From: Methyloversatilis thermotolerans
GTDB taxonomy: Bacteria > Pseudomonadota > Gammaproteobacteria > Burkholderiales > Rhodocyclaceae
Length of the DNA: 64,000 bases
Direction of reading: 5' to 3'
Assembly: GCF_000372885.1 (NCBI RefSeq)
Contig: NZ_KB889967.1
Coordinates: 3,795,430-3,859,429, forward strand
Positions 1 through 64,000 of this stretch are shown here, in pieces. Under the pieces are notes generated by a model, which had not been told where the DNA came from, made no database searches, and saw only the letters and a program-made list of their open reading frames with translations. Numbering within the stretch: the first letter of the stretch is position 1; the number at the start of each line of letters is the position of its first letter. Position numbers and translations under genes: made by a program.

Positions 1-2
1 AT

Positions 3-122
3 TCGGCCATTCATCTCGTTGACCCGCTGGGCCAGGTCATGATGCGCTATCCGGAGCAGCCGGATCCCAAGAAGATGATCAAGGACTTCCAGCGCCTGAT
101 GAAATATTCGAGGTTGGGCTGA
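3..122 (+). CDS. C-terminal end of a cytochrome oxidase cluster membrane protein (partial)
   Basis: The reading frame is open from the window edge to TGA at 120-122 and encodes about 39 residues. It ends in a segment containing VDPLG, MMRYP and DPKKMIKD, a tail seen in betaproteobacterial membrane or thioredoxin-like proteins of the cytochrome c oxidase cluster just upstream of COX15. The stop overlaps the next ATG as TGATG, so the two genes are probably translationally coupled. The N-terminus lies outside the window, so the function is inferred from the tail and its neighbours only. Confidence 0.6.
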   Translation, partial: SAIHLVDPLGQVMMRYPEQPDPKKMIKDFQRLMKYSRLG

Positions 123-1138
123 TGATTGCCTATCGACGCCTGCTGCTCGCCACCATTGCGATGACCTTCTGCCTCATCGTACTGGGTGCCTACGTGAGAT
201 TGTCGGATGCCGGACTGGGCTGTCCGGACTGGCCGGGATGCTACGGCCAGGTTTCGGTCATCCACGCGTCCGAACACATATCGGCGGCGCAGGAAGCCAA
301 CCCTCACGGTCCGGTCACCTTTGCCAAGGCGTGGAAGGAAATGATCCACCGCTATTTCGCCGGCGTCGTCGGCCTGTGCATCGTCGGTATCGCGGTGCTG
401 GCGTGGCGCCACCGGCAGGAGCGCGGAAGCTCGCCGCTGCTCGCCACGCTGTTGGTCGGAGTGCTCGTCGTGCAGGCCCTGTTCGGCAAATGGACGGTCA
501 CCATGCTGCTGAAGCCGGCCATCGTGACCGGTCACCTGCTCGGCGGTCTGACCGTGCTGTCCCTGCTCGTATGGCTCTACGCGCGGACTCAGCGTCCGTG
601 GCGACAGGCGGTCAGCCCGGGTCTGAAGCTGGCGGCCGCGGCCGCTTTCCTGGTGCTGGGCATGCAGGTGACCCTGGGCGGCTGGGTCAGTACCAATTAC
701 GCGGCACTCGCCTGTACCGATCTGCCGACCTGTCACGGCGAATGGGTGCCGGACATGGATGTCCGCAACGGTTTTCATGTCGTGCGCGAACTGGGCATGA
801 GCCCGGAAGGCGACACGCTGGACATGACGGCGCTGACTGCCATCCACTGGATGCATCGCGTCGGCGCCGTGATCACGCTCCTCGTGCTCGGATCCTTCGC
901 GGTCGCGCTGATCCGTGCCGGTCAGGCGGGCGCCGGCGGCATGCTGCTCCTGTTGCTGGGCACGCAGATCGCGCTGGGTGCCGCCAATGTATTGCTGAGC
1001 CTGCCGTTGCCGCTGGCGGCGGCTCACAATGGGGGCGCCGCTGCCCTCGTCGTCATGATGGTATTGATCAACTACAAGGCACGCACATCAGCGCAGCCAC
1101 GACTGGCAGGAGTGTTCCATGAAAGCACTGCGGCTTGA
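122..1138 (+). CDS. ctaA: Heme A synthase (COX15/CtaA family)
   Basis: Converts heme O to heme A in the inner membrane for aa3-type cytochrome c oxidase. The 338-residue protein has about eight hydrophobic segments. [12 protein letters not shown] (31-42) and a later CTDLPTC give paired cysteines in two related halves, as in two-domain CtaA/COX15 proteins. Candidate heme-ligand histidines are in MIHRYF (H76), TGHLLG (H138), IHWMHR and AAHNGG. The ATG overlaps the preceding stop, and the 3' end overlaps ctaB by 20 nt. It forms an operon with ctaB and the SCO gene, matching successive steps of oxidase maturation. Confidence 0.95.
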
Positions 1139-2018
1139 CGTTCATCCACTTTCGCTCAAGTTCTCGAATTACCTGCAGCTGACCAAGCCGCGGGTCGTGT
1201 CCTTGATCGTGTTCTGTGCGGTCATCGGCATGTTCCTCGCGATTCCTTCCGGCCTGCCGGACATGGCGGTCGTGTGCGCGGCCACTCTCGGCATCGCGCT
1301 GGTGGCGGGCGCTGCCGCCGCGGTGAACTGTCTGGTGGAACAGAAGATCGATGCGCTGATGGCGCGCACCCGCGCGCGTCCGCTGCCGCGTGGCGAAGTG
1401 AATTCGCTGGAGACGCTGCTCCTGTCGGGCGTGGTCGGCGGGGCCGGCCTGTCGCTGCTCTACCACTGGGTGAATCCGCTGACCATGTGGCTCACCCTGG
1501 CGACCTTCATCGGCTATGCCGTCATCTACACCGTGTTCCTGAAGCCCGCGACACCACAGAACATCGTGATCGGCGGCGCATCCGGCGCGATGCCGCCGGT
1601 ACTCGGCTGGGCGGCAGTGACCGGCGAGGTGTCGTCGGATGCGCTGCTGCTTTTCCTCATCATCTTCGCATGGACGCCGCCGCACTTCTGGGCGCTGGCC
1701 CTGTACCGCACCCAGGAATACGCCCGCGCCGGCCTGCCCATGCTGCCGGTCACGCACGGCTCCGAGTACACGCGGCTGCAGGTATTCCTGTACACGCTCA
1801 TCCTGTTCGCGGTCACCCTGCTGCCGTTCGCGTCACGCATGAGCGGCCCGTTCTATCTGCTGTCCGCCGTGCTGCTGTCGGGTACCTTCGTCACTTACGG
1901 CTGGCGGCTCATGCATCATTATTCGGATGCGCTCGCACGCCGTACCTTCCGCTTCTCGCTGTGGCATCTTTCGCTGCTGTTTGCGGCCCTGCTGATCGAT
2001 CACTACCTGCCTTCATGA
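1119..2018 (+). CDS. ctaB: Protoheme IX farnesyltransferase (heme O synthase)
   Basis: A UbiA-superfamily prenyltransferase that adds a farnesyl group to protoheme, the step before COX15. The 299 residues have about nine membrane helices. The Mg-prenyl-diphosphate motif N70-CLVE-QKID78[12 protein letters not shown] is typical of CtaB/CyoE, and the conserved [11 protein letters not shown] is present. A GGAG lies before the ATG inside the end of COX15. The stop overlaps the next ATG (ATGA), so all three cytochrome-oxidase genes are probably co-translated. Confidence 0.96.
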
Positions 2019-2611
2019 AGCGACGTTCCATCCTTGCCGCCCTGTCTGCCGGTGCTGCCCTCGTCCTCCTGTCCGGCTGCAGCCAGGGCGGTCCGACCTT
2101 CCATGGCGTCGATGTCACCGGCGCCGACTACGGAAAGGGCTTCGCGCTGACCGATCACACCGGCGCGCCGCGCACGCTGGCCGATTACCGCGGCAAGGTG
2201 GTCACCCTGTTCTTCGGCTTCACGCATTGCCCGGATGTCTGTCCGACCAGTCTCGCCACCATGCATCAGGCGATGACCCTGCTGGGCCCGGATGCTGAAC
2301 GCGTGCAGGTGCTGTTCGTCACGCTCGATCCGGCGCGCGACACGACGACGCTGCTTGCCGACTATGTTCCGCGCTTCGATCCGTCCTTCGTCGGCCTGCG
2401 CGGCGATGCCGCGACCACTGCGGCGGTGGCCAAGGACTACAAGGTGTTCTTCCAGAAGGTCGAGGGCACGACTCCGGACAGCTATACGCTGGACCACTCG
2501 GCGGGTACCTTTGTGCATGATGCGCAGGGCCGCCTGCGGCTGTTCATACGCCACGGCGAAACGCCTCAGCACATCGCCGACGACCTGAAGGCGCTGCTGG
2601 CGCAGGGGTGA
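2015..2611 (+). CDS. SCO1/SenC family copper chaperone lipoprotein
   Basis: Delivers copper to, or reduces, the CuA site of cytochrome c oxidase subunit II in the periplasm. The 198-residue protein has a lipobox LLSGC (lipidated Cys22) and a thioredoxin fold with the copper motif C72-PDV-C76 and the distal ligand H161 in LDHSAGTF. The ATG was chosen because it overlaps the ctaB stop and gives a complete lipoprotein signal. It is the last gene of the oxidase-assembly operon, facing rpoH across a shared terminator. Confidence 0.94.
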
Positions 2612-2638
2612 TCCAGGGGCCGGATCAGGTGGGAGCGG

Positions 2639-2674
2639 CAACAAAAAAGCGACCCGGAGGTCGCTTTTTTGTTG
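2639..2674. terminator. Bidirectional rho-independent terminator
   Basis: A perfect 16-bp stem pairs CAACAAAAAAGCGACC with GGTCGCTTTTTTGTTG around a CGGA loop. It has an A-run on one side and a T-run on the other, so it can stop transcription from both the SCO gene and rpoH, which converge here. Confidence 0.9.
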
Positions 2675-2686
2675 TCCGGCGTCAGC

Positions 2687-3574
<888 letters not shown>

Positions 3575-3601
3575 GATTCATTCCTCCCTTGAGGGGCAAG
3601 A

Positions 3602-3628
3602 TTAGCACTCTGCGGGTTTGAGTGCTAA
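3602..3628 (-). promoter_or_regulatory. CIRCE operator (HrcA site) in the rpoH leader
   Basis: TTAGCACTC, 9 nt, then GAGTGCTAA is an exact copy of the CIRCE half-sites and spacing. HrcA, the groESL/dnaK repressor, binds CIRCE. Here it lies between the likely rpoH promoter and the rpoH start, 28-54 nt upstream of the ATG. The gene to the right runs away from it, but its candidate promoter lies further right, so rpoH is the likely target. Confidence 0.93.
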
Positions 3629-3682
3629 TGGTCCTGTGGGTTCATTGCGTTGCAAGTTGTAATGCCAACCTGTCCACGGGGT

Positions 3683-3712
3683 TTGGGTTCCGGCTCTTGC
3701 GCACGGTAAAAT
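3683..3712 (+). promoter_or_regulatory. Candidate sigma70 promoter for the 3739 gene and miaB operon
   Basis: TTGGGT (3683-3688), an 18-bp spacer, then TAAAAT (3707-3712). The start codon follows at 3739. The -10 is good and the -35 moderate. This would drive the long co-directional run from 3739 onward. Confidence 0.45.
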
Positions 3713-3738
3713 CGGGCAAGCCCCCACGAAACGAGCCG

Positions 3739-4053
3739 ATGCGCCCGATCTGCCGCCTGTCCATGTTGCTGATGTGCCTGCCGGCGCTGGCCAGCGCCCA
3801 GTTGCGGACCATTCCCGGGGACGCGATCAAGGCGACCATGAAGCCACCGGCCGACGGTTACGCCGAAGTGGGCAAATACACGTTCAAGCTGGCACCCGGT
3901 TTGCAGATACGATCCACCGACAACCGCATCGTGCTGCCCATGATGATGGTCAGCGAACAGGTCGTGCGCTACAAGCTGGACGCCCATGGCGATCTGTTCC
4001 GCGTGTGGGTCCTGACCGAGGAAGAAGCCGAGCAGGCGGCGCCCAAACAATGA
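3739..4053 (+). CDS. Small exported protein of unknown function
   Basis: A 104-residue protein with a cleavable signal peptide (hydrophobic [12 protein letters not shown], predicted cut after ASA). The mature part of about 83 residues contains [17 protein letters not shown] and ends in an acidic stretch EEEAEQ. No catalytic motif is visible. The longer frame from 3622 was rejected because the 3739 start places a signal peptide at the N-terminus and lies after the candidate promoter. It is 13 nt ahead of miaB and probably co-transcribed. I do not recognise a named family; similar short periplasmic proteins occur in related betaproteobacteria. Confidence 0.7.
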
Positions 4054-4066
4054 AGCCCGTTTTCCC

Positions 4067-5416
4067 ATGACACGCAAGATTTACATCAAGACCTTCGGCT
4101 GCCAGATGAACGAGTACGATTCGGACAAGATGGCCGACGTGCTGGGGGCCACGGAGGGCCTGCAGAAGACGGACCGGCCGGAAGAGGCCGACGTCATCCT
4201 GTTCAACACCTGTTCTGTGCGCGAAAAGGCGCAGGAGAAGGTGTTCCACGATCTCGGACGGGTGAAGCACCTGAAACGCGAAAACCCGAACCTCATCATC
4301 GGTGTCGGCGGCTGCGTCGCCAGTCAGGAGGGTGCGGCCATCGTCGAGCGTGCGCCCTATGTCGACCTGGTGTTCGGTCCGCAGACGCTGCACCGGCTGC
4401 CCGACCTGATATCCCGGCGGCGCGAGAGCGGTCGCCCCCAGGTCGATATCAGTTTTCCGGAAATCGAGAAATTCGATCATCTGCCGCCGGCGCGGGTCGA
4501 GGGGGCGACCGCCTTCGTATCCATCATGGAAGGCTGCTCCAAGTACTGCACCTTCTGCGTCGTGCCCTACACCCGCGGTGAGGAGGTATCGCGTCCGCTC
4601 GAGGACATCCTGACCGAGATTGCCATGCTCACTGGCCAGGGCGTCAAGGAGGTCACGCTGCTGGGCCAGAACGTGAATGCCTGGCGTGCGCCGATCTCGC
4701 GCGATTCCGATGCGGTCGGCGATTTCGCCTTCCTGCTCGAGTGCGTGCACGATCTGCCCGGCATCGAGCGCATCCGCTACACCACCTCCCATCCGCGCGA
4801 AATGACGCAGCGCCTGTTCGATGCCTACGCCCGGCTGCCCAAGCTGGTGTCGCAGTTGCACCTGCCGGTGCAGTCCGGATCGGATCGCGTGCTGGCGGCG
4901 ATGAAGCGCGGTTACACCGCGCTCGAATACAAGGCGGTGGTGCGCAAGCTGCGCGCGGCGCGGCCCGAGCTGTCGCTCACGTCGGATTTCATCGTCGGCT
5001 TTCCGGGCGAGACCGAGGAGGATTTCGACAAGACCATGAAGCTGATCGACGATGTGGGCTTCGACGGCAGTTTCAGCTTCGTCTATAGTGCGCGACCCGG
5101 GACGCCGGCAGCCGACATGGTCGATGACACACCGCAGGACGTGAAGCTGGCGCGCCTGGCGCGTCTGCAGAAGCGCATCGACGAACAGGCGCAGGCAGTG
5201 AGCCGTTCGATGGTGGGCAGTGTGCAGCGCATTCTCGTGGAAGGCGCTGCGCGCAAGGACGCCAGCGAACTGGCGGGCCGAACCGACAACAATCGCGTGG
5301 TCAATTTCCCCGGCCCGGCCCGTCTGATCGGTCAATTCATCAACGTCCGCATCACCGGCGCGCTGCCGCACAGCCTGCGCGGCGAGGTGGTCACGCGCGA
5401 GGCGGTCAGCGCTTGA
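4067..5416 (+). CDS. miaB: tRNA-2-methylthio-N6-dimethylallyladenosine synthase MiaB
   Basis: A radical-SAM methylthiotransferase that adds a methylthio group to i6A37 of tRNAs reading UNN codons. In 449 residues it has the N-terminal UPF0004 domain with C12, C49 and C83 for one iron-sulfur cluster, the radical-SAM motif C157-SKY-C161-TF-C164 for the other, and a C-terminal TRAM domain (from about residue 380). [10 protein letters not shown] at the N-terminus is characteristic of MiaB. Its stop overlaps the TTG start of phoH, giving the common miaB-phoH-ybeY order. Confidence 0.97.
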
Positions 5417-6399
5417 AGACGCGGCCGCTCGAACTGGTGCTGGAGCCGCTGGACAATACCCGGCTGGCGAATCTGTGCGGCGTGCTCGACGAGAACCTGC
5501 GCCAGCTGGAGACCGCGTACGACGTGGCGATTGCCCGTCGCGGCGAACATTTCCGGGTGAGTGGCGAACCGGGTCAGTCGCAGCGCGCGGCGCTGGCGCT
5601 GCGCCACTTCTACAGCGTGGCGGATGAACACCTGAGCGTCGATGCGATACAGCTCGGTCTGGTGGAACTGTCGAACCGCCAGGCGTCGGAGGACGCTGCG
5701 GCGCCGGTACTGCACACGCGTCGTGCCAATCTGCATGGCCGTACGCCGCGGCAAACCCAGTACCTGAAACAGATCCAGGAGCACGACATCACTTTCGGCA
5801 TCGGTCCGGCCGGTACCGGCAAGACCTATCTGGCGGTGGCCAGCGCGGTCGACGCGCTGGAGCGGGAAACGGTGGCGCGCATCGTGCTCACCCGACCGGC
5901 GGTCGAGGCGGGTGAGCGGCTCGGTTTCCTGCCGGGCGATCTGGCACAGAAGGTCGATCCTTATCTGCGGCCTCTGTATGACGCGCTGTACGACCTCATG
6001 GGATTCGAACGCGTGGCACGCGCCTTCGAGCGGCAGGTGATCGAGATCGCGCCGCTGGCCTATATGCGTGGCCGTACGCTGAACAACGCCTTCATCATCC
6101 TGGACGAAGCGCAGAACACCACGCCGGAACAGATGAAGATGTTCCTGACCCGCATGGGCATCGGTTCGAAAGCCGTCATTACCGGTGATCTCACGCAGAT
6201 CGATCTGCCGCGTGGTCACAAGAGCGGTCTGGCGGAGGCGCGCAAGGTGCTGGCCGATGTGCGCGGCATTGCAGTGACCGAGTTCCTGGCCGAGGACGTG
6301 GTGCGCCATCCTCTGGTGGCACGCATCGTGTCCGCATACGAGCGTTTCGAAGCGCAGCGCGAGGCGGAGGAGGCCATGCGCAAGGGGCCGCGCGGCTGA
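5413..6399 (+). CDS. ybeZ: PhoH-family ATPase (YbeZ-like)
   Basis: A P-loop ATPase thought to work with the neighbouring YbeY in RNA processing. The 328 residues include a small N-terminal KH-like region (1-95), Walker A GPAGTGKT at 131-138 and Walker [10 protein letters not shown] near 230. The start is an uncommon TTG at 5413 overlapping the miaB TGA; no ATG gives a full N-terminal domain, and the upstream GAGG is only a weak ribosome site. It is 1 nt from ybeY. Confidence 0.93.
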
Positions 6400-6400
6400 C

Positions 6401-6874
6401 ATGCGGCTCAATCTGTCGGTGCAGTACGCAACCGCCCGCGACGCCTGTCCGCCGCGCGAGGATGTGAAACGCTGGGTGCGCGCGGCACTCGATCCGGATG
6501 TGATCGGGCGTGCCGACGTTACGGTGCGCTTCGTCGATGCGGAGGAAGGGCGCGCGCTCAATCTTGAGTACCGTGGCCGCGACTACGCGACCAATGTGCT
6601 GTCCTTCCCGTACCAACAGGGGGAGCACCTCGCGGGCGACCTCGTGGTGTGCCAGCCGGTGCTCGAGCGCGAGGCCGCTGAGCAGGGAAAGGCTCTTGCC
6701 GATCACGCCGCCCATCTCATCGTGCACGGTACCTTGCACCTGCAGGGCTGGGATCACGAAACGTCCGACCAGGACGCCGATGCGATGGAGGACGAGGAAA
6801 GGCATATCCTCGGTGGTCTCGGCATTGCCGATCCCTATGCTGCGGATCGCTCGTGCAGTCCCGCCGGCGGGTGA
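6401..6874 (+). CDS. ybeY: Endoribonuclease YbeY
   Basis: A zinc-dependent RNase for 16S rRNA 3'-end maturation and ribosome quality control. The 157-residue protein carries the family signature H109-GTL-H113-LQGWD-H119, the three zinc ligands, and TNVLSFP at 64-70. The start is immediately after the phoH stop. The C-terminal tail ([13 protein letters not shown]) is unremarkable. Confidence 0.96.
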
Positions 6875-6982
6875 ATGCAGAGGGCCGTGGCGACGGGTCA
6901 TCAGGGAAATTACGGATGACCGACTCGAAAACGACACGCTGGCCGGGTTACACTGGGCCGGTGTTCGTTACCGTTGTCCCGC

Positions 6983-7840
6983 ATGGACAGTAGTTCCTCA
7001 ACTTCGCAGCGCCCGGGCTTTCTCGAGCGGCTGTCGCATCTGCTGATGCGCGAGCCGGAAGATCGAGAGCAATTGCTGGTGCTGCTGCACTCCGCATTCG
7101 AACGCAATCTGCTGGATGCCGATGCCCTCTCCATCATTGAGGGCGCATTGCAGGTATCCGACATGCCGGTGCGCGAAGTCATGATTCCGCGCGCACAGAT
7201 GGACGTGATCGACATCGACGATCCGCTGGACAGGATTGTCGACATCGCGTTGCGTACCGCGCATTCGCGCTTCCCGGTCATCGGCGAGAACCGTGACGAC
7301 GTGATCGGCGTACTGCTGGCCAAGGATCTGCTGCGGCTCATGTCGGGCGGCGACGACAGCCTGCGCGACATGCTGCGCCCGGCCATCTTCATTCCCGAAT
7401 CGAAGCGCCTGAACGTGCTGTTGCGTGAATTCCGCGCCAGCCGCAACCACATGGCGATCGTGGTCGATGAATACGGTGGTGTGGCCGGACTGGTCACCAT
7501 CGAAGACGTGCTTGAGCAGATCGTCGGTGACATCGAGGACGAGTACGACTTCGACGAATCGGCCGACAACATACGTGTGGATCAGGCCGGTCGCTATCGA
7601 GTCAAGGCGGGAACCGAAATCGAGGCCTTCAACGAGGTGTTCGGTACCGGGTTTGACGATGACGCCTTCGACACGGTGGGCGGTCTGGTGATCCATCAGC
7701 TCGGCCGCCTGCCCAAGCGTGGAGAGGTGGTGCAGATCGATGCATTGCGCTTCACCGTGTTGCGCGCAGACAGCCGGCGTGTTCACACGCTGATGGTCGA
7801 CCGTCTTCCGACGCCCGCCATTTCCGCCTCTCACGAATGA
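6983..7840 (+). CDS. corC: CorC/HlyC-family CBS-domain protein
   Basis: Family known for Mg/Co efflux or ion homeostasis. In 285 residues it has a short N-terminal segment, two CBS motifs (about 65-180; VREVMIPRAQMDVI, MAIVVDEYGGVAGLVTIEDVLEQIVGDI) and a C-terminal CorC_HlyC domain (about 195-280). There is no membrane domain, as in the short CorC class. The ATG at 6983 was preferred over a TTG 9 nt upstream. A 108-bp gap precedes it, so it may have its own promoter. The stop overlaps lnt (ATGA). Confidence 0.93.
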   Translation: MDSSSSTSQRPGFLERLSHLLMREPEDREQLLVLLHSAFERNLLDADALSIIEGALQVSDMPVREVMIPRAQMDVIDIDDPLDRIVDIALRTAHSRFPVIGENRDDVIGVLLAKDLLRLMSGGDDSLRDMLRPAIFIPESKRLNVLLREFRASRNHMAIVVDEYGGVAGLVTIEDVLEQIVGDIEDEYDFDESADNIRVDQAGRYRVKAGTEIEAFNEVFGTGFDDDAFDTVGGLVIHQLGRLPKRGEVVQIDALRFTVLRADSRRVHTLMVDRLPTPAISASHE

Positions 7841-9297
7841 GGCGGTCCGTCCGTGCAGTGCTGGCACTTGTTGCCGGCGCGCTGGCTGTCGGCGGATTTG
7901 CGCCCTTCGGCTTGTTCGTGCTGCCTCTGCTGGCGCTGGCGGCGCTGCTGTGGCTGCTTGAGGCGCAGACGCCCCGGTCCGCCGCGCTCATCGGTTTCGC
8001 CTTCGGGCTGGGCGGTTTCCTCGCCGGCGTGTCCTGGGTCAATGTGAGCCTCAGTCAGTTCGGCGGCATGCCGCTGCCGCTGTCGCTGCTTGCCACCGTG
8101 CTGTTCTGCGCCTACCTGGCCCTGTTTCCGGCCGCGGTGTGCGCGGCGCAGCGGATGCTGCGTCCGTCGGCCCTGCTGTCGCCCTGGCTGTTCGCGGCGC
8201 TGTGGGTGGGCGGCGAATGGTTGCGCGGCACCGTGTTCACCGGTTTTCCATGGCTGGCGAGTGGCTATGCGCACACGCCTCCCAGCCCGCTCGCCGGATA
8301 TGTGCCGGTATTCGGTGTGCATGGGGCGGGTTTCGCCGCCGCCGCGATGGCGGGATTGCTCGTGGTCGCGCTGCAAAGACGCATCGCCGCGCGCTCTGCC
8401 ATGCTGTGGGCTGGCGCGCTGCTGCTGACGGGAGTGCTGCTGTCCCGAGTGGGCTGGACCGAGGCGAGCGGACGCGCGCTTACGGTGAGCCTGCTGCAGG
8501 GGAATATCGAACAGAGCATGAAATGGGCGCCGGAGCGTCTGCCGGATTCCATGAGTGCCTATCTCGAGCTGGCACGGGCCTGGCCTGCCGATCTCGTGGT
8601 GCTGCCGGAAACCGCGATTCCGCTGCCCTATCATGAGATCGACGCCGGCTGGCTCGCGGCCCTGCGCGCGACCGGTCGCGATGTGCTGATGGGCGCGGTG
8701 ACGGTGGGTGAGGTGGATGGCCGGCCGCGCTACTTCAACAGCGCGCTGGCCGTCGGCGACGATGGCAAGCGCTACAGCAAGGCGCATCTGGTGCCCTTCG
8801 GCGAATTCACGCCACCGCTGTTCGCATGGACGCTGCAGATACTGTCCATTCCGATGTCCGACTTCGGGCGCGGTGCCGCGGTGCAGCCACCGCTCGAACT
8901 GGCGGGCGAACGGGTGGCGGTGAACATCTGTTACGAGGACGTGTTCGGTGAGGAACTGATCGCCGCCGCACGCGATGCCACATTGCTCGTGAACGTGTCC
9001 AATACCGCGTGGTTCGGTGAATCCTGGGCCCAGCCGCAACACCTTCAGATCGCGCAGATGCGCGCGCTGGAACTGGGGCGTCCGATGCTGCGCGCCACCA
9101 ATACCGGCATGACGGCGGCAATCCAGCCGGACGGCCGCGTGAGCGCAGTGCTGCCACCGTTCATGCGGGCGGCGCTGCGCGTGAGCGTGCAGGGCCATAC
9201 CGGCCGCACACCCTTCATGCGCTGGGGCAATGCGCCGGTGCTGCTGCTCGCGCTGCTCGTTGTCATCGCTGCCGCGGTGCAGCGCAAAAGGAACTGA
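7837..9297 (+). CDS. lnt: Apolipoprotein N-acyltransferase Lnt
   Basis: Adds the third acyl chain to the N-terminal cysteine of lipoproteins in the inner membrane. The 486 residues have about six N-terminal membrane helices (1-200) and a nitrilase-fold domain (about 205-460) carrying the Glu-Lys-Cys triad: E in LPETAIPLP, K in YSKAHLVPFGE and C in NICYEDVFGE. A final membrane segment (VLLLALLVVIAAAV) closes it. The corC-lnt pairing is a common proteobacterial arrangement. Confidence 0.97.
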   Translation: MRRSVRAVLALVAGALAVGGFAPFGLFVLPLLALAALLWLLEAQTPRSAALIGFAFGLGGFLAGVSWVNVSLSQFGGMPLPLSLLATVLFCAYLALFPAAVCAAQRMLRPSALLSPWLFAALWVGGEWLRGTVFTGFPWLASGYAHTPPSPLAGYVPVFGVHGAGFAAAAMAGLLVVALQRRIAARSAMLWAGALLLTGVLLSRVGWTEASGRALTVSLLQGNIEQSMKWAPERLPDSMSAYLELARAWPADLVVLPETAIPLPYHEIDAGWLAALRATGRDVLMGAVTVGEVDGRPRYFNSALAVGDDGKRYSKAHLVPFGEFTPPLFAWTLQILSIPMSDFGRGAAVQPPLELAGERVAVNICYEDVFGEELIAAARDATLLVNVSNTAWFGESWAQPQHLQIAQMRALELGRPMLRATNTGMTAAIQPDGRVSAVLPPFMRAALRVSVQGHTGRTPFMRWGNAPVLLLALLVVIAAAVQRKRN

Positions 9298-9335
9298 GCC
9301 GGTAAAATCGCGCCTTTCCTTCACGGTCAGGCTCC

Positions 9336-10286
9336 ATGTCCGCTGCACCCACATTCCAGGAAGTGCTGCTGCGTCTGTCCCGATTCTGGGGCGAACAGAA
9401 CTGCGCGCTGCTGCAACCGTACGACATCGAGGTCGGCGCCGGTACCTTCCATACCGCCACCTTCCTGCGCGCCATCGGACCCGAGCCCTGGCGTGCCGCC
9501 TATGTCCAGCCTTCGCGCCGTCCGAAGGATGGCCGCTATGGCGAGAACCCGAACCGGCTGCAGCACTATTACCAGTTCCAGGTCGCGCTCAAGCCGTCGC
9601 CGCCCAATATCCAGGAGCTGTACATAGATAGTCTCCGTGCACTCGGTCTTGACCCGACCCGGCACGACATCCGTTTCGTCGAGGACGACTGGGAATCGCC
9701 CACGCTGGGTGCCTGGGGCCTGGGCTGGGAAGTGTGGCTGGATGGCATGGAAGTGACGCAGTTCACCTACTTCCAGGAAGTGGGTTCCATCCCGTGCAAG
9801 CCGGTGCTCGGCGAAATCACCTACGGTGCGGAGCGGCTGGCGATGTATCTGCAGGGCGTCGAGAACGTGTATGACCTGGTGTGGGCGCCCGGCATCAGCT
9901 ATGGCGACGTGTATCACCAGAACGAGGTCGAGCAGTCGACCTACAACTTCGAACATTCCAATGTCGACTGGCTGTTCCGCCAGTTCGGCGATTACGAATC
10001 GGAAGCGAAGCGCCTGATAGCGGCCGGGCTGCCTCTGCCGGGCTATGAAATGGTGATGAAGGCGTCGCACAGCTTCAACCTGCTGGATGCGCGTGGCGCC
10101 ATTTCGGTTACCGAGCGCGCCGCCTACATCGGTCGCGTCCGCGCGCTGGCACGCCTGGTGGCTCAGGCCTACCACGCTTCGCGCGAGGCGCGCGGCTTTC
10201 CGATGGCGGACCTCGGCGATCCGCGCCTGCGTGCGCTGCTCGGCGAAGAGGAATGCCTGCGGATCGAAGCGCTGCGCGCAGCCTGA
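9336..10286 (+). CDS. glyQ: Glycyl-tRNA synthetase alpha subunit
   Basis: Catalytic alpha subunit of the bacterial (alpha-beta)2 glycyl-tRNA synthetase. The 316 residues show [17 protein letters not shown] near the N-terminus, [21 protein letters not shown], and the class II core ([14 protein letters not shown]). A TAAAAT at 9303-9308 is a possible -10, so glyQ may start a transcript separate from lnt. The beta gene follows 55 nt later. Confidence 0.97.
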
Positions 10287-10341
10287 TCCATTTTTTGCCC
10301 GAATGTCTTTCGGTCGCGCAAGCGGCCGGTCTGGAAAAGCT

Positions 10342-12447
10342 ATGCAAGCCACATTGCTGGTCGAACTGCTGACCGAAGAGTTGCCACCCAAGGCCTTGTC
10401 GCGCCTGGGCGAGGTGTTTGCCGACGCGGTGTTCAAATCGCTGGTCGAGCGCAAGCTGGTGGCCGCCGATGCGCGCACGGATCGCTATGCCAGTCCGCGC
10501 CGTCTCGCGCTCACCGTGCAGGACGTGGTCGACCGCGCGCCGGATGCGATGGCCGATGAAAAGCTGATGCCGGTTGCAGTGGCGCTCGACGCCGAAGGCC
10601 GGCCGACGCCGGCGCTGTTGAAGAAGCTGCAGGCCAAGGGCATTCCGGTCGAAGCGCTGCCGCAGTTCACCCGCCGCATGGATGGCAAGAGCGAAACGCT
10701 GTTCTACGCGATGACGGTGCCGGGTGCCGCGCTGGACGATGTGCTGGCCGGCATCGTGCTCGACGCGCTGAAGAAGCTGCCGATCCCGAAGCTCATGCGC
10801 TGGGCCGACTGCGATTTCCAGTTCGTGCGCCCGGTGCATGGCCTGGTCATGCTGCATGGCGAGCGCATCGTGCCGGGCCAGGCTTTCGGCCACGCGTCCG
10901 GCCGCAGCACGCGCGGCCACCGTTTCATGGGCGAGGGCGATGTGACGCTGGCGAGCGCGGACGACTACGCGCGCGTGCTGTACGAGCGCGGCGCCGTGAT
11001 GGCGTCCTTCGACGCGCGGCGCGCCCTCATCGTGCAGCGACTCGATCAGGCCTGCCGCGCGCTGGGCGAAGGCGTGCGCCATGTCGATGACGCCGCGCTG
11101 ATCGACGAGGTGACCGCGCTGGTCGAGAACCCGAATGTGTATGTCGCGCAGTTCGAGCCGGAATTCCTTGCCGTGCCGCAGGAGTGCCTCATCCTGACGA
11201 TGAAGGCCAACCAGAAGTACTTCCCTCTGCTCGATGCGGACGGCCGCCTGCTGAACCGCTTCCTTGTCGTGTCCAACATGCAGGTGGAGGACCCGCACAA
11301 CATCGTGGCGGGCAATGAGCGCGTGGTGCGTGCGCGCCTGTCCGATGCGCGCTTCTTCTTCGAGCAGGACAAGAAGACGCCGCTCGCCGCGCGCGTTCCG
11401 AAGATGGAATCTGTGGTCTATCACAACCGCCTGGGCAGCCAGTTCGATCGTGTCATGCGCATCCAGCGTCTGGCCACCGATATCGCCGCGCGCCTCGATG
11501 CCGACGTGATGCAGGCTGCGCGCGCCGGCATGCTGGCCAAGGCCGACCTGATGACCGATATGGTGGGCGAGTTCCCGGAACTGCAGGGACAGATGGGCCG
11601 CTATTACGCGATGCACGATGGTGAGGCGGAGGGGGTGGCGCAGGCGATAGACCAGCACTACCGCCCGCGTTTCGCCGGTGACGCGCTGCCGCAAGGTCCG
11701 GTCGCCTGCGCTGTGTCGCTGGCCGACAAGATCGACGCGCTGGCCGGTTTCTTCGGCATCGGCCAGATCCCGACCGGTGACAAGGATCCATTCGCACTGC
11801 GCCGCGCCGCGCTGGGTGTGCTGCGCATCCTGATGGAGACGCCGCTGCCGCTCGATGTCGCGGAACTGATCGCCGCGGCGCGTGGCGGCTTCCGTGCCGG
11901 CCAGGTCGGTGAGGGAGACGCCGCTGGTTTCGAGATGCAGTTGCTGGACTTCATGTTCGAGCGGCTGCGCAACCTGCTGCGCGACGCGCAGCACGATGCG
12001 CGCGCGATCGATGCGGTACTGGCGCACAGACCGACCCGCGTCGACCTGGTGCCCGCCAAGCTTGCCGCCGTGGTCGCGTTCTCGTCGCTGCCCGAGGCAC
12101 AGTCGCTGGCGGCCGCGAACAAGCGCATCGTGAATATCCTGAAGAAGGCCGACGCGGTGGGTAGCCAGGTGGAGGCCGCGCTGTTTGCCGAAGCGGCCGA
12201 GCGCGAGCTGCATGCGGCGCTGCTCGCCATCCGGCCGGCTCTCGATGCGGATCTGGCCGCGGGTCGCTATGCCGGAGCTCTGTCTGCGCTGGCCGGCTTG
12301 CGTGCGCCGGTAGACCACTTCTTCGACAAGGTGATGGTGAATGCCGATGATGCCGCCGTGCGGGCAAACCGGCTTGCGCTGCTGGCGTCGCTCGCCGCCG
12401 CGATGAATGCGGTGGCCGACATTTCGCGGCTGGAACTGAAGGACTGA
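10342..12447 (+). CDS. glyS: Glycyl-tRNA synthetase beta subunit
   Basis: Non-catalytic-core beta subunit that binds tRNA-Gly. The 701-residue protein begins [19 protein letters not shown], the canonical start; the longer frame upstream overlaps glyQ and was rejected. It includes the HD-like domain region ([20 protein letters not shown]) and a C-terminal anticodon-binding DALR-type region (about 590-690). It is followed 15 nt later by gmhB. Confidence 0.97.
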
Positions 12448-12462
12448 CAGCGAAGGACAGGC

Positions 12463-13005
12463 GTGAAACTCATCATCCTCGACCGCGACGGCGTCATCAA
12501 CTATGACTCCGACCAGTTCATCAAGTCGCCGCAGGAATGGCGACCGATAGAAGGGTCGATGGAGGCGATCGCGCTGCTCAACCAATGGGGCTGGCGCGTG
12601 GTGGTCGCGAGCAATCAGTCCGGTGTCGGACGCGGCCTGTTCGACATGGATACGCTGGCCGCCATCCACGACAAGATGCACCGCACGGTGGCGCAGGCGG
12701 GCGGACGCATCGACGCCATCTTCTTCTGTCCGCACGCGGCCGATTCGCGCTGTGCCTGCCGCAAGCCCAAGCCGGGCATGCTGCTCGAGATCGCCGAGCG
12801 CTTCAGCGTCGATCTCGCCGATGTGCCGGTGGTGGGCGACAGCCTGCGCGACCTGCAGGCTGCCGTCAGCGCCGGTGCGCAGCCGGTGCTGGTGCGCACC
12901 GGCAAGGGCGTGAAGACCGAATCGGATCCGGATCTGCCGCCCGGCACGCGTACATTTGATAACCTTGCGGCCTTTGTACGCGCACTGACCGTGACCGCCG
13001 ATTGA
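12463..13005 (+). CDS. gmhB: D-glycero-beta-D-manno-heptose 1,7-bisphosphate 7-phosphatase
   Basis: A HAD phosphatase in ADP-heptose synthesis for the LPS core. The 180-residue protein begins with the nucleophile motif LDRDGVI and has a zinc loop (CPHAADSRCACRKPKPGM with H and three Cys) and the motif IV Asp in VVGDSLRDLQAA. The start is GTG at 12463, preceded by an AGGA-like site. The stop overlaps the plsC ATG. The glyS-gmhB-plsC order is common in betaproteobacteria. Confidence 0.94.
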   Translation: MKLIILDRDGVINYDSDQFIKSPQEWRPIEGSMEAIALLNQWGWRVVVASNQSGVGRGLFDMDTLAAIHDKMHRTVAQAGGRIDAIFFCPHAADSRCACRKPKPGMLLEIAERFSVDLADVPVVGDSLRDLQAAVSAGAQPVLVRTGKGVKTESDPDLPPGTRTFDNLAAFVRALTVTAD

Positions 13006-13751
13006 TGACCTTCCTGCGTTCGCTGCTGTTCTTTCTCGTCCTGTTCATCATCACGCCGCCATTTTCCCTGGTTGCCATCGTCGCGCGCATGGTGCTGCCG
13101 CCGCGGATGCGTTATCGCGTGATCGGCATATGGACCCATCTGGTGATGTGGTCGCTGCAGTACATCGTCGGCCTGCGTCATCGCGTGATCGGCACGGAGA
13201 ACCTTCCGCGCGGCAAGGCCATCGTGCTGTGCAAGCACCAGTCGGCGTGGGAAACGCTGGCGCTGCAGGTGTTCCTGCCGCCGGTTGCCTTCGTGTTCAA
13301 GCGCGAACTGTTGCGCATCCCTTTCTTCGGCTGGGGGCTGGGCTGCATGCCGATGATCGCGATCGATCGCGGCGCGGGCAAGGATGCGCTCGCCCAGGTC
13401 GAGGAGCAGGGGCGTCGGCTGCTCGATCTCGGATTCTGGGTGACCGTGTTCCCCGAAGGCACGCGCATGCCGCCCGGGCAGACGCGACGCTACAAGGTTG
13501 GCGGCGCCCGGCTCGCCGAAGTGACCGGCGTGCCGGTGGTGCCGATCGCGCACAATGCCGGCGACTTCTGGAAGCGCAATGCCTTCCTCAAGCATCCGGG
13601 GGTCATCACCGTCAGCATCGGACCGGCCATCGACACGCGGGGCTTGACGGCGGAACAGATCAACGGGCAGGCTCAGGTCTGGATCGAAGGCGAAATGCGA
13701 CGACTGTTCCCGCATCATTATGAAGCGCACTCCTTGTCCGCAACAGCTTGA
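13005..13751 (+). CDS. plsC: 1-acyl-sn-glycerol-3-phosphate acyltransferase (PlsC family)
   Basis: Makes phosphatidic acid from lysophosphatidic acid at the inner membrane. The 248-residue protein has an N-terminal hydrophobic segment (LLFFLVLFIITPPFSLVAI), the catalytic block KHQSAWETLA (HX4E rather than the more usual HX4D, as in many betaproteobacterial members) and FPEGTRMPPG. The ATG at 13005 was chosen over a TTG one codon earlier. The 3' end overlaps the next gene by 32 nt. Confidence 0.93.
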   Translation: MTFLRSLLFFLVLFIITPPFSLVAIVARMVLPPRMRYRVIGIWTHLVMWSLQYIVGLRHRVIGTENLPRGKAIVLCKHQSAWETLALQVFLPPVAFVFKRELLRIPFFGWGLGCMPMIAIDRGAGKDALAQVEEQGRRLLDLGFWVTVFPEGTRMPPGQTRRYKVGGARLAEVTGVPVVPIAHNAGDFWKRNAFLKHPGVITVSIGPAIDTRGLTAEQINGQAQVWIEGEMRRLFPHHYEAHSLSATA

Positions 13752-14496
13752 ATTGGCGCTCGACTTGCCCGACAACGCGCCGCCCCCGCCGCGCGGCCGG
13801 CACATCGTGCTCGGCCAGCAGATCATCGAGTATGCGTTGCGCCGTTCGCGCCGCAATTCGATCGGTTTTTCCATCGGCGAATCCGGGCTGCGCGTGACCG
13901 CGCCGCACTGGGTGACCCTGCCGCAGATCGAAGAGGCGCTGCGCGAGAAGCAGCGCTGGATATTCACCAAGCTGGGTGAAGTGCGCGCGCGCCGCGCCCC
14001 GGTGCGTACCGACTGGCGCGACGGTGCCCGGATTCCCTTCCTCGGCGAACAGGTCACGATACGACTGGGCGATACCTGCGCGCGGCCGCTGGTCGACGAT
14101 GGCCTGCTGCGGCTGCCGCTGCCCGCCGATGCCGATCACGATCGGGTACGCGATGCGGTGTGCGGCTTCCTGCAGCAGGAGGCGCTGTCGCTGTTCGAGC
14201 GCCGCGCGACCGAACTGGGTGCGCGCATCGACGTGGCACCGAGCCGCGTCGTGCTCAGTTCGGCCAACACCTTGTGGGGCTCGTGCACGGCCGAAGGCGT
14301 GATACGGCTGAACTGGCGGCTCATCCACTTTTCGCATGCGCTGATCGACTACGTGATCGCGCACGAACTGGCGCATCTGAAGGAACTGAATCACTCGCGC
14401 GCGTTCTGGGATACCGTGGCCGCCATCCTGCCGGGATTCGAAGCGGCCCGGCGGGAACTGCGCTCCCATCATCCGGGACGCATCGTCGCACCCTGA
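13720..14496 (+). CDS. YgjP-type (SprT-like) zinc metallopeptidase
   Basis: A 258-residue protein of the YgjP/DUF45 family. The C-terminal half has the zincin signature HELAHLKELNHSRAFW (HExxH plus a third His) and LWGSC, both diagnostic. The N-terminal region (RRSRRNSIGFSI, then a Trp/Lys-rich stretch) fits the family. Physiological substrates are not established. The start lies 32 nt inside plsC; a later start would shorten only the proline-rich head. Confidence 0.88.
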   Translation: MKRTPCPQQLELALDLPDNAPPPPRGRHIVLGQQIIEYALRRSRRNSIGFSIGESGLRVTAPHWVTLPQIEEALREKQRWIFTKLGEVRARRAPVRTDWRDGARIPFLGEQVTIRLGDTCARPLVDDGLLRLPLPADADHDRVRDAVCGFLQQEALSLFERRATELGARIDVAPSRVVLSSANTLWGSCTAEGVIRLNWRLIHFSHALIDYVIAHELAHLKELNHSRAFWDTVAAILPGFEAARRELRSHHPGRIVAP

Positions 14497-14511
14497 ACAG
14501 GAGGTTTCATC

Positions 14512-14898
14512 ATGCGCATCCTTCACACCATGCTGCGCGTCGGCAATCTCGACCGGTCCATCGATTTCTACACCCAGGTGCTCGGCATGCGGGTGCTGCG
14601 CAGGCAGGATTATCCGGAAGGTCGTTTCACGCTGGCCTTCATCGGCTACCAGGAGGAGTCCGAGGGCGCGGTGATCGAACTCACGCACAACTGGGACACC
14701 GGACAGTACGAGCTCGGCACGGCCTATGGTCACATCGCGCTCGAGGTCGGTGACGCCTATGCCACCTGTGAGCAGGTGAAGGCGCGCGGAGGCAAGGTCG
14801 TGCGCGAGGCCGGACCGATGAAGCACGGTACGACGGTGATCGCCTTCGTCGAGGATCCGGACGGCTACAAGATCGAGTTCATCCAGCGTGCGACCTAG
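14512..14898 (+). CDS. gloA: Lactoylglutathione lyase (glyoxalase I)
   Basis: Detoxifies the methylglyoxal-glutathione adduct. The 128-residue single-domain VOC enzyme has [20 protein letters not shown] at the start (metal His5), an ELTHNW motif and GHIALEVGD (second His), and [10 protein letters not shown] (metal Glu) near the end: the canonical Ni-type GloA pattern. An AGGAGG precedes the ATG. It is the last gene of the rightward run and meets the hybrid kinase head-on. Confidence 0.95.
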
Positions 14899-14923
14899 GG
14901 CAGGGACCTGATCAGTTCCGTCG

Positions 14924-17900
14924 TCAGGCGGGCAGTTCCTGGCGCAGTTCGCCGGCGAGTGTCTCGACCGCGTCGGCCAGACGCTCGACCAGCGCGGCAA
15001 TCCGCCCGGCATCCAGCGAAGCCTCGCTCGCCCGCTCGAGCTGCGCGGCGATGCTCGCAGCCGGCGCCGCGCCGAAATTGCGGATCGCACCCTTGATGGC
15101 GTGGGCCTGTTCCGGTATCCGCGCGGCTGGCGCCTCGCGCAGATCGCGCAGCATGTTCGGGTAGTCCTGCAGGAATACACCGATGATGGTGTGCAGCAAG
15201 GCCTCGTCCCCGCCAAGATTGTCCAGCGTGAAGCGGCGGTCGAACTGGCGGCTGTTTTCGTGCGTGGCATCCGGTTCCGGGCGCATCGCGGCGGGAGGCT
15301 GCAGCGCGGCCTGCCCGACCGCCTCGGCGATGGCCTGGACCAGTGCGGGCACGCGTATCGGCTTGGACACATAACCATCCATGCCTGCGTTCAGGCAACG
15401 CTCACGGTCGCCGGCCATCGCGTGTGCGGTCATTGCGACGATGGGTGTGCGGCGCGCCCGCTCGCGTGCCCTGATGTGGGTGGTGGCATCCAGTCCCCCC
15501 ATCTGCGGCATCTGCACATCCATCAGGATCAGGTCATAGCGGTTCTTCAATGCCAGCGTCACGGCTTCGAGGCCGGTGGATGCGACATCCACCCGGTGAC
15601 CCAGCCGCTGCAGGAGCTTCACGGCGAGTGCCTTGTTGACCTCGTTGTCCTCGGCAAGCAGCACCGCCAGTCCGGGCATCGACGTCACGCCCCCGGCAGC
15701 GCCGCCGCGCGGGGAAGCGCCGCTGCCCGGCTGGCGCAGCAGCGCTTCCATCACGGCGGTCGCGGTGAACGGAGCGCTCAAGGTCGCGCTGACCGGGGGG
15801 GGCAGCGTGTCACGCTCGTGCTTGCCGTCGACGATGAGTACCACCGCGGGCGGAAGCCGCTCCCGCATCCGCAAGGCCTGCAGTAGCCCCCAGTCGTTGC
15901 GGCAGGCCATGTCATGGGGCATGAGCAGCACTCCGGCCGGTTCGAGCGTGCCCGAATCAAGCGCGTGCAGGCAGGCGAGCGCATCGGAGAAGACGTGGCA
16001 CTGCACGCGCATCGAGCGCAGCAGCTCGACAAGGGTGTCCCGTCGCGGTGAATCTTCGTCTATCAACCACACTCGCACCGCGTCGGCGCGTGTCGACGTG
16101 AGCGACTCGAGATCGTGCAGCGATGCGGCGGCCAACGATATCGCGAAGTGGAAGGTGGAGCCCTCGCCGGGCTGGCTCACCACGCCCAGCTCGCCACCCA
16201 TGCGGCTGACCAGACGACGGCATATGGCCAGTCCGAGGCCGGTGCCGCCGAAGCGTCGGGTCGTGGAAGAATCGGCTTGCGAGAAGGCCTCGAAGATGAG
16301 CCCCTGCTTGTCCCGAGGAATGCCTATGCCGGTATCGCTGACCGCGAATCTGATCGTCTGCGCGGCCGGCGATGCCGGCCCCTCCTGCGTCACGCTCAGT
16401 TCCACGCTGCCCCGATCGGTGAACTTCAGTGCGTTGCCCAGCAGATTGCTCAGCACCTGGCGCAGCCTGACGGGATCGCCCACCACGCCATCGGTCACCG
16501 ACGGGTCGATGTAGCAGCTCAGCGATACCGGACGCTCCGGCTTCGGCATCATGGATCGCACCATGCCTCCGACCACTTCGCGCAGGCTGAATGGAATGTG
16601 TTCGAAGTCCAGATGGCCCGCCTCGATCTTCGAGAAGTCGAGGATGTCGTCGATCAGCGTGAGCAGGGTGTCCGACGACTGCTTCACCAGCGTGAGGTAT
16701 TCGCGCTGTTCCGCATCGAGCTCGGTGTCGAGAGCCAGTTCGGTCATGCCTATGATCGCGTTCATCGGCGTGCGTATCTCGTGGCTCATATTGGCCAGAA
16801 AATCGCTCTTCGCACGGTTGGCGGCTTCCGCCGCATCGCGCGTGCGCATCATTTCCGCCTGCGCCGCGCGTCGTTCGCTGATGTCGGAAATGAAGGCGGT
16901 AAACAGCGTGCGCCCCTTCATGTGTGTCGAGGCCATGGTCACCTGTGCCGGGAAGCGGCGGCCGCTGCGGTGGCGGATGTCCATTTCCATGCGTTGGCCG
17001 ATGACCGAACTGAAGCGCTGACCCAGCCATTGCAGGAGATCGCTCTGGTTGGGCGCGCGGTCTTCCACGCCGACCAGCAGGTCGATCACCGGATGCTGCA
17101 TCGCCTCTGTGGCACTCCACCCCAGCATGCGTTCCGCGGCGGGGTTGAATTCGATCACGTTGCCGAAGCTGTCGAAGGTGATCACCGCGTCGATGGCCGC
17201 TCCAAGGATGGCGACGGTGCGCGCTTCGCTCTCTGCCAGCGCGGTGCGCTGGTTGTACAGACTGAGCGAGGCCCAGTTCAGGGCCTGCGCCAGGCGGTCG
17301 GTGTCCAGCGAACCGGTGCGTACCGGCAGGGTTTCCCCGGTGGGCTGCTCGAGTTTTTCGGCGAACTCGGTGCATTGTTGCAAGGCGCCGAGTGGCCGCT
17401 TCAGCGCGATGTGGAAGATGACGACACCGATCAGCACCGACAGCAGCGCCTGCAGCAGCGAGTCCTGCAGGATGCTCGCATGGGTCGAGCGCGCCTCGGG
17501 GGTGTCGGTTTCGGTACGCAGCCAGACAGTCTGGCCATTGCCGGTCAGAGGCACCCAGGTGATGATGGCAAGGTGACCGGTCGGGCTGAAGGATTGCTGG
17601 CGCGTGCGTGCGATCAACCCCTGGGGGGGCGTGTCGTCGGGAATCCTGTGCGCGGCCCGCCACGTCGTGTGCGTGTGCTCGAACGCCGAAATGACGCGTC
17701 CATCGGGGGCGACAAGCGCAGCGGCCAGCAGGTCGGGGGTATCGGGCAGATGGGGAGACAGGGTGATCAGCGCATCCGAATCGCGGTCCACTTCCGACAG
17801 GATGTGCTGCGCGATGCCGCGAGCTTCGCTCAGGGCGTTGCGCTCCAGCAGGCGCAGAATCTGTGCCGATTGTTCCTGTGCGGTATAGAGGGCATTGCCC

Positions 17901-17995
17901 ACGGCACCGCTGCCGCACACCAGAGCGAACAGCACCGTGATGCGCCCGATCAGGCGGGGGGAGAAGCTGCGGACGACGCTCACGGGGCGAAACAT
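14924..17995 (-). CDS. Hybrid sensor histidine kinase with PAS, two receivers and Hpt
   Basis: A 1023-residue BarA-like phosphorelay kinase. Order: membrane helix (about 18-40), a periplasmic sensor of about 150 residues, a second helix ([19 protein letters not shown]), PAS (about 255-375), HisKA with the H-box [14 protein letters not shown] (about 408-421), HATPase (N-box LLGNALKF, G-box [10 protein letters not shown]), a first receiver-like domain, a second receiver ([22 protein letters not shown]) and a C-terminal Hpt ([11 protein letters not shown]). The first receiver lacks the phosphoacceptor Asp (VLLMPHD at that place), so it looks degenerate. It follows the HD-GYP regulator by 75 nt on the same strand. 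The input signal is unknown. Confidence 0.92.
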
Positions 17996-18070
17996 CCGCC
18001 AGCGCGGGCACCCCTGGGGATGGCCGCATGCATGCGATCAATGGCGGTAGGGCCGCGACTGCGCACGGTG

Positions 18071-19102
18071 TCAGTCCTGATAGCGCGCACGGATGTCGAG
18101 CACGTCGTCCCAGCGCGCCATCATGGCGTCGACGCAGGCAGGGTCGAAATGGCTGCCGCGTCCGGCGATGAGGAAGGCGTGCGCGCGATCGATGTCCCAG
18201 GCTTTCTTGTAGGGCCGCTCCGAGGTCAGGGCGTCGAACACGTCAGCCAGTGCGACAATGCGACCGACCAGGGGAATGCGCTCGCCGCTGAGCCCGCGCG
18301 GATATCCGCTGCCGTCGTACTTCTCGTGATGAGTGAGGGCGATGGTGGCTGCCAGTTGCATGTAGGGCGAAGCGGAATCCTTCAGGATTTCGTGACCTAT
18401 GCTGGCATGCCGCTTCATGATCTCGAATTCCTCCGGGGTCAGTCGACCCGGTTTAAGCAGGATATGATCCGGCGTGCCCAGTTTGCCTACGTCGTGCATC
18501 GGGGCGGCAATCAGAAGCCCTTCCTGCAGATCGGCGTCGAGCTCGAGTTCCTGCGCGATCAGCGCGGCGACATGGGCCATGCGTAGAATGTGCGCGCCGG
18601 TTTCCGGGTCGCGGAACTCGGCGGCACGCGCAAGCTTGTTGAGCGTTTCGCGCTCGCGTTCATAGATTTCGGCGGTGGCGCGCCGGACTTCCTCCTGCAG
18701 CATGCTGGCGTGCTGGGCGAGCGCTACCTGACCGCGGCGCAAGGACAGCATGTTCTTGACGCGTGAGGTGAATTCGATGCGGTCGACCGGCTTGGTCAGG
18801 AAGTCGTTCGCGCCCGATTCGAGCGCGCGGTAGCGTACTTCGCGCTCGTGGTCGGCGGTCACCATCAGGATGGGGGTCTGTTGCAGGGTGGGCGTGCTGC
18901 GCAGACGATGTATGAGTTCGATGCCATCCATGTCCGGCATCATGTAGTCGATGATGATGAGATCGGGATCATGGTGCCGGCAGTGCGCCAGCGCATCGAA
19001 AGGCGAAAGGAAGCACGTGGGCCGGGCGTCCGGCAGCTTGCCCAGCAGGGCGGACATCAAGGTGAGGTTGACTTGCGCATCATCGACAACCACGACATCC
19101 AT
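18071..19102 (-). CDS. Response regulator with HD-GYP c-di-GMP phosphodiesterase domain
   Basis: A 343-residue RpfG-like protein with a receiver at 1-120 (VVVDDAQ; phosphoacceptor in LIIIDYMMPDMDG) and an HD-GYP domain at about 150-340 (HDVGKLGTPD, HHEKYDGSGYPRGL, ADVFDALTSERPYKKAW). The GYP triad is intact, so it is probably active on cyclic di-GMP. An AGGGAG precedes the ATG. It is the upstream gene of an apparent two-gene unit with the hybrid kinase, which is its likely phosphate donor. Confidence 0.93.
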   Translation of the reverse strand: MDVVVVDDAQVNLTLMSALLGKLPDARPTCFLSPFDALAHCRHHDPDLIIIDYMMPDMDGIELIHRLRSTPTLQQTPILMVTADHEREVRYRALESGANDFLTKPVDRIEFTSRVKNMLSLRRGQVALAQHASMLQEEVRRATAEIYERERETLNKLARAAEFRDPETGAHILRMAHVAALIAQELELDADLQEGLLIAAPMHDVGKLGTPDHILLKPGRLTPEEFEIMKRHASIGHEILKDSASPYMQLAATIALTHHEKYDGSGYPRGLSGERIPLVGRIVALADVFDALTSERPYKKAWDIDRAHAFLIAGRGSHFDPACVDAMMARWDDVLDIRARYQD

Positions 19103-19521
19103 CCGAGCTACTCCCTGGCGTTGTTCAGTTTCGGGGCCGAGACCGGAATACCTGGTGTGACCGTCCGCTCCTCCTCAGTGGTACTTATCGGCGAGGTGTC
19201 CCGGGCCTTTAGTTTCGCGGGCCTGGCGCGTCTGAAAATCCGTTCGACCCGGTGCCATGGCGTTCGCAGCGTCGCCGATGAATGAAATCCGCCGTTTGCA
19301 TGCTCCCCGTCCCGGTCGGGTGGTTTCGACGTGGCGCGCGCGGCAGGCCGGATGTTTCGCTGCACGGCATGTCGCTGCGGGAAGATACCGCGCGTCAAAA
19401 CGTTTTCCCGCACCCCGGGTGAGCAGGCAGGGAGAGGTCCGGTCGTGACGACGCTTTGCGAAGGGTACCGCCGCCCCCGCCTCCCGGGCTCACCACGCGC
19501 CGATCAACTGAGGTTTTCGGG
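19103..19521. other. 419-bp divergent intergenic region
   Basis: Lies between the HD-GYP regulator (left) and the TAXI protein (right). Short frames here have no ribosome site, no family motif and frequent rare-codon runs, so I call no gene. It must hold divergent promoters, but I could not pick out a convincing -35/-10 pair, and I see no recognisable riboswitch core. Confidence 0.5.
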
Positions 19522-20937
19522 ATGAAGGATCACGATCGCGAACCGGACGCACCGTACAGACTGCGTTCATCGGCGCTGCGCAACTGGCTGCGCGGCTTGT
19601 CCTTCCGCGACATGTTTGCGCTGGGCATTCCGGCGCTGCTCGTGGTGGCCGCCGGCTTCTGGGTGGCGGCGAAGTACATCAAGCCTGCGCCGCCGGGTCA
19701 CATGGACATCAGTTGCGGCGCTTCGGGTTCGGCCTACGAATCGTCGTGCGCCGCCTACCGGTCGTACATCCAGCCCTTTGGCGTGGAAATGCGCCCGTTG
19801 CCGAGCGCAGGATCGGTGGAGAACCTGAACAGACTGCGCAGCAAGGGGCAGTCGGTGGATTTCGCATTGGTACAGGGGGGAACCGCTGGCGAGCACGTGT
19901 CCGGCCTGTTGTCGCTCGGTGCCGCATACTACGAGCCCTTGTGGGTGTTCTACCGCGGGCGGCCCGGCCTCGACCGCCTGGACCAGCTCAAGGGCTTGCG
20001 CATAGGCATCGGTGCGGAAGGCAGCGGCAGCCGCCATCTGGCATTGCAGTTGCTCGCGGCTCATGGCATGGCGAACGAACGCCGGCTCCTTCCGCTCGGC
20101 GGTCTGGAAGGCGCATCGGCGCTGCGCGCGCGCCGCATCGACGCACTCATCGTGGTGGGCCCGGTGCATTCGGCCAGCGTGTGGTCGCTGCTCTACGCCG
20201 AAGGCGTTTCTCTGATGAACTTCGCCCAGGCGCAGGCCTATGCCCGGCGCTTCCCGCATCTCTACCCCCTGACCTTGCCGCGCGGGGCGGTCGATTTCGT
20301 GCGGGACATTCCTCCGGCCGACGTTTCGCTGGTGGGCACCCAAGCATATGTCGTCGCGCGCGAGGATACGCATCCGGCACTGATAGACCTCATGCTGGGC
20401 GCGATGAAATCCACTCATGCCGAAGCCAATGTGTTCCAGCGACCGGGCGAATTCCCGAAAGCCGATGGCGGTGACTTTGAACTGCATCCGCGTGCCCGCC
20501 GCTTTCACGAATCGGGTCCGCCCTTCCTGCAGCGCTACCTGCCGTTTTCGGTCGCCAATCTGCTCGATCGCATGATTGTGCTGCTGGTGCCGCTGCTGGC
20601 CCTGGCCGTGCCGCTGTTCCGCATATTGCCGCAGCTCTATGTATGGCGTGTGCGCAGCAAGCTTTACCGGTGGTATGGAGAACTCAAGGACGTCGAGCGT
20701 CAGGCGCTGTCGGGAGAGAGCGACCGCGGCCTGAACGAGTGGCTGCGCGACCTCGACCGTATCGAAGCCGCGGTATCGCGCATCCATGTGCCGCTCGCGC
20801 ACTCCGATTATCACTATCAGTTGCGGGCGCACATACATATGGTCAGGGGCCGGCTGCAGGGCATGGCGACGCCCACGAATGGAACTGCCGAGGCTGCTCG
20901 GCAACAAAGCGATGCGGTTGCGACGGAAAACGTCTGA
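19522..20937 (+). CDS. TAXI-family TRAP solute-binding protein with membrane anchors
   Basis: A 471-residue protein. An N-terminal membrane segment (DMFALGIPALLVVAAGFWVA, about 33-55) is followed by a periplasmic TAXI-type binding domain (about 65-330; GGTAGEHVSGL, GIGAEGSGSRHLALQLL) and a C-terminal membrane segment (MIVLLVPLLALAVPLF, about 353-370) with a cytoplasmic, helix-rich tail of about 100 residues. Classical TAXI proteins are free periplasmic and sit beside a fused TRAP permease; no permease is present here. This suggests a sensory or accessory role rather than simple uptake. The start at 19522 has a GAGG upstream; the longer frame begins in a proline run and was rejected. Confidence 0.82.
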   Translation: MKDHDREPDAPYRLRSSALRNWLRGLSFRDMFALGIPALLVVAAGFWVAAKYIKPAPPGHMDISCGASGSAYESSCAAYRSYIQPFGVEMRPLPSAGSVENLNRLRSKGQSVDFALVQGGTAGEHVSGLLSLGAAYYEPLWVFYRGRPGLDRLDQLKGLRIGIGAEGSGSRHLALQLLAAHGMANERRLLPLGGLEGASALRARRIDALIVVGPVHSASVWSLLYAEGVSLMNFAQAQAYARRFPHLYPLTLPRGAVDFVRDIPPADVSLVGTQAYVVAREDTHPALIDLMLGAMKSTHAEANVFQRPGEFPKADGGDFELHPRARRFHESGPPFLQRYLPFSVANLLDRMIVLLVPLLALAVPLFRILPQLYVWRVRSKLYRWYGELKDVERQALSGESDRGLNEWLRDLDRIEAAVSRIHVPLAHSDYHYQLRAHIHMVRGRLQGMATPTNGTAEAARQQSDAVATENV

Positions 20938-20999
20938 TGCTTCGCCGTCCGGTTGGGCAGCGTCCGTTCTCGTGCCCGCTCGCTTACGCGCGTCTGCTG

Positions 21000-21026
21000 T
21001 TACAAACATTCGTGCTTGTATATACT
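21000..21026 (+). promoter_or_regulatory. RND operon promoter with AcrR/TtgR-like operator
   Basis: A good -10 (TATACT, 21021-21026) lies 27 nt before the efflux adaptor ATG. Positions 21001-21024 match the E. coli AcrR operator (TACATACATT, TATG, AATGTATGTA) at 18 of 24 places, with an imperfect dyad over the promoter. This is what is expected for repression by a TetR-family regulator. No tetR gene lies in the window. Confidence 0.6.
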
Positions 21027-21052
21027 TGTACGGAAAGCTCTGGAGTGTCCCC

Positions 21053-22243
21053 ATGTCCTTCCGCCAGGCGGGCTGCCTGCCCGCATCGCCGTCGTCTTTC
21101 CGTTTTTCCTCCCTCGTTCTGCTTGCCGCCCTGTCGTCGCTGCTGCTGTCCGCTTGCGGCGACCAGCAGCAGGGGGCCTCCGCTGCGCCGACGCCTTCTG
21201 CGCTGCCGGTCGCGGTGCTGCCGGTCCAGGCGACACGCGCGCCGCTCATCGTGGAGGCAGTGGCCCAGGCCGAAGGTGCTCGTGAAGTGGAGGTGAGGGC
21301 GCGGGTCGGCGGCATCCTCGAGAAGTGGCGCTTCCAGGAGGGCGAGCGCGTCAAGGCCGGACAGTTGCTTTTCCAGATCGAGCGGGCGCCGTACGAAATC
21401 GCGCTGGCGCAAGCGCGTGCGCGACTTGCCGAAGCGCAGGCGGTGGCGGAGCAGGCCAGTCGAGAGCTGCAGCGACTGCAGGGCCTGGTCGCCGACAAGG
21501 CGATCAGCCAGAAGGAGTTTGACGACGCGCGCTCCACCAGTGCAGTGTCGGCGGCCAGCGTGAAGTCGGCGGAAGCGGCGGTGCGCGAAGCGGAACTGAA
21601 CCTGAGCTATACCCAGGTCACCGCGCCGGTGAGCGGCGTCACCGGCCGTGCGCTGCGTTCTGAAGGTACTTTGATCAATACCGGCAGCGACAGCCTGCTC
21701 ACCACCATCGTTCAGATCGATCCGGTCTGGGTGCGCTTCAGTCTGTCCGACAACGACCTTGTTTCGGTGCCCGGGGGCCGCGCAGCAGTGCGCAGTTTCC
21801 GCGAGGTCGAACTGCAGTTGCCGGATGGCTCCATCCTGCCGCAGCGCGGCCGCATCAATTTTTCCGCCAGCCGCATCGACCCGACGCTGGGCACGCTGGA
21901 AATGCGCGCCGAGTTCGCCAATCCGGACGCCACCGTGCTGCCGGGTCAGTTCGTACGTGCGCGCGTGATCGCCGGCGAGCGCGACAATGTGTTTCTGGTG
22001 CCGCAGTCCGCGGTTGTGCAGACCGAATCCGGCCCGGTCGTCATGCTGGCCAATGCGGAGAACAAGGTCGAACCCCGTCCGGTCAAGCTGGCGCAATGGC
22101 AGGGCAAGGACTGGGTGGTGACCGGCGGCCTGCAGCCCGGTGACCGCGTGATCGTGAACAACCTCATCAAGCTTCGTCCCGGCGCGCCGGTTGCGCCCGC
22201 GACGCCGGATCAGCCTGCTCCCGCCGCGCCGGCCAGGTCCTGA
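21053..22243 (+). CDS. RND efflux periplasmic adaptor lipoprotein (AcrA/MexA type)
   Basis: Membrane-fusion subunit linking the RND pump to the outer-membrane channel. The 396-residue protein has a lipobox LLLSACG, a lipoyl/barrel-sandwich region (VEVRARVGGILEKWRFQEG, then LSYTQVTAPVSGVTGRAL), an alpha-hairpin between the two, a beta-barrel and a membrane-proximal domain. The start at 21053 follows the promoter/operator and gives a lipoprotein signal; the longer frame from 20786 overlaps the TAXI gene and was rejected. First gene of a three-gene operon, 14 nt before the pump gene. Confidence 0.95.
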   Translation: MSFRQAGCLPASPSSFRFSSLVLLAALSSLLLSACGDQQQGASAAPTPSALPVAVLPVQATRAPLIVEAVAQAEGAREVEVRARVGGILEKWRFQEGERVKAGQLLFQIERAPYEIALAQARARLAEAQAVAEQASRELQRLQGLVADKAISQKEFDDARSTSAVSAASVKSAEAAVREAELNLSYTQVTAPVSGVTGRALRSEGTLINTGSDSLLTTIVQIDPVWVRFSLSDNDLVSVPGGRAAVRSFREVELQLPDGSILPQRGRINFSASRIDPTLGTLEMRAEFANPDATVLPGQFVRARVIAGERDNVFLVPQSAVVQTESGPVVMLANAENKVEPRPVKLAQWQGKDWVVTGGLQPGDRVIVNNLIKLRPGAPVAPATPDQPAPAAPARS

Positions 22244-22257
22244 GGGAGCGCGCAGAC

Positions 22258-25200
22258 ATGGCACGCTTCTTCATCAGTCGCCCGATCTTTGCGGGCGTCA
22301 TATCGATCATCATCATGATCGCCGGCCTGGTGGCTTCGCTGTCGCTGCCGATCGCGCAATATCCCGAAATTTCGCCGCCTACGGTCATCGTCACCGCCAC
22401 CTATCCCGGCGCGAATTCGGAAACGCTGGCGCGCACGGTGGCTGCACCGATCGAGGAACAGTTGTCCGGCATCGAGGGCCTGCTCTATTTCAATTCGACC
22501 TCGACTTCGAATGGCACGGTCACCATCACGCTCACCTTCGAGGTGGGCACCAACCCGGATACCGCGCTCATCGCGGTGAACAACCGCATATCGGTGGCCG
22601 AATCAAGACTGCCCGAGGACGTGCGGCGTTCCGGCCTGGTGGTGCGCAAGCGCTCGAACAACCTGCTCATGATTGCCGCCCTCAAGTCGGCGGACGGCCA
22701 GCGCGACACGCTGTTCCTGACCAATTACGTGCAGGTGAACGTGCTCGAGGAATTGCGTCGTCTGCCCGGCGTCGGTGATGCGATCGCCTTTGACGCGCCA
22801 TACTCGATGCGCGTGTGGCTCAAGCCGGACGTGATGGCCCGACTGGGCATCACCACCAGCGACGTGGCCGCCGCGATCCGGGTGCAGAACGCACAGAACG
22901 CGGTCGGTCGCATCGGCCAGGAGCCTTCGCTCAATGGCCAGCAGCTCACCTACACCGTGACCGCCAAGGGCCGCCTGCTGAGCATCCAGGAATTCGAGAA
23001 CATCCTGCTGCGCGCCGAGGGGCCGGGCGGGGTCGTGCGGCTGAAGGATGTTGCGCGCATCGAGCTGGGTGCCGAAAGCTATGACCGGACCACCAAGGTG
23101 AATGGCACGCCGGTGGCCGGCATGGGCATCTATCTGCAATCCGGCGCGAACGCGCTGGATACCGCAAAGGCGGTACGTGCCAAGCTCGACGAAATGAGCA
23201 AGCGCCTTCCGGCCGGCACCGAATTCATCATTCCCAACGACACCACGCGCTTCATCAGCGAATCGATCAAGGAGGTGATCCATACGCTGGGCGAAGCCAC
23301 CATCCTGGTGGTGCTGGTGGTGTGGGTGTTCCTGCAGAACTGGCGCGCTACGCTGATTCCGCTGATCGCGGTACCGGTATCGCTGGTCGGCACCTTCGCC
23401 GGCCTGTGGGCGCTGGGCTTCTCGATCAATACGCTTACGCTGTTTGCGATGGTGCTGTCCATCGGCATCGTCGTGGATGACGCCATCGTGGTGCTCGAGA
23501 ACGTCGAACGCCAGATGCGCGAATTCGGTCATCCGCCGAAAAAGGCGGCGATCGAGGCGATGCGCGAGGTATCGGGCGCGCTGGTGGCCATGGTGCTGGT
23601 GCTGTGTGCCGTGTTCGTGCCGGTCGCTTTCCTCGGTGGCATTGCCGGCCAGCTCTACCAGCAGTTCGCCGCTACAGTGGCGATTTCGGTGTCCATCTCC
23701 GGCGTGGTGGCGCTCACGCTCACCCCCGCGCTGTGCGCGCTCATGCTGAAGGAGCACGAGGGCGAATCGCCGATGTTCAGGCCATTCAACCGCGGCTTCG
23801 AGTGGCTGACGCGGCTCTATACCGGGACCGTCGGGGCGACGCTGCATCACCGCATACTCGCCGCACTTATCGTGCTGGCCCTGTTCGTCGGTGCCGGCTT
23901 CATGTTCCGGATCGTGCCGGGTGCCTTCGTGCCTGCGGAGGATCAGGGGTATCTGTTCGGTTTCGTCACATTGCCCGACGGTGCTTCGGCCGGTCGCACC
24001 GAACAGTCGTTCGAGAAGCTGCGTCGCATCATCAACGAGGACCCCGCGGTCGAGAACGTGTTCATGGTGCGCGGCATGGACTTCATCACCGGCAACAACC
24101 GGCCGAGTGTGGCCATGACCTTCGTGGTGCTCAAGCCATGGAAGGACCGCACCACCACGGCCGACGATCTGTTGAAGAAGATTTCCGCCGAGGGCATGAA
24201 GCTCACCGACGGCATGGGCCTCATCTTCAATCCGCCGCCCATCCAGGGGCTGGGGACCGCGGGGGGCTTCGAAGCCTATGTGCAGGCGCGCGAGGATGCC
24301 GACGCCGCCAAGCTCGCCGGCATCACCGGCCAGTTCATCGCCGAGCTGAACAAGAGACCGGAACTGGTCGATGTGAAAACGTTCTTCCGCGTCTCGTCTC
24401 CGCAACTCGCGGTCGATGTGGACGAGCCGAAGGCGATCTCGCTCGGCATTCCGCTGGATGCCCTGTATTCGACGCTGCAGGCCACCATGGGCACGCTGTA
24501 CGTGAATGACTTCAACCGCTCCGGCAAGACCTACAAGGTGCAGCTGAGCGCCGATGCGCCCTATCGCATGAAACCGGAGGATCTCGGCAAGCCCTATGTG
24601 CGTTCGGATTCGGGCGCGATGATCCCGCTGTCGGCGGTGATCAGCGTGCGCACCATCGTCGGCCCCGAAATGGTCGAACGCTTCAACGGATTCGTGGCGG
24701 CCAAGCTGTTCGGCAATACGGCGCCGGGACGCAGCTCCGGCGAAGGCATCAAGGCCGTGGAAGAAGTGGCCGCGCAGGTGCTGCCGGCCGGCTATACGCT
24801 GGAGTGGGTGGGGCAGGCCTACCAGGAGAAGCGTACCGGCATCACGTCTGTACTTGCGCTGGCTTTCGGCATCATCATGGTGTTCCTCATTCTCGCTGCG
24901 CAGTACGAGCGCTGGTCGTTGCCGCTGGCGGTCATCATGGCCATCCCGTTCGCCGTGCTCGGTGCGCTGCTCGCGGTGTGGGTGCGCGGCATGCCGAATG
25001 ACATCTACTTCCAGATCGGGCTGGTCGTGCTGGTCGGCCTGGCCGCGAAGAACGCCATTCTCATCGTCGAATTCGCGCTGCAGAAGCAGCAGGAAGGCAT
25101 GGACGCGCTGAAGGCGTCGCTCGAGGCGGCACGCCTGCGCTTCCGTCCGATCTGCATGACCGCGCTCGCCTTCATCCTCGGTGTGGTGCCGCTGGTGATC

Positions 25201-25371
25201 GCGACCGGTGCCGGCGCGGCAGCGCGTCGCTCGATGGGTACCGGTGTGTTCGGCGGCATGCTGGCGGCGACCTTCATCGCGACGCTGTTCATACCGATGT
25301 TCTACAGCTGGATGGCGGGGCGCCGCGCGGCGCGTGGCGATGACGCACCGGACGAAGAAGTGAGGGCATGA
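22258..25371 (+). CDS. RND multidrug efflux pump (HAE1/AcrB type)
   Basis: Inner-membrane proton-driven transporter. Its 1037 residues match the AcrB/MexB length, with two repeats of one plus five membrane helices and large periplasmic loops. The proton-relay pair D407-D408 is in GIVVDDAIVVLENVER at exactly the AcrB numbering. MARFFISRPIFAGV is the classical start, preceded by GAGGGAG. The high match to the hydrophobe/amphiphile class suggests drug, dye or solvent export; the substrate cannot be told from sequence. The stop overlaps the outer-membrane factor gene. Confidence 0.97.
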   Translation: MARFFISRPIFAGVISIIIMIAGLVASLSLPIAQYPEISPPTVIVTATYPGANSETLARTVAAPIEEQLSGIEGLLYFNSTSTSNGTVTITLTFEVGTNPDTALIAVNNRISVAESRLPEDVRRSGLVVRKRSNNLLMIAALKSADGQRDTLFLTNYVQVNVLEELRRLPGVGDAIAFDAPYSMRVWLKPDVMARLGITTSDVAAAIRVQNAQNAVGRIGQEPSLNGQQLTYTVTAKGRLLSIQEFENILLRAEGPGGVVRLKDVARIELGAESYDRTTKVNGTPVAGMGIYLQSGANALDTAKAVRAKLDEMSKRLPAGTEFIIPNDTTRFISESIKEVIHTLGEATILVVLVVWVFLQNWRATLIPLIAVPVSLVGTFAGLWALGFSINTLTLFAMVLSIGIVVDDAIVVLENVERQMREFGHPPKKAAIEAMREVSGALVAMVLVLCAVFVPVAFLGGIAGQLYQQFAATVAISVSISGVVALTLTPALCALMLKEHEGESPMFRPFNRGFEWLTRLYTGTVGATLHHRILAALIVLALFVGAGFMFRIVPGAFVPAEDQGYLFGFVTLPDGASAGRTEQSFEKLRRIINEDPAVENVFMVRGMDFITGNNRPSVAMTFVVLKPWKDRTTTADDLLKKISAEGMKLTDGMGLIFNPPPIQGLGTAGGFEAYVQAREDADAAKLAGITGQFIAELNKRPELVDVKTFFRVSSPQLAVDVDEPKAISLGIPLDALYSTLQATMGTLYVNDFNRSGKTYKVQLSADAPYRMKPEDLGKPYVRSDSGAMIPLSAVISVRTIVGPEMVERFNGFVAAKLFGNTAPGRSSGEGIKAVEEVAAQVLPAGYTLEWVGQAYQEKRTGITSVLALAFGIIMVFLILAAQYERWSLPLAVIMAIPFAVLGALLAVWVRGMPNDIYFQIGLVVLVGLAAKNAILIVEFALQKQQEGMDALKASLEAARLRFRPICMTALAFILGVVPLVIATGAGAAARRSMGTGVFGGMLAATFIATLFIPMFYSWMAGRRAARGDDAPDEEVRA

Positions 25372-26813
25372 CGATGCTTACGGCAGTGAAAACACCGCTC
25401 GCGCTCGCCTGCGCGATCCTGCTGGGCGGCTGCATGGTCGGTCCCGACTATGTCCGGCCCGACATCAGCCTGCCGGTGCAGTATGCGGACCGCACGGCCG
25501 ACGACGCGGCCGCCATTCAGCGCGGCTGGTGGATGCAGTTCAACGACCGCACGCTCAATGGACTGGTCGAGCAAGCGCTGGTCGAGAACAGCGACATTCA
25601 GCGTGCGGCGGCGCGCATCGAGGAAGCGGACGCCCTGCTGCGAGAGGCCGGAGCGGCGCTTTTCCCCGATGTGTCGTTGCAGGCGGGCGCATCGCGCTCG
25701 CGCATCAGTGCCGTGGGGGCTCCCATTCCGAGCGGTGCGCCGCTGTACCGGAACAACTTCCAGACCGCTCTGGCGACGTCGTTCGAACTGGACTTCTGGG
25801 GCCGCTTGCGTCGCGCGAGCGAGGCGGCTCGCGCACAGGCGCTGGGCACCCGCTATGCGAAGGATACGGTCGAGCTCACGCTGGTAAGCCAGGTCATCGG
25901 CAGTTATCTGAACTTGCGCGCGCTCGACGCGCAGCTCCGGCTTTCGCGTGACACGCTCGCCACGCGGCGCGAGAACGCCGACATTCTGCGCACGCGCGTG
26001 GCGCGTGGCCTGACCGATGAGCTGGAGCTGCAACAGGCGCTCGGCGCGCTGGCGCAGATCGACGCACAGATCGCCGACCTGGAACGCAGTCGCGGACTCG
26101 CCGAGAACCAGATCGGACTGCTCACCGGCCAGCTTGGCTTGCGCATCCCGGCGGGAGACCTGCGCGACCTGCCTCTGCCTCCGGTGCCGCCGGCTGGCTT
26201 GCCCTCTGCGCTGCTGGAGGCGCGTCCCGATGTGCGCCAGGCGGAAACCGAGCTCGCCGCGGCCAATGCGCGCATCGGTGTGGCCAGGGCGGCGCTTTAT
26301 CCGTCGATATCGCTGACCGGCAACTATGGTTCGCAAAGTCGCGAGCTGTCGGATCTGTTCAGCGGTCCCGCCAACATCTGGTCACTGGGCCTGGCCCTGG
26401 ATCTTCCTCTGTTCGATGCCGGACGGCGCAGTGCGCGGGTGGATCAGGCGAGCGCGCAGCAGAAGCAGGCACTGGCCGCCTATGTGTCCGCCGTGCGCAG
26501 CGCCTTTACCGACGTGCGCGATGCGCTGGTGGCTGGCGAATACTACGGCCGCAGCGTGGCGGCGCTGCAGCAGCAGGCCGATGCTGCTGCACGCACTCTG
26601 CAGCTCGCGCAGAAGCGTTACGACGCCGGTTACTCGCGCTATCTGGAGGTGCTGGATGCGCAGCGCACCGCCAACGAAGCATCGCTGTCGCTGGTGCGCG
26701 CGCGCCAGTCGCAACTGGCCGAAGCCGTGAACCTGTATGCCGCCCTGGGAGGCGGGTGGTTACAGGATGTGGCCGGCGTGCGGGACGGTGCGGAAACACC
26801 GTCCACGCGCTGA
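25368..26813 (+). CDS. RND outer-membrane channel lipoprotein (OprM/NodT family)
   Basis: TolC-like outer-membrane factor completing the tripartite pump. The 481 residues begin with a lipoprotein signal (AILLGGC, lipidated Cys22) followed by MVGPDYVRP, the standard NodT/OprM start. Two internal OEP repeats are seen, each with long helices (LVEQALVENSDIQRAAARIEEA; LRALDAQLRLSRDTLATRREN). The ATG overlaps the pump stop. It converges with the bactofilin gene across only 8 nt. Confidence 0.95.
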   Translation: MTMLTAVKTPLALACAILLGGCMVGPDYVRPDISLPVQYADRTADDAAAIQRGWWMQFNDRTLNGLVEQALVENSDIQRAAARIEEADALLREAGAALFPDVSLQAGASRSRISAVGAPIPSGAPLYRNNFQTALATSFELDFWGRLRRASEAARAQALGTRYAKDTVELTLVSQVIGSYLNLRALDAQLRLSRDTLATRRENADILRTRVARGLTDELELQQALGALAQIDAQIADLERSRGLAENQIGLLTGQLGLRIPAGDLRDLPLPPVPPAGLPSALLEARPDVRQAETELAAANARIGVARAALYPSISLTGNYGSQSRELSDLFSGPANIWSLGLALDLPLFDAGRRSARVDQASAQQKQALAAYVSAVRSAFTDVRDALVAGEYYGRSVAALQQQADAAARTLQLAQKRYDAGYSRYLEVLDAQRTANEASLSLVRARQSQLAEAVNLYAALGGGWLQDVAGVRDGAETPSTR

Positions 26814-26821
26814 CAGAGCGC

Positions 26822-27421
26822 TCAGCCCGCGAGCGCGCTCAGTGGGCGCGTCTCGTCTGCCTTGCGTTCCATCGGCTTGAGATGTTCCTTGCCGGCAGTG
26901 GCGATCGATTTCACGTCGCCCGATATCTCGCCGCCTTCCTCGATATGGATCTTGCCGTAGCGGATCTTGCCGCTGACCTGGCCGGTCGCGTGCACGATCA
27001 ATTGTTCGCGCGCGGTCAGTTCGCCATCAAAGCGGCCGTGGATTTCCGCGATATCGATACTCACGGTGCCCGAATAAGCGCCATTCTCCGCGATGCGGAT
27101 GACGCGGCTGTCCATCGTGGCTTCGACCCGCCCTTCGACCACCAGCGTATCGCAATCGAGAATCTCGGCGCCGCGCAGTTTCACATCCGGGCCCACGATG
27201 AGCCGGCTGCCCGAGTCCGACGGCGGGGCCACGGCATCCCGTTTGTCCTCCTTTGCCGGCTGCGTGGTCGCGGTGTCGCGTTGTGGCGACTGCGTGTGCG
27301 CGGCAGCGCTGCCGTTCGCGAGCAGGCCGGTCTGCGGCGCGGTGACCGTCGCGCCCGGCCGCAGCGTGCGTGGCAGCGAATTGTCGGGGGTCTTGGGGAA
27401 GAGTGCGGGCTTGTTGAACAT
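26822..27421 (-). CDS. Bactofilin (polymer-forming cytoskeletal protein)
   Basis: A 199-residue protein. The C-terminal bactofilin domain (about 90-180) has the repetitive right-handed beta-helix pattern of short hydrophobic/Gly turns (LIVGPDVKLRGAEI, DTLVVEGRVEATM, IAEIHGRFDGELTA, KIHIEEGGEISGDV). The N-terminal 85 residues are Pro/Thr/Gln-rich and probably disordered. The start at 27421 has AAGGAG 6 nt upstream; the longer upstream frame was rejected because it runs through the promoter. Bactofilins form membrane-associated filaments that scaffold wall, stalk or polarity proteins. It is transcribed from a sigma54-type promoter under apparent GlrR control. Confidence 0.93.
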   Translation of the reverse strand: MFNKPALFPKTPDNSLPRTLRPGATVTAPQTGLLANGSAAAHTQSPQRDTATTQPAKEDKRDAVAPPSDSGSRLIVGPDVKLRGAEILDCDTLVVEGRVEATMDSRVIRIAENGAYSGTVSIDIAEIHGRFDGELTAREQLIVHATGQVSGKIRYGKIHIEEGGEISGDVKSIATAGKEHLKPMERKADETRPLSALAG

Positions 27422-27472
27422 GCTGTCTCCTTGAAGTCCGGAGCCGCGGAAAGTGCGGCGCCAGACAGGCTT

Positions 27473-27488
27473 CGCAAGGGTTGTGCCG
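27473..27488 (-). promoter_or_regulatory. Sigma54 (-24/-12) promoter of the bactofilin gene
   Basis: Reading leftward, CGGCAC-AACCC-TTGCG has the invariant GG (-24) and GC (-12) exactly 10 nt apart and matches the TGGCAC-N5-TTGC consensus except for the first base. The predicted start is near 27462, leaving a leader of about 40 nt. Two GlrR-type sites lie about 120 and 188 nt upstream of it. Confidence 0.8.
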
Positions 27489-27573
27489 TTTCCGGAAACA
27501 CTTGAGGAATCAAGGCCATCTTTTTGCGTTGCATGGAAGAAGTGCTGATTCGCCCTGGCCGTAGAGCGCTCGG

Positions 27574-27591
27574 TGTCGCCGTATCCCGACA
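27574..27591. promoter_or_regulatory. GlrR-type activator site 1 (TGTC-N10-GACA)
   Basis: A perfect TGTC, 10 nt, GACA inverted repeat. This is the site described for E. coli GlrR (QseF). It is centred about 120 nt upstream of the predicted bactofilin start, a normal enhancer distance for a sigma54 activator. Confidence 0.78.
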
Positions 27592-27640
27592 GGCTGCCGG
27601 CGTCTTTGTCACAGGACCGCGCCCTGAGCGCGTCCTGCGC

Positions 27641-27658
27641 TGTCGTGCCGGGGCGACA
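27641..27658. promoter_or_regulatory. GlrR-type activator site 2 (TGTC-N10-GACA)
   Basis: A second perfect TGTC-N10-GACA repeat, 67 bp from site 1, in the same 352-bp gap between the bactofilin and the glrK-like gene. Both perfect sites share the extended form TGTCG-N8-CGACA. It could also affect the divergent kinase operon. The rest of the gap holds no gene that I can support. Confidence 0.78.
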
Positions 27659-27773
27659 ATGCGGCGCGGCCCGGCGTTGCACATCGGGGATCTGCGATCC
27701 TGTTGCATTCGCTTACGGCGCAATGCCAGCGTGCTGTCTAGACTGATGGCCCAGTTCTGTCACCGTTGTTTCC

Positions 27774-29165
27774 ATGCCTCACGTTTCGTTCCGAACCTCG
27801 CTGCTGCTCACGGTGCTGTTGATCGCCGCCGCCCTCGGAGCCGCAGCCGCGAGCGGCTGGATCATGCTGCAGGACTTCGCGCGCGCCAGTCGCGATGCCG
27901 GTGCCGACGCGCTGGGCATGAGCAGCGCGATGCAACGGCTCGATGAGCGTTCGCTCGACATGGTGCGCAGCGCCCGCCAGTTCGCGGTGCTCAAGGACGA
28001 TGCGCTGAGGCTGCGTCATGACGAGGCACGCGCGCAGGCGGATGAGGCCTTGAGCGATCTGCAGGGCGCGCTTTCCGATACCGCCGTGCCGTCGCGCTGG
28101 CATGCAGCGGCCGGGGCACTCGCGGCGGCGTTTGCAGTCAATGCGGACGATGTGAGCGCCGCCGAATCCGAGCTGCTGCGCCTCAATGACGTGATAGCGG
28201 CAGCGGTACGGCATTACCTGGAGATCCGCAACGGTGAACTGACCGCAGCCCTGGAGAGCAGCCGTGATGTCCTGCGCCTGCAGGTGGCGGCGGCGGTTGT
28301 GCTGGCGTTGCTGCTGGCGATGGCGGCCGGCTGGTGGATACTGCGGCCGCTGCGCGAGGTCGAGCGTGCCATCGCCCGCATGGGAGAAGGACGGCTGGAT
28401 GGGCCGGTGCAGATCGGCGGTCCGGCCGATCTGCAGCAACTGGGCGAACGTCTGGAATGGCTCAGACAACGACTGGCCGATCTGGAAGCTCACCGCAACC
28501 GCGTGCTCAGCCACGTATCGCACGAACTGAAGACGCCGCTTGCCTCGCTGCGCGAGGGGGTGGCTTTGCTGCGCGACGGGGTGACCGGACGACTTACGCC
28601 GGAACAGAGTGAAGTGACCGCGATCCTGGATGCGAACGCGCGTGCGCTGCAGGAGCGCATCGAGCAGTTGATCGGCTATAACGCCACCCAGTTCGATGCC
28701 CGTCATCTCGATCTGCGCCCCACTGCGCTGCGAGCGCTGGTGCGCGAGGTGGCCGCCGACCTGAAGCTGCAGGCGCAGGCCAAGGACGTGAGGCTCGAGG
28801 TATCGGGTTATGCGCCGCCGGTGCGTGGCGATGCCGCCAAGCTGCGCATCGCGCTGACCAATCTGCTCAACAATGGCATCAGCTTCAGTCCGCACGGGGG
28901 CACGGTGAAGCTGCTGCTCAGCAGTGAGGACGGCGTGACCCGCATCGACTGCACGGACGAAGGTCCGGGGGTGGCGCCCGAGGAAAGTGAACGCATCTTC
29001 GAGCCCTTTTTTCGCGGCAGCCGCCGCGCGCCTCGTCCGGACAAGGGCAATGGACTGGGTCTGGCCATCGTCCGGGAATTCGTCGCCGCGCATGGCGGAC
29101 GGGCCATGGTGGTCCCGAGCGAGCGCGGCGCCCACTTCAGGATAGAGCTTCCTCATGCGTCTTGA
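27774..29165 (+). CDS. glrK: GlrK/QseE-like sensor histidine kinase
   Basis: A 463-residue membrane kinase. Two helices (about 8-30 and 166-186) flank a helical periplasmic sensor of about 135 residues. Then come HAMP (about 187-235), HisKA with H250 in SHELKTPLASLREG, and HATPase with N-box LTNLLNNGISFS and G-box KGNGLGLAIVREF. The following genes, a QseG-like lipoprotein and a GlrR-like sigma54 activator, reproduce the enterobacterial glrK-qseG-glrR (qseEGF) order, which is the basis for the symbol. The start follows the 352-bp regulatory gap; no strong Shine-Dalgarno is seen. Confidence 0.85.
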   Translation: MPHVSFRTSLLLTVLLIAAALGAAAASGWIMLQDFARASRDAGADALGMSSAMQRLDERSLDMVRSARQFAVLKDDALRLRHDEARAQADEALSDLQGALSDTAVPSRWHAAAGALAAAFAVNADDVSAAESELLRLNDVIAAAVRHYLEIRNGELTAALESSRDVLRLQVAAAVVLALLLAMAAGWWILRPLREVERAIARMGEGRLDGPVQIGGPADLQQLGERLEWLRQRLADLEAHRNRVLSHVSHELKTPLASLREGVALLRDGVTGRLTPEQSEVTAILDANARALQERIEQLIGYNATQFDARHLDLRPTALRALVREVAADLKLQAQAKDVRLEVSGYAPPVRGDAAKLRIALTNLLNNGISFSPHGGTVKLLLSSEDGVTRIDCTDEGPGVAPEESERIFEPFFRGSRRAPRPDKGNGLGLAIVREFVAAHGGRAMVVPSERGAHFRIELPHAS

Positions 29166-29661
29166 GTACGCCCCTCTGTGCAGGCTGATGCTTCCGCTGC
29201 TGCTCGCCGCCTGCGCCAGTGCGCCCCGCCCGCCCGCGACAGGCGATGGAGCGGCCGACGCCATGCCCGCGCGCGAAGCAGCCGCGGACGTGGCCCGGTC
29301 CGATGACGCGGCGCGCGAGCGGGATGCCGAACGCCGTCTCCAGCAGGCGATGCAGTGGGCTCAGCCTCGAGGCGGTCAGCTCGCACGTGCGCGCAGCCAG
29401 CTCGAAGCCTTTCTGGCGCTCGACGACGAGGCGGCACGCACGCTGCACCCGTATGCGCGCGCGCTTCTGGACCAGGTGATGGAACGTCAACGACTGGATG
29501 CGGCAAACAGCAGGCTCACGCAGCAGCTCGAGCGCAGTGCACAGCAGTTGAAGGACAGCCAGGCGCGCGCGGAAGAACTGCAGCGCAAGCTGGATGCGCT
29601 GGCCGACATCGAACGCAGCCTGCCCGGCAGCCGTCCGGCCGTGCGCGGAGTGCCGCGATGA
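29155..29661 (+). CDS. qseG: QseG-like lipoprotein
   Basis: A 168-residue lipoprotein (lipobox LLLAACAS) with a polar linker, a helical middle and a C-terminal coiled coil rich in Gln, Leu and Glu (SRLTQQLERSAQQL). It lies between the kinase and the response regulator, overlapping the first by 11 nt and the second by an ATGA. E. coli QseG is an outer-membrane lipoprotein that controls the partner kinase; position, size, lipobox and coiled coil agree, though sequence identity cannot be assessed here. Confidence 0.72.
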   Translation: MRLEYAPLCRLMLPLLLAACASAPRPPATGDGAADAMPAREAAADVARSDDAARERDAERRLQQAMQWAQPRGGQLARARSQLEAFLALDDEAARTLHPYARALLDQVMERQRLDAANSRLTQQLERSAQQLKDSQARAEELQRKLDALADIERSLPGSRPAVRGVPR

Positions 29662-31037
29662 GCGCTTCACCACGGCTGTTGCTGGTAGACGACGATACCG
29701 ATCTGCTCCGGCTGTTGTCGCTGCGCCTGAAATCCAGCGGCTATTCGATCGCCACGGCAGAGAGCGCCGAAGCGGCGCTGACGCGGCTCGAGATCGAGCG
29801 CTTCAGTCTGGTGATCAGTGATGTGCGCCTGCCGGACCGCGACGGCCTCGCCTTGTTCGAGCAAATCCGGCTCAGGCATCCTGCGCTGCCGGTCATCCTG
29901 CTGACTGCACACGGCACGATACCGGACGCGGTCGAGGCGACTTCGCGCGGCGTGGCCGGCTACCTCACCAAGCCCTTCGACAGTGCCGCGCTGCTGGATC
30001 GCGTGACTCGTGCGCTGTCCTGCGCAGCACCTTCCGGTGGCGCGGGTGCTGCGGACACCGGCTGGCGGGATGGCATCATCAGCTGCAGTGCAGCGATGCA
30101 ATCCGTGCTCGACGAAACCCGGCTGGTGGCGGCGTCCGATGCCAGCGTCCTGATCCAGGGCGAGAGCGGAACCGGCAAGGAACTGCTGGCGCGCGCATTG
30201 CATCGAGCCAGTGCGCGGACCGACGCACCGTTTGTTGCCATCAACTGCGGCGCCATACCGGAAGCCCTGCTCGAATCCGAACTGTTCGGTCACGAGCGCG
30301 GCGCCTTCAGCGGCGCCGTCAGTCGCCATACCGGGCTGTTCCGCGCCGCTCACGGTGGCACGCTCTTCCTCGACGAGATTGGCGACATGCCGCTGAGCCT
30401 GCAGGTGAAGCTGCTGCGCGTGCTGCAGGAGCGCGCGGTCAGGCCGGTTGGCGCGACCCGGGCCGAGCCCATCGATGTGCGCATCGTATCGGCCACCCAC
30501 TGCGATCTGGACGAACTGCTGGCGCGTGGGCAGTTCCGCGAGGATCTTTACTACCGCATCAATGTGGTGACGCTGAAGCTGCCTTCGCTCGCGGAGCGCC
30601 GCGAGGACATCCCGCTGCTCGCCGACCATTTCCTGCGAGGCCTGGCGAGCAAGTACGGACGATCGGTCCGCGGGTTCGCGCCGGAGGCGCTGGAGGCGCT
30701 GGCCGTTGCGAACTGGGCCGGCAACGTGAGGCAGTTGCAGAACGTGGTCGAACAGGCGTGCGCGTTGACCACCACACCGCTCATTCCACGCGCCCTGGTC
30801 GAGCGCGCCCTGAGCGTGCGGAGCATGGATGTGTTGTGCTACGCCGAAGCCAAACAGCGCTTCGAGCGTACCTACCTCGTGCAGTTGCTCAAGCTGACTG
30901 CGGGCAATGTCAGCGATGCGGCACGCATCGCCGGTCGCAACCGGACCGAGTTCTATCGGCTGCTGCAACGCTATCGGCTCAGTCCCGGCCAGTTCCGCGC
31001 CGATCCGCCCACTGTCGCCGAGCGCCGACACGCGTGA
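29658..31037 (+). CDS. glrR: GlrR/QseF-like sigma54-dependent response regulator
   Basis: A 459-residue NtrC-class activator. The receiver (1-120) has DDD at 11-13, D55 and K105 in YLTKPFD. The AAA+ domain has Walker A GESGTGKE (168-175), Walker B GGTLFLDEIGDMP and the sigma54-contact loop GAFSGA (215-220), with Ser instead of the usual Thr. A C-terminal Fis-type HTH follows (NVSDAARIAGRNRTEFYRLL). It presumably receives phosphate from the kinase two genes upstream. Candidate targets lie on both sides of the operon. Confidence 0.88.
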   Translation: MSASPRLLLVDDDTDLLRLLSLRLKSSGYSIATAESAEAALTRLEIERFSLVISDVRLPDRDGLALFEQIRLRHPALPVILLTAHGTIPDAVEATSRGVAGYLTKPFDSAALLDRVTRALSCAAPSGGAGAADTGWRDGIISCSAAMQSVLDETRLVAASDASVLIQGESGTGKELLARALHRASARTDAPFVAINCGAIPEALLESELFGHERGAFSGAVSRHTGLFRAAHGGTLFLDEIGDMPLSLQVKLLRVLQERAVRPVGATRAEPIDVRIVSATHCDLDELLARGQFREDLYYRINVVTLKLPSLAERREDIPLLADHFLRGLASKYGRSVRGFAPEALEALAVANWAGNVRQLQNVVEQACALTTTPLIPRALVERALSVRSMDVLCYAEAKQRFERTYLVQLLKLTAGNVSDAARIAGRNRTEFYRLLQRYRLSPGQFRADPPTVAERRHA

Positions 31038-31044
31038 TGCCCGT

Positions 31045-31063
31045 GCCGGCGTTGTTCGCCGGC
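31045..31063 (+). terminator. Hairpin after the glrR-like gene (weak terminator)
   Basis: GCCGGCG and CGCCGGC form a perfect 7-bp stem with a TTGTT loop, just after the response-regulator stop. There is no T-run, so termination strength is uncertain. Confidence 0.35.
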
Positions 31064-31078
31064 AAGATGCCGGAGGAC

Positions 31079-31096
31079 TGTCGCCATGGCCCGACG
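31079..31096. promoter_or_regulatory. GlrR-type activator site upstream of the BON gene (one mismatch)
   Basis: TGTC, 10 nt, GACG: seven of eight conserved positions, and the same TGTCG-N8-CGAC core as the two sites near 27.6 kb. It is centred about 110 nt upstream of the predicted sigma54 start for the BON-domain gene. Confidence 0.6.
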
Positions 31097-31171
31097 GATG
31101 CCGACGGTCGCCGCGGGCGCGGACTCAACCTGTGTGACGCAGGTGCTCCATCCGTCGCCGTATCCGCGGGG

Positions 31172-31187
31172 CGGCACGAAGTGTGCT
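31172..31187 (+). promoter_or_regulatory. Sigma54 (-24/-12) promoter of the BON-domain gene
   Basis: CGGCACG-AAGT-GTGCT has GG and GC exactly 10 nt apart and the full GGCACG -24 block; the -12 block is GTGC instead of TTGC. The expected start is near 31198, about 25 nt before the ATG, with the ribosome site between. Confidence 0.65.
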
Positions 31188-31221
31188 GAGGCTGCTCTGT
31201 CATCACCGGAGGAGCCTGTCC

Positions 31222-31581
31222 ATGAATCGTCACATCATTCTCGGTTTCATCTCGACCACGGCCATGGCCTATTCCATCTGCACCCCCGCTCAGGCGGCGG
31301 AACTGGTGGCCGAATCGATCGTGCAGATTGCCGACGGACACGCTGACGAACGCGACCGTCGTCTGCAGGAAAGGGTCAAGGGCGCGCTCCACGCGGAAGC
31401 GTCGCTCGACGGGTGCTATGTTGCCGTTGCGGCGCACGACGGGCGGGTATCGCTTGCAGGCGTTGTGCGGGACGCGACTCAGCTCGCCCGCGTGCTGCAG
31501 ACCATCGTGGCCATCCCGGGCGTGCGCGAGGTGGACAACGGTCTGGAAGTCGTCGCCGGGATGGCCGCTGGCGGGCGCTGA
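31222..31581 (+). CDS. Secreted BON-domain protein
   Basis: A 119-residue protein. A signal peptide (hydrophobic IILGFISTTAMAYSI, cut near AQA-AE) is followed by one BON domain (about 50-112; LQERVKGALHAEASL, VSLAGVVRDATQLARVLQTI, GVREVDNGLEV). BON domains bind membranes or peptidoglycan and are common in OsmY-like stress proteins. The ATG at 31222 has GGAGGAG 7 nt upstream. Its promoter carries sigma54 and GlrR-like signals, placing it in the same apparent regulon as the bactofilin. Confidence 0.85.
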   Translation: MNRHIILGFISTTAMAYSICTPAQAAELVAESIVQIADGHADERDRRLQERVKGALHAEASLDGCYVAVAAHDGRVSLAGVVRDATQLARVLQTIVAIPGVREVDNGLEVVAGMAAGGR

Positions 31582-31606
31582 CCCGGCGGCCGCAGCCGTT
31601 TCCTGG

Positions 31607-32383
31607 CTAGCGTGCCGGCACGCGATAGTGATTCGCGGTCATGAGATCCACACCGCAGGGCGTGGCTTCCACCCAGTCGATGAAACGTTTCACCATGGCC
31701 TTGCCGACAAAACGTGCGCCGTGCTGTGGCACGATCATGTCGATGTCGAGCTGCCTCGCCATGGTGGCCCAGAGGCGGCCGATGCGGTTCGACACCATGT
31801 AGCGGCTGTGAAAGCCCAGCATGTGCGGTATGTGCGCGTCGAAATCCTTCACCGGCACCGGTGCATCGCCGTGATCCATCATCGATGCGCCAAGATCGCC
31901 GGAGAACAGTATCTTCGCGATCGGATCATAGAAATGGAAGTTTCCTTCCGAGTGCATGAAGTGCGCCGGCAGGGCAAGCAGATCGCTCGTTCCAAGCGGA
32001 ATGTGCGCACCTTCGTCGGGGATGGGCAGGATGCGCGCGGTGTAATCGCGGCCGCTGGTGAAATGGGGTACGAAGCGCGCCCACAGTCTGGAAATCATCA
32101 CCGTGCAGCCGGTGCTCACCATCCATTTGTTGAGCGAGGCGATGATGTCCGGATCGGCGTGCGAAGCCAGGATGAGATCGAGATCGCGCGACGGGAAATG
32201 GCGCTGCATGGCCATCATCAGCGCGGTATAGGTCATGTTGCCGCCGGGATCGATCAGCGCGCCATGACCGCTGTCGACGACCAGAAACTGGTTGCACTGA
32301 ACCGCGTGGTCGGCGTCCTCGTCGACCAGATCATAGAAGGCAAGGCAGACATGCCTGCCGTTGTTGAACAGTTCCACCGCCAT
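31607..32383 (-). CDS. ODP-type di-iron metallo-beta-lactamase-fold protein
   Basis: A 258-residue stand-alone domain resembling the oxygen/NO-reducing half of flavodiiron proteins. The di-iron ligands appear complete: H75-x-D77-x-D79 (HADPD), H144 in HFMHSEGN, D163 in FSGDLG and H221 in PQHGARF. There is no flavodoxin domain, so electrons would have to come from a separate partner. The start at 32383 (MAVELFNN) was chosen because the longer frame continues into the tRNA-derived repeat. An O2, NO or peroxide sensing or reducing role is possible but unproven. Confidence 0.82.
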   Translation of the reverse strand: MAVELFNNGRHVCLAFYDLVDEDADHAVQCNQFLVVDSGHGALIDPGGNMTYTALMMAMQRHFPSRDLDLILASHADPDIIASLNKWMVSTGCTVMISRLWARFVPHFTSGRDYTARILPIPDEGAHIPLGTSDLLALPAHFMHSEGNFHFYDPIAKILFSGDLGASMMDHGDAPVPVKDFDAHIPHMLGFHSRYMVSNRIGRLWATMARQLDIDMIVPQHGARFVGKAMVKRFIDWVEATPCGVDLMTANHYRVPAR

Positions 32384-32511
32384 CGCGCACCTCGCACCGC
32401 ATACGTGCCAGGACAAAAGCCGGTCAGTCTGCAGTAAAGGCGAGGGGCGGTTTCCACAACTGACGGTGTCGTTGACATCGATCAACAGTGGCGCACGGCG
32501 AGGAGGGGATG

Positions 32512-32561
32512 TGGTGGGCCCCCTGGGAGTCGAACCCAGCACCAACGGATTATGAGTCCGC
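32512..32561 (-). repeat. attL: 50-bp duplicate of the tRNA-Ile 3' end
   Basis: Identical to 39788-39837 over 50 bp, covering CCA, the acceptor 3' strand, the T arm, the variable loop and the anticodon arm up to the anticodon stem. The sequences diverge immediately on both sides (AAAAG here, TGCTC at the other copy). The 5' half of a tRNA is missing, so it is not a functional tRNA gene. Confidence 0.95.
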
Positions 32562-32645
32562 AAAAGCTCTGATTTATCGGCATTGTTCGAGGTTGATGGT
32601 CTGGACCTTTTTCACGGTAAGTCCCCGTTTAGCCTAATAAATAGG

Positions 32646-32675
32646 TTGATTCGCGTTTACATGCGTTGCTATAGT
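32646..32675 (+). promoter_or_regulatory. Promoter of the integrase gene
   Basis: TTGATT (32646-32651), an 18-bp spacer, then TATAGT (32670-32675). The predicted start falls inside the inverted repeat at 32675-32719, so a protein bound there would block transcription. Confidence 0.6.
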
Positions 32676-32719
32676 CTGGCTACATGAGGGCTACATCAAG
32701 GCCCTAGTATGTAGCCAGA
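32675..32719. repeat. Nested inverted repeat in the integrase leader
   Basis: TCTGGCTACAT (32675-32685) and ATGTAGCCAGA (32709-32719) are perfect 11-bp inverted copies. Inside them AGGGC (32687-32691) pairs with GCCCT (32701-32705). A further direct GGCTACAT lies at 32689-32696. The right arm ends 2 nt before the integrase ATG, where a Shine-Dalgarno would be expected. Likely integrase arm-type sites, autoregulatory operator, or both. Confidence 0.75.
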
Positions 32720-32720
32720 G

Positions 32721-34112
32721 ATGAAGCGCGAGCGTCTCACCAACCCGAGGATTTCCGCTGCAACTTGCCCCGAGGGCAAGGGCCAGGCGTTCATCTGGGA
32801 CACAGATGCGCCGCGTCTTGCTGTTCGCATAACGGCCGCTGGCGCCAAGTCGTTCATCTTCGAAGCGAAGCTTCATCGGCAGACGGTTCGCCAAACCATC
32901 GGCGATGTGCGGGCGTGGAGCATCGAGAGTGCGCGCGCCGAAGCCCGGCGGCTTCAGACGCTCGTCGATCAGGGCATCGACCCGCGGCAGGAACGCGCGG
33001 AGAAGCTTGCGATCATCGCGGCGAAGAGAGAGAAGGCACGGCGCACCGAGTCGCCGGCGCTGGAGGCCTGGGCGGAGTACATCGAAGCCCGTCGGTCGAA
33101 GTGGGGCGCGCGAACACTCGCGGACCACCAGGCAATGGTCGGAGAGGGCGGTAAGCCCAAGACTCGCGGGCGCCGAAAAGGCCAGGGCGACACGACGCAG
33201 CCGGGCATCCTGCGGGGGCTGCTGTCGCTACCTCTTGAGCGCATTGACGCCGACGCCGTGCGCGATTGGCTGAAGCCGGAGGCGGAGCGGCGGCCGACGC
33301 ATGCCGCCCTTGCTTTCCGCATGTTGCGAGCCTTCCTGAACTGGTGCGCCAGCACGAAGGAGTTCGCCGGGCTGGTTCATGCAGATGCCTGCAAGACTCG
33401 GGCGGCACGCGACGAGCTGCCCAAGAAGGTCGCCAAGGATGACTGCCTGCAGCGCGAGCAGCTCCCCCTCTGGTTCAAGCAGGTGCGCGCGCTTGCGAAT
33501 CCCGTTCAGTCCGCTTACCTCCAGGCGCTGCTGCTGACTGGTGCGCGCCGTGAAGAACTCGCCGGCCTCCGCTGGGACGACGTCGATTTCCAGTGGAACA
33601 GCCTCACCATCCGCGACAAGGTCGAGGGTGAGCGAACCATCCCGCTCACTCCCTACGTGGCCGACCTTCTGCGCGACCTGAAGCAGCGAAACGATGCTGA
33701 TGCCCGAAAGGTGCTCAAGCTGCGCGGGCCGGATCAGGCTGTCGCGCGGGAGCGTGCAGAACGTGCGCTGCCCTGGGTGTTCGGCAGTCCTGCAGCTGCA
33801 TCCGGTCGGCTGCAGGAGCCGCGCATTGCGCACAACAAGGCATTGGCCGCCGCCGGTCTGCCGCCGCTCACCCTGCACGGTCTGCGCCGGTCGTTCGGCA
33901 CGCTCTCCGAGTGGGTGGAAGTGCCGACCGGCATCGTTGCGCAGATCATGGGGCACAAGCCGTCCGCGATCGCGGAGAAGCACTACCGCCGCCGGCCGCT
34001 GGACCTGCTGCGCATGTGGCACACGAAGATTGAAGCTTGGATGCTGGAACAGGCCGGCGTCGCGCAATTCGGGTCAGTGACCAAGCGGCGTCCTCGGCCT
34101 GTGCGGAGCTGA
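32721..34112 (+). CDS. int: P4-type tyrosine integrase
   Basis: Catalyses site-specific recombination at tRNA-Ile. The 463-residue protein has an N-terminal arm-binding DUF4102-like domain (about 5-100), a core-binding domain (about 110-225) and a catalytic domain with R276 (LTGARREELAGLRW), H386-x-x-R389 (HGLRRSFGTL), H412 (GHKPSAIAEK) and the nucleophile Y422. All catalytic residues are present, so it may still be active. It reads inward from the left att copy. The leader has almost no Shine-Dalgarno and contains the inverted repeat described separately. Confidence 0.93.
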   Translation: MKRERLTNPRISAATCPEGKGQAFIWDTDAPRLAVRITAAGAKSFIFEAKLHRQTVRQTIGDVRAWSIESARAEARRLQTLVDQGIDPRQERAEKLAIIAAKREKARRTESPALEAWAEYIEARRSKWGARTLADHQAMVGEGGKPKTRGRRKGQGDTTQPGILRGLLSLPLERIDADAVRDWLKPEAERRPTHAALAFRMLRAFLNWCASTKEFAGLVHADACKTRAARDELPKKVAKDDCLQREQLPLWFKQVRALANPVQSAYLQALLLTGARREELAGLRWDDVDFQWNSLTIRDKVEGERTIPLTPYVADLLRDLKQRNDADARKVLKLRGPDQAVARERAERALPWVFGSPAAASGRLQEPRIAHNKALAAAGLPPLTLHGLRRSFGTLSEWVEVPTGIVAQIMGHKPSAIAEKHYRRRPLDLLRMWHTKIEAWMLEQAGVAQFGSVTKRRPRPVRS

Positions 34113-34179
34113 ATGAAGTAGCACCGCCGCCTGACGGTCTCAGGTGAAGGCAGTCCAGGCGGTGGGCGCCCAGACTGCC

Positions 34180-34211
34180 GACCACAACGTGAAAGGGACT
34201 TCACATCATGG
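34180..34211 (+). repeat. Leader repeat copy 1 (hairpin plus start codon)
   Basis: GACCACAACGTGAAA, GGGAC, then TTCACATCATGG. GTGAA and TTCAC can pair around the AGGGAC that would serve as ribosome site. A near-identical copy is at 34605-34637, in front of the next gene. Confidence 0.8.
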
Positions 34212-34492
34212 ACAGCATCAAGGATAGCAGCACGCCAGACCTCCAAAAGTCGGACGCCGGAACCTTCATGTCTGCAGAGCGCCGATTGGTCGCGCTCAAG
34301 GCGGTTTGGGAAATCGAATCTCTTGCCCGCAACGTCCCAGTCATCGCGCAACAAGACGACGTGGAGGCCGTGGAAATCGCCGACACGCTGCGCTGCATCT
34401 ATAACCGCATCAAGACTCTCGTCGACGTCGCAAACTGCGCCATTGATTGCGATGCAAGCCAAACCGAAGAGCTGAAGGCAATGCTCGCCTGA
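34208..34492 (+). CDS. Small element protein of unknown function (94 aa)
   Basis: A mostly helical, acidic 94-residue protein (VALKAVWEIESLARNVPVIAQ and DTLRCIYNRIKTLVDVANCA look amphipathic). No signal peptide, membrane segment or catalytic motif. Its start codon is the end of the first leader repeat, with AAAGGGA about 9 nt upstream. It is the first gene after the integrase. I do not recognise a family. Confidence 0.65.
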   Translation: MDSIKDSSTPDLQKSDAGTFMSAERRLVALKAVWEIESLARNVPVIAQQDDVEAVEIADTLRCIYNRIKTLVDVANCAIDCDASQTEELKAMLA

Positions 34493-34604
34493 GCGCGTGG
34501 CACGCTGTTGTTCGAATTCAGCAGCTGTCGTCCTATCTGTACCCGCGCCGGCCGGTCGCCGGCAGAAGCGGGGCCGCACAGTGCGGGAACACTGCGCAGC
34601 CCCT

Positions 34605-34637
34605 GACCACAACGTGAAATGGAGCTTCACATCATGG
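34605..34637 (+). repeat. Leader repeat copy 2 (hairpin plus start codon)
   Basis: GACCACAACGTGAAA, TGGAGC, then TTCACATCATGG: the same arms as the copy at 34180 with a slightly different inner ribosome site (TGGAGC). Each copy ends at the start codon of a small gene, so both genes may share a translation control. Confidence 0.8.
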
Positions 34638-34981
34638 CTACTCAGCAGTCTACCGGGGCGGCAGCCGCGGCAGTCCATCCGGAGTTTCAGCGGTTCGCAG
34701 CAGAAGTCGGGGAACAGGTTTTCGACGCAGCATCGCTCGTTCGCGGTGCGCGAAGCATCTTCGAGGCGGATGGCGCGTGGCAAGAGAAGGAGGAGTACGT
34801 CGCCATGCTGCGACTGCTCTCGATCGCGGATCGAGGACTTGCCACGGTAAATGAACGGCTCGACGCGGCGCGGGCGGTCTATCAGTTGAAGCGCGCGGGT
34901 CGCCAGACCGCGAAGTCGGCAGAAAGCAGCGCACCGGCCGAGTCACCGGCTACCGACGGAGGTGGCGATCATGAAAGCTGA
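34634..34981 (+). CDS. Small element protein of unknown function (115 aa)
   Basis: A 115-residue protein, helical in its first 85 residues (FQRFAAEVGEQVFDAASLVRG, EEYVAMLRLLSIADRGLATV), with an Ala/Glu/Ser-rich tail. It has the same kind of size, leader and helical character as the 94-residue neighbour, but the sequences are not obviously related. The start at 34634 follows the leader repeat; an in-frame ATG at 34619 lies inside the hairpin and was not chosen. Its end overlaps the next gene by 11 nt. Confidence 0.65.
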   Translation: MATQQSTGAAAAAVHPEFQRFAAEVGEQVFDAASLVRGARSIFEADGAWQEKEEYVAMLRLLSIADRGLATVNERLDAARAVYQLKRAGRQTAKSAESSAPAESPATDGGGDHES

Positions 34982-35450
34982 ACGCTACGGAGCGCGCGAC
35001 CTTGCGTACAGCGCGTGGCACCGACCTCGATCCGCCGGCCGGTACGTCGGCATCGACCGGGCCCAGAATCTGGGGATGATTGATGTCGATTGCGTCCTGT
35101 ACGTCGAGTACGACACGGACACGCGCGAGCCCCTCGCGCTGATCGAGACAGCCCGGGACGTGGGTCAGCAGCATAAGACCGCAACCATCACTGCGGCCCT
35201 CGCGCGACGTGCGCGGCTCCCTGCCTTCGCCGTGCTCTATGAGGCGGCGAACGACCCGAACCCAGCGGACAATCGGTTTCCGGACATCGCGAGATTCCGG
35301 GTCAGACGCTTGTGGCCGCAGCCGGAGCGCTCGTGGCGTGTCGTGTCGCCGGAGCAGTGGGCACAGGCGCTGCTGCACATTCGGCAGTGGTCATCCTTCC
35401 GTCTCGACCAGGAGGCGGCAAACGACAGCCTGTGGGGGACTGAGCGATGA
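34971..35450 (+). CDS. Conserved element protein, possible nuclease-like fold
   Basis: A 159-residue protein. The pattern DCVLYVEYD, then LALIETARDVGQ, then LPAFAVLYE is an alternating beta-strand core with acidic residues that would fit a PD-(D/E)XK-like fold, but the catalytic Lys is not clear. DLAYSAWHRP near the start and RFRVRRLWPQPERSW near the end look conserved; I recall similar proteins in integrative elements of proteobacteria, with no known function. The ATG at 34971 has GGAGG 8 nt upstream, favouring it over a GTG at 34962. Confidence 0.68.
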   Translation: MKAERYGARDLAYSAWHRPRSAGRYVGIDRAQNLGMIDVDCVLYVEYDTDTREPLALIETARDVGQQHKTATITAALARRARLPAFAVLYEAANDPNPADNRFPDIARFRVRRLWPQPERSWRVVSPEQWAQALLHIRQWSSFRLDQEAANDSLWGTER

Positions 35451-35490
35451 GAACGCAATGTGACGACGCCAGCAGTTGGGGGGCTGGGCC

Positions 35491-35928
35491 ATGGGCATGA
35501 GGTATGTGGGACCAACGCGGGTGCGCCACCTCGATGACGCAACCTTGGATTCGTTTCCTGCGGAGGTGCGCGTTTTCACTCGCCGGGCCGTTGATTTGGG
35601 CATTGAAGTGCGGGTCGAGACTGACCGGCACGGAGACGAAGCGCTCGCGTGGCTCGGGTCGGAGGAGCAATTCCGCGAGCTCGATGCATTTCGCGTCGGG
35701 ACAGACTGGACCTTCAAGACCATGCGTCGCGCCATCGGAGTCGGCGGAATTCGCGGGTACGTTTGGCGAGAGCCTGACGGGCGTATTCGATTCGTCATCG
35801 AGTCGTATTGCGGTCATTTCACGGCGCGTGCGATGGTCGCGGCTGCACGTGGGGACGCCGCGTTCCAGAGTTTCAAGGCGGCCATCCTTCGCAGCCCCGC
35901 TCACTCCAGCGACATTCGGGAACCATGA
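35491..35928 (+). CDS. Element protein of unknown function (145 aa)
   Basis: A 145-residue soluble, mixed alpha/beta protein (VRVFTRRAVDLGIEVRVETD, IRGYVWREPDGRIRFVIESY). No recognisable motif. ATGs at 35491 and 35497 are both possible, with a G-rich stretch upstream. The stop overlaps the next ATG (ATGA), so it is translationally coupled to the 324-residue protein, which suggests a joint function. Confidence 0.62.
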   Translation: MGMRYVGPTRVRHLDDATLDSFPAEVRVFTRRAVDLGIEVRVETDRHGDEALAWLGSEEQFRELDAFRVGTDWTFKTMRRAIGVGGIRGYVWREPDGRIRFVIESYCGHFTARAMVAAARGDAAFQSFKAAILRSPAHSSDIREP

Positions 35929-36899
35929 CGAAGCCCCCGCCCACGCTGCGCGCCGGCCAAGCCCTTGTCGTTGTTGGCGCCTTCACTTGGCTCGGAGAGA
36001 ACCGTGATGACTGGTTCGACGCGCTCGGGTTCGGGCGGTGGCGTCAGGTCGAGGACTGGGCGGACGCGCCTCGGGTCGTGCTGGAAGAGATGGCTCTTCT
36101 GACGCTGATCGATTGGGGGCTGCCGAATCAAGGCGCACGCAACGCGGTGACGCACTTCCGGGAGTCGCAAGTCGCCGGCAGGACGCAAATCGTGATTGTC
36201 CTGGGCCACGCCGCGCATCCCGGGGAAGAATTGGCCCTTGCGCGACTTGAGAGCGTTGATGTCATCCAGGCGTGCTCCGAAAAGCAAGCCTTTCTGCAAA
36301 GCGTCTTCGACGCAATCGAGCGTTCTACAGTCCGGGCGAAGCACCGCGCGGCGTTGCAGGATGCGCTGGATAGATTGAATCGACACGCTGCCTTCACGGA
36401 GCCCGAATTGAGCGCTTTGAACACCTTGGAGGCAGAGCGCAATCGCTGGGTGACGGAGCGGGTACTCATCCCCAACACTGTGCTTGCAGAGTATCTGTCG
36501 GGCGGAACCCTTGATGAGGAGGGGAAGAGTCAGAACCCGCTATCTGCTGTGACAAGGGCGAAAGACGCGCTCACGCAGCGGAACGTCAGGAATCCGAGGG
36601 GGGCGCCTTACTCCTGGTCGGCTGTGAATAGGTTCTTCAGGGAAGCCAAGCAGCTCGACCGAATTAGGAAGCAGTTCGTTGATGCAGAGAGGCAATTGCG
36701 GCTGAAGAAAGAGGAGTGGATCGAGCAGCGGATTGTAGCTTCACGAAGGGACGGGGTGGCCGCTGAGACCAGAGAAGAAGCCGAAGGAGCTATCGAAGCC
36801 CTTATACAGCGCGCCCTGAATGACTTCTCGCCTTCGGTTGCCGGGTCGCTCGTTCGTCGGGGCGCAAAGCTTCGATACCGCCTGAAAAGGGGCGGGTAA
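35925..36899 (+). CDS. Receiver-like domain protein of unknown function (324 aa)
   Basis: The N-terminal part (about 8-135) has a receiver-like beta/alpha order: strand ALVVVGAF, strand LLTLIDWGLP with a candidate phosphoacceptor D63, strand IVIVLGHAA, strand VDVIQACSEK with K120, and a closing helix. The acidic pair after strand 1 and the Thr after strand 4 are missing, so it is at best a divergent or pseudo-receiver. The C-terminal half is charged and helical (FREAKQLDRIRKQFVDAERQ); a winged-helix-like stretch around 195-240 is possible. The start overlaps the previous stop. Function unknown. Confidence 0.6.
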   Translation: MTKPPPTLRAGQALVVVGAFTWLGENRDDWFDALGFGRWRQVEDWADAPRVVLEEMALLTLIDWGLPNQGARNAVTHFRESQVAGRTQIVIVLGHAAHPGEELALARLESVDVIQACSEKQAFLQSVFDAIERSTVRAKHRAALQDALDRLNRHAAFTEPELSALNTLEAERNRWVTERVLIPNTVLAEYLSGGTLDEEGKSQNPLSAVTRAKDALTQRNVRNPRGAPYSWSAVNRFFREAKQLDRIRKQFVDAERQLRLKKEEWIEQRIVASRRDGVAAETREEAEGAIEALIQRALNDFSPSVAGSLVRRGAKLRYRLKRGG

Positions 36900-37033
36900 G
36901 CCGCCGACAAGATATAGCCCCAGTTTTGCCCACGAAAACTAGGGCTAAATTGATGAGGCTGGAAAAACGAGCATGCGTCCATCGACGTTGATCGCCCGGT
37001 AATTCCGCCGGAGTCAGCGTCGGGGAGCAACGT

Positions 37034-37231
37034 ATGCACTCGACTGGCACCACTGATCGCAAGCTGAGTTGCGCCGAGTTCGCCGCGCGCAACCACGTCA
37101 AAGCACCGTCCGTGCGTTCCCGCGTCTGCCGCTTCGGGCACTACTTCGGTGTCAAGCCGGAGCGCTTGGCCAACGGCCGACTGTCGTTTCCCGATGTGCA
37201 GGTGAAGAAGGGAGACGAGCATGACGCCTGA
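37034..37231 (+). CDS. Small DNA-binding protein, possible AlpA/Xis-like factor
   Basis: A basic 65-residue protein with a MerR/AlpA-style N-terminal pattern (LSCAEFAARNHVKAPSVRSR resembles a helix-turn-helix; then LANGRLSFPDVQVKK resembles the wing). GGGGAG lies 7 nt before the ATG. It begins a three-gene rightward unit (37034-37909), with overlapping junctions. An excisionase or regulator role is inferred from size, fold pattern and location. Confidence 0.65.
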   Translation: MHSTGTTDRKLSCAEFAARNHVKAPSVRSRVCRFGHYFGVKPERLANGRLSFPDVQVKKGDEHDA

Positions 37232-37586
37232 AACCAACAAGGCCGCAACCGTGTTGGCGCACGGCGCGGCCCAATTCCGAAGCTCATCGACCGTAGTTTC
37301 CGCTTCGCCGGCCATCCCGGTCAATGGCCCGCGGATGCGTCGTCTCCTGCAGCGCCTGCTGTCCGGGCCGTGCGACCGCGAGGCGCTTGACCGTGCAATC
37401 GGCTCCAGCAACTCGCCGGACGTGATTTCCCGGCTGCGTGCCAAGGGCTTCGCCCTACCCTGCGAATCCATCAAAGGTATCGACAGGGACGGATTGGCGA
37501 TCCGCTGGGGCCGCTACAGCCTGACTGCCGCTGACCGCGAGCGCATTGCGCGAGTGGTGCCGCCTCTGGGAGGCGACCATGAATGA
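37221..37586 (+). CDS. Helix-turn-helix protein of phage type
   Basis: A 121-residue protein. Residues 38-85 (RMRRLLQRLLSGPCDREALDRAIGSSNSPDVISRLRAKG, read in parts) form a winged-helix-like unit, followed by a strand pair ending GRYSLTAADR. Such short HTH proteins occur in proteobacterial prophages next to replication genes. Its ATG lies inside the end of the previous gene and its end overlaps the next. Confidence 0.68.
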   Translation: MTPETNKAATVLAHGAAQFRSSSTVVSASPAIPVNGPRMRRLLQRLLSGPCDREALDRAIGSSNSPDVISRLRAKGFALPCESIKGIDRDGLAIRWGRYSLTAADRERIARVVPPLGGDHE

Positions 37587-37909
37587 AGCGCAAAAAGCAG
37601 AGGGAGGGCGCGGGGTGCCTGGGGTACTACGTCCCCGTGCCGATAGAGTTCATGCGTTCGCGAGCCTGCGCGGAGTTGTCGCCACTGGCAACCAAGTTGC
37701 TCATCGACATCTTGGCTCAGCTTGGGCCGACCGGCCGGAACAACGGCGATGTGTCACTGGCCCCGAAGGTACTGCGAACGCGGGGCTGGACCAGTCGCAC
37801 AAGCATCAATTCCGCGTGCATCGAGTTGGAGGATGCCGGCCTCATCGTCAAGACCCGGCAGGGCGGCCGACTGAACCGCCCCGGATTTTGCGGAGGCTCC
37901 AAGTCTTGA
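37583..37909 (+). pseudogene. Replication-type HTH protein truncated by IS insertion
   Basis: The native sequence runs 37583-37871, about 96 residues with a helix-turn-helix region (ATKLLIDILAQLGPTG, LAPKVLRTRGWTSRTSINSA, LEDAGLIVKTRQGG). It then reads 12 codons into the left end of the IS (NRPGFCGGSKS) before a stop. Related phage-type proteins usually continue after this HTH with a longer C-terminal part. The missing 3' end is not found on the other side of the IS. Confidence 0.7.
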
Positions 37910-37921
37910 GAAGATGGAGCC

Positions 37922-38242
37922 ATGAAGAAATCATCGAAGTTCTCACCTGAGGTTCGCGAGCGTGCTGTCCGGCTGGTGCATGAGCACCGCGGGGAGTACC
38001 CGTCGTTGTGGGCGGCGGTCGAATCGATCGCACCGAAGATTGGTTGCGTGCCGCAGACGCTGCTGGATTGGGTCAAGCAGGCGGAAGTCGACGCGGGCGC
38101 GCGTCCGGGCGTGACGACGGCGGATGCGCAGCGCATCAAGGATCTGGAACGCGAGGTCAAGGAGCTTCGCCGCGCCAACGAGATCCTGAAACTTGCCAGC
38201 GCGTTTTTCGCCCAGGCGGAGCTCGACCGCCGTTTGAAGTGA
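37922..38242 (+). CDS. IS3-family transposase OrfA
   Basis: A 106-residue DNA-binding subunit with a helix-turn-helix ([20 protein letters not shown]) and a C-terminal leucine-zipper-like helix ([20 protein letters not shown]). A GGAG lies before the ATG. OrfB begins at the stop (TGATG overlap), and a slippery TTTTTC near codon 95 could give the OrfAB fusion. Confidence 0.93.
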
Positions 38243-39153
38243 TGTACGGGCTGGTCGATGAGCACCGCGACCGCCACGGGGTCGAGCCGATGTGCAAGGT
38301 TCTGCAGATCGCCCCGTCGGCCTATCGGCGCCATGCGGCGCGCTGCAGAGATGCTTCTCTGCTCAGTGCCAGAGCGAAACGGGATGCTGCGTTGCAGCCT
38401 GCGATCAAACAGGTGTGGGATGCGAATCTGCAGGTCTATGGCGCGGACAAGGTCTGGAAGCAGATGAACCGCGAGGACGTAGAGGTTGCGCGCTGCACGG
38501 TCGAACGTCTGATGCGCAGGCTCGGCCTGCGAGGTGTCGTACGTGGCAGGAAGGTGCGTACCACGGTCGCAGACCCCAAAGTGGCGTGCCCGCTGGACAA
38601 GGTCAATCGGCAGTTCAGTGCCGAGCGGCCGAACCAGCTGTGGGTCTCGGATTTCACCTACGTCTCAACCTGGCAGGGCTGGTTGTATGTGGCTTTCGTG
38701 GTGGATGTGTTTGCCCGACGCATCGTGGGCTGGCGCGTAAGCACTTCGATGAGTACCGACTTCGTGCTCGATGCGCTGGAACAGGCGCTGTACGCGCGTC
38801 AGCCCGAGCGCGACAGCAGCCTGATTCATCACTCGGACCGCGGCTCGCAATACGTGTCGATCCGCTACAGCGAACGACTGGCAGAAGCAGGCATCGAGCC
38901 TTCGGTGGGCAGCAAGGGCGACAGCTACGACAACGCGCTGGCCGAGACCATCAACGGGTTGTACAAGACTGAGCTGATCCATCGCCGTGCGCCGTGGAAG
39001 ACACGGGAGGCGGTGGAACTGGCCACCCTCGAATGGGTGTCCTGGTTCAACCACCATCGCCTGCTCAGTTCCATCGGCTACATTCCGCCTGCCGAGGCAG
39101 AGGCGAACTACTATCGGCAACTCACCCGTCGGGCCGACCTCGTGCCAGCCTGA
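38242..39153 (+). CDS. IS3-family transposase OrfB (DDE integrase core)
   Basis: A 303-residue catalytic subunit with the DDE triad D137 (WVSDFTYV), D199 (HHSDRGSQY) and E235 (DNALAETING), and the N-terminal HTH_21-like region (YGADKVWKQMNRE). The reading frame continues upstream in the -1 frame relative to OrfA, as needed for a frameshifted fusion. It looks intact, so the element may still be mobile. Confidence 0.94.
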   Translation: MYGLVDEHRDRHGVEPMCKVLQIAPSAYRRHAARCRDASLLSARAKRDAALQPAIKQVWDANLQVYGADKVWKQMNREDVEVARCTVERLMRRLGLRGVVRGRKVRTTVADPKVACPLDKVNRQFSAERPNQLWVSDFTYVSTWQGWLYVAFVVDVFARRIVGWRVSTSMSTDFVLDALEQALYARQPERDSSLIHHSDRGSQYVSIRYSERLAEAGIEPSVGSKGDSYDNALAETINGLYKTELIHRRAPWKTREAVELATLEWVSWFNHHRLLSSIGYIPPAEAEANYYRQLTRRADLVPA

Positions 39154-39192
39154 CTTAACCCAACGGGCCTCCGCGAAACCCGGGGCGGTTCA

Positions 39193-39431
39193 CCGTGCGC
39201 GGTCGCCGCGATCCGCTCAGGCCCAGTGCCTAATTGAATCCACTCTGCGCTAAATCCGGTGCTTTTTTGAAGTCGGAAGGCAAACTCCGCTCCGACCGTC
39301 TTAATGTTCCCTGAAAGCCATTGGTTGACGACGCTCTTCGACGCACCTGCAAGTTGACCGAATGACGGCTGGTCGAGGTTTCCCAATTCACGCATCATTT
39401 TTTCGATGCGCTCAGAAGTTGTCATTGCCAT
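39193..39431 (-). pseudogene. CI-like phage repressor, N-terminal fragment truncated by the IS
   Basis: The surviving native part is about 79 residues with an XRE-type HTH (FGQLAGASKSVVNQWLSGNI) and FAFRLQKSTGFSAEWIQLGTG, the hinge typical of LexA/CI-like repressors. The frame then enters the IS and ends at 39111. The C-terminal peptidase or dimerisation domain is missing, so a functional repressor is unlikely unless a short form acts alone. The start may be 39431 or the ATG 6 nt downstream. Confidence 0.78.
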
Positions 39432-39787
39432 AAGTTCAGCAATCTAAACGCCTTGGGGTTAAGAGTGCTTTACGGTTTTGGTTTAGATGCAAGTTTCCAT
39501 TTGCATGCCACCTCAATCACAGCGGTGGCGACATGGGAGGCCTACAAGCTTGACGGCTTAGCAGGGCGGGGAGGGGGAGCGGGGCTGTCGAGGAGGTGTT
39601 CAACGCCATTGAGCGTACCGAATTCTTGATAAGCCAAGCCTCAAGGGAGGTGCTTGCAAACCACGCGTGCCGACGAAGCCTGCGAGGCTTCGACAGGGGG
39701 TAGTCGTCAAAAGGCTACAAGGTGGCTACACGGCCGGCGATGCACGCAAATCCGGGGGCGGTTTCATCCGCAACCCATTGAATCTAT
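39432..39787. other. Right-end noncoding region of the integrative element
   Basis: A 356-bp stretch with no supportable gene. It holds an 8-bp inverted pair ATCTAAAC (39442-39449) and GTTTAGAT (39481-39488), possible repressor operators; a perfect hairpin CGAAGCCT-GCG-AGGCTTCG (39674-39692); and two GGCTACA copies (39713-39719 and 39724-39730) matching those beside the integrase. Confidence 0.6.
39713..39730 (+). repeat. Putative integrase arm-type sites at the right end
   Basis: Two direct GGCTACA copies 11 bp apart, about 60 bp from the right att copy. The same heptamer occurs three times (two direct, one inverted) within 32678-32716 near the left end. Confidence 0.6.
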
Positions 39788-39866
<79 letters not shown>

Positions 39867-39934
39867 GTGAGGGAGCGGTACTATAGCAAAGCCTTGCGCA
39901 GTCGGGTTCCGTTGCGCGTTTTCCGGAGTGTGCG

Positions 39935-41101
39935 ATGTGGCCTGATTTCGCGGGTGGCTCGATCTTCAACCTGATGCAGGGCGTGATTGCCGCGCGCGGT
40001 GGCCGGCCGCTCGGACCTCTGCCGGACGGGGTGGATATCAGGCGTTGGGCCGATGCGCCGACGCTGGTGCTGCTGGTGCTCGACGGGGTAGGCATGGCCC
40101 AGCTCGATCTGTTGCCGCACACCGCCTTCCTGCGCCGGCACTGTACCCGCACGCTCACCTCCGTGTTTCCGTCGACCACGGCCACCGCCATCACCACCTT
40201 CATGACCGGTTGTACGCCTGCGCGCCACGGCGTGACCGGCTGGCATGTGCGCTGCGAGGAGGTGGGCGACCAGGTGATCGCCGTGCTGCCGGTGCGGCCG
40301 CGCGGAGACATTGCACTGGGCATGACCGAGGACCAGGCACTGGAAAGGCTGCATCCCGTCGATGACGTCTTTTCGGGGCTGCGGCTCGCGTCGTCGGTGA
40401 TCAGCCCGGCCGATATCGCGGATTCCTCTTTCAACAGGCGGCACAGCCGCGGAGCGCAGCGGACTGCATATCGTGGCGGCATGATCGGCTTGTTGCAGGG
40501 GCTTTCCGGCGTGCTCGATGCCGTGCCGGCGCCCGGTTATGTGTATGCCTACTGGCCGGATTTCGATCACTGCGCCCATCATCAAGGTTGTCGCTCCGAC
40601 CAGGCTGCAGCGCTGCTGGCCGAAGCCGACGCTGCGCTTGAAGCCTGGTGCGAACGCTGGCAGGGACCACCGATACAGCTCGTCGTGACGGCCGATCACG
40701 GTTTCATCGATGCGGCGGCGGAAAGACTGCTCGAACTTGAGAACTTCCCGGCGCTGATCGATTGCCTGGACGGCCCGCTGTCGGGTGAGCGACGCGCGGT
40801 GTTCTGCCATGTGAAATCCGGGCGGCGGCGCGACTTCGAGCGTGCGCTGGGCGATCTGTCGCACGCGTGCACGCCGTGGCCGATCGACGATCTGCTGGCG
40901 GCGCGGCGATTCGGCGACGGACCTGTTCATCCGCGGCTGCGTTCGCGCCTCGGTGACTGGCTGCTTGAAATGAAGGATGACTGGACCTTGCGCGACACCC
41001 TTCCGGGCGAACGTCCGTTCCGGCTCATCGGCGTGCATGGCGGCAGCAGCGCCGCAGAAATGCGGGTGCCCTTGATCGAGCTGTGTGCCGGAAATCGATG
41101 A
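39935..41101 (+). CDS. Alkaline-phosphatase-superfamily phosphodiesterase/pyrophosphatase
   Basis: A 388-residue cytoplasmic protein with the nucleotide pyrophosphatase/phosphodiesterase core: metal Asp in LLVLDGVG, nucleophile Thr in FPSTTATAITTFMTG, YWPDFDHCAHHQG with metal Asp/His, TADHGF, and GVHGGSSAAEMRVPLI with the last metal His. The substrate is unknown. GGAG precedes the ATG. It is divergent from the tRNA and outside the integrative element. Confidence 0.87.
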   Translation: MWPDFAGGSIFNLMQGVIAARGGRPLGPLPDGVDIRRWADAPTLVLLVLDGVGMAQLDLLPHTAFLRRHCTRTLTSVFPSTTATAITTFMTGCTPARHGVTGWHVRCEEVGDQVIAVLPVRPRGDIALGMTEDQALERLHPVDDVFSGLRLASSVISPADIADSSFNRRHSRGAQRTAYRGGMIGLLQGLSGVLDAVPAPGYVYAYWPDFDHCAHHQGCRSDQAAALLAEADAALEAWCERWQGPPIQLVVTADHGFIDAAAERLLELENFPALIDCLDGPLSGERRAVFCHVKSGRRRDFERALGDLSHACTPWPIDDLLAARRFGDGPVHPRLRSRLGDWLLEMKDDWTLRDTLPGERPFRLIGVHGGSSAAEMRVPLIELCAGNR

Positions 41102-41164
41102 ACCGGCCGCATGGCGGGATGGAAGGCTGGCGAGGGCGTTGCCCGGGCGTCCTCGCCGCGCCAT

Positions 41165-41596
41165 TCAGCTCGCGATGTAGCTTTCGAGCTGCCGGATCAG
41201 GAACTGCTGGTACTCGATGGTTTCCTTGACCATGTCGCCGATCGACACGACGCCGATCAGCCGGCCGGCCGGATCCAGCACCGGAAGGTGCCGGATGCGC
41301 TTTTCACTCATCAGTTGCATCGCCTGATCGACCGTCATTTCGGGCGTTACGTGGATGAGCTTGCTGGTCATGATGTCGCGCACCGGCGTGGACGTCGAGT
41401 CCTTGCCCTGCAACACGACCTTGCGCGCGTAGTCGCGCTCCGAGAAGATGCCGGCCAGCGACCCTGATTCGGTCACCAGCACGGCACCGATGCCGCGTTC
41501 GGCCATCACGCGCAACGCGTTCAGAACCGAATCTCCGGCCTCCACAGTGGCGACCGGCCCCTTCTTCGCTTCTATTACCTGAGCAATCGTCTTCAC
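41165..41596 (-). CDS. CBS-domain protein
   Basis: A 143-residue protein made of two CBS motifs (about 10-65 and 75-130; AERGIGAVLVTESGSLAGIFSERDYARKV, MSEKRIRHLPVLDPAGRLIGVVSIGDMV, read in parts), the single-pair type that binds adenine nucleotides. The start is GTG at 41596, with a strong GGAGGAG upstream; the longer frame lacks such a site. Function unknown. Separated from rpoD by 55 nt. Confidence 0.88.
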   Translation of the reverse strand: MKTIAQVIEAKKGPVATVEAGDSVLNALRVMAERGIGAVLVTESGSLAGIFSERDYARKVVLQGKDSTSTPVRDIMTSKLIHVTPEMTVDQAMQLMSEKRIRHLPVLDPAGRLIGVVSIGDMVKETIEYQQFLIRQLESYIAS

Positions 41597-41651
41597 GGTA
41601 ACTCCTCCCGTATGTTGTCCGTGAGATGGGCCGCTCAAGTTTCACATGAAC

Positions 41652-43685
<2,034 letters not shown>

Positions 43686-43855
43686 GTATATCCTCAGATC
43701 TGCGTAAAACCAGCCGTGTCGGCGCACGGCGGGCGGTTTCCGGATTGCCGCATCAGCGGCCGCACTGCATGCTGTCCTGGCGCCGCGTCCCGTTGCGGGA
43801 ACGGAAAGTGGAGGTCGCGCCCTCATCCGGAAAGGACGCGATCAGGGAACCGGAC

Positions 43856-43861
43856 ATTATA
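43856..43861 (-). promoter_or_regulatory. Consensus -10 (TATAAT) of an rpoD promoter
   Basis: On the minus strand the sequence TATAAT lies 171 nt upstream of the rpoD ATG in the 204-bp dnaG-rpoD gap. I see no good -35 at the usual distance, so it may depend on an extended element or an activator. Confidence 0.5.
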
Positions 43862-43865
43862 CCTG

Positions 43866-43894
43866 TTTTAGGGCGTACCTCGCACTCTTTCAAG
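43866..43894 (-). promoter_or_regulatory. Sigma32-like heat-shock promoter of rpoD
   Basis: On the minus strand CTTGAAA, 14 nt, CCCTAAAA resembles the sigma32 consensus (CTTGAAA, 11-16 nt, CCCCATNT). Its -35 overlaps the dnaG stop codon. E. coli has a heat-shock promoter for rpoD inside dnaG, so the location is meaningful. Confidence 0.45.
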
Positions 43895-45659
43895 TCCGGG
43901 CCTTCTCCCGCAACAGACGCCCCAGTTCGGCCTGTTGTTCCGCGGACAGCGGGGACTGGCGGCTGAGCGCGGTCAGATGGTTGATTGCCCGGGAAATTTC
44001 GGTCCTTCGCAAGTGTTGCAATGTGTCTTCGAACATGTGCGGCAGCGCACCTTCGTCGGCTGGATCTTCGATCGCCGCCGCGATGGCCTCGTCGATCAGC
44101 GGCCCATGAGGGCCATCGCGAAAGTGCTCGGCGAAGCCGGCGGAATGCCGCGTGTCGATGTCGCCGTGTTCGATGCTGTCCGCGACAGCCTGGACCGCCT
44201 GCAACCATGGATCGTCCTCGATGTTCTCAAGGTGACCGATACGGCCCCCGAGGGCGGGGCGCTGCATCAGCATGCACAGCAGCTTGCGCGCCGGGGTGCT
44301 CGGGGGGACGCGTGGTGCCGCTGGCGGCGGCGGTGCATTGAACCGCCCGCTGCGGCGCGGCAGGCGCAGACCGAGCGCCTCCGCCAGTTCCTGTGCTGAC
44401 AGGCCGACGGCCGGCGCGAGCAGGTGCATGAGCTGGGTGCGCAGCGCGCCGGCCGGCATTTTCGTCACCAGCGGACGCGCTTCCGACACGAACCGGGCGC
44501 GCCCTTCGGCGCTGCGCGTGTCACAGCGCGACTGCAGTTCGTGCAGCAGGTATTCGCTCAGCGGCTGGGCGGACAGCGCGAGCTGCCGGAAGCGGTCGGC
44601 GCCCTGTTCGCGTACGAAGCTGTCCGGGTCATGCTCGGTCGGCAGGAAGAGGAAGGATGCGACGCGGCCGTCGTTCAGTTCGGGCAGTGCGGATTCGAGT
44701 GCGCGCCAGGCGGCCTTGCGTCCGGCGCGGTCGCCGTCGAAGCAGAACACGATGCGGTCGGTCTGCCGGAACAGCTTGTGGATGTGTTCGGGTGTGGTGG
44801 CCGTGCCCAGCGTGGCGACTGCGTTGCCGACGCCGAACTGCGCCAGCGCCACCACGTCCATATAGCCCTCCACCACCAGCACGAAGCCGTCATCGCGGAT
44901 CGCGTTGCGCGCCTGGGTCAGGCCGTACAGCTCGCGGCCTTTCGAGAAGAGCGGCGTTTCCGGGGAATTGAGGTACTTGGGTTCGCCTCGGTCGAGCACG
45001 CGGCCGCCGAAGCCGATCACATGATTTCGTCCGTCGAGGATGGGAAACATGATGCGGTCGCGGAAACGGTCGTAGCGGCGTCCTTTCTGCTGACCTTCCG
45101 AAGGTTCGGCATCGATCACCAGTCCGCATTCGGACAGCGCCGGTGCCTCGTAGTCGTCGAAGGTTTCGCGCAGGCTCTGCCAGTCGTCCGGTGCATAGCC
45201 GATGCCGAAGCGCGCGGCGATCTCGCCGGTGAGACCGCGTCCCTTGAGGTAGTCGATGGCGCGCGGCGTTTTCTTCAGCGACTGCTTGTAGAACTGCGCC
45301 GCGCGCGCCATCACCTCGGTGAGCGAGGCGGCCAGTTTGCGCTGCTGCGCCATTTCAGGCGAGAACTCCTCGCGCGGTACCGCCATGCCGGCGTGGCGCG
45401 CGAGCTCCTCGATGGCGTCCGGGTAGCTCAGGCCGGAGTATTCCATCAGGAAGCCGATCGCGCTGCCGTGCGCGCCGCAGCCGAAGCAGTGATAGAACTG
45501 CTTGCTCGGACTGACCGTGAATGAAGGGGTTTTCTCGCTGTGAAAGGGGCAGCACGCCTGGTAGTTGGCGCCGGCCTTCTTCAGCGGGACGTAGCGCTCG
45601 ACCACGTCGACGATGTCGACGCGGGCAAGCAGTTCCTGGATGAAGGACTGCGGGATCAT
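43890..45659 (-). CDS. dnaG: DNA primase
   Basis: Synthesises RNA primers at the replication fork. The 589-residue protein has a CHC2 zinc finger (C37, H40, C58, C61), a catalytic core with EGYMDVVAL and a Toprim domain (FCFDGDRAGRKAA), and a C-terminal helicase-binding region. It is preceded by yqeY (13-nt gap) and followed by rpoD: the classical macromolecular-synthesis order. Confidence 0.97.
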   Translation of the reverse strand: MIPQSFIQELLARVDIVDVVERYVPLKKAGANYQACCPFHSEKTPSFTVSPSKQFYHCFGCGAHGSAIGFLMEYSGLSYPDAIEELARHAGMAVPREEFSPEMAQQRKLAASLTEVMARAAQFYKQSLKKTPRAIDYLKGRGLTGEIAARFGIGYAPDDWQSLRETFDDYEAPALSECGLVIDAEPSEGQQKGRRYDRFRDRIMFPILDGRNHVIGFGGRVLDRGEPKYLNSPETPLFSKGRELYGLTQARNAIRDDGFVLVVEGYMDVVALAQFGVGNAVATLGTATTPEHIHKLFRQTDRIVFCFDGDRAGRKAAWRALESALPELNDGRVASFLFLPTEHDPDSFVREQGADRFRQLALSAQPLSEYLLHELQSRCDTRSAEGRARFVSEARPLVTKMPAGALRTQLMHLLAPAVGLSAQELAEALGLRLPRRSGRFNAPPPPAAPRVPPSTPARKLLCMLMQRPALGGRIGHLENIEDDPWLQAVQAVADSIEHGDIDTRHSAGFAEHFRDGPHGPLIDEAIAAAIEDPADEGALPHMFEDTLQHLRRTEISRAINHLTALSRQSPLSAEQQAELGRLLREKART

Positions 45660-45672
45660 CCCGCGTCCTCGC

Positions 45673-46125
45673 TCAGGCCTTGCCGCTCAACGCGGCCTTC
45701 ACCAGCGCCGAAGCCTGGGCCATGTCGGTGCGTCCGGCCAGGCGGGCCTTCAGCGGACCCATCACCCTGCCCATGTCGGCCGGGCCGCTGGCCCCGGTTT
45801 CCGCGATCACGGCGGCGATGGCTGCGCGCACTTCATCAGCGCTCATCTGCTGCGGCATGTAGGCGGTCAGTATTTCGAGTTCGAACTTCTCGGCATCGGC
45901 GAGATCCTGGCGACCGGCGCTTTCGTACTGGCCGATCGAATCGCGACGTTGCTTGATCATCTTGTCGATGACGGCGATCACCTGATCGTCGTCCAGCGTG
46001 ATCCGGTCGTCGACCTCCTTCTGCTTGATCGCAGCCATCAGCAGCCGGATTGTGCCCAGCCGCGCGCTGTCCTTCGCGCGCATGGCGGCCTTCATGTCCT
46101 CGCTGACGCGTTCCTTGAGACTCAT
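45673..46125 (-). CDS. yqeY: GatB/YqeY-domain protein
   Basis: A 150-residue protein with the YqeY fold: an N-terminal helical part (LKERVSEDMKAAMRAKDSARL, LGTIRLLMAAIKQKEVDDR) and a C-terminal tRNA-amidotransferase-like domain (AYMPQQMSADEVRAAI). Possibly binds tRNA, but no enzymatic activity is established. It sits between rpsU and dnaG, a position seen in many betaproteobacteria, downstream of a hairpin that may reduce read-through from rpsU. Confidence 0.93.
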   Translation of the reverse strand: MSLKERVSEDMKAAMRAKDSARLGTIRLLMAAIKQKEVDDRITLDDDQVIAVIDKMIKQRRDSIGQYESAGRQDLADAEKFELEILTAYMPQQMSADEVRAAIAAVIAETGASGPADMGRVMGPLKARLAGRTDMAQASALVKAALSGKA

Positions 46126-46175
46126 GCTGACACCCGGGAAAAAAGAAAGAGGGAAATCGCTGGAGCGACAAACAC

Positions 46176-46211
46176 AAAAAGCCGGCAGCGCAGCGGGCGC
46201 ATCCGGCTTTT
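46176..46211 (-). terminator. Terminator/attenuator between rpsU and yqeY-dnaG-rpoD
   Basis: On the minus strand AAAAGCCGG and CCGGCTTTTT form a 9-bp stem with an internal GC-rich part, followed by a T-run. In E. coli a partial terminator in the same place keeps rpsU expression far above dnaG; this one probably has the same role. Confidence 0.85.
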
Positions 46212-46246
46212 CGTGCTCAACCCCGCTACAGTGCGGGGCCGGGCGA

Positions 46247-46459
46247 TCAGTACAGCTTGGGCGGCAGGGTCTGGCTGCGCAGCCGCTTGTGATGACGCTT
46301 CACGGCGGCAGCAAGCTTGCGCTTGCGCTCGGCCGTCGGCTTCTCGTAGAACTCACGCGAACGCAGTTCGGTCAGCGTGCCAGCCTTTTCGATGGTGCGC
46401 TTGAAGCGGCGGATCGCAACTTCAAACGGCTCGTTTTCCTTGACGCGAATACCCGGCAT
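46247..46459 (-). CDS. rpsU: 30S ribosomal protein S21
   Basis: A 70-residue basic protein beginning [20 protein letters not shown] and rich in Arg/Lys ([20 protein letters not shown]), matching bS21. A GAGGG lies 6 nt before the ATG. First gene of the rpsU-yqeY-dnaG-rpoD operon, with a strong promoter about 55 nt upstream. Confidence 0.97.
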
Positions 46460-46520
46460 ACAACAGCCCTCAATGAGCGCCCGCCGCTTGTTCAGGCGGA
46501 CGCGTAACGGAAAGCCCGCG

Positions 46521-46549
46521 AGTATATCCGTGTCGCTTCCGGATGCCAA
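46521..46549 (-). promoter_or_regulatory. Sigma70 promoter of the rpsU operon
   Basis: On the minus strand TTGGCA, exactly 17 bp, then TATACT. The predicted start near 46514 gives a leader of about 55 nt to rpsU. It lies in the 126-bp gap shared with divergent tsaD. Confidence 0.82.
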
Positions 46550-46585
46550 GCGCGAAATCCGGGCCGGGCCGGTACAATGGCTGGC

Positions 46586-47596
46586 ATGTGGATACTTGGC
46601 ATCGAATCGTCGTGTGACGAGACCGGGCTGGCGTTGTATCACGACCGGCGCGGGCTGGTCGCGCACGCCGTGCACTCGCAGATCGATCTGCATCAGGCCT
46701 ATGGCGGCGTGGTGCCCGAACTGGCCTCGCGTGACCATGTGCGGCGCATCGTGCCCTTGTACCGGCAGGTACTGATCGAGGCGGGCATAGTCGCAGGCGA
46801 CATCGACGCGGTGGCCTATACCGCCGGACCGGGGCTGGCCGGGGCCCTGCTGGTGGGCGCCGCATTCGCGGAATCCCTCGCGTTTTCGCTCGGCAGACCG
46901 GCCATTCCCGTCCATCACCTCGAAGGACATCTGCTGTCACCCCTGCTGTCCGCCGATCCGCCCGACTACCCCTTCGTCGCGCTGCTGGTGTCCGGCGGGC
47001 ATACGCAACTCATGCGGGTGTCTGCGGTCGGCGAGTACGAGATTCTCGGCGAGACGCTGGACGATGCGGCTGGCGAAGCCTTCGACAAGACGGCCAAGCT
47101 GCTCGGTTTGCCCTATCCGGGCGGACCCGCGCTCGCGGCGCTGGCCGGGCAGGGCCGCGCGGGGCGCTTGCGCCTGCCGCGGCCCATGCTGAACAGCGGT
47201 GACCTCGATTTCAGTTTTTCGGGTCTCAAGACGGCGGTGCTCCATGCGGTCAACAAGGGCCTGGACGATACTGGCAGGGCCGATCTGGCCGCCGAATTCC
47301 AGGAGGCGGTGGTCGATGTGCTGACCGCCAAGTCGCTGACCGCACTGCGGCAGACCCGGCTGCAGCGGCTCGTGGTGGCGGGTGGGGTCGGCGCAAACCG
47401 CCGTCTGCGCGAGCGGCTCGATGTGGAACTGGCCCAGCGCAAGGGCCGCGTGTTCTACCCCGAGCTGGCCTTGTGTACCGACAACGGCGCCATGATTGCC
47501 TTCGCCGGCGCCCAGCGCCTGGCTGCAGGGCGCGTCGCTGCGCGCGCCGGTCACGAAATCGCAGTGCGTCCGCGCTGGCCGCTCGACACGTTGTGA
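46586..47596 (+). CDS. tsaD: tRNA N6-threonylcarbamoyladenosine transferase TsaD
   Basis: Makes t6A37 in tRNAs reading ANN codons. The 336-residue ASKHA-fold protein starts [14 protein letters not shown]. Metal His residues H111 and H115 are in [10 protein letters not shown]; other motifs are [24 protein letters not shown] and [14 protein letters not shown]. The ATG at 46586 gives the canonical N-terminus; an ATG at 46577 would add three residues. A TACAAT at 46573-46578 ends only 7 nt before the start, so the mRNA may be nearly leaderless. Confidence 0.96.
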
Positions 47597-47612
47597 GCGC
47601 GACGGACGGCCT

Positions 47613-48227
47613 TCAGCCCGCGGTCGTCTTCTTCGAGCCGATACGGCTTTCCGTGCCATTCATCAAGCGGCGGATATTGTCGGCATGCCGCCAGATGAGC
47701 AGCCCGGCCATCGCCGCAAGCGCGCCGCATACCGCCGCCGATCCGGTGAGAAGCAGCCCGCTGATCGGCGCGCTGCTTGCTGCGACCAGCGCAGCAAGCG
47801 ACGAATAGCGTGTCAGCAGGGCCACCGCGATCCACAGGCCCAGTGCGATCACGCCCGCCATGGGGACAGCGGCGAGCATGACGCCGGCGGCGGTCGCGAC
47901 ACCCTTGCCGCCGCGGAATCCCAGCGTGGCGGGAAATACATGACCGACGAAGGCGGCGACGCCCGCGATCAGCGCTGCGGTGCTGCCCATGCCGAGCGCC
48001 TTCACCAGCCATACGGCGACGCAGCCCTTCAGGGCGTCGCCGATCAGCGTCAGCAACGCTGCTTTCCGGCTGCCCGAACGCAGCACGTTGGTCGCTCCCG
48101 GGTTGCCGGAACCGTAGGTGCGGGGATCGGCCAGACCGAACAGACGACTGCTGAGCACGGCAAACGGGATGCAGCCGAGCGCGTATCCAAGAACGATGGC
48201 GAGGGCGATGCTGGAAGCTGGATTCAC
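47613..48227 (-). CDS. plsY: Glycerol-3-phosphate acyltransferase PlsY
   Basis: Transfers acyl from acyl-phosphate to glycerol-3-phosphate in the inner membrane. The 204-residue protein has about five helices and the family motifs GSGNPGATNVLR, GFRGGKGVATAAGV and a C-terminal RHADNIRRLMNGTE. The start is inferred as GTG at 48227, giving a normal length with the first helix intact; no clear Shine-Dalgarno is visible, so the exact start is uncertain. The frame extending to 48551 is antisense to folB. Confidence 0.92.
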   Translation of the reverse strand: MNPASSIALAIVLGYALGCIPFAVLSSRLFGLADPRTYGSGNPGATNVLRSGSRKAALLTLIGDALKGCVAVWLVKALGMGSTAALIAGVAAFVGHVFPATLGFRGGKGVATAAGVMLAAVPMAGVIALGLWIAVALLTRYSSLAALVAASSAPISGLLLTGSAAVCGALAAMAGLLIWRHADNIRRLMNGTESRIGSKKTTAG

Positions 48228-48290
48228 GATGAAGGACTGTACGGACGTAGAATCCGGCAATTCTAGTTCGTCACACGCAGCAGGGCAGAT

Positions 48291-48644
48291 ATGGACTGTA
48301 TTTTCATCGAAGGCATGAAGGTGACCGCGTCGGTCGGCATCTACGCGCGCGAGCGCGCGCACACGCAGCAGCTCGAAATCAGCATGACCTTCGGTGTGCC
48401 CGACGCGGCGGCCCAGAACGACGACATCAACGACACGATAGATTACGCCGAGGTGGTGAATCGCATTCGCGCCGAGCTCGCGCAGCGCCACTTCAATCTG
48501 CTGGAAACGCTGGGCGAGTTCGTGATCAACATGATGCTGGATGATTTTCACGCATCATGGGTCAAGATATCGATTGCCAAGACCGGCATCATGAAGGACG
48601 TGCGGCAGGTCGGCGTCACGATAGAGCGCGGGCGTCGCCCATGA
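48291..48644 (+). CDS. folB: Dihydroneopterin aldolase
   Basis: Folate-pathway enzyme of 117 residues. It begins MDCIFIEGMKVTASVGIY, with the FolB patterns DTIDYAEVV and FNLLETLGEFV, and ends with the strand VGVTIER. It is divergent from plsY, an order common in proteobacteria. The 3' end overlaps ogt (opposite strand) by 29 nt. Confidence 0.95.
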   Translation: MDCIFIEGMKVTASVGIYARERAHTQQLEISMTFGVPDAAAQNDDINDTIDYAEVVNRIRAELAQRHFNLLETLGEFVINMMLDDFHASWVKISIAKTGIMKDVRQVGVTIERGRRP

Positions 48645-49125
48645 AGCCTTTGGCGCGTGCTTCATGCGCCAGCAGCCAGCGTTTGATGTCGATCAGGAAT
48701 CCGTCGCGCGCGTGAGCGAAGCCGCCGAGCCGTCCGCCGGCGGCGATGACGCGGTGACAGGGAATCAGCACCGGCAGCGGGTTCGCTCCGCATGCTGCGC
48801 CGACAGCGCGCGCCGATGAACCGACGCGGCGGGCGATTTCGCCGTAGCTCGTCGTTTCGCCGCACGGAATGTCGCGCATCGCCTGCCACACGGCGAGCTG
48901 ATGGGGGCTGCCCGCGAGCGCCAGCGGCAGTTCGAAGCCGCATGTCGCGTCGGCCAGATACGCTTGCAGTTGATCGAAAGCCCTCTGCGCAACCGGGTGC
49001 TCGCCGCGGCGGGCGGCGCCTGCGGGCAGGAAATCGATGCGGCCGAGCATGTTGCCGGCGATCACCAGGCCGAGGGCGAAGCCTGGCGCAGCCACCACGG
49101 CCGCGCAGTCGTCTTCGGCCCGCAT
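48616..49125 (-). CDS. ogt: Methylated-DNA--protein-cysteine methyltransferase
   Basis: Repairs O6-methylguanine by suicide transfer. The 169-residue protein has the active-site block VLIPCHRVIAAGG (acceptor Cys in PCHRV), the helix-turn-helix AVWQAMRDIPCGETTSYGEIARRVG and the asparagine hinge GANPLP. The start at 49125 follows the chalcone-isomerase-like gene by 2 nt, so the two are co-transcribed. The long frame to 49725 is a shadow of that gene. Confidence 0.93.
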   Translation of the reverse strand: MRAEDDCAAVVAAPGFALGLVIAGNMLGRIDFLPAGAARRGEHPVAQRAFDQLQAYLADATCGFELPLALAGSPHQLAVWQAMRDIPCGETTSYGEIARRVGSSARAVGAACGANPLPVLIPCHRVIAAGGRLGGFAHARDGFLIDIKRWLLAHEARAKGFMGDARALS

Positions 49126-49127
49126 CG

Positions 49128-49712
49128 TCAGGTGCCGTGGGCGCGGCCGGACAGAAGCCGCTGCTTCAGATCGTCCTGCGTCGGCTTCTGACCTATCCAG
49201 ATCGCCATGAGCCCACGGAAAAAATCCTCTCCGTCCACCGGCTTTGAAACCTCCTTGCCGTCGACCAGCGCCAGCGTGCCGCGTCCGGGCCGCCATTCCA
49301 GTACGATGCGGGCGCCCTTGCGCACCTCTTTCAGTGCCTGCAGATCGGCTACGAAAGCATCGATGCGGGGTCGCATGGACTCGAATTCTGCCGCGGGCAG
49401 GTTCTTCTTCATGCCCTTGACCAGGGGTTCGGTGAACTGATCGGCCGAAAAGTCCATCAGCGGCACGATGTCTATCCGCTTCGGGCCGGCGGCGGTCAGC
49501 GCCGCTGTGTCGCTGTCCGATGGCGTCGACAGGTAGAGGCCTATCGTATAGACCTTGATGATGAACTTGCTGCGCACGCCGGCACCATTGAGCTGCAGAG
49601 TCGCGTCTCCGGCCTTCACCGATGCGTCGAAACGGGTGCCTTCGATCTCGAGCGCATGACTGGAGAGCGGTTGCAGCAGGGACAGGCAGATCAGCAGGGC
49701 GCGCCAGTTCAT
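49128..49712 (-). CDS. Exported chalcone-isomerase-like protein
   Basis: A 194-residue protein with a signal peptide (ALLICLSLLQPLSSHA) and a chalcone isomerase-like domain (IEGTRFDASVKAGDATLQLNG, YTIGLYLSTPS, GEDFFRGLMAIWIG). Bacterial members are periplasmic, with unclear function; there is no flavonoid context here. GGAG lies 7 nt before the ATG at 49712; an ATG at 49718 is possible. Co-directional with ogt. Confidence 0.88.
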   Translation of the reverse strand: MNWRALLICLSLLQPLSSHALEIEGTRFDASVKAGDATLQLNGAGVRSKFIIKVYTIGLYLSTPSDSDTAALTAAGPKRIDIVPLMDFSADQFTEPLVKGMKKNLPAAEFESMRPRIDAFVADLQALKEVRKGARIVLEWRPGRGTLALVDGKEVSKPVDGEDFFRGLMAIWIGQKPTQDDLKQRLLSGRAHGT

Positions 49713-49909
49713 ATTCATGCTCCATGGGTGGCGTGTGGAGGCGACATTATCCTCGCGATGCACCGTGTCCCGTGTTTCCGCATGTATACATCGACCACTT
49801 TAGCTTGAAACGTCTTCATGAATTAATCGCAAGCGATTGTTTTTCTGGGGATATGGTGTAATCATTACGCGTCGCAATCAATCGGTTTGACCGACCTTCA
49901 GGAGGGCGC

Positions 49910-51235
49910 ATGCGCGCGCGCAGAAACATTTCCTTGATGTTCAGCCTTTTTCTGGGCCTGTCTGTCCCCTGTCAAGCCCAGTCGCTGGTACAGGATGCCG
50001 CGGCTCACATCGAAGCAGGGCGTTACGCCGATGCCTACCGCATGTTGTCAGCCGAAGAGTCGGAAAGAGCCGGAGATCCTCAGTTCGATCTCTTGCTAGG
50101 CATCGCGGCGCTCGAAACCGGTCGGCATACGCTCGCGGTATTCGCGCTCGAGCGCGTGCTCGCGGTGCAGCCCGACAACGCGCGCGCGCGCGCCGAGATC
50201 GGCCGCGCCTATATGGCGCTGGGCGAGTCGGAAGGTGCAAAACGTGAATTGCAGGCGGTGCGGGGCCAGGACGTCCCGCCCGAGGTGGTACGCGCCATCG
50301 ATCGTCTGCTCGCCGCCATCGATCGTGCGGCCCTGCAGGGGAGGACCGCATTCAGCGGTTACGTAGAGGCGGCCGTGGGGCGCGATACCAATGTAAACAG
50401 CGCGACTTCGCTGACCTCGGTCACCGTGCCCAGTCTGGGCGCATTCGTGCTCGATACATCCAGCCGCAGTCGCAGCGCCTGGTTCAGTGCGCTGTCCGGC
50501 GGCGTCAACGTGCGCGTGCCTGTCAATCCCGAATGGGCGTTGATCGCCGGCGCGTCCGGTGCCGGCAGATTCAATGGCGGCGAATCGCGTTTCGACACGA
50601 CCGCGCTGGACGGGAATGGCGGCGTTGTCTGGTCGCGGGGGCAGCATCGGGTAACCGCCCTGCTGCAGGCCGGCATGTTCGAGGTTGATCAGGAAAAGTT
50701 GCGCGATTACACAGGCGGTCTGCTGCAGTGGCAATACACTCACGATGCGCGCAACCAGACGACGGTCTATGCGCAGCAGACGCGGCTGCGCTACGAAGGC
50801 AGCAATGATGTGCGTGACGTAAACCGCAACATCTATGGCGTCGGGCATGCAATGCTGCTGCCCGACGGACAGACGCTGCTGTTCGGGAGCGTCTATCTGG
50901 GCGCGGAAACAGGCCGCAACGATCTGTCGTCGGGCATCAATATCGCGGCCAATGATGTGATCGGCTTCCGCTTCGGCGCACAGCACAGCCTGGATGAGCG
51001 CTGGCAGTTGTTCGGTGCGCTGTCGCACGAGGCGCGTGATTATCACGCCACCGACCCGGTGTTCGGCGTCGTCAGGGACGACACGCTGACATCGCTGTCG
51101 CTGGGCGCAAGTTATGAATTCGCGAAGAACTGGCTGGCGACGCCATCGCTGTCGTTCTCGCGCAACGATTCAAGCATCAGTCTGAACGAGTACCGTCGCG
51201 GCATTGCGCAGTTCGCGGTGCGGCGCACATTCTAG
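49910..51235 (+). CDS. TPR/beta-barrel outer-membrane protein, Slam-like
   Basis: A 441-residue exported protein. Signal peptide (LMFSLFLGLSVPCQA), then a tetratricopeptide region (about 30-140; AAHIEAGRYADAYRML, LLGIAALETGRHTLAVFALERVL), then from about 150 an outer-membrane barrel of alternating strands starting GYVEAAVGRDTNVNS and ending in a terminal Phe (FAVRRTF). TPR plus a DUF560-like barrel is the architecture of Slam proteins, which move surface lipoproteins or exoproteins across the outer membrane. An AGGAGG precedes the ATG. The FecR/beta-barrel protein 9 nt downstream is the likely client. Confidence 0.78.
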   Translation: MRARRNISLMFSLFLGLSVPCQAQSLVQDAAAHIEAGRYADAYRMLSAEESERAGDPQFDLLLGIAALETGRHTLAVFALERVLAVQPDNARARAEIGRAYMALGESEGAKRELQAVRGQDVPPEVVRAIDRLLAAIDRAALQGRTAFSGYVEAAVGRDTNVNSATSLTSVTVPSLGAFVLDTSSRSRSAWFSALSGGVNVRVPVNPEWALIAGASGAGRFNGGESRFDTTALDGNGGVVWSRGQHRVTALLQAGMFEVDQEKLRDYTGGLLQWQYTHDARNQTTVYAQQTRLRYEGSNDVRDVNRNIYGVGHAMLLPDGQTLLFGSVYLGAETGRNDLSSGINIAANDVIGFRFGAQHSLDERWQLFGALSHEARDYHATDPVFGVVRDDTLTSLSLGASYEFAKNWLATPSLSFSRNDSSISLNEYRRGIAQFAVRRTF

Positions 51236-51244
51236 GAGCGAGTC

Positions 51245-52645
51245 ATGGCCCAAGCTTTCCGTCCCCTGCCACTCGCGCTGGCGATTGCCGCCGCCTTTCC
51301 GCTGCCTCTGTTTGCGGCACCGGCCGCCCGCGTGGAATTCACCGCCGGCGAGGTGCGTGCCGTGGGGGCTGATGGTACGACGCGGCCGCTGGCCAAGGGT
51401 GCGCCGATCAACAGCGGCGACCTTGTGGATACCGGTTCCGGTCGGGCGCAGATGCGTTTCACGGATGGTGCACTGGTGTCCCTGCAGCCGCAGACCCAGT
51501 TCCGGGTCGATGACTACGCCTTCGCCGGCAAGCCGAGCGAGGACAAGGGTTTCTTCAGCCTGCTCAAGGGTGGGCTGCGCACCATCACCGGCCTGGTCGG
51601 CAAGGGCAATCGCAGCAACTACAAGCTCACGACTTCGGTCGCCACGATAGGCATACGCGGCACCGAGTACTCTGTCGTCTATGGCAACAGCATCAATGTC
51701 ACGACCGGCGATGGCGCGATCGACGTCTGCAACGGAGCGGGCTGTCTGACCGTGAGCGACGGACAGAGCGCCTATGTCGCCGGCCAGAATACGCCACCGG
51801 TCATCACCGAAATCAAGACCGATCTGCCGGCACCTCCGCCGTCGAACAACGTCGGCCTCAACCCTCCGCAGGGTAACGACAGCTATTCGACATCCGAAGA
51901 CCGCAGCGAAGGCGGCGGGCTCGCCGTGCTGGATGGCTACACCGGCGCGGAACTCGTATCCGGTGACGGCTATTACATGTACGGCGTCTACGACGACGGT
52001 TACGGCGGCTATGGCGGTTACGGCGGCATCGTCAGCGTGCAGAACGCGCCCGCGACGATAGAGAACGGCGCACTGGTGCGCATCGGCAACGACGGGGCGT
52101 CGGTCACGGCCGCCACCGTGGTCGAGTCCAGGCAGGATGGTTTCATAGGCTGGGGACGCTGGACTTCGGCCACCTGTTCCGGCGACGTGTCCTGTTCCGG
52201 TTCGCAGGTCACCGACGTGCATTACATCGTGGGTCGGCCGACCGCCGATATCGGCGCCCTCGGCAATGTGGTGGGCACTTACACGCTCAGTGGCAGTACC
52301 ACGCCCACATCGTCGCAGGGTTTCAGCGGCGGCTCGGTCAGTGGCACGCTGGTTGCCGACTTCTCTGTCATGTCGATGAATGTGTCACTGAACGTTGGAG
52401 TGAGCGACACGACCTTCGGCGTATCAGGGACCGGCAGCATTTCGCAGTCCTCGTTCAGCGGCTCGCTGACCTGCAGCAGCAACTGCGGCAGTTCCGCGTC
52501 AGGCTCCTTCGGCGGCATCTTCGCGGGCAGTTCGGCGGAACGCGCCGGCATGGTCTATCGCTTCGACAGCGATACCGCCAAGGGCACGATCAGCGGCGCC
52601 GCGGTGTTTTCGCAGACCAGCCTGACCCCTGCCGTATCGAACTGA
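51245..52645 (+). CDS. Secreted FecR-domain protein with C-terminal barrel-like domain
   Basis: A 466-residue protein. Signal peptide (ALAIAAAFPLPLFA), FecR domain (about 30-130; GAPINSGDLVDTGSGRAQMRF, ATIGIRGTEY), a proline linker, a Gly/Tyr repeat (YGGYGGYGG near 257-265), then a 170-residue C-terminal region of alternating short strands with two cysteine pairs and Gly-rich turns (SVSGTLVADFSVM, SGSFGGIFAGSSAERAGMVY). The last part resembles the TbpB-type eight-stranded barrel found in Slam clients. Not a cytoplasmic anti-sigma regulator: there is no membrane helix after the signal. Confidence 0.78.
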   Translation: MAQAFRPLPLALAIAAAFPLPLFAAPAARVEFTAGEVRAVGADGTTRPLAKGAPINSGDLVDTGSGRAQMRFTDGALVSLQPQTQFRVDDYAFAGKPSEDKGFFSLLKGGLRTITGLVGKGNRSNYKLTTSVATIGIRGTEYSVVYGNSINVTTGDGAIDVCNGAGCLTVSDGQSAYVAGQNTPPVITEIKTDLPAPPPSNNVGLNPPQGNDSYSTSEDRSEGGGLAVLDGYTGAELVSGDGYYMYGVYDDGYGGYGGYGGIVSVQNAPATIENGALVRIGNDGASVTAATVVESRQDGFIGWGRWTSATCSGDVSCSGSQVTDVHYIVGRPTADIGALGNVVGTYTLSGSTTPTSSQGFSGGSVSGTLVADFSVMSMNVSLNVGVSDTTFGVSGTGSISQSSFSGSLTCSSNCGSSASGSFGGIFAGSSAERAGMVYRFDSDTAKGTISGAAVFSQTSLTPAVSN

Positions 52646-52674
52646 GCGGCGCGTGCCGCCGACGGGCGGACGGT

Positions 52675-53316
52675 CTACAACGATGCGGCGAAGCTGCGGA
52701 TGCCGTCGAGCAGCATCTGTATCGCGACCGCGCACAGCAGCAGACCGGTCAGACGCTCCACGGCGGCGGTGCCGCGCTCGCCTAGCCGGCGCAGCAGCGG
52801 GCCCGCCGCCATCAGCACAGCGGTCGTGACCAGCATGGCTGCGCTCATCGCGCCGGCCCAGGTCCAGAAGCGCTCCGGTTCGCGCGAAACCAGCAGCATC
52901 ACCATGGCCACCGCCGAGGGCCCGGCGATCAGTGGAATGGCCAGCGGCACGATGAAGGGTTCCCCGCCGGACCACTCGCCGAATACGCCGGCCGGCTGAG
53001 GAAAGATCATGCGCAGCGAAATCAGGAACAGCAGTACGCCGCCCGCGATGCCCAGCGATGTCTGTGACAGTTGAAGCACGCGCATCACCTCGTCGCCCAC
53101 CCACATGAAGGACAGCAGCGCCAGCCACGCCACGAGGCATTCGCGCGCGATGACCCGCGGGCGCCGCTCCCCGGGTACGTCCTTGAGCAGCACGGTCATG
53201 ACCGGCGCGTTGCCGAAGGGGTCGAACAGCAGGAGCAGCAGCAGGCTGGCGGACAGGAAGCTGTCGGACACTTTCTTGGGGGCCAGGGGTAGGAGGCCGA
53301 CGGGACGGCGTGCCAT
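52675..53316 (-). CDS. MarC-family integral membrane protein
   Basis: A 213-residue protein with six hydrophobic segments and the MarC signatures LFDPFGNAPVMTVLL and PLAIPLIAGPSAVAMVMLL. Function unknown; once wrongly linked to multiple antibiotic resistance. The ATG at 53316 is used, but a GTG at 53271 (just before SDSFLSASLL) would give a more usual N-terminus. It converges with the FecR gene and follows proA by 13 nt. Confidence 0.9.
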   Translation of the reverse strand: MARRPVGLLPLAPKKVSDSFLSASLLLLLLFDPFGNAPVMTVLLKDVPGERRPRVIARECLVAWLALLSFMWVGDEVMRVLQLSQTSLGIAGGVLLFLISLRMIFPQPAGVFGEWSGGEPFIVPLAIPLIAGPSAVAMVMLLVSREPERFWTWAGAMSAAMLVTTAVLMAAGPLLRRLGERGTAAVERLTGLLLCAVAIQMLLDGIRSFAASL

Positions 53317-53329
53317 CCCGTCGCCGGGT

Positions 53330-54586
53330 TCAGTTGCGCACCTGACCGTCGCCCAGCACCACCCATTTCTGGCTGGTCAGACCTTCAAGGCCAACCGGTC
53401 CGCGTGCGTGAATCTTGTCCGTGGAGATGCCGATCTCCGCCCCCAGTCCGTATTCGAAGCCGTCGGCGAAGCGGGTTGACGCATTGATCATGACCGAGGC
53501 CGAATCGACTTCGCGGATGAAGCGCATCGCCCGCGTATGGTTCTCGGTCACGATGGCGTCGGTGTGCTGCGAACTCCAGGTGTTGATGTGGTCGATCGCC
53601 GCATCCAGTGAATCGACGATGCGCACCGCCAGGATGGGCGCGAGGTATTCGGTCGCCCAGTCCTCGTCGGTCGCCGGCTTCATGGCCGGCACCAGCGCGC
53701 GTGCGCGTTCGCAACCGCGCAGTTCCACCCCCTTGCCGAGGTAGATGTCGGCCAGCCGGCCCAGCACGCGCGGTGCGGCGGCAATGTGCACCAGCAGGGT
53801 TTCCATCGTGTTGCAGGTGCCATAGCGATGAGTCTTGGCGTTGTCGGCAATGCGCACCGCCTTGTCGTCGTCGGCGGATTCGTCGATATAGACATGGCAG
53901 TTGCCGTCGAGGTGCTTGATCACCGGCACTTTCGCTTCACGCGAAATACGCTCGATCAGGCCCTTGCCGCCGCGTGGCACGATCACGTCCACAAACTGGG
54001 GCATGGTGATCAGGGCGCCCACTGCGGCGCGGTCGGTGCTCTCGACCACCTGCACGGCGGTTTCCGGCAGGCCGGCCGCGATCAGGCCCTCCCGCACGCA
54101 GGCGGCGACCGCCTGGTTGCAGCGTGCGGCTTCCGAGCCGCCGCGCAGGATGGCGGCATTTCCGCTCTTCAGGCACAGCGCGGCGGCGTCCGCGGTCACG
54201 TTGGGACGCGCCTCGTAGATGATGCCGATCACACCCAGAGGTACCCGCATCTTGCCCACGGTGATGCCGGTGGGGCGACGCTTGAAATCGGTCATTTCGC
54301 CAACCGGATCAGGCAGGGCGGCGACCTGTTCCAGCCCGACGGCCATGTTCTCCACACCCTTTGCGCTCAGCGTCAGACGGTCGATCATGGCGGGGTCCAG
54401 ACCGCCGGCACGCGCTGCGTCCACGTCCGCCGCGTTGGCGGCCAGCAACTGCGGCGCGCGTTCCCGCAGCAATGCGGCGATGCGCATCAGCGCATCGTTC
54501 TTGGCGGCGGTGGAGGCCTGTGCCATCAGGCGCGAGGCGGCACGGGCCTGTCGGCCCAGCGTGTTCATGTAGTCCTGGATGTCCAT
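53330..54586 (-). CDS. proA: Gamma-glutamyl phosphate reductase
   Basis: Second step of proline synthesis. The 418-residue aldehyde-dehydrogenase-fold enzyme has catalytic Cys258 in [11 protein letters not shown], and [19 protein letters not shown] and [11 protein letters not shown] of the NADPH-binding part. The start is ATG at 54586 (MDIQDYMN). It follows holA after a 267-bp gap that contains only a 7-bp hairpin (54708-54731) and no gene I can support. Confidence 0.97.
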
Positions 54587-54853
54587 CTCGATTCCCGAAA
54601 ACCGGCAGGCCGCGCACGATGCGGGATCCTGCAGCCAAACACGGATGAAAGCAGAAAGCGCGGCGTCTTGCCAGTCGTCACGGGGTCGCTACATGGGTGT
54701 ACAGGGTGGCACCCCCGGGGAAGCGGGTGCCTGACGGGGCCGCGCCACATTGCCGTGACTTGAAGCGAGGGGACGGCCGCGTCGCCAGGTCGTCCCTGCC
54801 GCCCGGGGCGCGCAAAACCCGGCACAACATCGACAACCCTCGTGAGTACGTCC

Positions 54854-55858
54854 TCAGCGCGCGCACACCCTCAGTGCGATCTGCAGGAATTCGTCCCATA
54901 CGTCGCCACGCGCCACGCCCTTGATCATGCGGTCCAGCCGCGCGGCCTGCATCAGCGCGGTGCGGGTGGCTGCCGACGAAAGCCTGTTCAGTGCCTTGCG
55001 GTAAGGCGACTGGCGGGCGCCGAAGATGCGCGCCGCGGCCAGTGCGTCGTCGGCGCTGCGGCCGGCATCCATCTCGGCGCGGGCGCTTGCGAGCACGCGC
55101 AGTTCCGACACGACGATCCACAGTACCAGCGGTGGCGCCACACCTTCCGCGCGCAGGCCGTCGATCAGGCGGCTGGCGCGCGCGGCATCGCCCGCCAGCA
55201 GCGCCTGGCGCAGGTCGTCAACATCGTAGCGAGCCACGTCCATCACCGCGTTGCGCACCTGTTCCAGCGTCAGTTCGCCCGGCGGGTGCAGCAGTGCGAG
55301 CTTCATGACTTCCTGGTTGGCCGCGAGCAGATTGCCTTCCACATGGTTCGCCATGAATTCGAGCGCCTCCGGGGTCGCCGACTGCTGCTGCCGTGCCAGG
55401 CGTCCGGCCAGCCAGGCCGGCAGACGATCCAGCGGTGGCGCATTCAGTTCGACCTCGATGCCGTGTTCGGCCAGCGCAGCAAACCAGGCGCTTTTCTTCG
55501 CCTTCCAGTCCATCAGCGGCAGGGTGACCAGGGTGACCGTGCCGGCGGGCGGTTGCGCCGCGTAGCGGCTCAACACATCGCCGCCTTCACGCCCCGGCTT
55601 GCCGGTCGGAATGCGCAGGTCGATCAGCTTGTCGCCGCCGAACAGCGACATGTTGCCCGCCGCCTCGAGCAGCGCCGACCACTTGAAGTACTGCGTCACC
55701 ACCAGCACTTCGCGCTCGCCGTAGCCGCGCGCGCGTGCCGCGGCGCGTATCGCGTCCGCCGCCTCGATCACCAGCAGGGGTTCGTCGCCATGCAGCACGT
55801 ACAAGGGCGCCAGTGACCCTTTCAGATGGGCGTCCAGTTGTTCGGGCCGCAGCGCCAT
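54854..55858 (-). CDS. holA: DNA polymerase III subunit delta
   Basis: Clamp-loader subunit that opens the beta ring. The 334-residue protein starts MALRPEQLDAHLKGSLAPLY and shows VLHGDEPLLVIEAADAIR, the sequence LIDLRIPTGKPGREG, and the helical C-terminal collar domain (SPYRKALNRLSSAATR). It follows lptE by 3 nt, matching the conserved leuS-lptE-holA order. Confidence 0.95.
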   Translation of the reverse strand: MALRPEQLDAHLKGSLAPLYVLHGDEPLLVIEAADAIRAAARARGYGEREVLVVTQYFKWSALLEAAGNMSLFGGDKLIDLRIPTGKPGREGGDVLSRYAAQPPAGTVTLVTLPLMDWKAKKSAWFAALAEHGIEVELNAPPLDRLPAWLAGRLARQQQSATPEALEFMANHVEGNLLAANQEVMKLALLHPPGELTLEQVRNAVMDVARYDVDDLRQALLAGDAARASRLIDGLRAEGVAPPLVLWIVVSELRVLASARAEMDAGRSADDALAAARIFGARQSPYRKALNRLSSAATRTALMQAARLDRMIKGVARGDVWDEFLQIALRVCAR

Positions 55859-55861
55859 CGT

Positions 55862-56377
55862 TCAGGCCGGATTGCGCTTGATGGCCTGCAGGCGGCGCAG
55901 CAGTTGCTGGATCACGTCCGACTGCATTTCGGCGATCAGGAGCTGCTCTTCCTGTTGCTTGGCCAGGATGTCGACATCGCTGTATGTCAGGTCCCGCCTG
56001 ACCTCGATGGTCGATGGCGGCGCGATATCCACATTGGTCGGCGTACGGACCTTGAAGGTGAAACGCTGCTTGAGCTGGTACTCGCGTACCCGACCGGCGG
56101 AGTTCAGGCTCAGGATGATTTTCTCGAAAACGTTGCCGGTGATGTCCAGAACAGCTTCCGCCGCAGTCACTTCATCGGTCACTTTGGTCCGGCTCTGTGC
56201 CTCGATGGCGCGCCGCAACTGGGCGGTCAGTTCCGAGTACCTGTCCGAATTGATATAGAGCGTGGCGAAGGGCAGGTCGCGCACACCTCGCAACTGGAAG
56301 CCGCAGGCGGCCAGCGGCAGCGTGGCGAGTGTCGCCAGCAGCAGACTGCGTCGGGACGGTCGGGCGGGGGCGTTCAC
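55862..56377 (-). CDS. lptE: LPS-assembly lipoprotein LptE
   Basis: Outer-membrane plug of the LptD channel. The 171-residue lipoprotein has a lipobox LPLAACGFQLRG, the diagnostic start of the mature LptE, strands SELTAQLRRAIE and TFKVRTP, and a C-terminal helix (IQQLLRRLQAIKR). The start is GTG at 56377 with AGGAG 6 nt upstream. It sits between leuS and holA, as in most proteobacteria. Confidence 0.94.
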   Translation of the reverse strand: MNAPARPSRRSLLLATLATLPLAACGFQLRGVRDLPFATLYINSDRYSELTAQLRRAIEAQSRTKVTDEVTAAEAVLDITGNVFEKIILSLNSAGRVREYQLKQRFTFKVRTPTNVDIAPPSTIEVRRDLTYSDVDILAKQQEEQLLIAEMQSDVIQQLLRRLQAIKRNPA

Positions 56378-56391
56378 GGCAATCTCCTGCT

Positions 56392-59049
<2,658 letters not shown>

Positions 59050-59129
59050 CTAACCCACCATTATAGGGGTGTTGTCCTGCCGGACGCCGACCACGGCGGA
59101 CGCCCGCCATCGAGCGGGTGGCCGGTCGG

Positions 59130-60053
59130 TCACGCGGTCGGTTTCGCGCCGATCAGTCGGCTGGCGTGTCCGGACAGGGCGGCTTCGGTTTCCCGGGCCA
59201 GCGACAGCGTCACCTGGGGATAGGGTATTTCCAGGCCGTCGGCGTCGAAGCGCGCCTTGAGCCGGCGCAGGAATTCGCGCCGGATTTCCCACTGTGCCAG
59301 CGGCAAGGTCTTGAGGCGGGCACGCAAGGTGACGGAAGAACCGTCCCACGCCTCGACACCCGCGATTTCCAGATCGTCGAGAATCTTGCCCGCGTAGCGT
59401 TCGTCCGTGCGCATGTCATGGGCGACGGCGCGCATCAGTTCGAAGATTTCGTCGACGTTGTCGCGGTAGTGCGCACCGATGTCCATCACCGCCTGCGAGA
59501 ATTCCCGCGAGCGGCTGGTCACCACATTGATCTCGCCATTCGGTATGAAATGAACGTCGCCTGCGTAATCGCGCAGCCTGACGTAGCGCAGTGTCACTTC
59601 TTCGACCGCGCCGTCGCGTCCCGCGATGCTCACCACGTCGCCGACCCGTATCTGGTTCTCGAGCAGTACGAAGAAGCCCGAGAAAATGTCCTTGACCAGC
59701 GACTGCGCTCCGAAGCCGATGGCGATACCTGCCACGCCGGCGGTGGCCAGCAGAGGCGCTACGGAAATGCCGAGCACGCTCAGCGCAAGGCCGCCGGCGA
59801 TGATGACGATCACTGCCGAGGCGGCATAGCGCGCCACGCGCACCAGCGTGTCGATGCGCTTGATGTCCTCGATGCTATCGGTGCGGTTGCGCAAGGTCGC
59901 ATGGACGATGCGGATCGCACGGCGCGCCAGCAGGCGCAGGAACCAGGCGATGACCAGGATGACGGCGAGCCGGATCGTCAGGTCCAGCAGCAGCGGCAGG
60001 CGTTCTGCACTCCATGTGTAGAGCCAGGCGGAGGCGTGGGCCCAGTCGGTCAT
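59130..60053 (-). CDS. Small-conductance mechanosensitive ion channel (MscS family)
   Basis: A 307-residue inner-membrane channel. About three membrane helices at 20-120; the pore helix TM3 is rich in Gly/Ala (LLATAGVAGIAIGFGAQSLVKDIFSG), followed by the MscS beta domain (VGDVVSIAGRDGAVEEVTLRYVRLRDY) and an alpha/beta cytoplasmic domain. Length and motifs match the short MscS class. Isolated between leuS and the divergent helicase gene. Confidence 0.93.
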   Translation of the reverse strand: MTDWAHASAWLYTWSAERLPLLLDLTIRLAVILVIAWFLRLLARRAIRIVHATLRNRTDSIEDIKRIDTLVRVARYAASAVIVIIAGGLALSVLGISVAPLLATAGVAGIAIGFGAQSLVKDIFSGFFVLLENQIRVGDVVSIAGRDGAVEEVTLRYVRLRDYAGDVHFIPNGEINVVTSRSREFSQAVMDIGAHYRDNVDEIFELMRAVAHDMRTDERYAGKILDDLEIAGVEAWDGSSVTLRARLKTLPLAQWEIRREFLRRLKARFDADGLEIPYPQVTLSLARETEAALSGHASRLIGAKPTA

Positions 60054-60187
60054 TGTGATGTTCTCCCTGAATGCAAAGTTGTTCAGGCCGGACCGTGCAT
60101 TACGGCCGGGGGTTCCATCCTGTCGGAGAAGGACTACAGGCTGACGATGCCGAGCAGCACCCGGGCACGGCCGGTAGAATCCGCGGC

Positions 60188-62416
60188 ATGACCTCCAATC
60201 CGCTCCTGTCCGGCCTGAACGAGCAGCAGTTCCAGGCCGTCACCCTGCCGCCACAATCGGCGCTCATCCTGGCCGGCGCCGGTTCCGGCAAGACCCGCGT
60301 GCTCACCACGCGGCTGGCCTGGCTCATGTCCACCGGCCAGGTGTCGCCGCACGGCATTCTCGCCGTCACCTTCACCAACAAGGCGGCCAAGGAAATGCTG
60401 GCGCGGCTCACCGCGATGCTGCCGATGAATGCGCGCGGCCTCTGGATGGGGACCTTCCACGGTCTGTGCAACCGCATGCTGCGCGCCCACTGGAAGGACG
60501 CCGGGTTGCCGCAGTTGTTCCAGATACTGGATTCCGCCGACCAGCTTTCGGCGATCAAGCGCCTGTTGAAGGCGCTGAACATCGACGACGAGAAGTTCCC
60601 CGCGCGCGATCTGATGTATTTCATCAATTCCGCCAAGGAACAGGGCTTGCGCCCGCACGAGGTCGAGGCCTGGGACGATTTCGCACGCAAGCGCGTGCAA
60701 CTCTACGAAGCGTACGAGGCGCAGTGCCAGCGCGAAGGCGTGGTCGATTTCGCCGAACTGCTGCTGCGCTGCTACGAACTGCTTCAGCGCAACGAACCGA
60801 TACGCGTGCATTACCAGCGCCGTTTCCGCCACATCCTGGTCGACGAATTCCAGGACACCAATGTGCTTCAGTACCGCTGGCTCAAGCTTCTGGCCGGTCT
60901 GGGCACGGAGCGGCCGGCGGCGGTGATGGCAGTCGGCGACGACGACCAGAGCATCTACCGCTTTCGCGGCGCCGAGGTCGGCAATATGCGCGACTTCGAG
61001 CGCGAGTTCCACGTCGACAACGTGATCCGGCTGGAGCAGAACTACCGTTCGCACGGCAACATACTCGACGCGGCCAATGCGGTGATCCGCCACAACAGCG
61101 GTCGCCTGGGCAAGAACCTGTGGACCGAAGCGGGCAGCGGCGAACCGCTGCGCGTCTATGAAGCGTTCAACGACATCGAGGAGGCGCGCTGGGTGGTCGA
61201 GGAAATCCGCGCGCTGATCCACGACGGCACAGCGCGCGACGACATCGCGCTGCTCTATCGCAGCAATGCGCAGTCGCGCGTGCTCGAACATGCGCTGTTC
61301 TCGTCCGGCATTCCCTACCGCGTCTATGGCGGTCTGCGCTTCTTCGAGCGGCAGGAAGTGAAGCACGCACTGGCCTACATGCGGCTGATCGCCAATCCGC
61401 ACGATGACACGGCATTCACCCGCGTGGTGAATTTCCCCACCCGCGGCATCGGCGCGCGCTCGCTGGAACAGTTGCAGGACGCCGCGCAGGCGCACAGCAG
61501 CAGCCTGTACGGCGCGCTCAATTTCCTGACCGGCAAGGCCGCGCAGTCGGTCGGTGCCTTCGTGAAGCTGGTCGATCAGTTGCGCTTCGCCTGCGAAGGA
61601 CTGAAGTTGCCGGAAATGGTCGAACAGGTGCTCGAACTGTCCGGTCTGCGGGCGCATTACCAGACCGAGAAGGAAGGCGCCGAGCGGGTGGCCAACCTCG
61701 ACGAAATCATCAATGCCGCCGCCAACTTCATTTCCGAGGAAGGCTACGCCCAGGTGGCTGCCGAGGACGAGGCCGCGCCACCCGATCCGCTGTCCGCCTT
61801 CCTGTCGCACGCCTCGCTGGAAGCGGGCGAACACCAGGCCGACGCCGGCCAGTCGGCGGTGCAGCTCATGACCGTGCATTCGGCCAAGGGGCTGGAGTTC
61901 GACGTGGTGTTCATCGGCGGCCTGGAGGAGGGTCTGTTTCCGCACGAGAATTCGGTGCTCGAGCGCGACGGGCTGGAAGAGGAACGCCGCCTGATGTATG
62001 TCGCCATCACGCGTGCGCGCCAGCGCCTCTACCTGTCCTTTGCGCAGTCGCGCATGCTGCATGGACAGACCCGCTACAACGTGCGCAGTCGTTTCCTCGA
62101 CGAAATCCCGGCAGAACTGATGAAGTGGCTCACGCCACCTGCGTCGGCGCGAGGCTACGGCGGGTTCGACAGCCAGGGCGGGGCCTCCGCGTCCGTTGCG
62201 CACTCGTCCAATCCACGCAGCTTCGGCAGCGGTCGGCGCAATGCTTCGAACGACACCGGATTCCGGGTCGGCCAGCAGGTGGCACATGCCAAGTTTGGCG
62301 CCGGCGTCATCGTCAATGCCGAAGGGTCGGGTTCGGACGCGCGCGTCCAGGTCAATTTCGGCGCCCACGGCGTGAAGTGGCTGGCCCTGTCGGTTGCCAA
62401 GCTCACGCCCGCATAG
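60188..62416 (+). CDS. uvrD: UvrD/Rep-family 3'-5' DNA helicase
   Basis: A superfamily-1 helicase, 742 residues. Motif Q (LNEQQFQAV), motif I Walker A GAGSGKT (30-36), motif Ia (AVTFTNKAAKEM), motif II DEFQDTN, motif III GDDDQSIYRFRGA, motif IV, motif V (MTVHSAKGLEFDVVF) and motif VI (RRLMYVAITRARQRLYL). The C-terminal tail carries the Tudor-like segment VGQQVAHAKFGAGVI used by UvrD/PcrA. Rep is the alternative assignment. A TAGAAT at 60175-60180, just 7 nt before the ATG, suggests a very short leader. Confidence 0.92.
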   Translation: MTSNPLLSGLNEQQFQAVTLPPQSALILAGAGSGKTRVLTTRLAWLMSTGQVSPHGILAVTFTNKAAKEMLARLTAMLPMNARGLWMGTFHGLCNRMLRAHWKDAGLPQLFQILDSADQLSAIKRLLKALNIDDEKFPARDLMYFINSAKEQGLRPHEVEAWDDFARKRVQLYEAYEAQCQREGVVDFAELLLRCYELLQRNEPIRVHYQRRFRHILVDEFQDTNVLQYRWLKLLAGLGTERPAAVMAVGDDDQSIYRFRGAEVGNMRDFEREFHVDNVIRLEQNYRSHGNILDAANAVIRHNSGRLGKNLWTEAGSGEPLRVYEAFNDIEEARWVVEEIRALIHDGTARDDIALLYRSNAQSRVLEHALFSSGIPYRVYGGLRFFERQEVKHALAYMRLIANPHDDTAFTRVVNFPTRGIGARSLEQLQDAAQAHSSSLYGALNFLTGKAAQSVGAFVKLVDQLRFACEGLKLPEMVEQVLELSGLRAHYQTEKEGAERVANLDEIINAAANFISEEGYAQVAAEDEAAPPDPLSAFLSHASLEAGEHQADAGQSAVQLMTVHSAKGLEFDVVFIGGLEEGLFPHENSVLERDGLEEERRLMYVAITRARQRLYLSFAQSRMLHGQTRYNVRSRFLDEIPAELMKWLTPPASARGYGGFDSQGGASASVAHSSNPRSFGSGRRNASNDTGFRVGQQVAHAKFGAGVIVNAEGSGSDARVQVNFGAHGVKWLALSVAKLTPA

Positions 62417-62421
62417 ACGGC

Positions 62422-63321
62422 ATGATGCGCATCGTCCGTCCTTTCCTCCTGCTGTGTGCCGTGCTGCTCGGCGCGGCAGCGGGCGCGTCGGAACAGTGGC
62501 GAACCGCCCACCTGCGCGGCGAGTGCGAGGCGGCGCTGACGGCGGCCAGAGCGGCGGCGGAGAAGGGCGAGCCGGAGGCCATGCTGCAGATGTCCGACTG
62601 GCACTTCTTCGGCACCTGTCTGGACAAGGACGATGTGGCGTCGGCACGCTGGGCCTTGCTGGCGGCCGAAGCCGGACTGCCTCGCGCGCAGGTGGTGGCG
62701 GGACAGATCCACGCCAGCGGTCTGGGGGTGGCCAAGGACGAGGCGGTCGCTCGCGACTGGTATCAGAAGGCTGCGGATGCCGGCGATCCCGAGGGCATGC
62801 TGCTGCTGGCGAAGGTTTTCGAGGCGGATGCGGCGGATCCGCTGGCCGCCGAGCTCGCGCTTGCCTGGACGCGCCGCGCCGCGGACAAGGAGTACGCACC
62901 CGCCTTCGTGCATCTGGCCGCCCTGTACAGCGGTGGCGGCCGGCAGACCGATTACGGCGAAGCCGCACGCTGGCTGGAAAAGGCGATCCAGGCGGGCTAT
63001 CGAGACAATGGCGTCTGGGTCGCGTTATCGTGGGCCTGCCTCAATCTCGGTCGCTATGACGAGGTGCTGGAAGCCGTGCAGAAGGTGCCGAAGGAAGCGC
63101 CGGAATACAAGGCGGCGCAGATCAACATGGCGCATGCCCTGTTGCTGAACGGTCAGGTCGGCAACGCACGCGAGGTGTACGCGCAGAACATGACCTTGCG
63201 CGGTAAGGATGAATTCCGGCGCGTGCTGCGCGAGGACTTCACCGAATTGAGGCGCTCCGGTCACCCGCATCCGGGCATGCTGCGCATGGAGAAGCTTTTC
63301 CTTTCCGACACGTCGAACTGA
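62422..63321 (+). CDS. Exported Sel1-repeat protein
   Basis: A 299-residue protein. A signal peptide (FLLLCAVLLGAAAGA) is followed by Sel1-like repeats (ALLAAEAGLPRAQVVAGQIHASGLGV; WYQKAADAGDPEGMLLLAKV; WTRRAADKEYAPAFVHLAALYSGGG, read in parts) and a C-terminal TPR-like portion. Such proteins mediate protein contacts in the periplasm or membrane. ATGs at 62422 and 62425 are both possible. It begins 6 nt after the helicase stop. Confidence 0.88.
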   Translation: MMRIVRPFLLLCAVLLGAAAGASEQWRTAHLRGECEAALTAARAAAEKGEPEAMLQMSDWHFFGTCLDKDDVASARWALLAAEAGLPRAQVVAGQIHASGLGVAKDEAVARDWYQKAADAGDPEGMLLLAKVFEADAADPLAAELALAWTRRAADKEYAPAFVHLAALYSGGGRQTDYGEAARWLEKAIQAGYRDNGVWVALSWACLNLGRYDEVLEAVQKVPKEAPEYKAAQINMAHALLLNGQVGNAREVYAQNMTLRGKDEFRRVLREDFTELRRSGHPHPGMLRMEKLFLSDTSN

Positions 63322-63331
63322 CGCCGCCCCC

Positions 63332-63904
63332 ATGCACAGGGATCGATTCGCTAGCTATTCCCAGCTCGCCTCGGTCTATCGAGAGGGGCGCGACTATCGC
63401 ATCACCGTGCTGCGTCGCGGCAGCGGTGTCGGTGTGCTGGCACCGCACGGGGGACACATCGAGCGTGGCTGTTCCGAGGTGGCGCGCGCAATCGCCGGCG
63501 ACGAGTTCGATCTGTATCTGTTCGAGGGCCTGCTGCCCTCGCACAATTTCGAACAATTGCACATTACGAGCAGCCGTTTCGACGAGCCGCGGGCCATCGG
63601 ATTGCTTGCGGAGTGCGAGCAAGTGCTGATCGTGCATGGCGTGGCCGATGCCGGCACGCGGGCGCTGATCGGCGGTCGCGACCGGCGGCTGGCCTGCACG
63701 CTGGCCGACGCGTTGTACGTGCGCGGTGTGCCCGCGTGGACCAGCGCTCATCGCTACGCAGGGCTGAGTGCCGCCAACCTGTGCAATCGCGGCCGGCGCG
63801 GTGCCGGCCTGCAGCTCGAGCTGAGCGACCGGCTGCGTGGCGGTCCGCTTCAATCCGCCGTCGTTGCCGCGGCCAGGCGCGTGCTCGCGCAGGCCGGTCG
63901 ATGA
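63332..63904 (+). CDS. Poly-gamma-glutamate hydrolase-like zinc protein
   Basis: A 190-residue protein of the family that includes phage PghP and B. subtilis YmaC-type enzymes. Zinc-binding candidates are His in APHGGHIERG (about 38-47), Glu in EGLLPSHNFEQLHITS with its His residues, and LQLELSDRLR near the end with the catalytic Glu. It has no signal peptide, so its substrate in this context is unclear. The stop overlaps a possible next ATG at 63901. Confidence 0.75.
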   Translation: MHRDRFASYSQLASVYREGRDYRITVLRRGSGVGVLAPHGGHIERGCSEVARAIAGDEFDLYLFEGLLPSHNFEQLHITSSRFDEPRAIGLLAECEQVLIVHGVADAGTRALIGGRDRRLACTLADALYVRGVPAWTSAHRYAGLSAANLCNRGRRGAGLQLELSDRLRGGPLQSAVVAAARRVLAQAGR

Positions 63905-64000
63905 AACCGTTGCCGCAATATCGGGGAGTCGTCACGGTCGTCGGAACCATGTGCGACTACAATCGCCGGTCCGGTGCGGATGTTCCCGCTCCGCATCGGC
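63901..64000 (+). CDS. Possible start of a further gene (partial)
   Basis: An ATG overlapping the previous stop (ATGA) opens a frame to the window end (33 codons, MKPLPQYRGVVTVVGTM...). No motif. A TACAAT at 63957-63962 followed by an ATG at 63980 (MFPLRIG) is an alternative start for the next gene. The window ends too soon to decide. Confidence 0.3.
   Translation, partial: MKPLPQYRGVVTVVGTMCDYNRRSGADVPAPHR

Follow-up and report, generated by a model that had tools for sequence, protein, structure and literature searches.

The closest described counterparts of the genes considered here are those of the Escherichia coli QseE-QseG-QseF system, whose genes stand in the order kinase, lipoprotein and regulator. 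In the available part of PMC6075780, E. coli GlrR (QseF) is described as recognizing the site TGTN12ACA and as having glmY, with three sites and IHF, and rpoE as its targets, the same two that the original prediction for our locus had named. The QseF consensus printed in the accessible portion of PMC8745638 is TGTCN10GACA; this equals the motif that the original prediction had assigned to GlrR. GlrR and GlrK are also listed among the systems of Acidithiobacillia in the available text of PMC12194929. In E. coli, the small RNA gene glmY lies just upstream of glrK and has TGTC-N10-GACA sites, two of which are spaced by 63 bp, together with a -24/-12 promoter. Among bactofilins, BacA of Caulobacter carries a membrane-targeting peptide, MFSK, and recruits the wall synthase PbpC, according to the portion of PMC12448750 at hand. 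The accessible text of PMC3162934 presents sigma54 as controlling the exterior of bacteria; searched for single terms, it gave no occurrence of DUF583, ccmA or cytoskelet and two of QseF. The bactofilin text in the available part of PMC9218911 concerns VemR. In the open-licence literature we found no paper joining bactofilin with GlrR or QseF and none linking bactofilin transcription to a sigma54 enhancer system, although absence there does not amount to absence in print. To our knowledge, the factors that set bactofilin levels are poorly known.

The bactofilin gene and the divergent operon

We analyzed a stretch of 64,000 nucleotides from Methyloversatilis thermotolerans (assembly GCF_000372885.1, contig NZ_KB889967.1, positions 3,795,430 to 3,859,429), hereafter the window, whose own numbering is used below. 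The gene at 26822..27421 (minus strand) encodes a protein of 199 amino acids with the N-terminus MFNKPALFPK and has an AAGGAG ribosome-binding site at 27427-27432 (minus strand). The protein matched the Pfam Bactofilin domain (PF04519) at 64.6 bits against a cut-off of 27.9, and its AlphaFold model contained a confident beta core, with blocks at pLDDT 89-97, between ends of low confidence. A Foldseek comparison of the model with the PDB gave no match at E < 1e-3; the best three matches were all bactofilins, 6rib, 2n3d, and 6ria, with E values of 6e-3, 1.3e-2, and 0.3 and TM-scores to the target of 0.83, 0.85, and 0.60, respectively, and the model and these matches together pointed to a beta-helix fold. 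The window protein, whose core model matches 6rib and 2n3d, is in this like Caulobacter BacA and the Thermus bactofilin; unlike those proteins, its transcription is predicted to be under a sigma54 enhancer system. The N-terminal MFNK resembles the MFSK peptide of BacA (PMC12448750, available part) and is the one feature that hints at membrane-associated polymerization. The product is presumably a membrane-associated scaffold recruiting wall- or envelope-building proteins. Among the best 80 of 444 matches, its nearest named relatives were Methyloversatilis sequences.

The genome has a second bactofilin gene (L001, G000:C1:2818589-2818891), near which, out to 1.5 kb, neither a perfect GlrR site nor a perfect sigma54 element was found. 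Next to the window's bactofilin gene ends what appears, on reading the open reading frames, to be a three-gene RND-type efflux operon (20786-26813), of which the last gene, the only one checked by Pfam, matched OEP. A role in defence for the bactofilin or for the lipoprotein described below was rejected, PADLOC having returned no match.

Divergently from the bactofilin gene, three genes on the plus strand (27774-31037) were found in the order kinase, lipoprotein, and regulator, which is that of E. coli QseE-QseG-QseF; the original prediction of a GlrK-QseG-GlrR-like operon was borne out, with a lipoprotein that is only weakly QseG-like. The regulator (29658..31037) has a receiver with the phosphoacceptor aspartate, a sigma54-activation domain, and a C-terminal helix-turn-helix, and showed 58% identity with GlrR of E. 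coli K-12 over 448 amino acids, the C-terminal helix-turn-helix with its recognition helix being near-identical. The GlrR model ranked first among the NCBIfam models at 605 bits, below its cut-off of 763, and the next model reached 419; this rank and the 58% identity mark it as a GlrR ortholog. The histidine kinase encoded in the same operon (27774..29165; HAMP, HisKA, and HATPase_c domains) showed 35% identity with E. coli GlrK over 408 amino acids, and there was no GlrK model for it among the 25 NCBIfam models listed. The lipoprotein (29155..29661) has the lipobox LAAC, and its position and lipobox fit QseG; its likeness in sequence is weak, with 50% identity to E. coli QseG over 24 amino acids only (E=0.002) and 23.5 bits against NF007997 (QseG), below the cut-off of 234. 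The genome contains a single gene for sigma54 (rpoN). Where E. coli has glmY just upstream of glrK, the window has instead a divergent gene for a protein scaffold beside the operon. A GlmY-like RNA in the region was rejected, as there was no Rfam match at the gathering threshold in 26000-33000.

A predicted sigma54 promoter and paired putative GlrR sites upstream of the bactofilin gene

Upstream of the bactofilin gene lies a sigma54 -24/-12 element, GGCACAACCCTTGC (27474..27487, minus strand), of the form GGCAC-N5-TTGC with GG and GC 10 nt apart, where a sigma54 promoter (CGGCAC-N5-TTGC) had been claimed; the inferred transcription start is near 27462. This element is one of three mismatch-free matches to GGCAC-N5-TTGC in the window, and matches with at most one mismatch occurred there at chance frequency (28 observed versus 29.3 expected), so that the element is not significant alone. 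Farther upstream are two perfect TGTC-N10-GACA palindromes, predicted to be the proximal (TGTCGCCGTATCCCGACA, 27574..27591) and distal (TGTCGTGCCGGGGCGACA, 27641..27658) upstream activating sites of GlrR, which are conserved near -170 and -237 from the ATG, respectively. The spacing between them is 67 bp, and from the -24 element to their near edges the distances are 87 and 154 bp. Counted from the inferred start, their centers lie at approximately 120 and 188 nt, the distances at which two perfect sites had been claimed. In this promoter, two TGTC-N10-GACA sites stand before a -24/-12 element, as they do at E. coli glmY, where the spacing is 63 bp. Applied upstream of glmY as a positive control, the same scan recovered three perfect sites, among them the two spaced by 63 bp, along with a GG-N10-GC element at -26.

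The window contained five TGTC-N10-GACA matches against 0.97 expected, a number reached in 0 of 100 shuffles. A single-site scan of the whole genome with TGTCG-N8-CGACA was not informative (29 matches versus 20 for the backwards control). A perfect pair with a spacing of 63-71 bp occurred once in the 4.16-Mb genome, at the bactofilin promoter.

Conservation within the family

Since conservation in related genomes had been put forward as a means of refuting the prediction, we searched 150 genomes of the window's family for the sites and the -24/-12 promoter. A bactofilin gene (E<=1e-10) was present in 71 of them, and GlrR orthologs (identity of at least 55%) were present among the matches listed in at least 74 of the 150, with up to 11 candidates scored per genome. 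A strict pair was defined as two sites with at most one mismatch each in the eight core bases, spaced by 63-71 bp, and within 450 bp of the chosen ATG. The count took in 70 of the 71 bactofilin loci; the 71st (G120), which has GlrR, was analyzed separately and also carried the pair at its bactofilin gene. Strict pairs were found at 42 of 58 loci with GlrR and at 1 of 12 loci without GlrR among the matches listed, some of the latter genomes being incomplete (52-87%), so that GlrR fragments may have been missed (Fisher p=5e-5; because the genomes are related, Fisher tests overstate independence). The single pair without a GlrR match belongs to G090, a genome that is 86% complete; GlrR is present in G031, of the same genus. 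As controls, the strict pair appeared in 1 of 3500 first-order shuffles and in 9 of 1309 450-bp windows taken elsewhere in these loci.

Of the 43 family loci with a pair, 38 have after it a sigma54 element that departs from the pattern at one position at most. When 23 loci from different genera were aligned, the TGTCG and CGACA positions were 70-100% identical and the flanks 26-61%; the G at +4 (91%) and the C at +13 (87-100%) were conserved though they lie outside the search pattern. With a weight matrix trained on the family, scores above 10.5, approximately the top shuffle score, were obtained at 52 of 58 loci with GlrR and 2 of 12 without, a count that is partly circular because the same loci trained the matrix. 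Perfect pairs occurred at 45 places in 38 of the 150 family genomes, and the reversed pattern nowhere; 19 of the 45 are these bactofilin promoters and nine more lie, by their coordinates, at the 3' end of glrR.

Among named loci, taken as the best 80 of 444 matches and overlapping with other family genomes, with which they are not summed, the pair was present in 68 of 80, a GlrR with an identity of 55% or more was encoded within the fetched locus in 64, and both were present in 59; in 59, too, the pair was followed by a sigma54 element with no more than one mismatch. These loci include Methyloversatilis, Thauera, Azoarcus, Aromatoleum, Denitromonas, and Dechloromonas. The sites were in this way found to be conserved, both in the family and among the named loci.

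The strict pair was absent from 16 of the 58 family loci with GlrR, six of which also stayed below the matrix score. One genome with GlrR (G009) had no sites at its bactofilin gene. In three others (G064, G113, and G148), which had no pair at the bactofilin gene, glrR is located upstream in the same orientation. G148 was the one among them read gene by gene: a GlrR-type promoter at the glrR end precedes glycine-zipper genes and then the bactofilin gene, with putative co-transcription. In L083:14-4229, glrR, two glycine-zipper-like genes, one further gene, bactofilin, and a LemA-like gene (labeled from reading) stand in one direction behind a GlrR-type promoter.

Both window sites lie in the intergenic region that the divergent genes share, 116-200 bp upstream of glrK, and would also suit autoregulation of the glrK-qseG-glrR operon with bactofilin as a bystander. 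The place of glmY just upstream of glrK in E. coli is in line with such a reading, as is the report, in the available part of PMC8745638, that QseF of P. mirabilis drives the glmY-qseEGF operon. Against it, the sigma54 element points at bactofilin, and no plus-strand match to GGCAC-N5-TTGC with at most one mismatch occurs from the sites to glrK. Where glrK or glrR is a divergent neighbor, the pair was present at 25 of 30 loci, and it was present at 17 of the remaining 28 loci with GlrR; because 7 of these 28 still have glrR within 11 kb (4 of 7 with the pair), the cleaner unlinked figure is that of the genomes in which glrR is on a different contig or at a distance of over 200 kb, and there the pair was retained at bactofilin in 13 of 21. 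On this ground, we rejected autoregulation as the only function of the sites and regard the bystander reading as very unlikely.

Other families of the order

The order of the window's genome was taken to be Burkholderiales in the GTDB sense. In a sample of 399 genomes of the order, bactofilin at E<=1e-25 was found in 77; all 69 outside the family were examined, and GlrR was present at E<=1e-120 in 55 of these 69 loci. The strict pair, here with a spacing of 60-72, occurred at 10 of 55 loci with GlrR and 1 of 14 without, which is not significant (p=0.44). With the family-trained matrix, scores above the 99% level of 552 shuffles were obtained at 39 of 55 and 2 of 14 loci, respectively (p=1.7e-4), and at the highest threshold (10.5) at 26 of 55 and 1 of 14. 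As the genomes are related, a tree-based test was made as well; it had three supported independent pairs, with a mean of 1.9 in favor, 0.0 against, and 1.1 showing no difference, too few for significance. Sites that accompany GlrR and are rare without it were accordingly found in the family and, by the matrix, outside it, the strict test outside being not significant. A stricter pair pattern was present in 25 of the 399 genomes, and its control in none. Several loci of two families (f21 and f22) scored on the sites and had no good sigma54 element. In a class-level search of 369 genomes, this type of bactofilin was found in three, all of the window's own order.

These data also bear on the idea that the sites serve some other enhancer-binding protein that prefers the same DNA. 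GlrR is matched a second time in the genome at E below 1e-90; one genome outside the family (G362) has a high-scoring pair (31.6) and no GlrR match at the cut used; and TGTC-type pairs with different inner bases occur in four family genomes. On the other side, the sites largely track the presence of GlrR, and the recognition helix of the window regulator corresponds to that of the E. coli protein, whose sites at glmY share the core. We consider it very unlikely that a different protein acts at the bactofilin sites. The pairs with a different inner pattern lie at L132, L133, L141, and L145, often with CGGACA or AGACA in the right half; a sigma54-like element is present at three of the four, and another enhancer-binding protein may act there.

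The sigma54 pattern at chance level in the window and the 29 genome matches to TGTCG-N8-CGACA versus 20 for its backwards control would fit a chance match or functionless inheritance of the motif combination, but pair-level controls were near zero (1/3500 shuffles; reversed pattern none) and the core was conserved while the flanks diverged, so that chance origin was rejected and this explanation is extremely improbable.

Proposed activation of the bactofilin promoter by GlrR

Since the sites are conserved and correlate with the presence of GlrR, activation by GlrR and sigma54 is well supported by comparison. We estimate at roughly 86% the probability that GlrR activates the bactofilin gene through the sigma54 promoter in the window genome, as originally predicted; the family counts, the retention of the pair where glrR is distant, the agreement with the consensus in the available part of PMC8745638, and the glmY control all speak for it. 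According to this model, the GlrK-like kinase would sense an envelope state and phosphorylate GlrR, probably with the help of the QseG-like lipoprotein, and GlrR would bind the two palindromes, approximately six helical turns apart. Bending of the DNA, probably by IHF, would bring GlrR to the waiting sigma54 polymerase, and ATP hydrolysis would open the bactofilin promoter.

The 43 family loci with a pair were scanned for matches to the IHF consensus, allowing at most one mismatch. In the stretch from the proximal site to the promoter, such motifs were found in 22 of 43 loci, against a shuffle mean of 4.5 and a maximum of 10 in 100 runs; in the stretch separating the two sites they were found in 16 of 43, where shuffles averaged 1.8 and reached 7 at most. 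Their placement fits the IHF-assisted model of glmY.

The conserved predicted GlrR switches suggest that the scaffold is built in response to envelope signals, and it is a reasonable guess that a membrane-bound bactofilin scaffold places wall or envelope enzymes during envelope stress. The bactofilin case would fit the sigma54 regulons dealing with the cell exterior (PMC3162934, in its accessible text). If the model is correct, a conserved GlrR-sigma54 switch ties a cytoskeletal scaffold to an envelope-sensing three-component system, and GlrK-QseG-GlrR gains a protein-scaffold output beside glmY and rpoE. The timing of bactofilin building would become testable, for example in Methyloversatilis, Thauera, and Aromatoleum.

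Other candidate targets of GlrR

A further perfect TGTC-N10-GACA site, predicted to be a GlrR site of a second target and absent from the original prediction, overlaps the 3' end of glrR (31013..31030). At 66 bp from it is a predicted site with one mismatch, TGTC-N10-GACG (31079..31096), and these are followed by a sigma54-like element with one mismatch, GGCACGAAGTGTGC (31173..31186, plus strand), and by a gene for a small exported protein with a BON domain (31222..31581, plus strand; PF04972, 38.8 bits versus a cut-off of 27). Against the OsmY model, this protein scored 25.9 bits, under the cut-off of 174. From this layout, the BON-domain gene downstream of glrR is probably a second target of GlrR. 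Two such sites 64-68 bp apart around the stop codon of glrR were present in 17 of 30 GlrR loci, and a BON-like match at E<=1e-3 in 16 of 30.

In other genomes, site pairs precede glycine-zipper, MlaC, MdoG, and BON genes and a glycosyltransferase gene; loci with such pairs are L248, L249, L250, L139, L130, L138, L143, L234, and L238 (glycosyltransferase, MdoG, MlaC, and glycine-zipper). We take the glycosyltransferase to be OpgH; Pfam gives Glycos_transf_2. Envelope upkeep is the theme common to the genes identified behind site pairs, as far as their predicted products indicate.

Beyond the BON-domain gene, the window has a gene of the ODP-type metallo-beta-lactamase fold by Pfam (31607-32563), beside an open reading frame labeled as integrase-like from reading (32721-34112). 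The region 31607-34112 is possibly the edge of an integrated element.

Lineages without the kinase

In five genomes of three genera (G048, G143, G108, G067, and G115), glrR directly faces the bactofilin gene. A search for GlrK at E<=1e-30 found none in four of the five, and only a partial match of 33% identity in G115; two genus mates of G048 have a full or partial GlrK. The site pair persists at bactofilin genes beside kinase-less GlrR. Among GlrR proteins encoded next to a bactofilin gene that keeps the paired sites, and with no kinase gene found beside them, the phosphoacceptor aspartate was replaced or missing in L159, L165, L174, L184, L010, and L018, and no receiver was aligned at that position in L011, L014, L167, and L176, rows that partly repeat the same strains.

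At somewhat less than even odds, we propose that GlrR serves across the order as an envelope and scaffold switch, acting on bactofilin, BON-domain, glycine-zipper, MlaC, and periplasmic-glucan genes, and that in Pseudothauera and some Azoarcus lineages the system has been reduced to two partners, a site-bearing bactofilin gene and, facing it, a kinase-less GlrR with the aspartate or the receiver lost, which would act independently of phosphorylation as a bactofilin-dedicated activator. The kinase-less lineages amount to a natural experiment on enhancer-binding proteins in the unphosphorylated state. Placed on the GlrR tree, the eight labeled rows need two changes, with a single origin also possible; GlrR of G048, which is not among the labeled rows, retains the phosphoacceptor aspartate.
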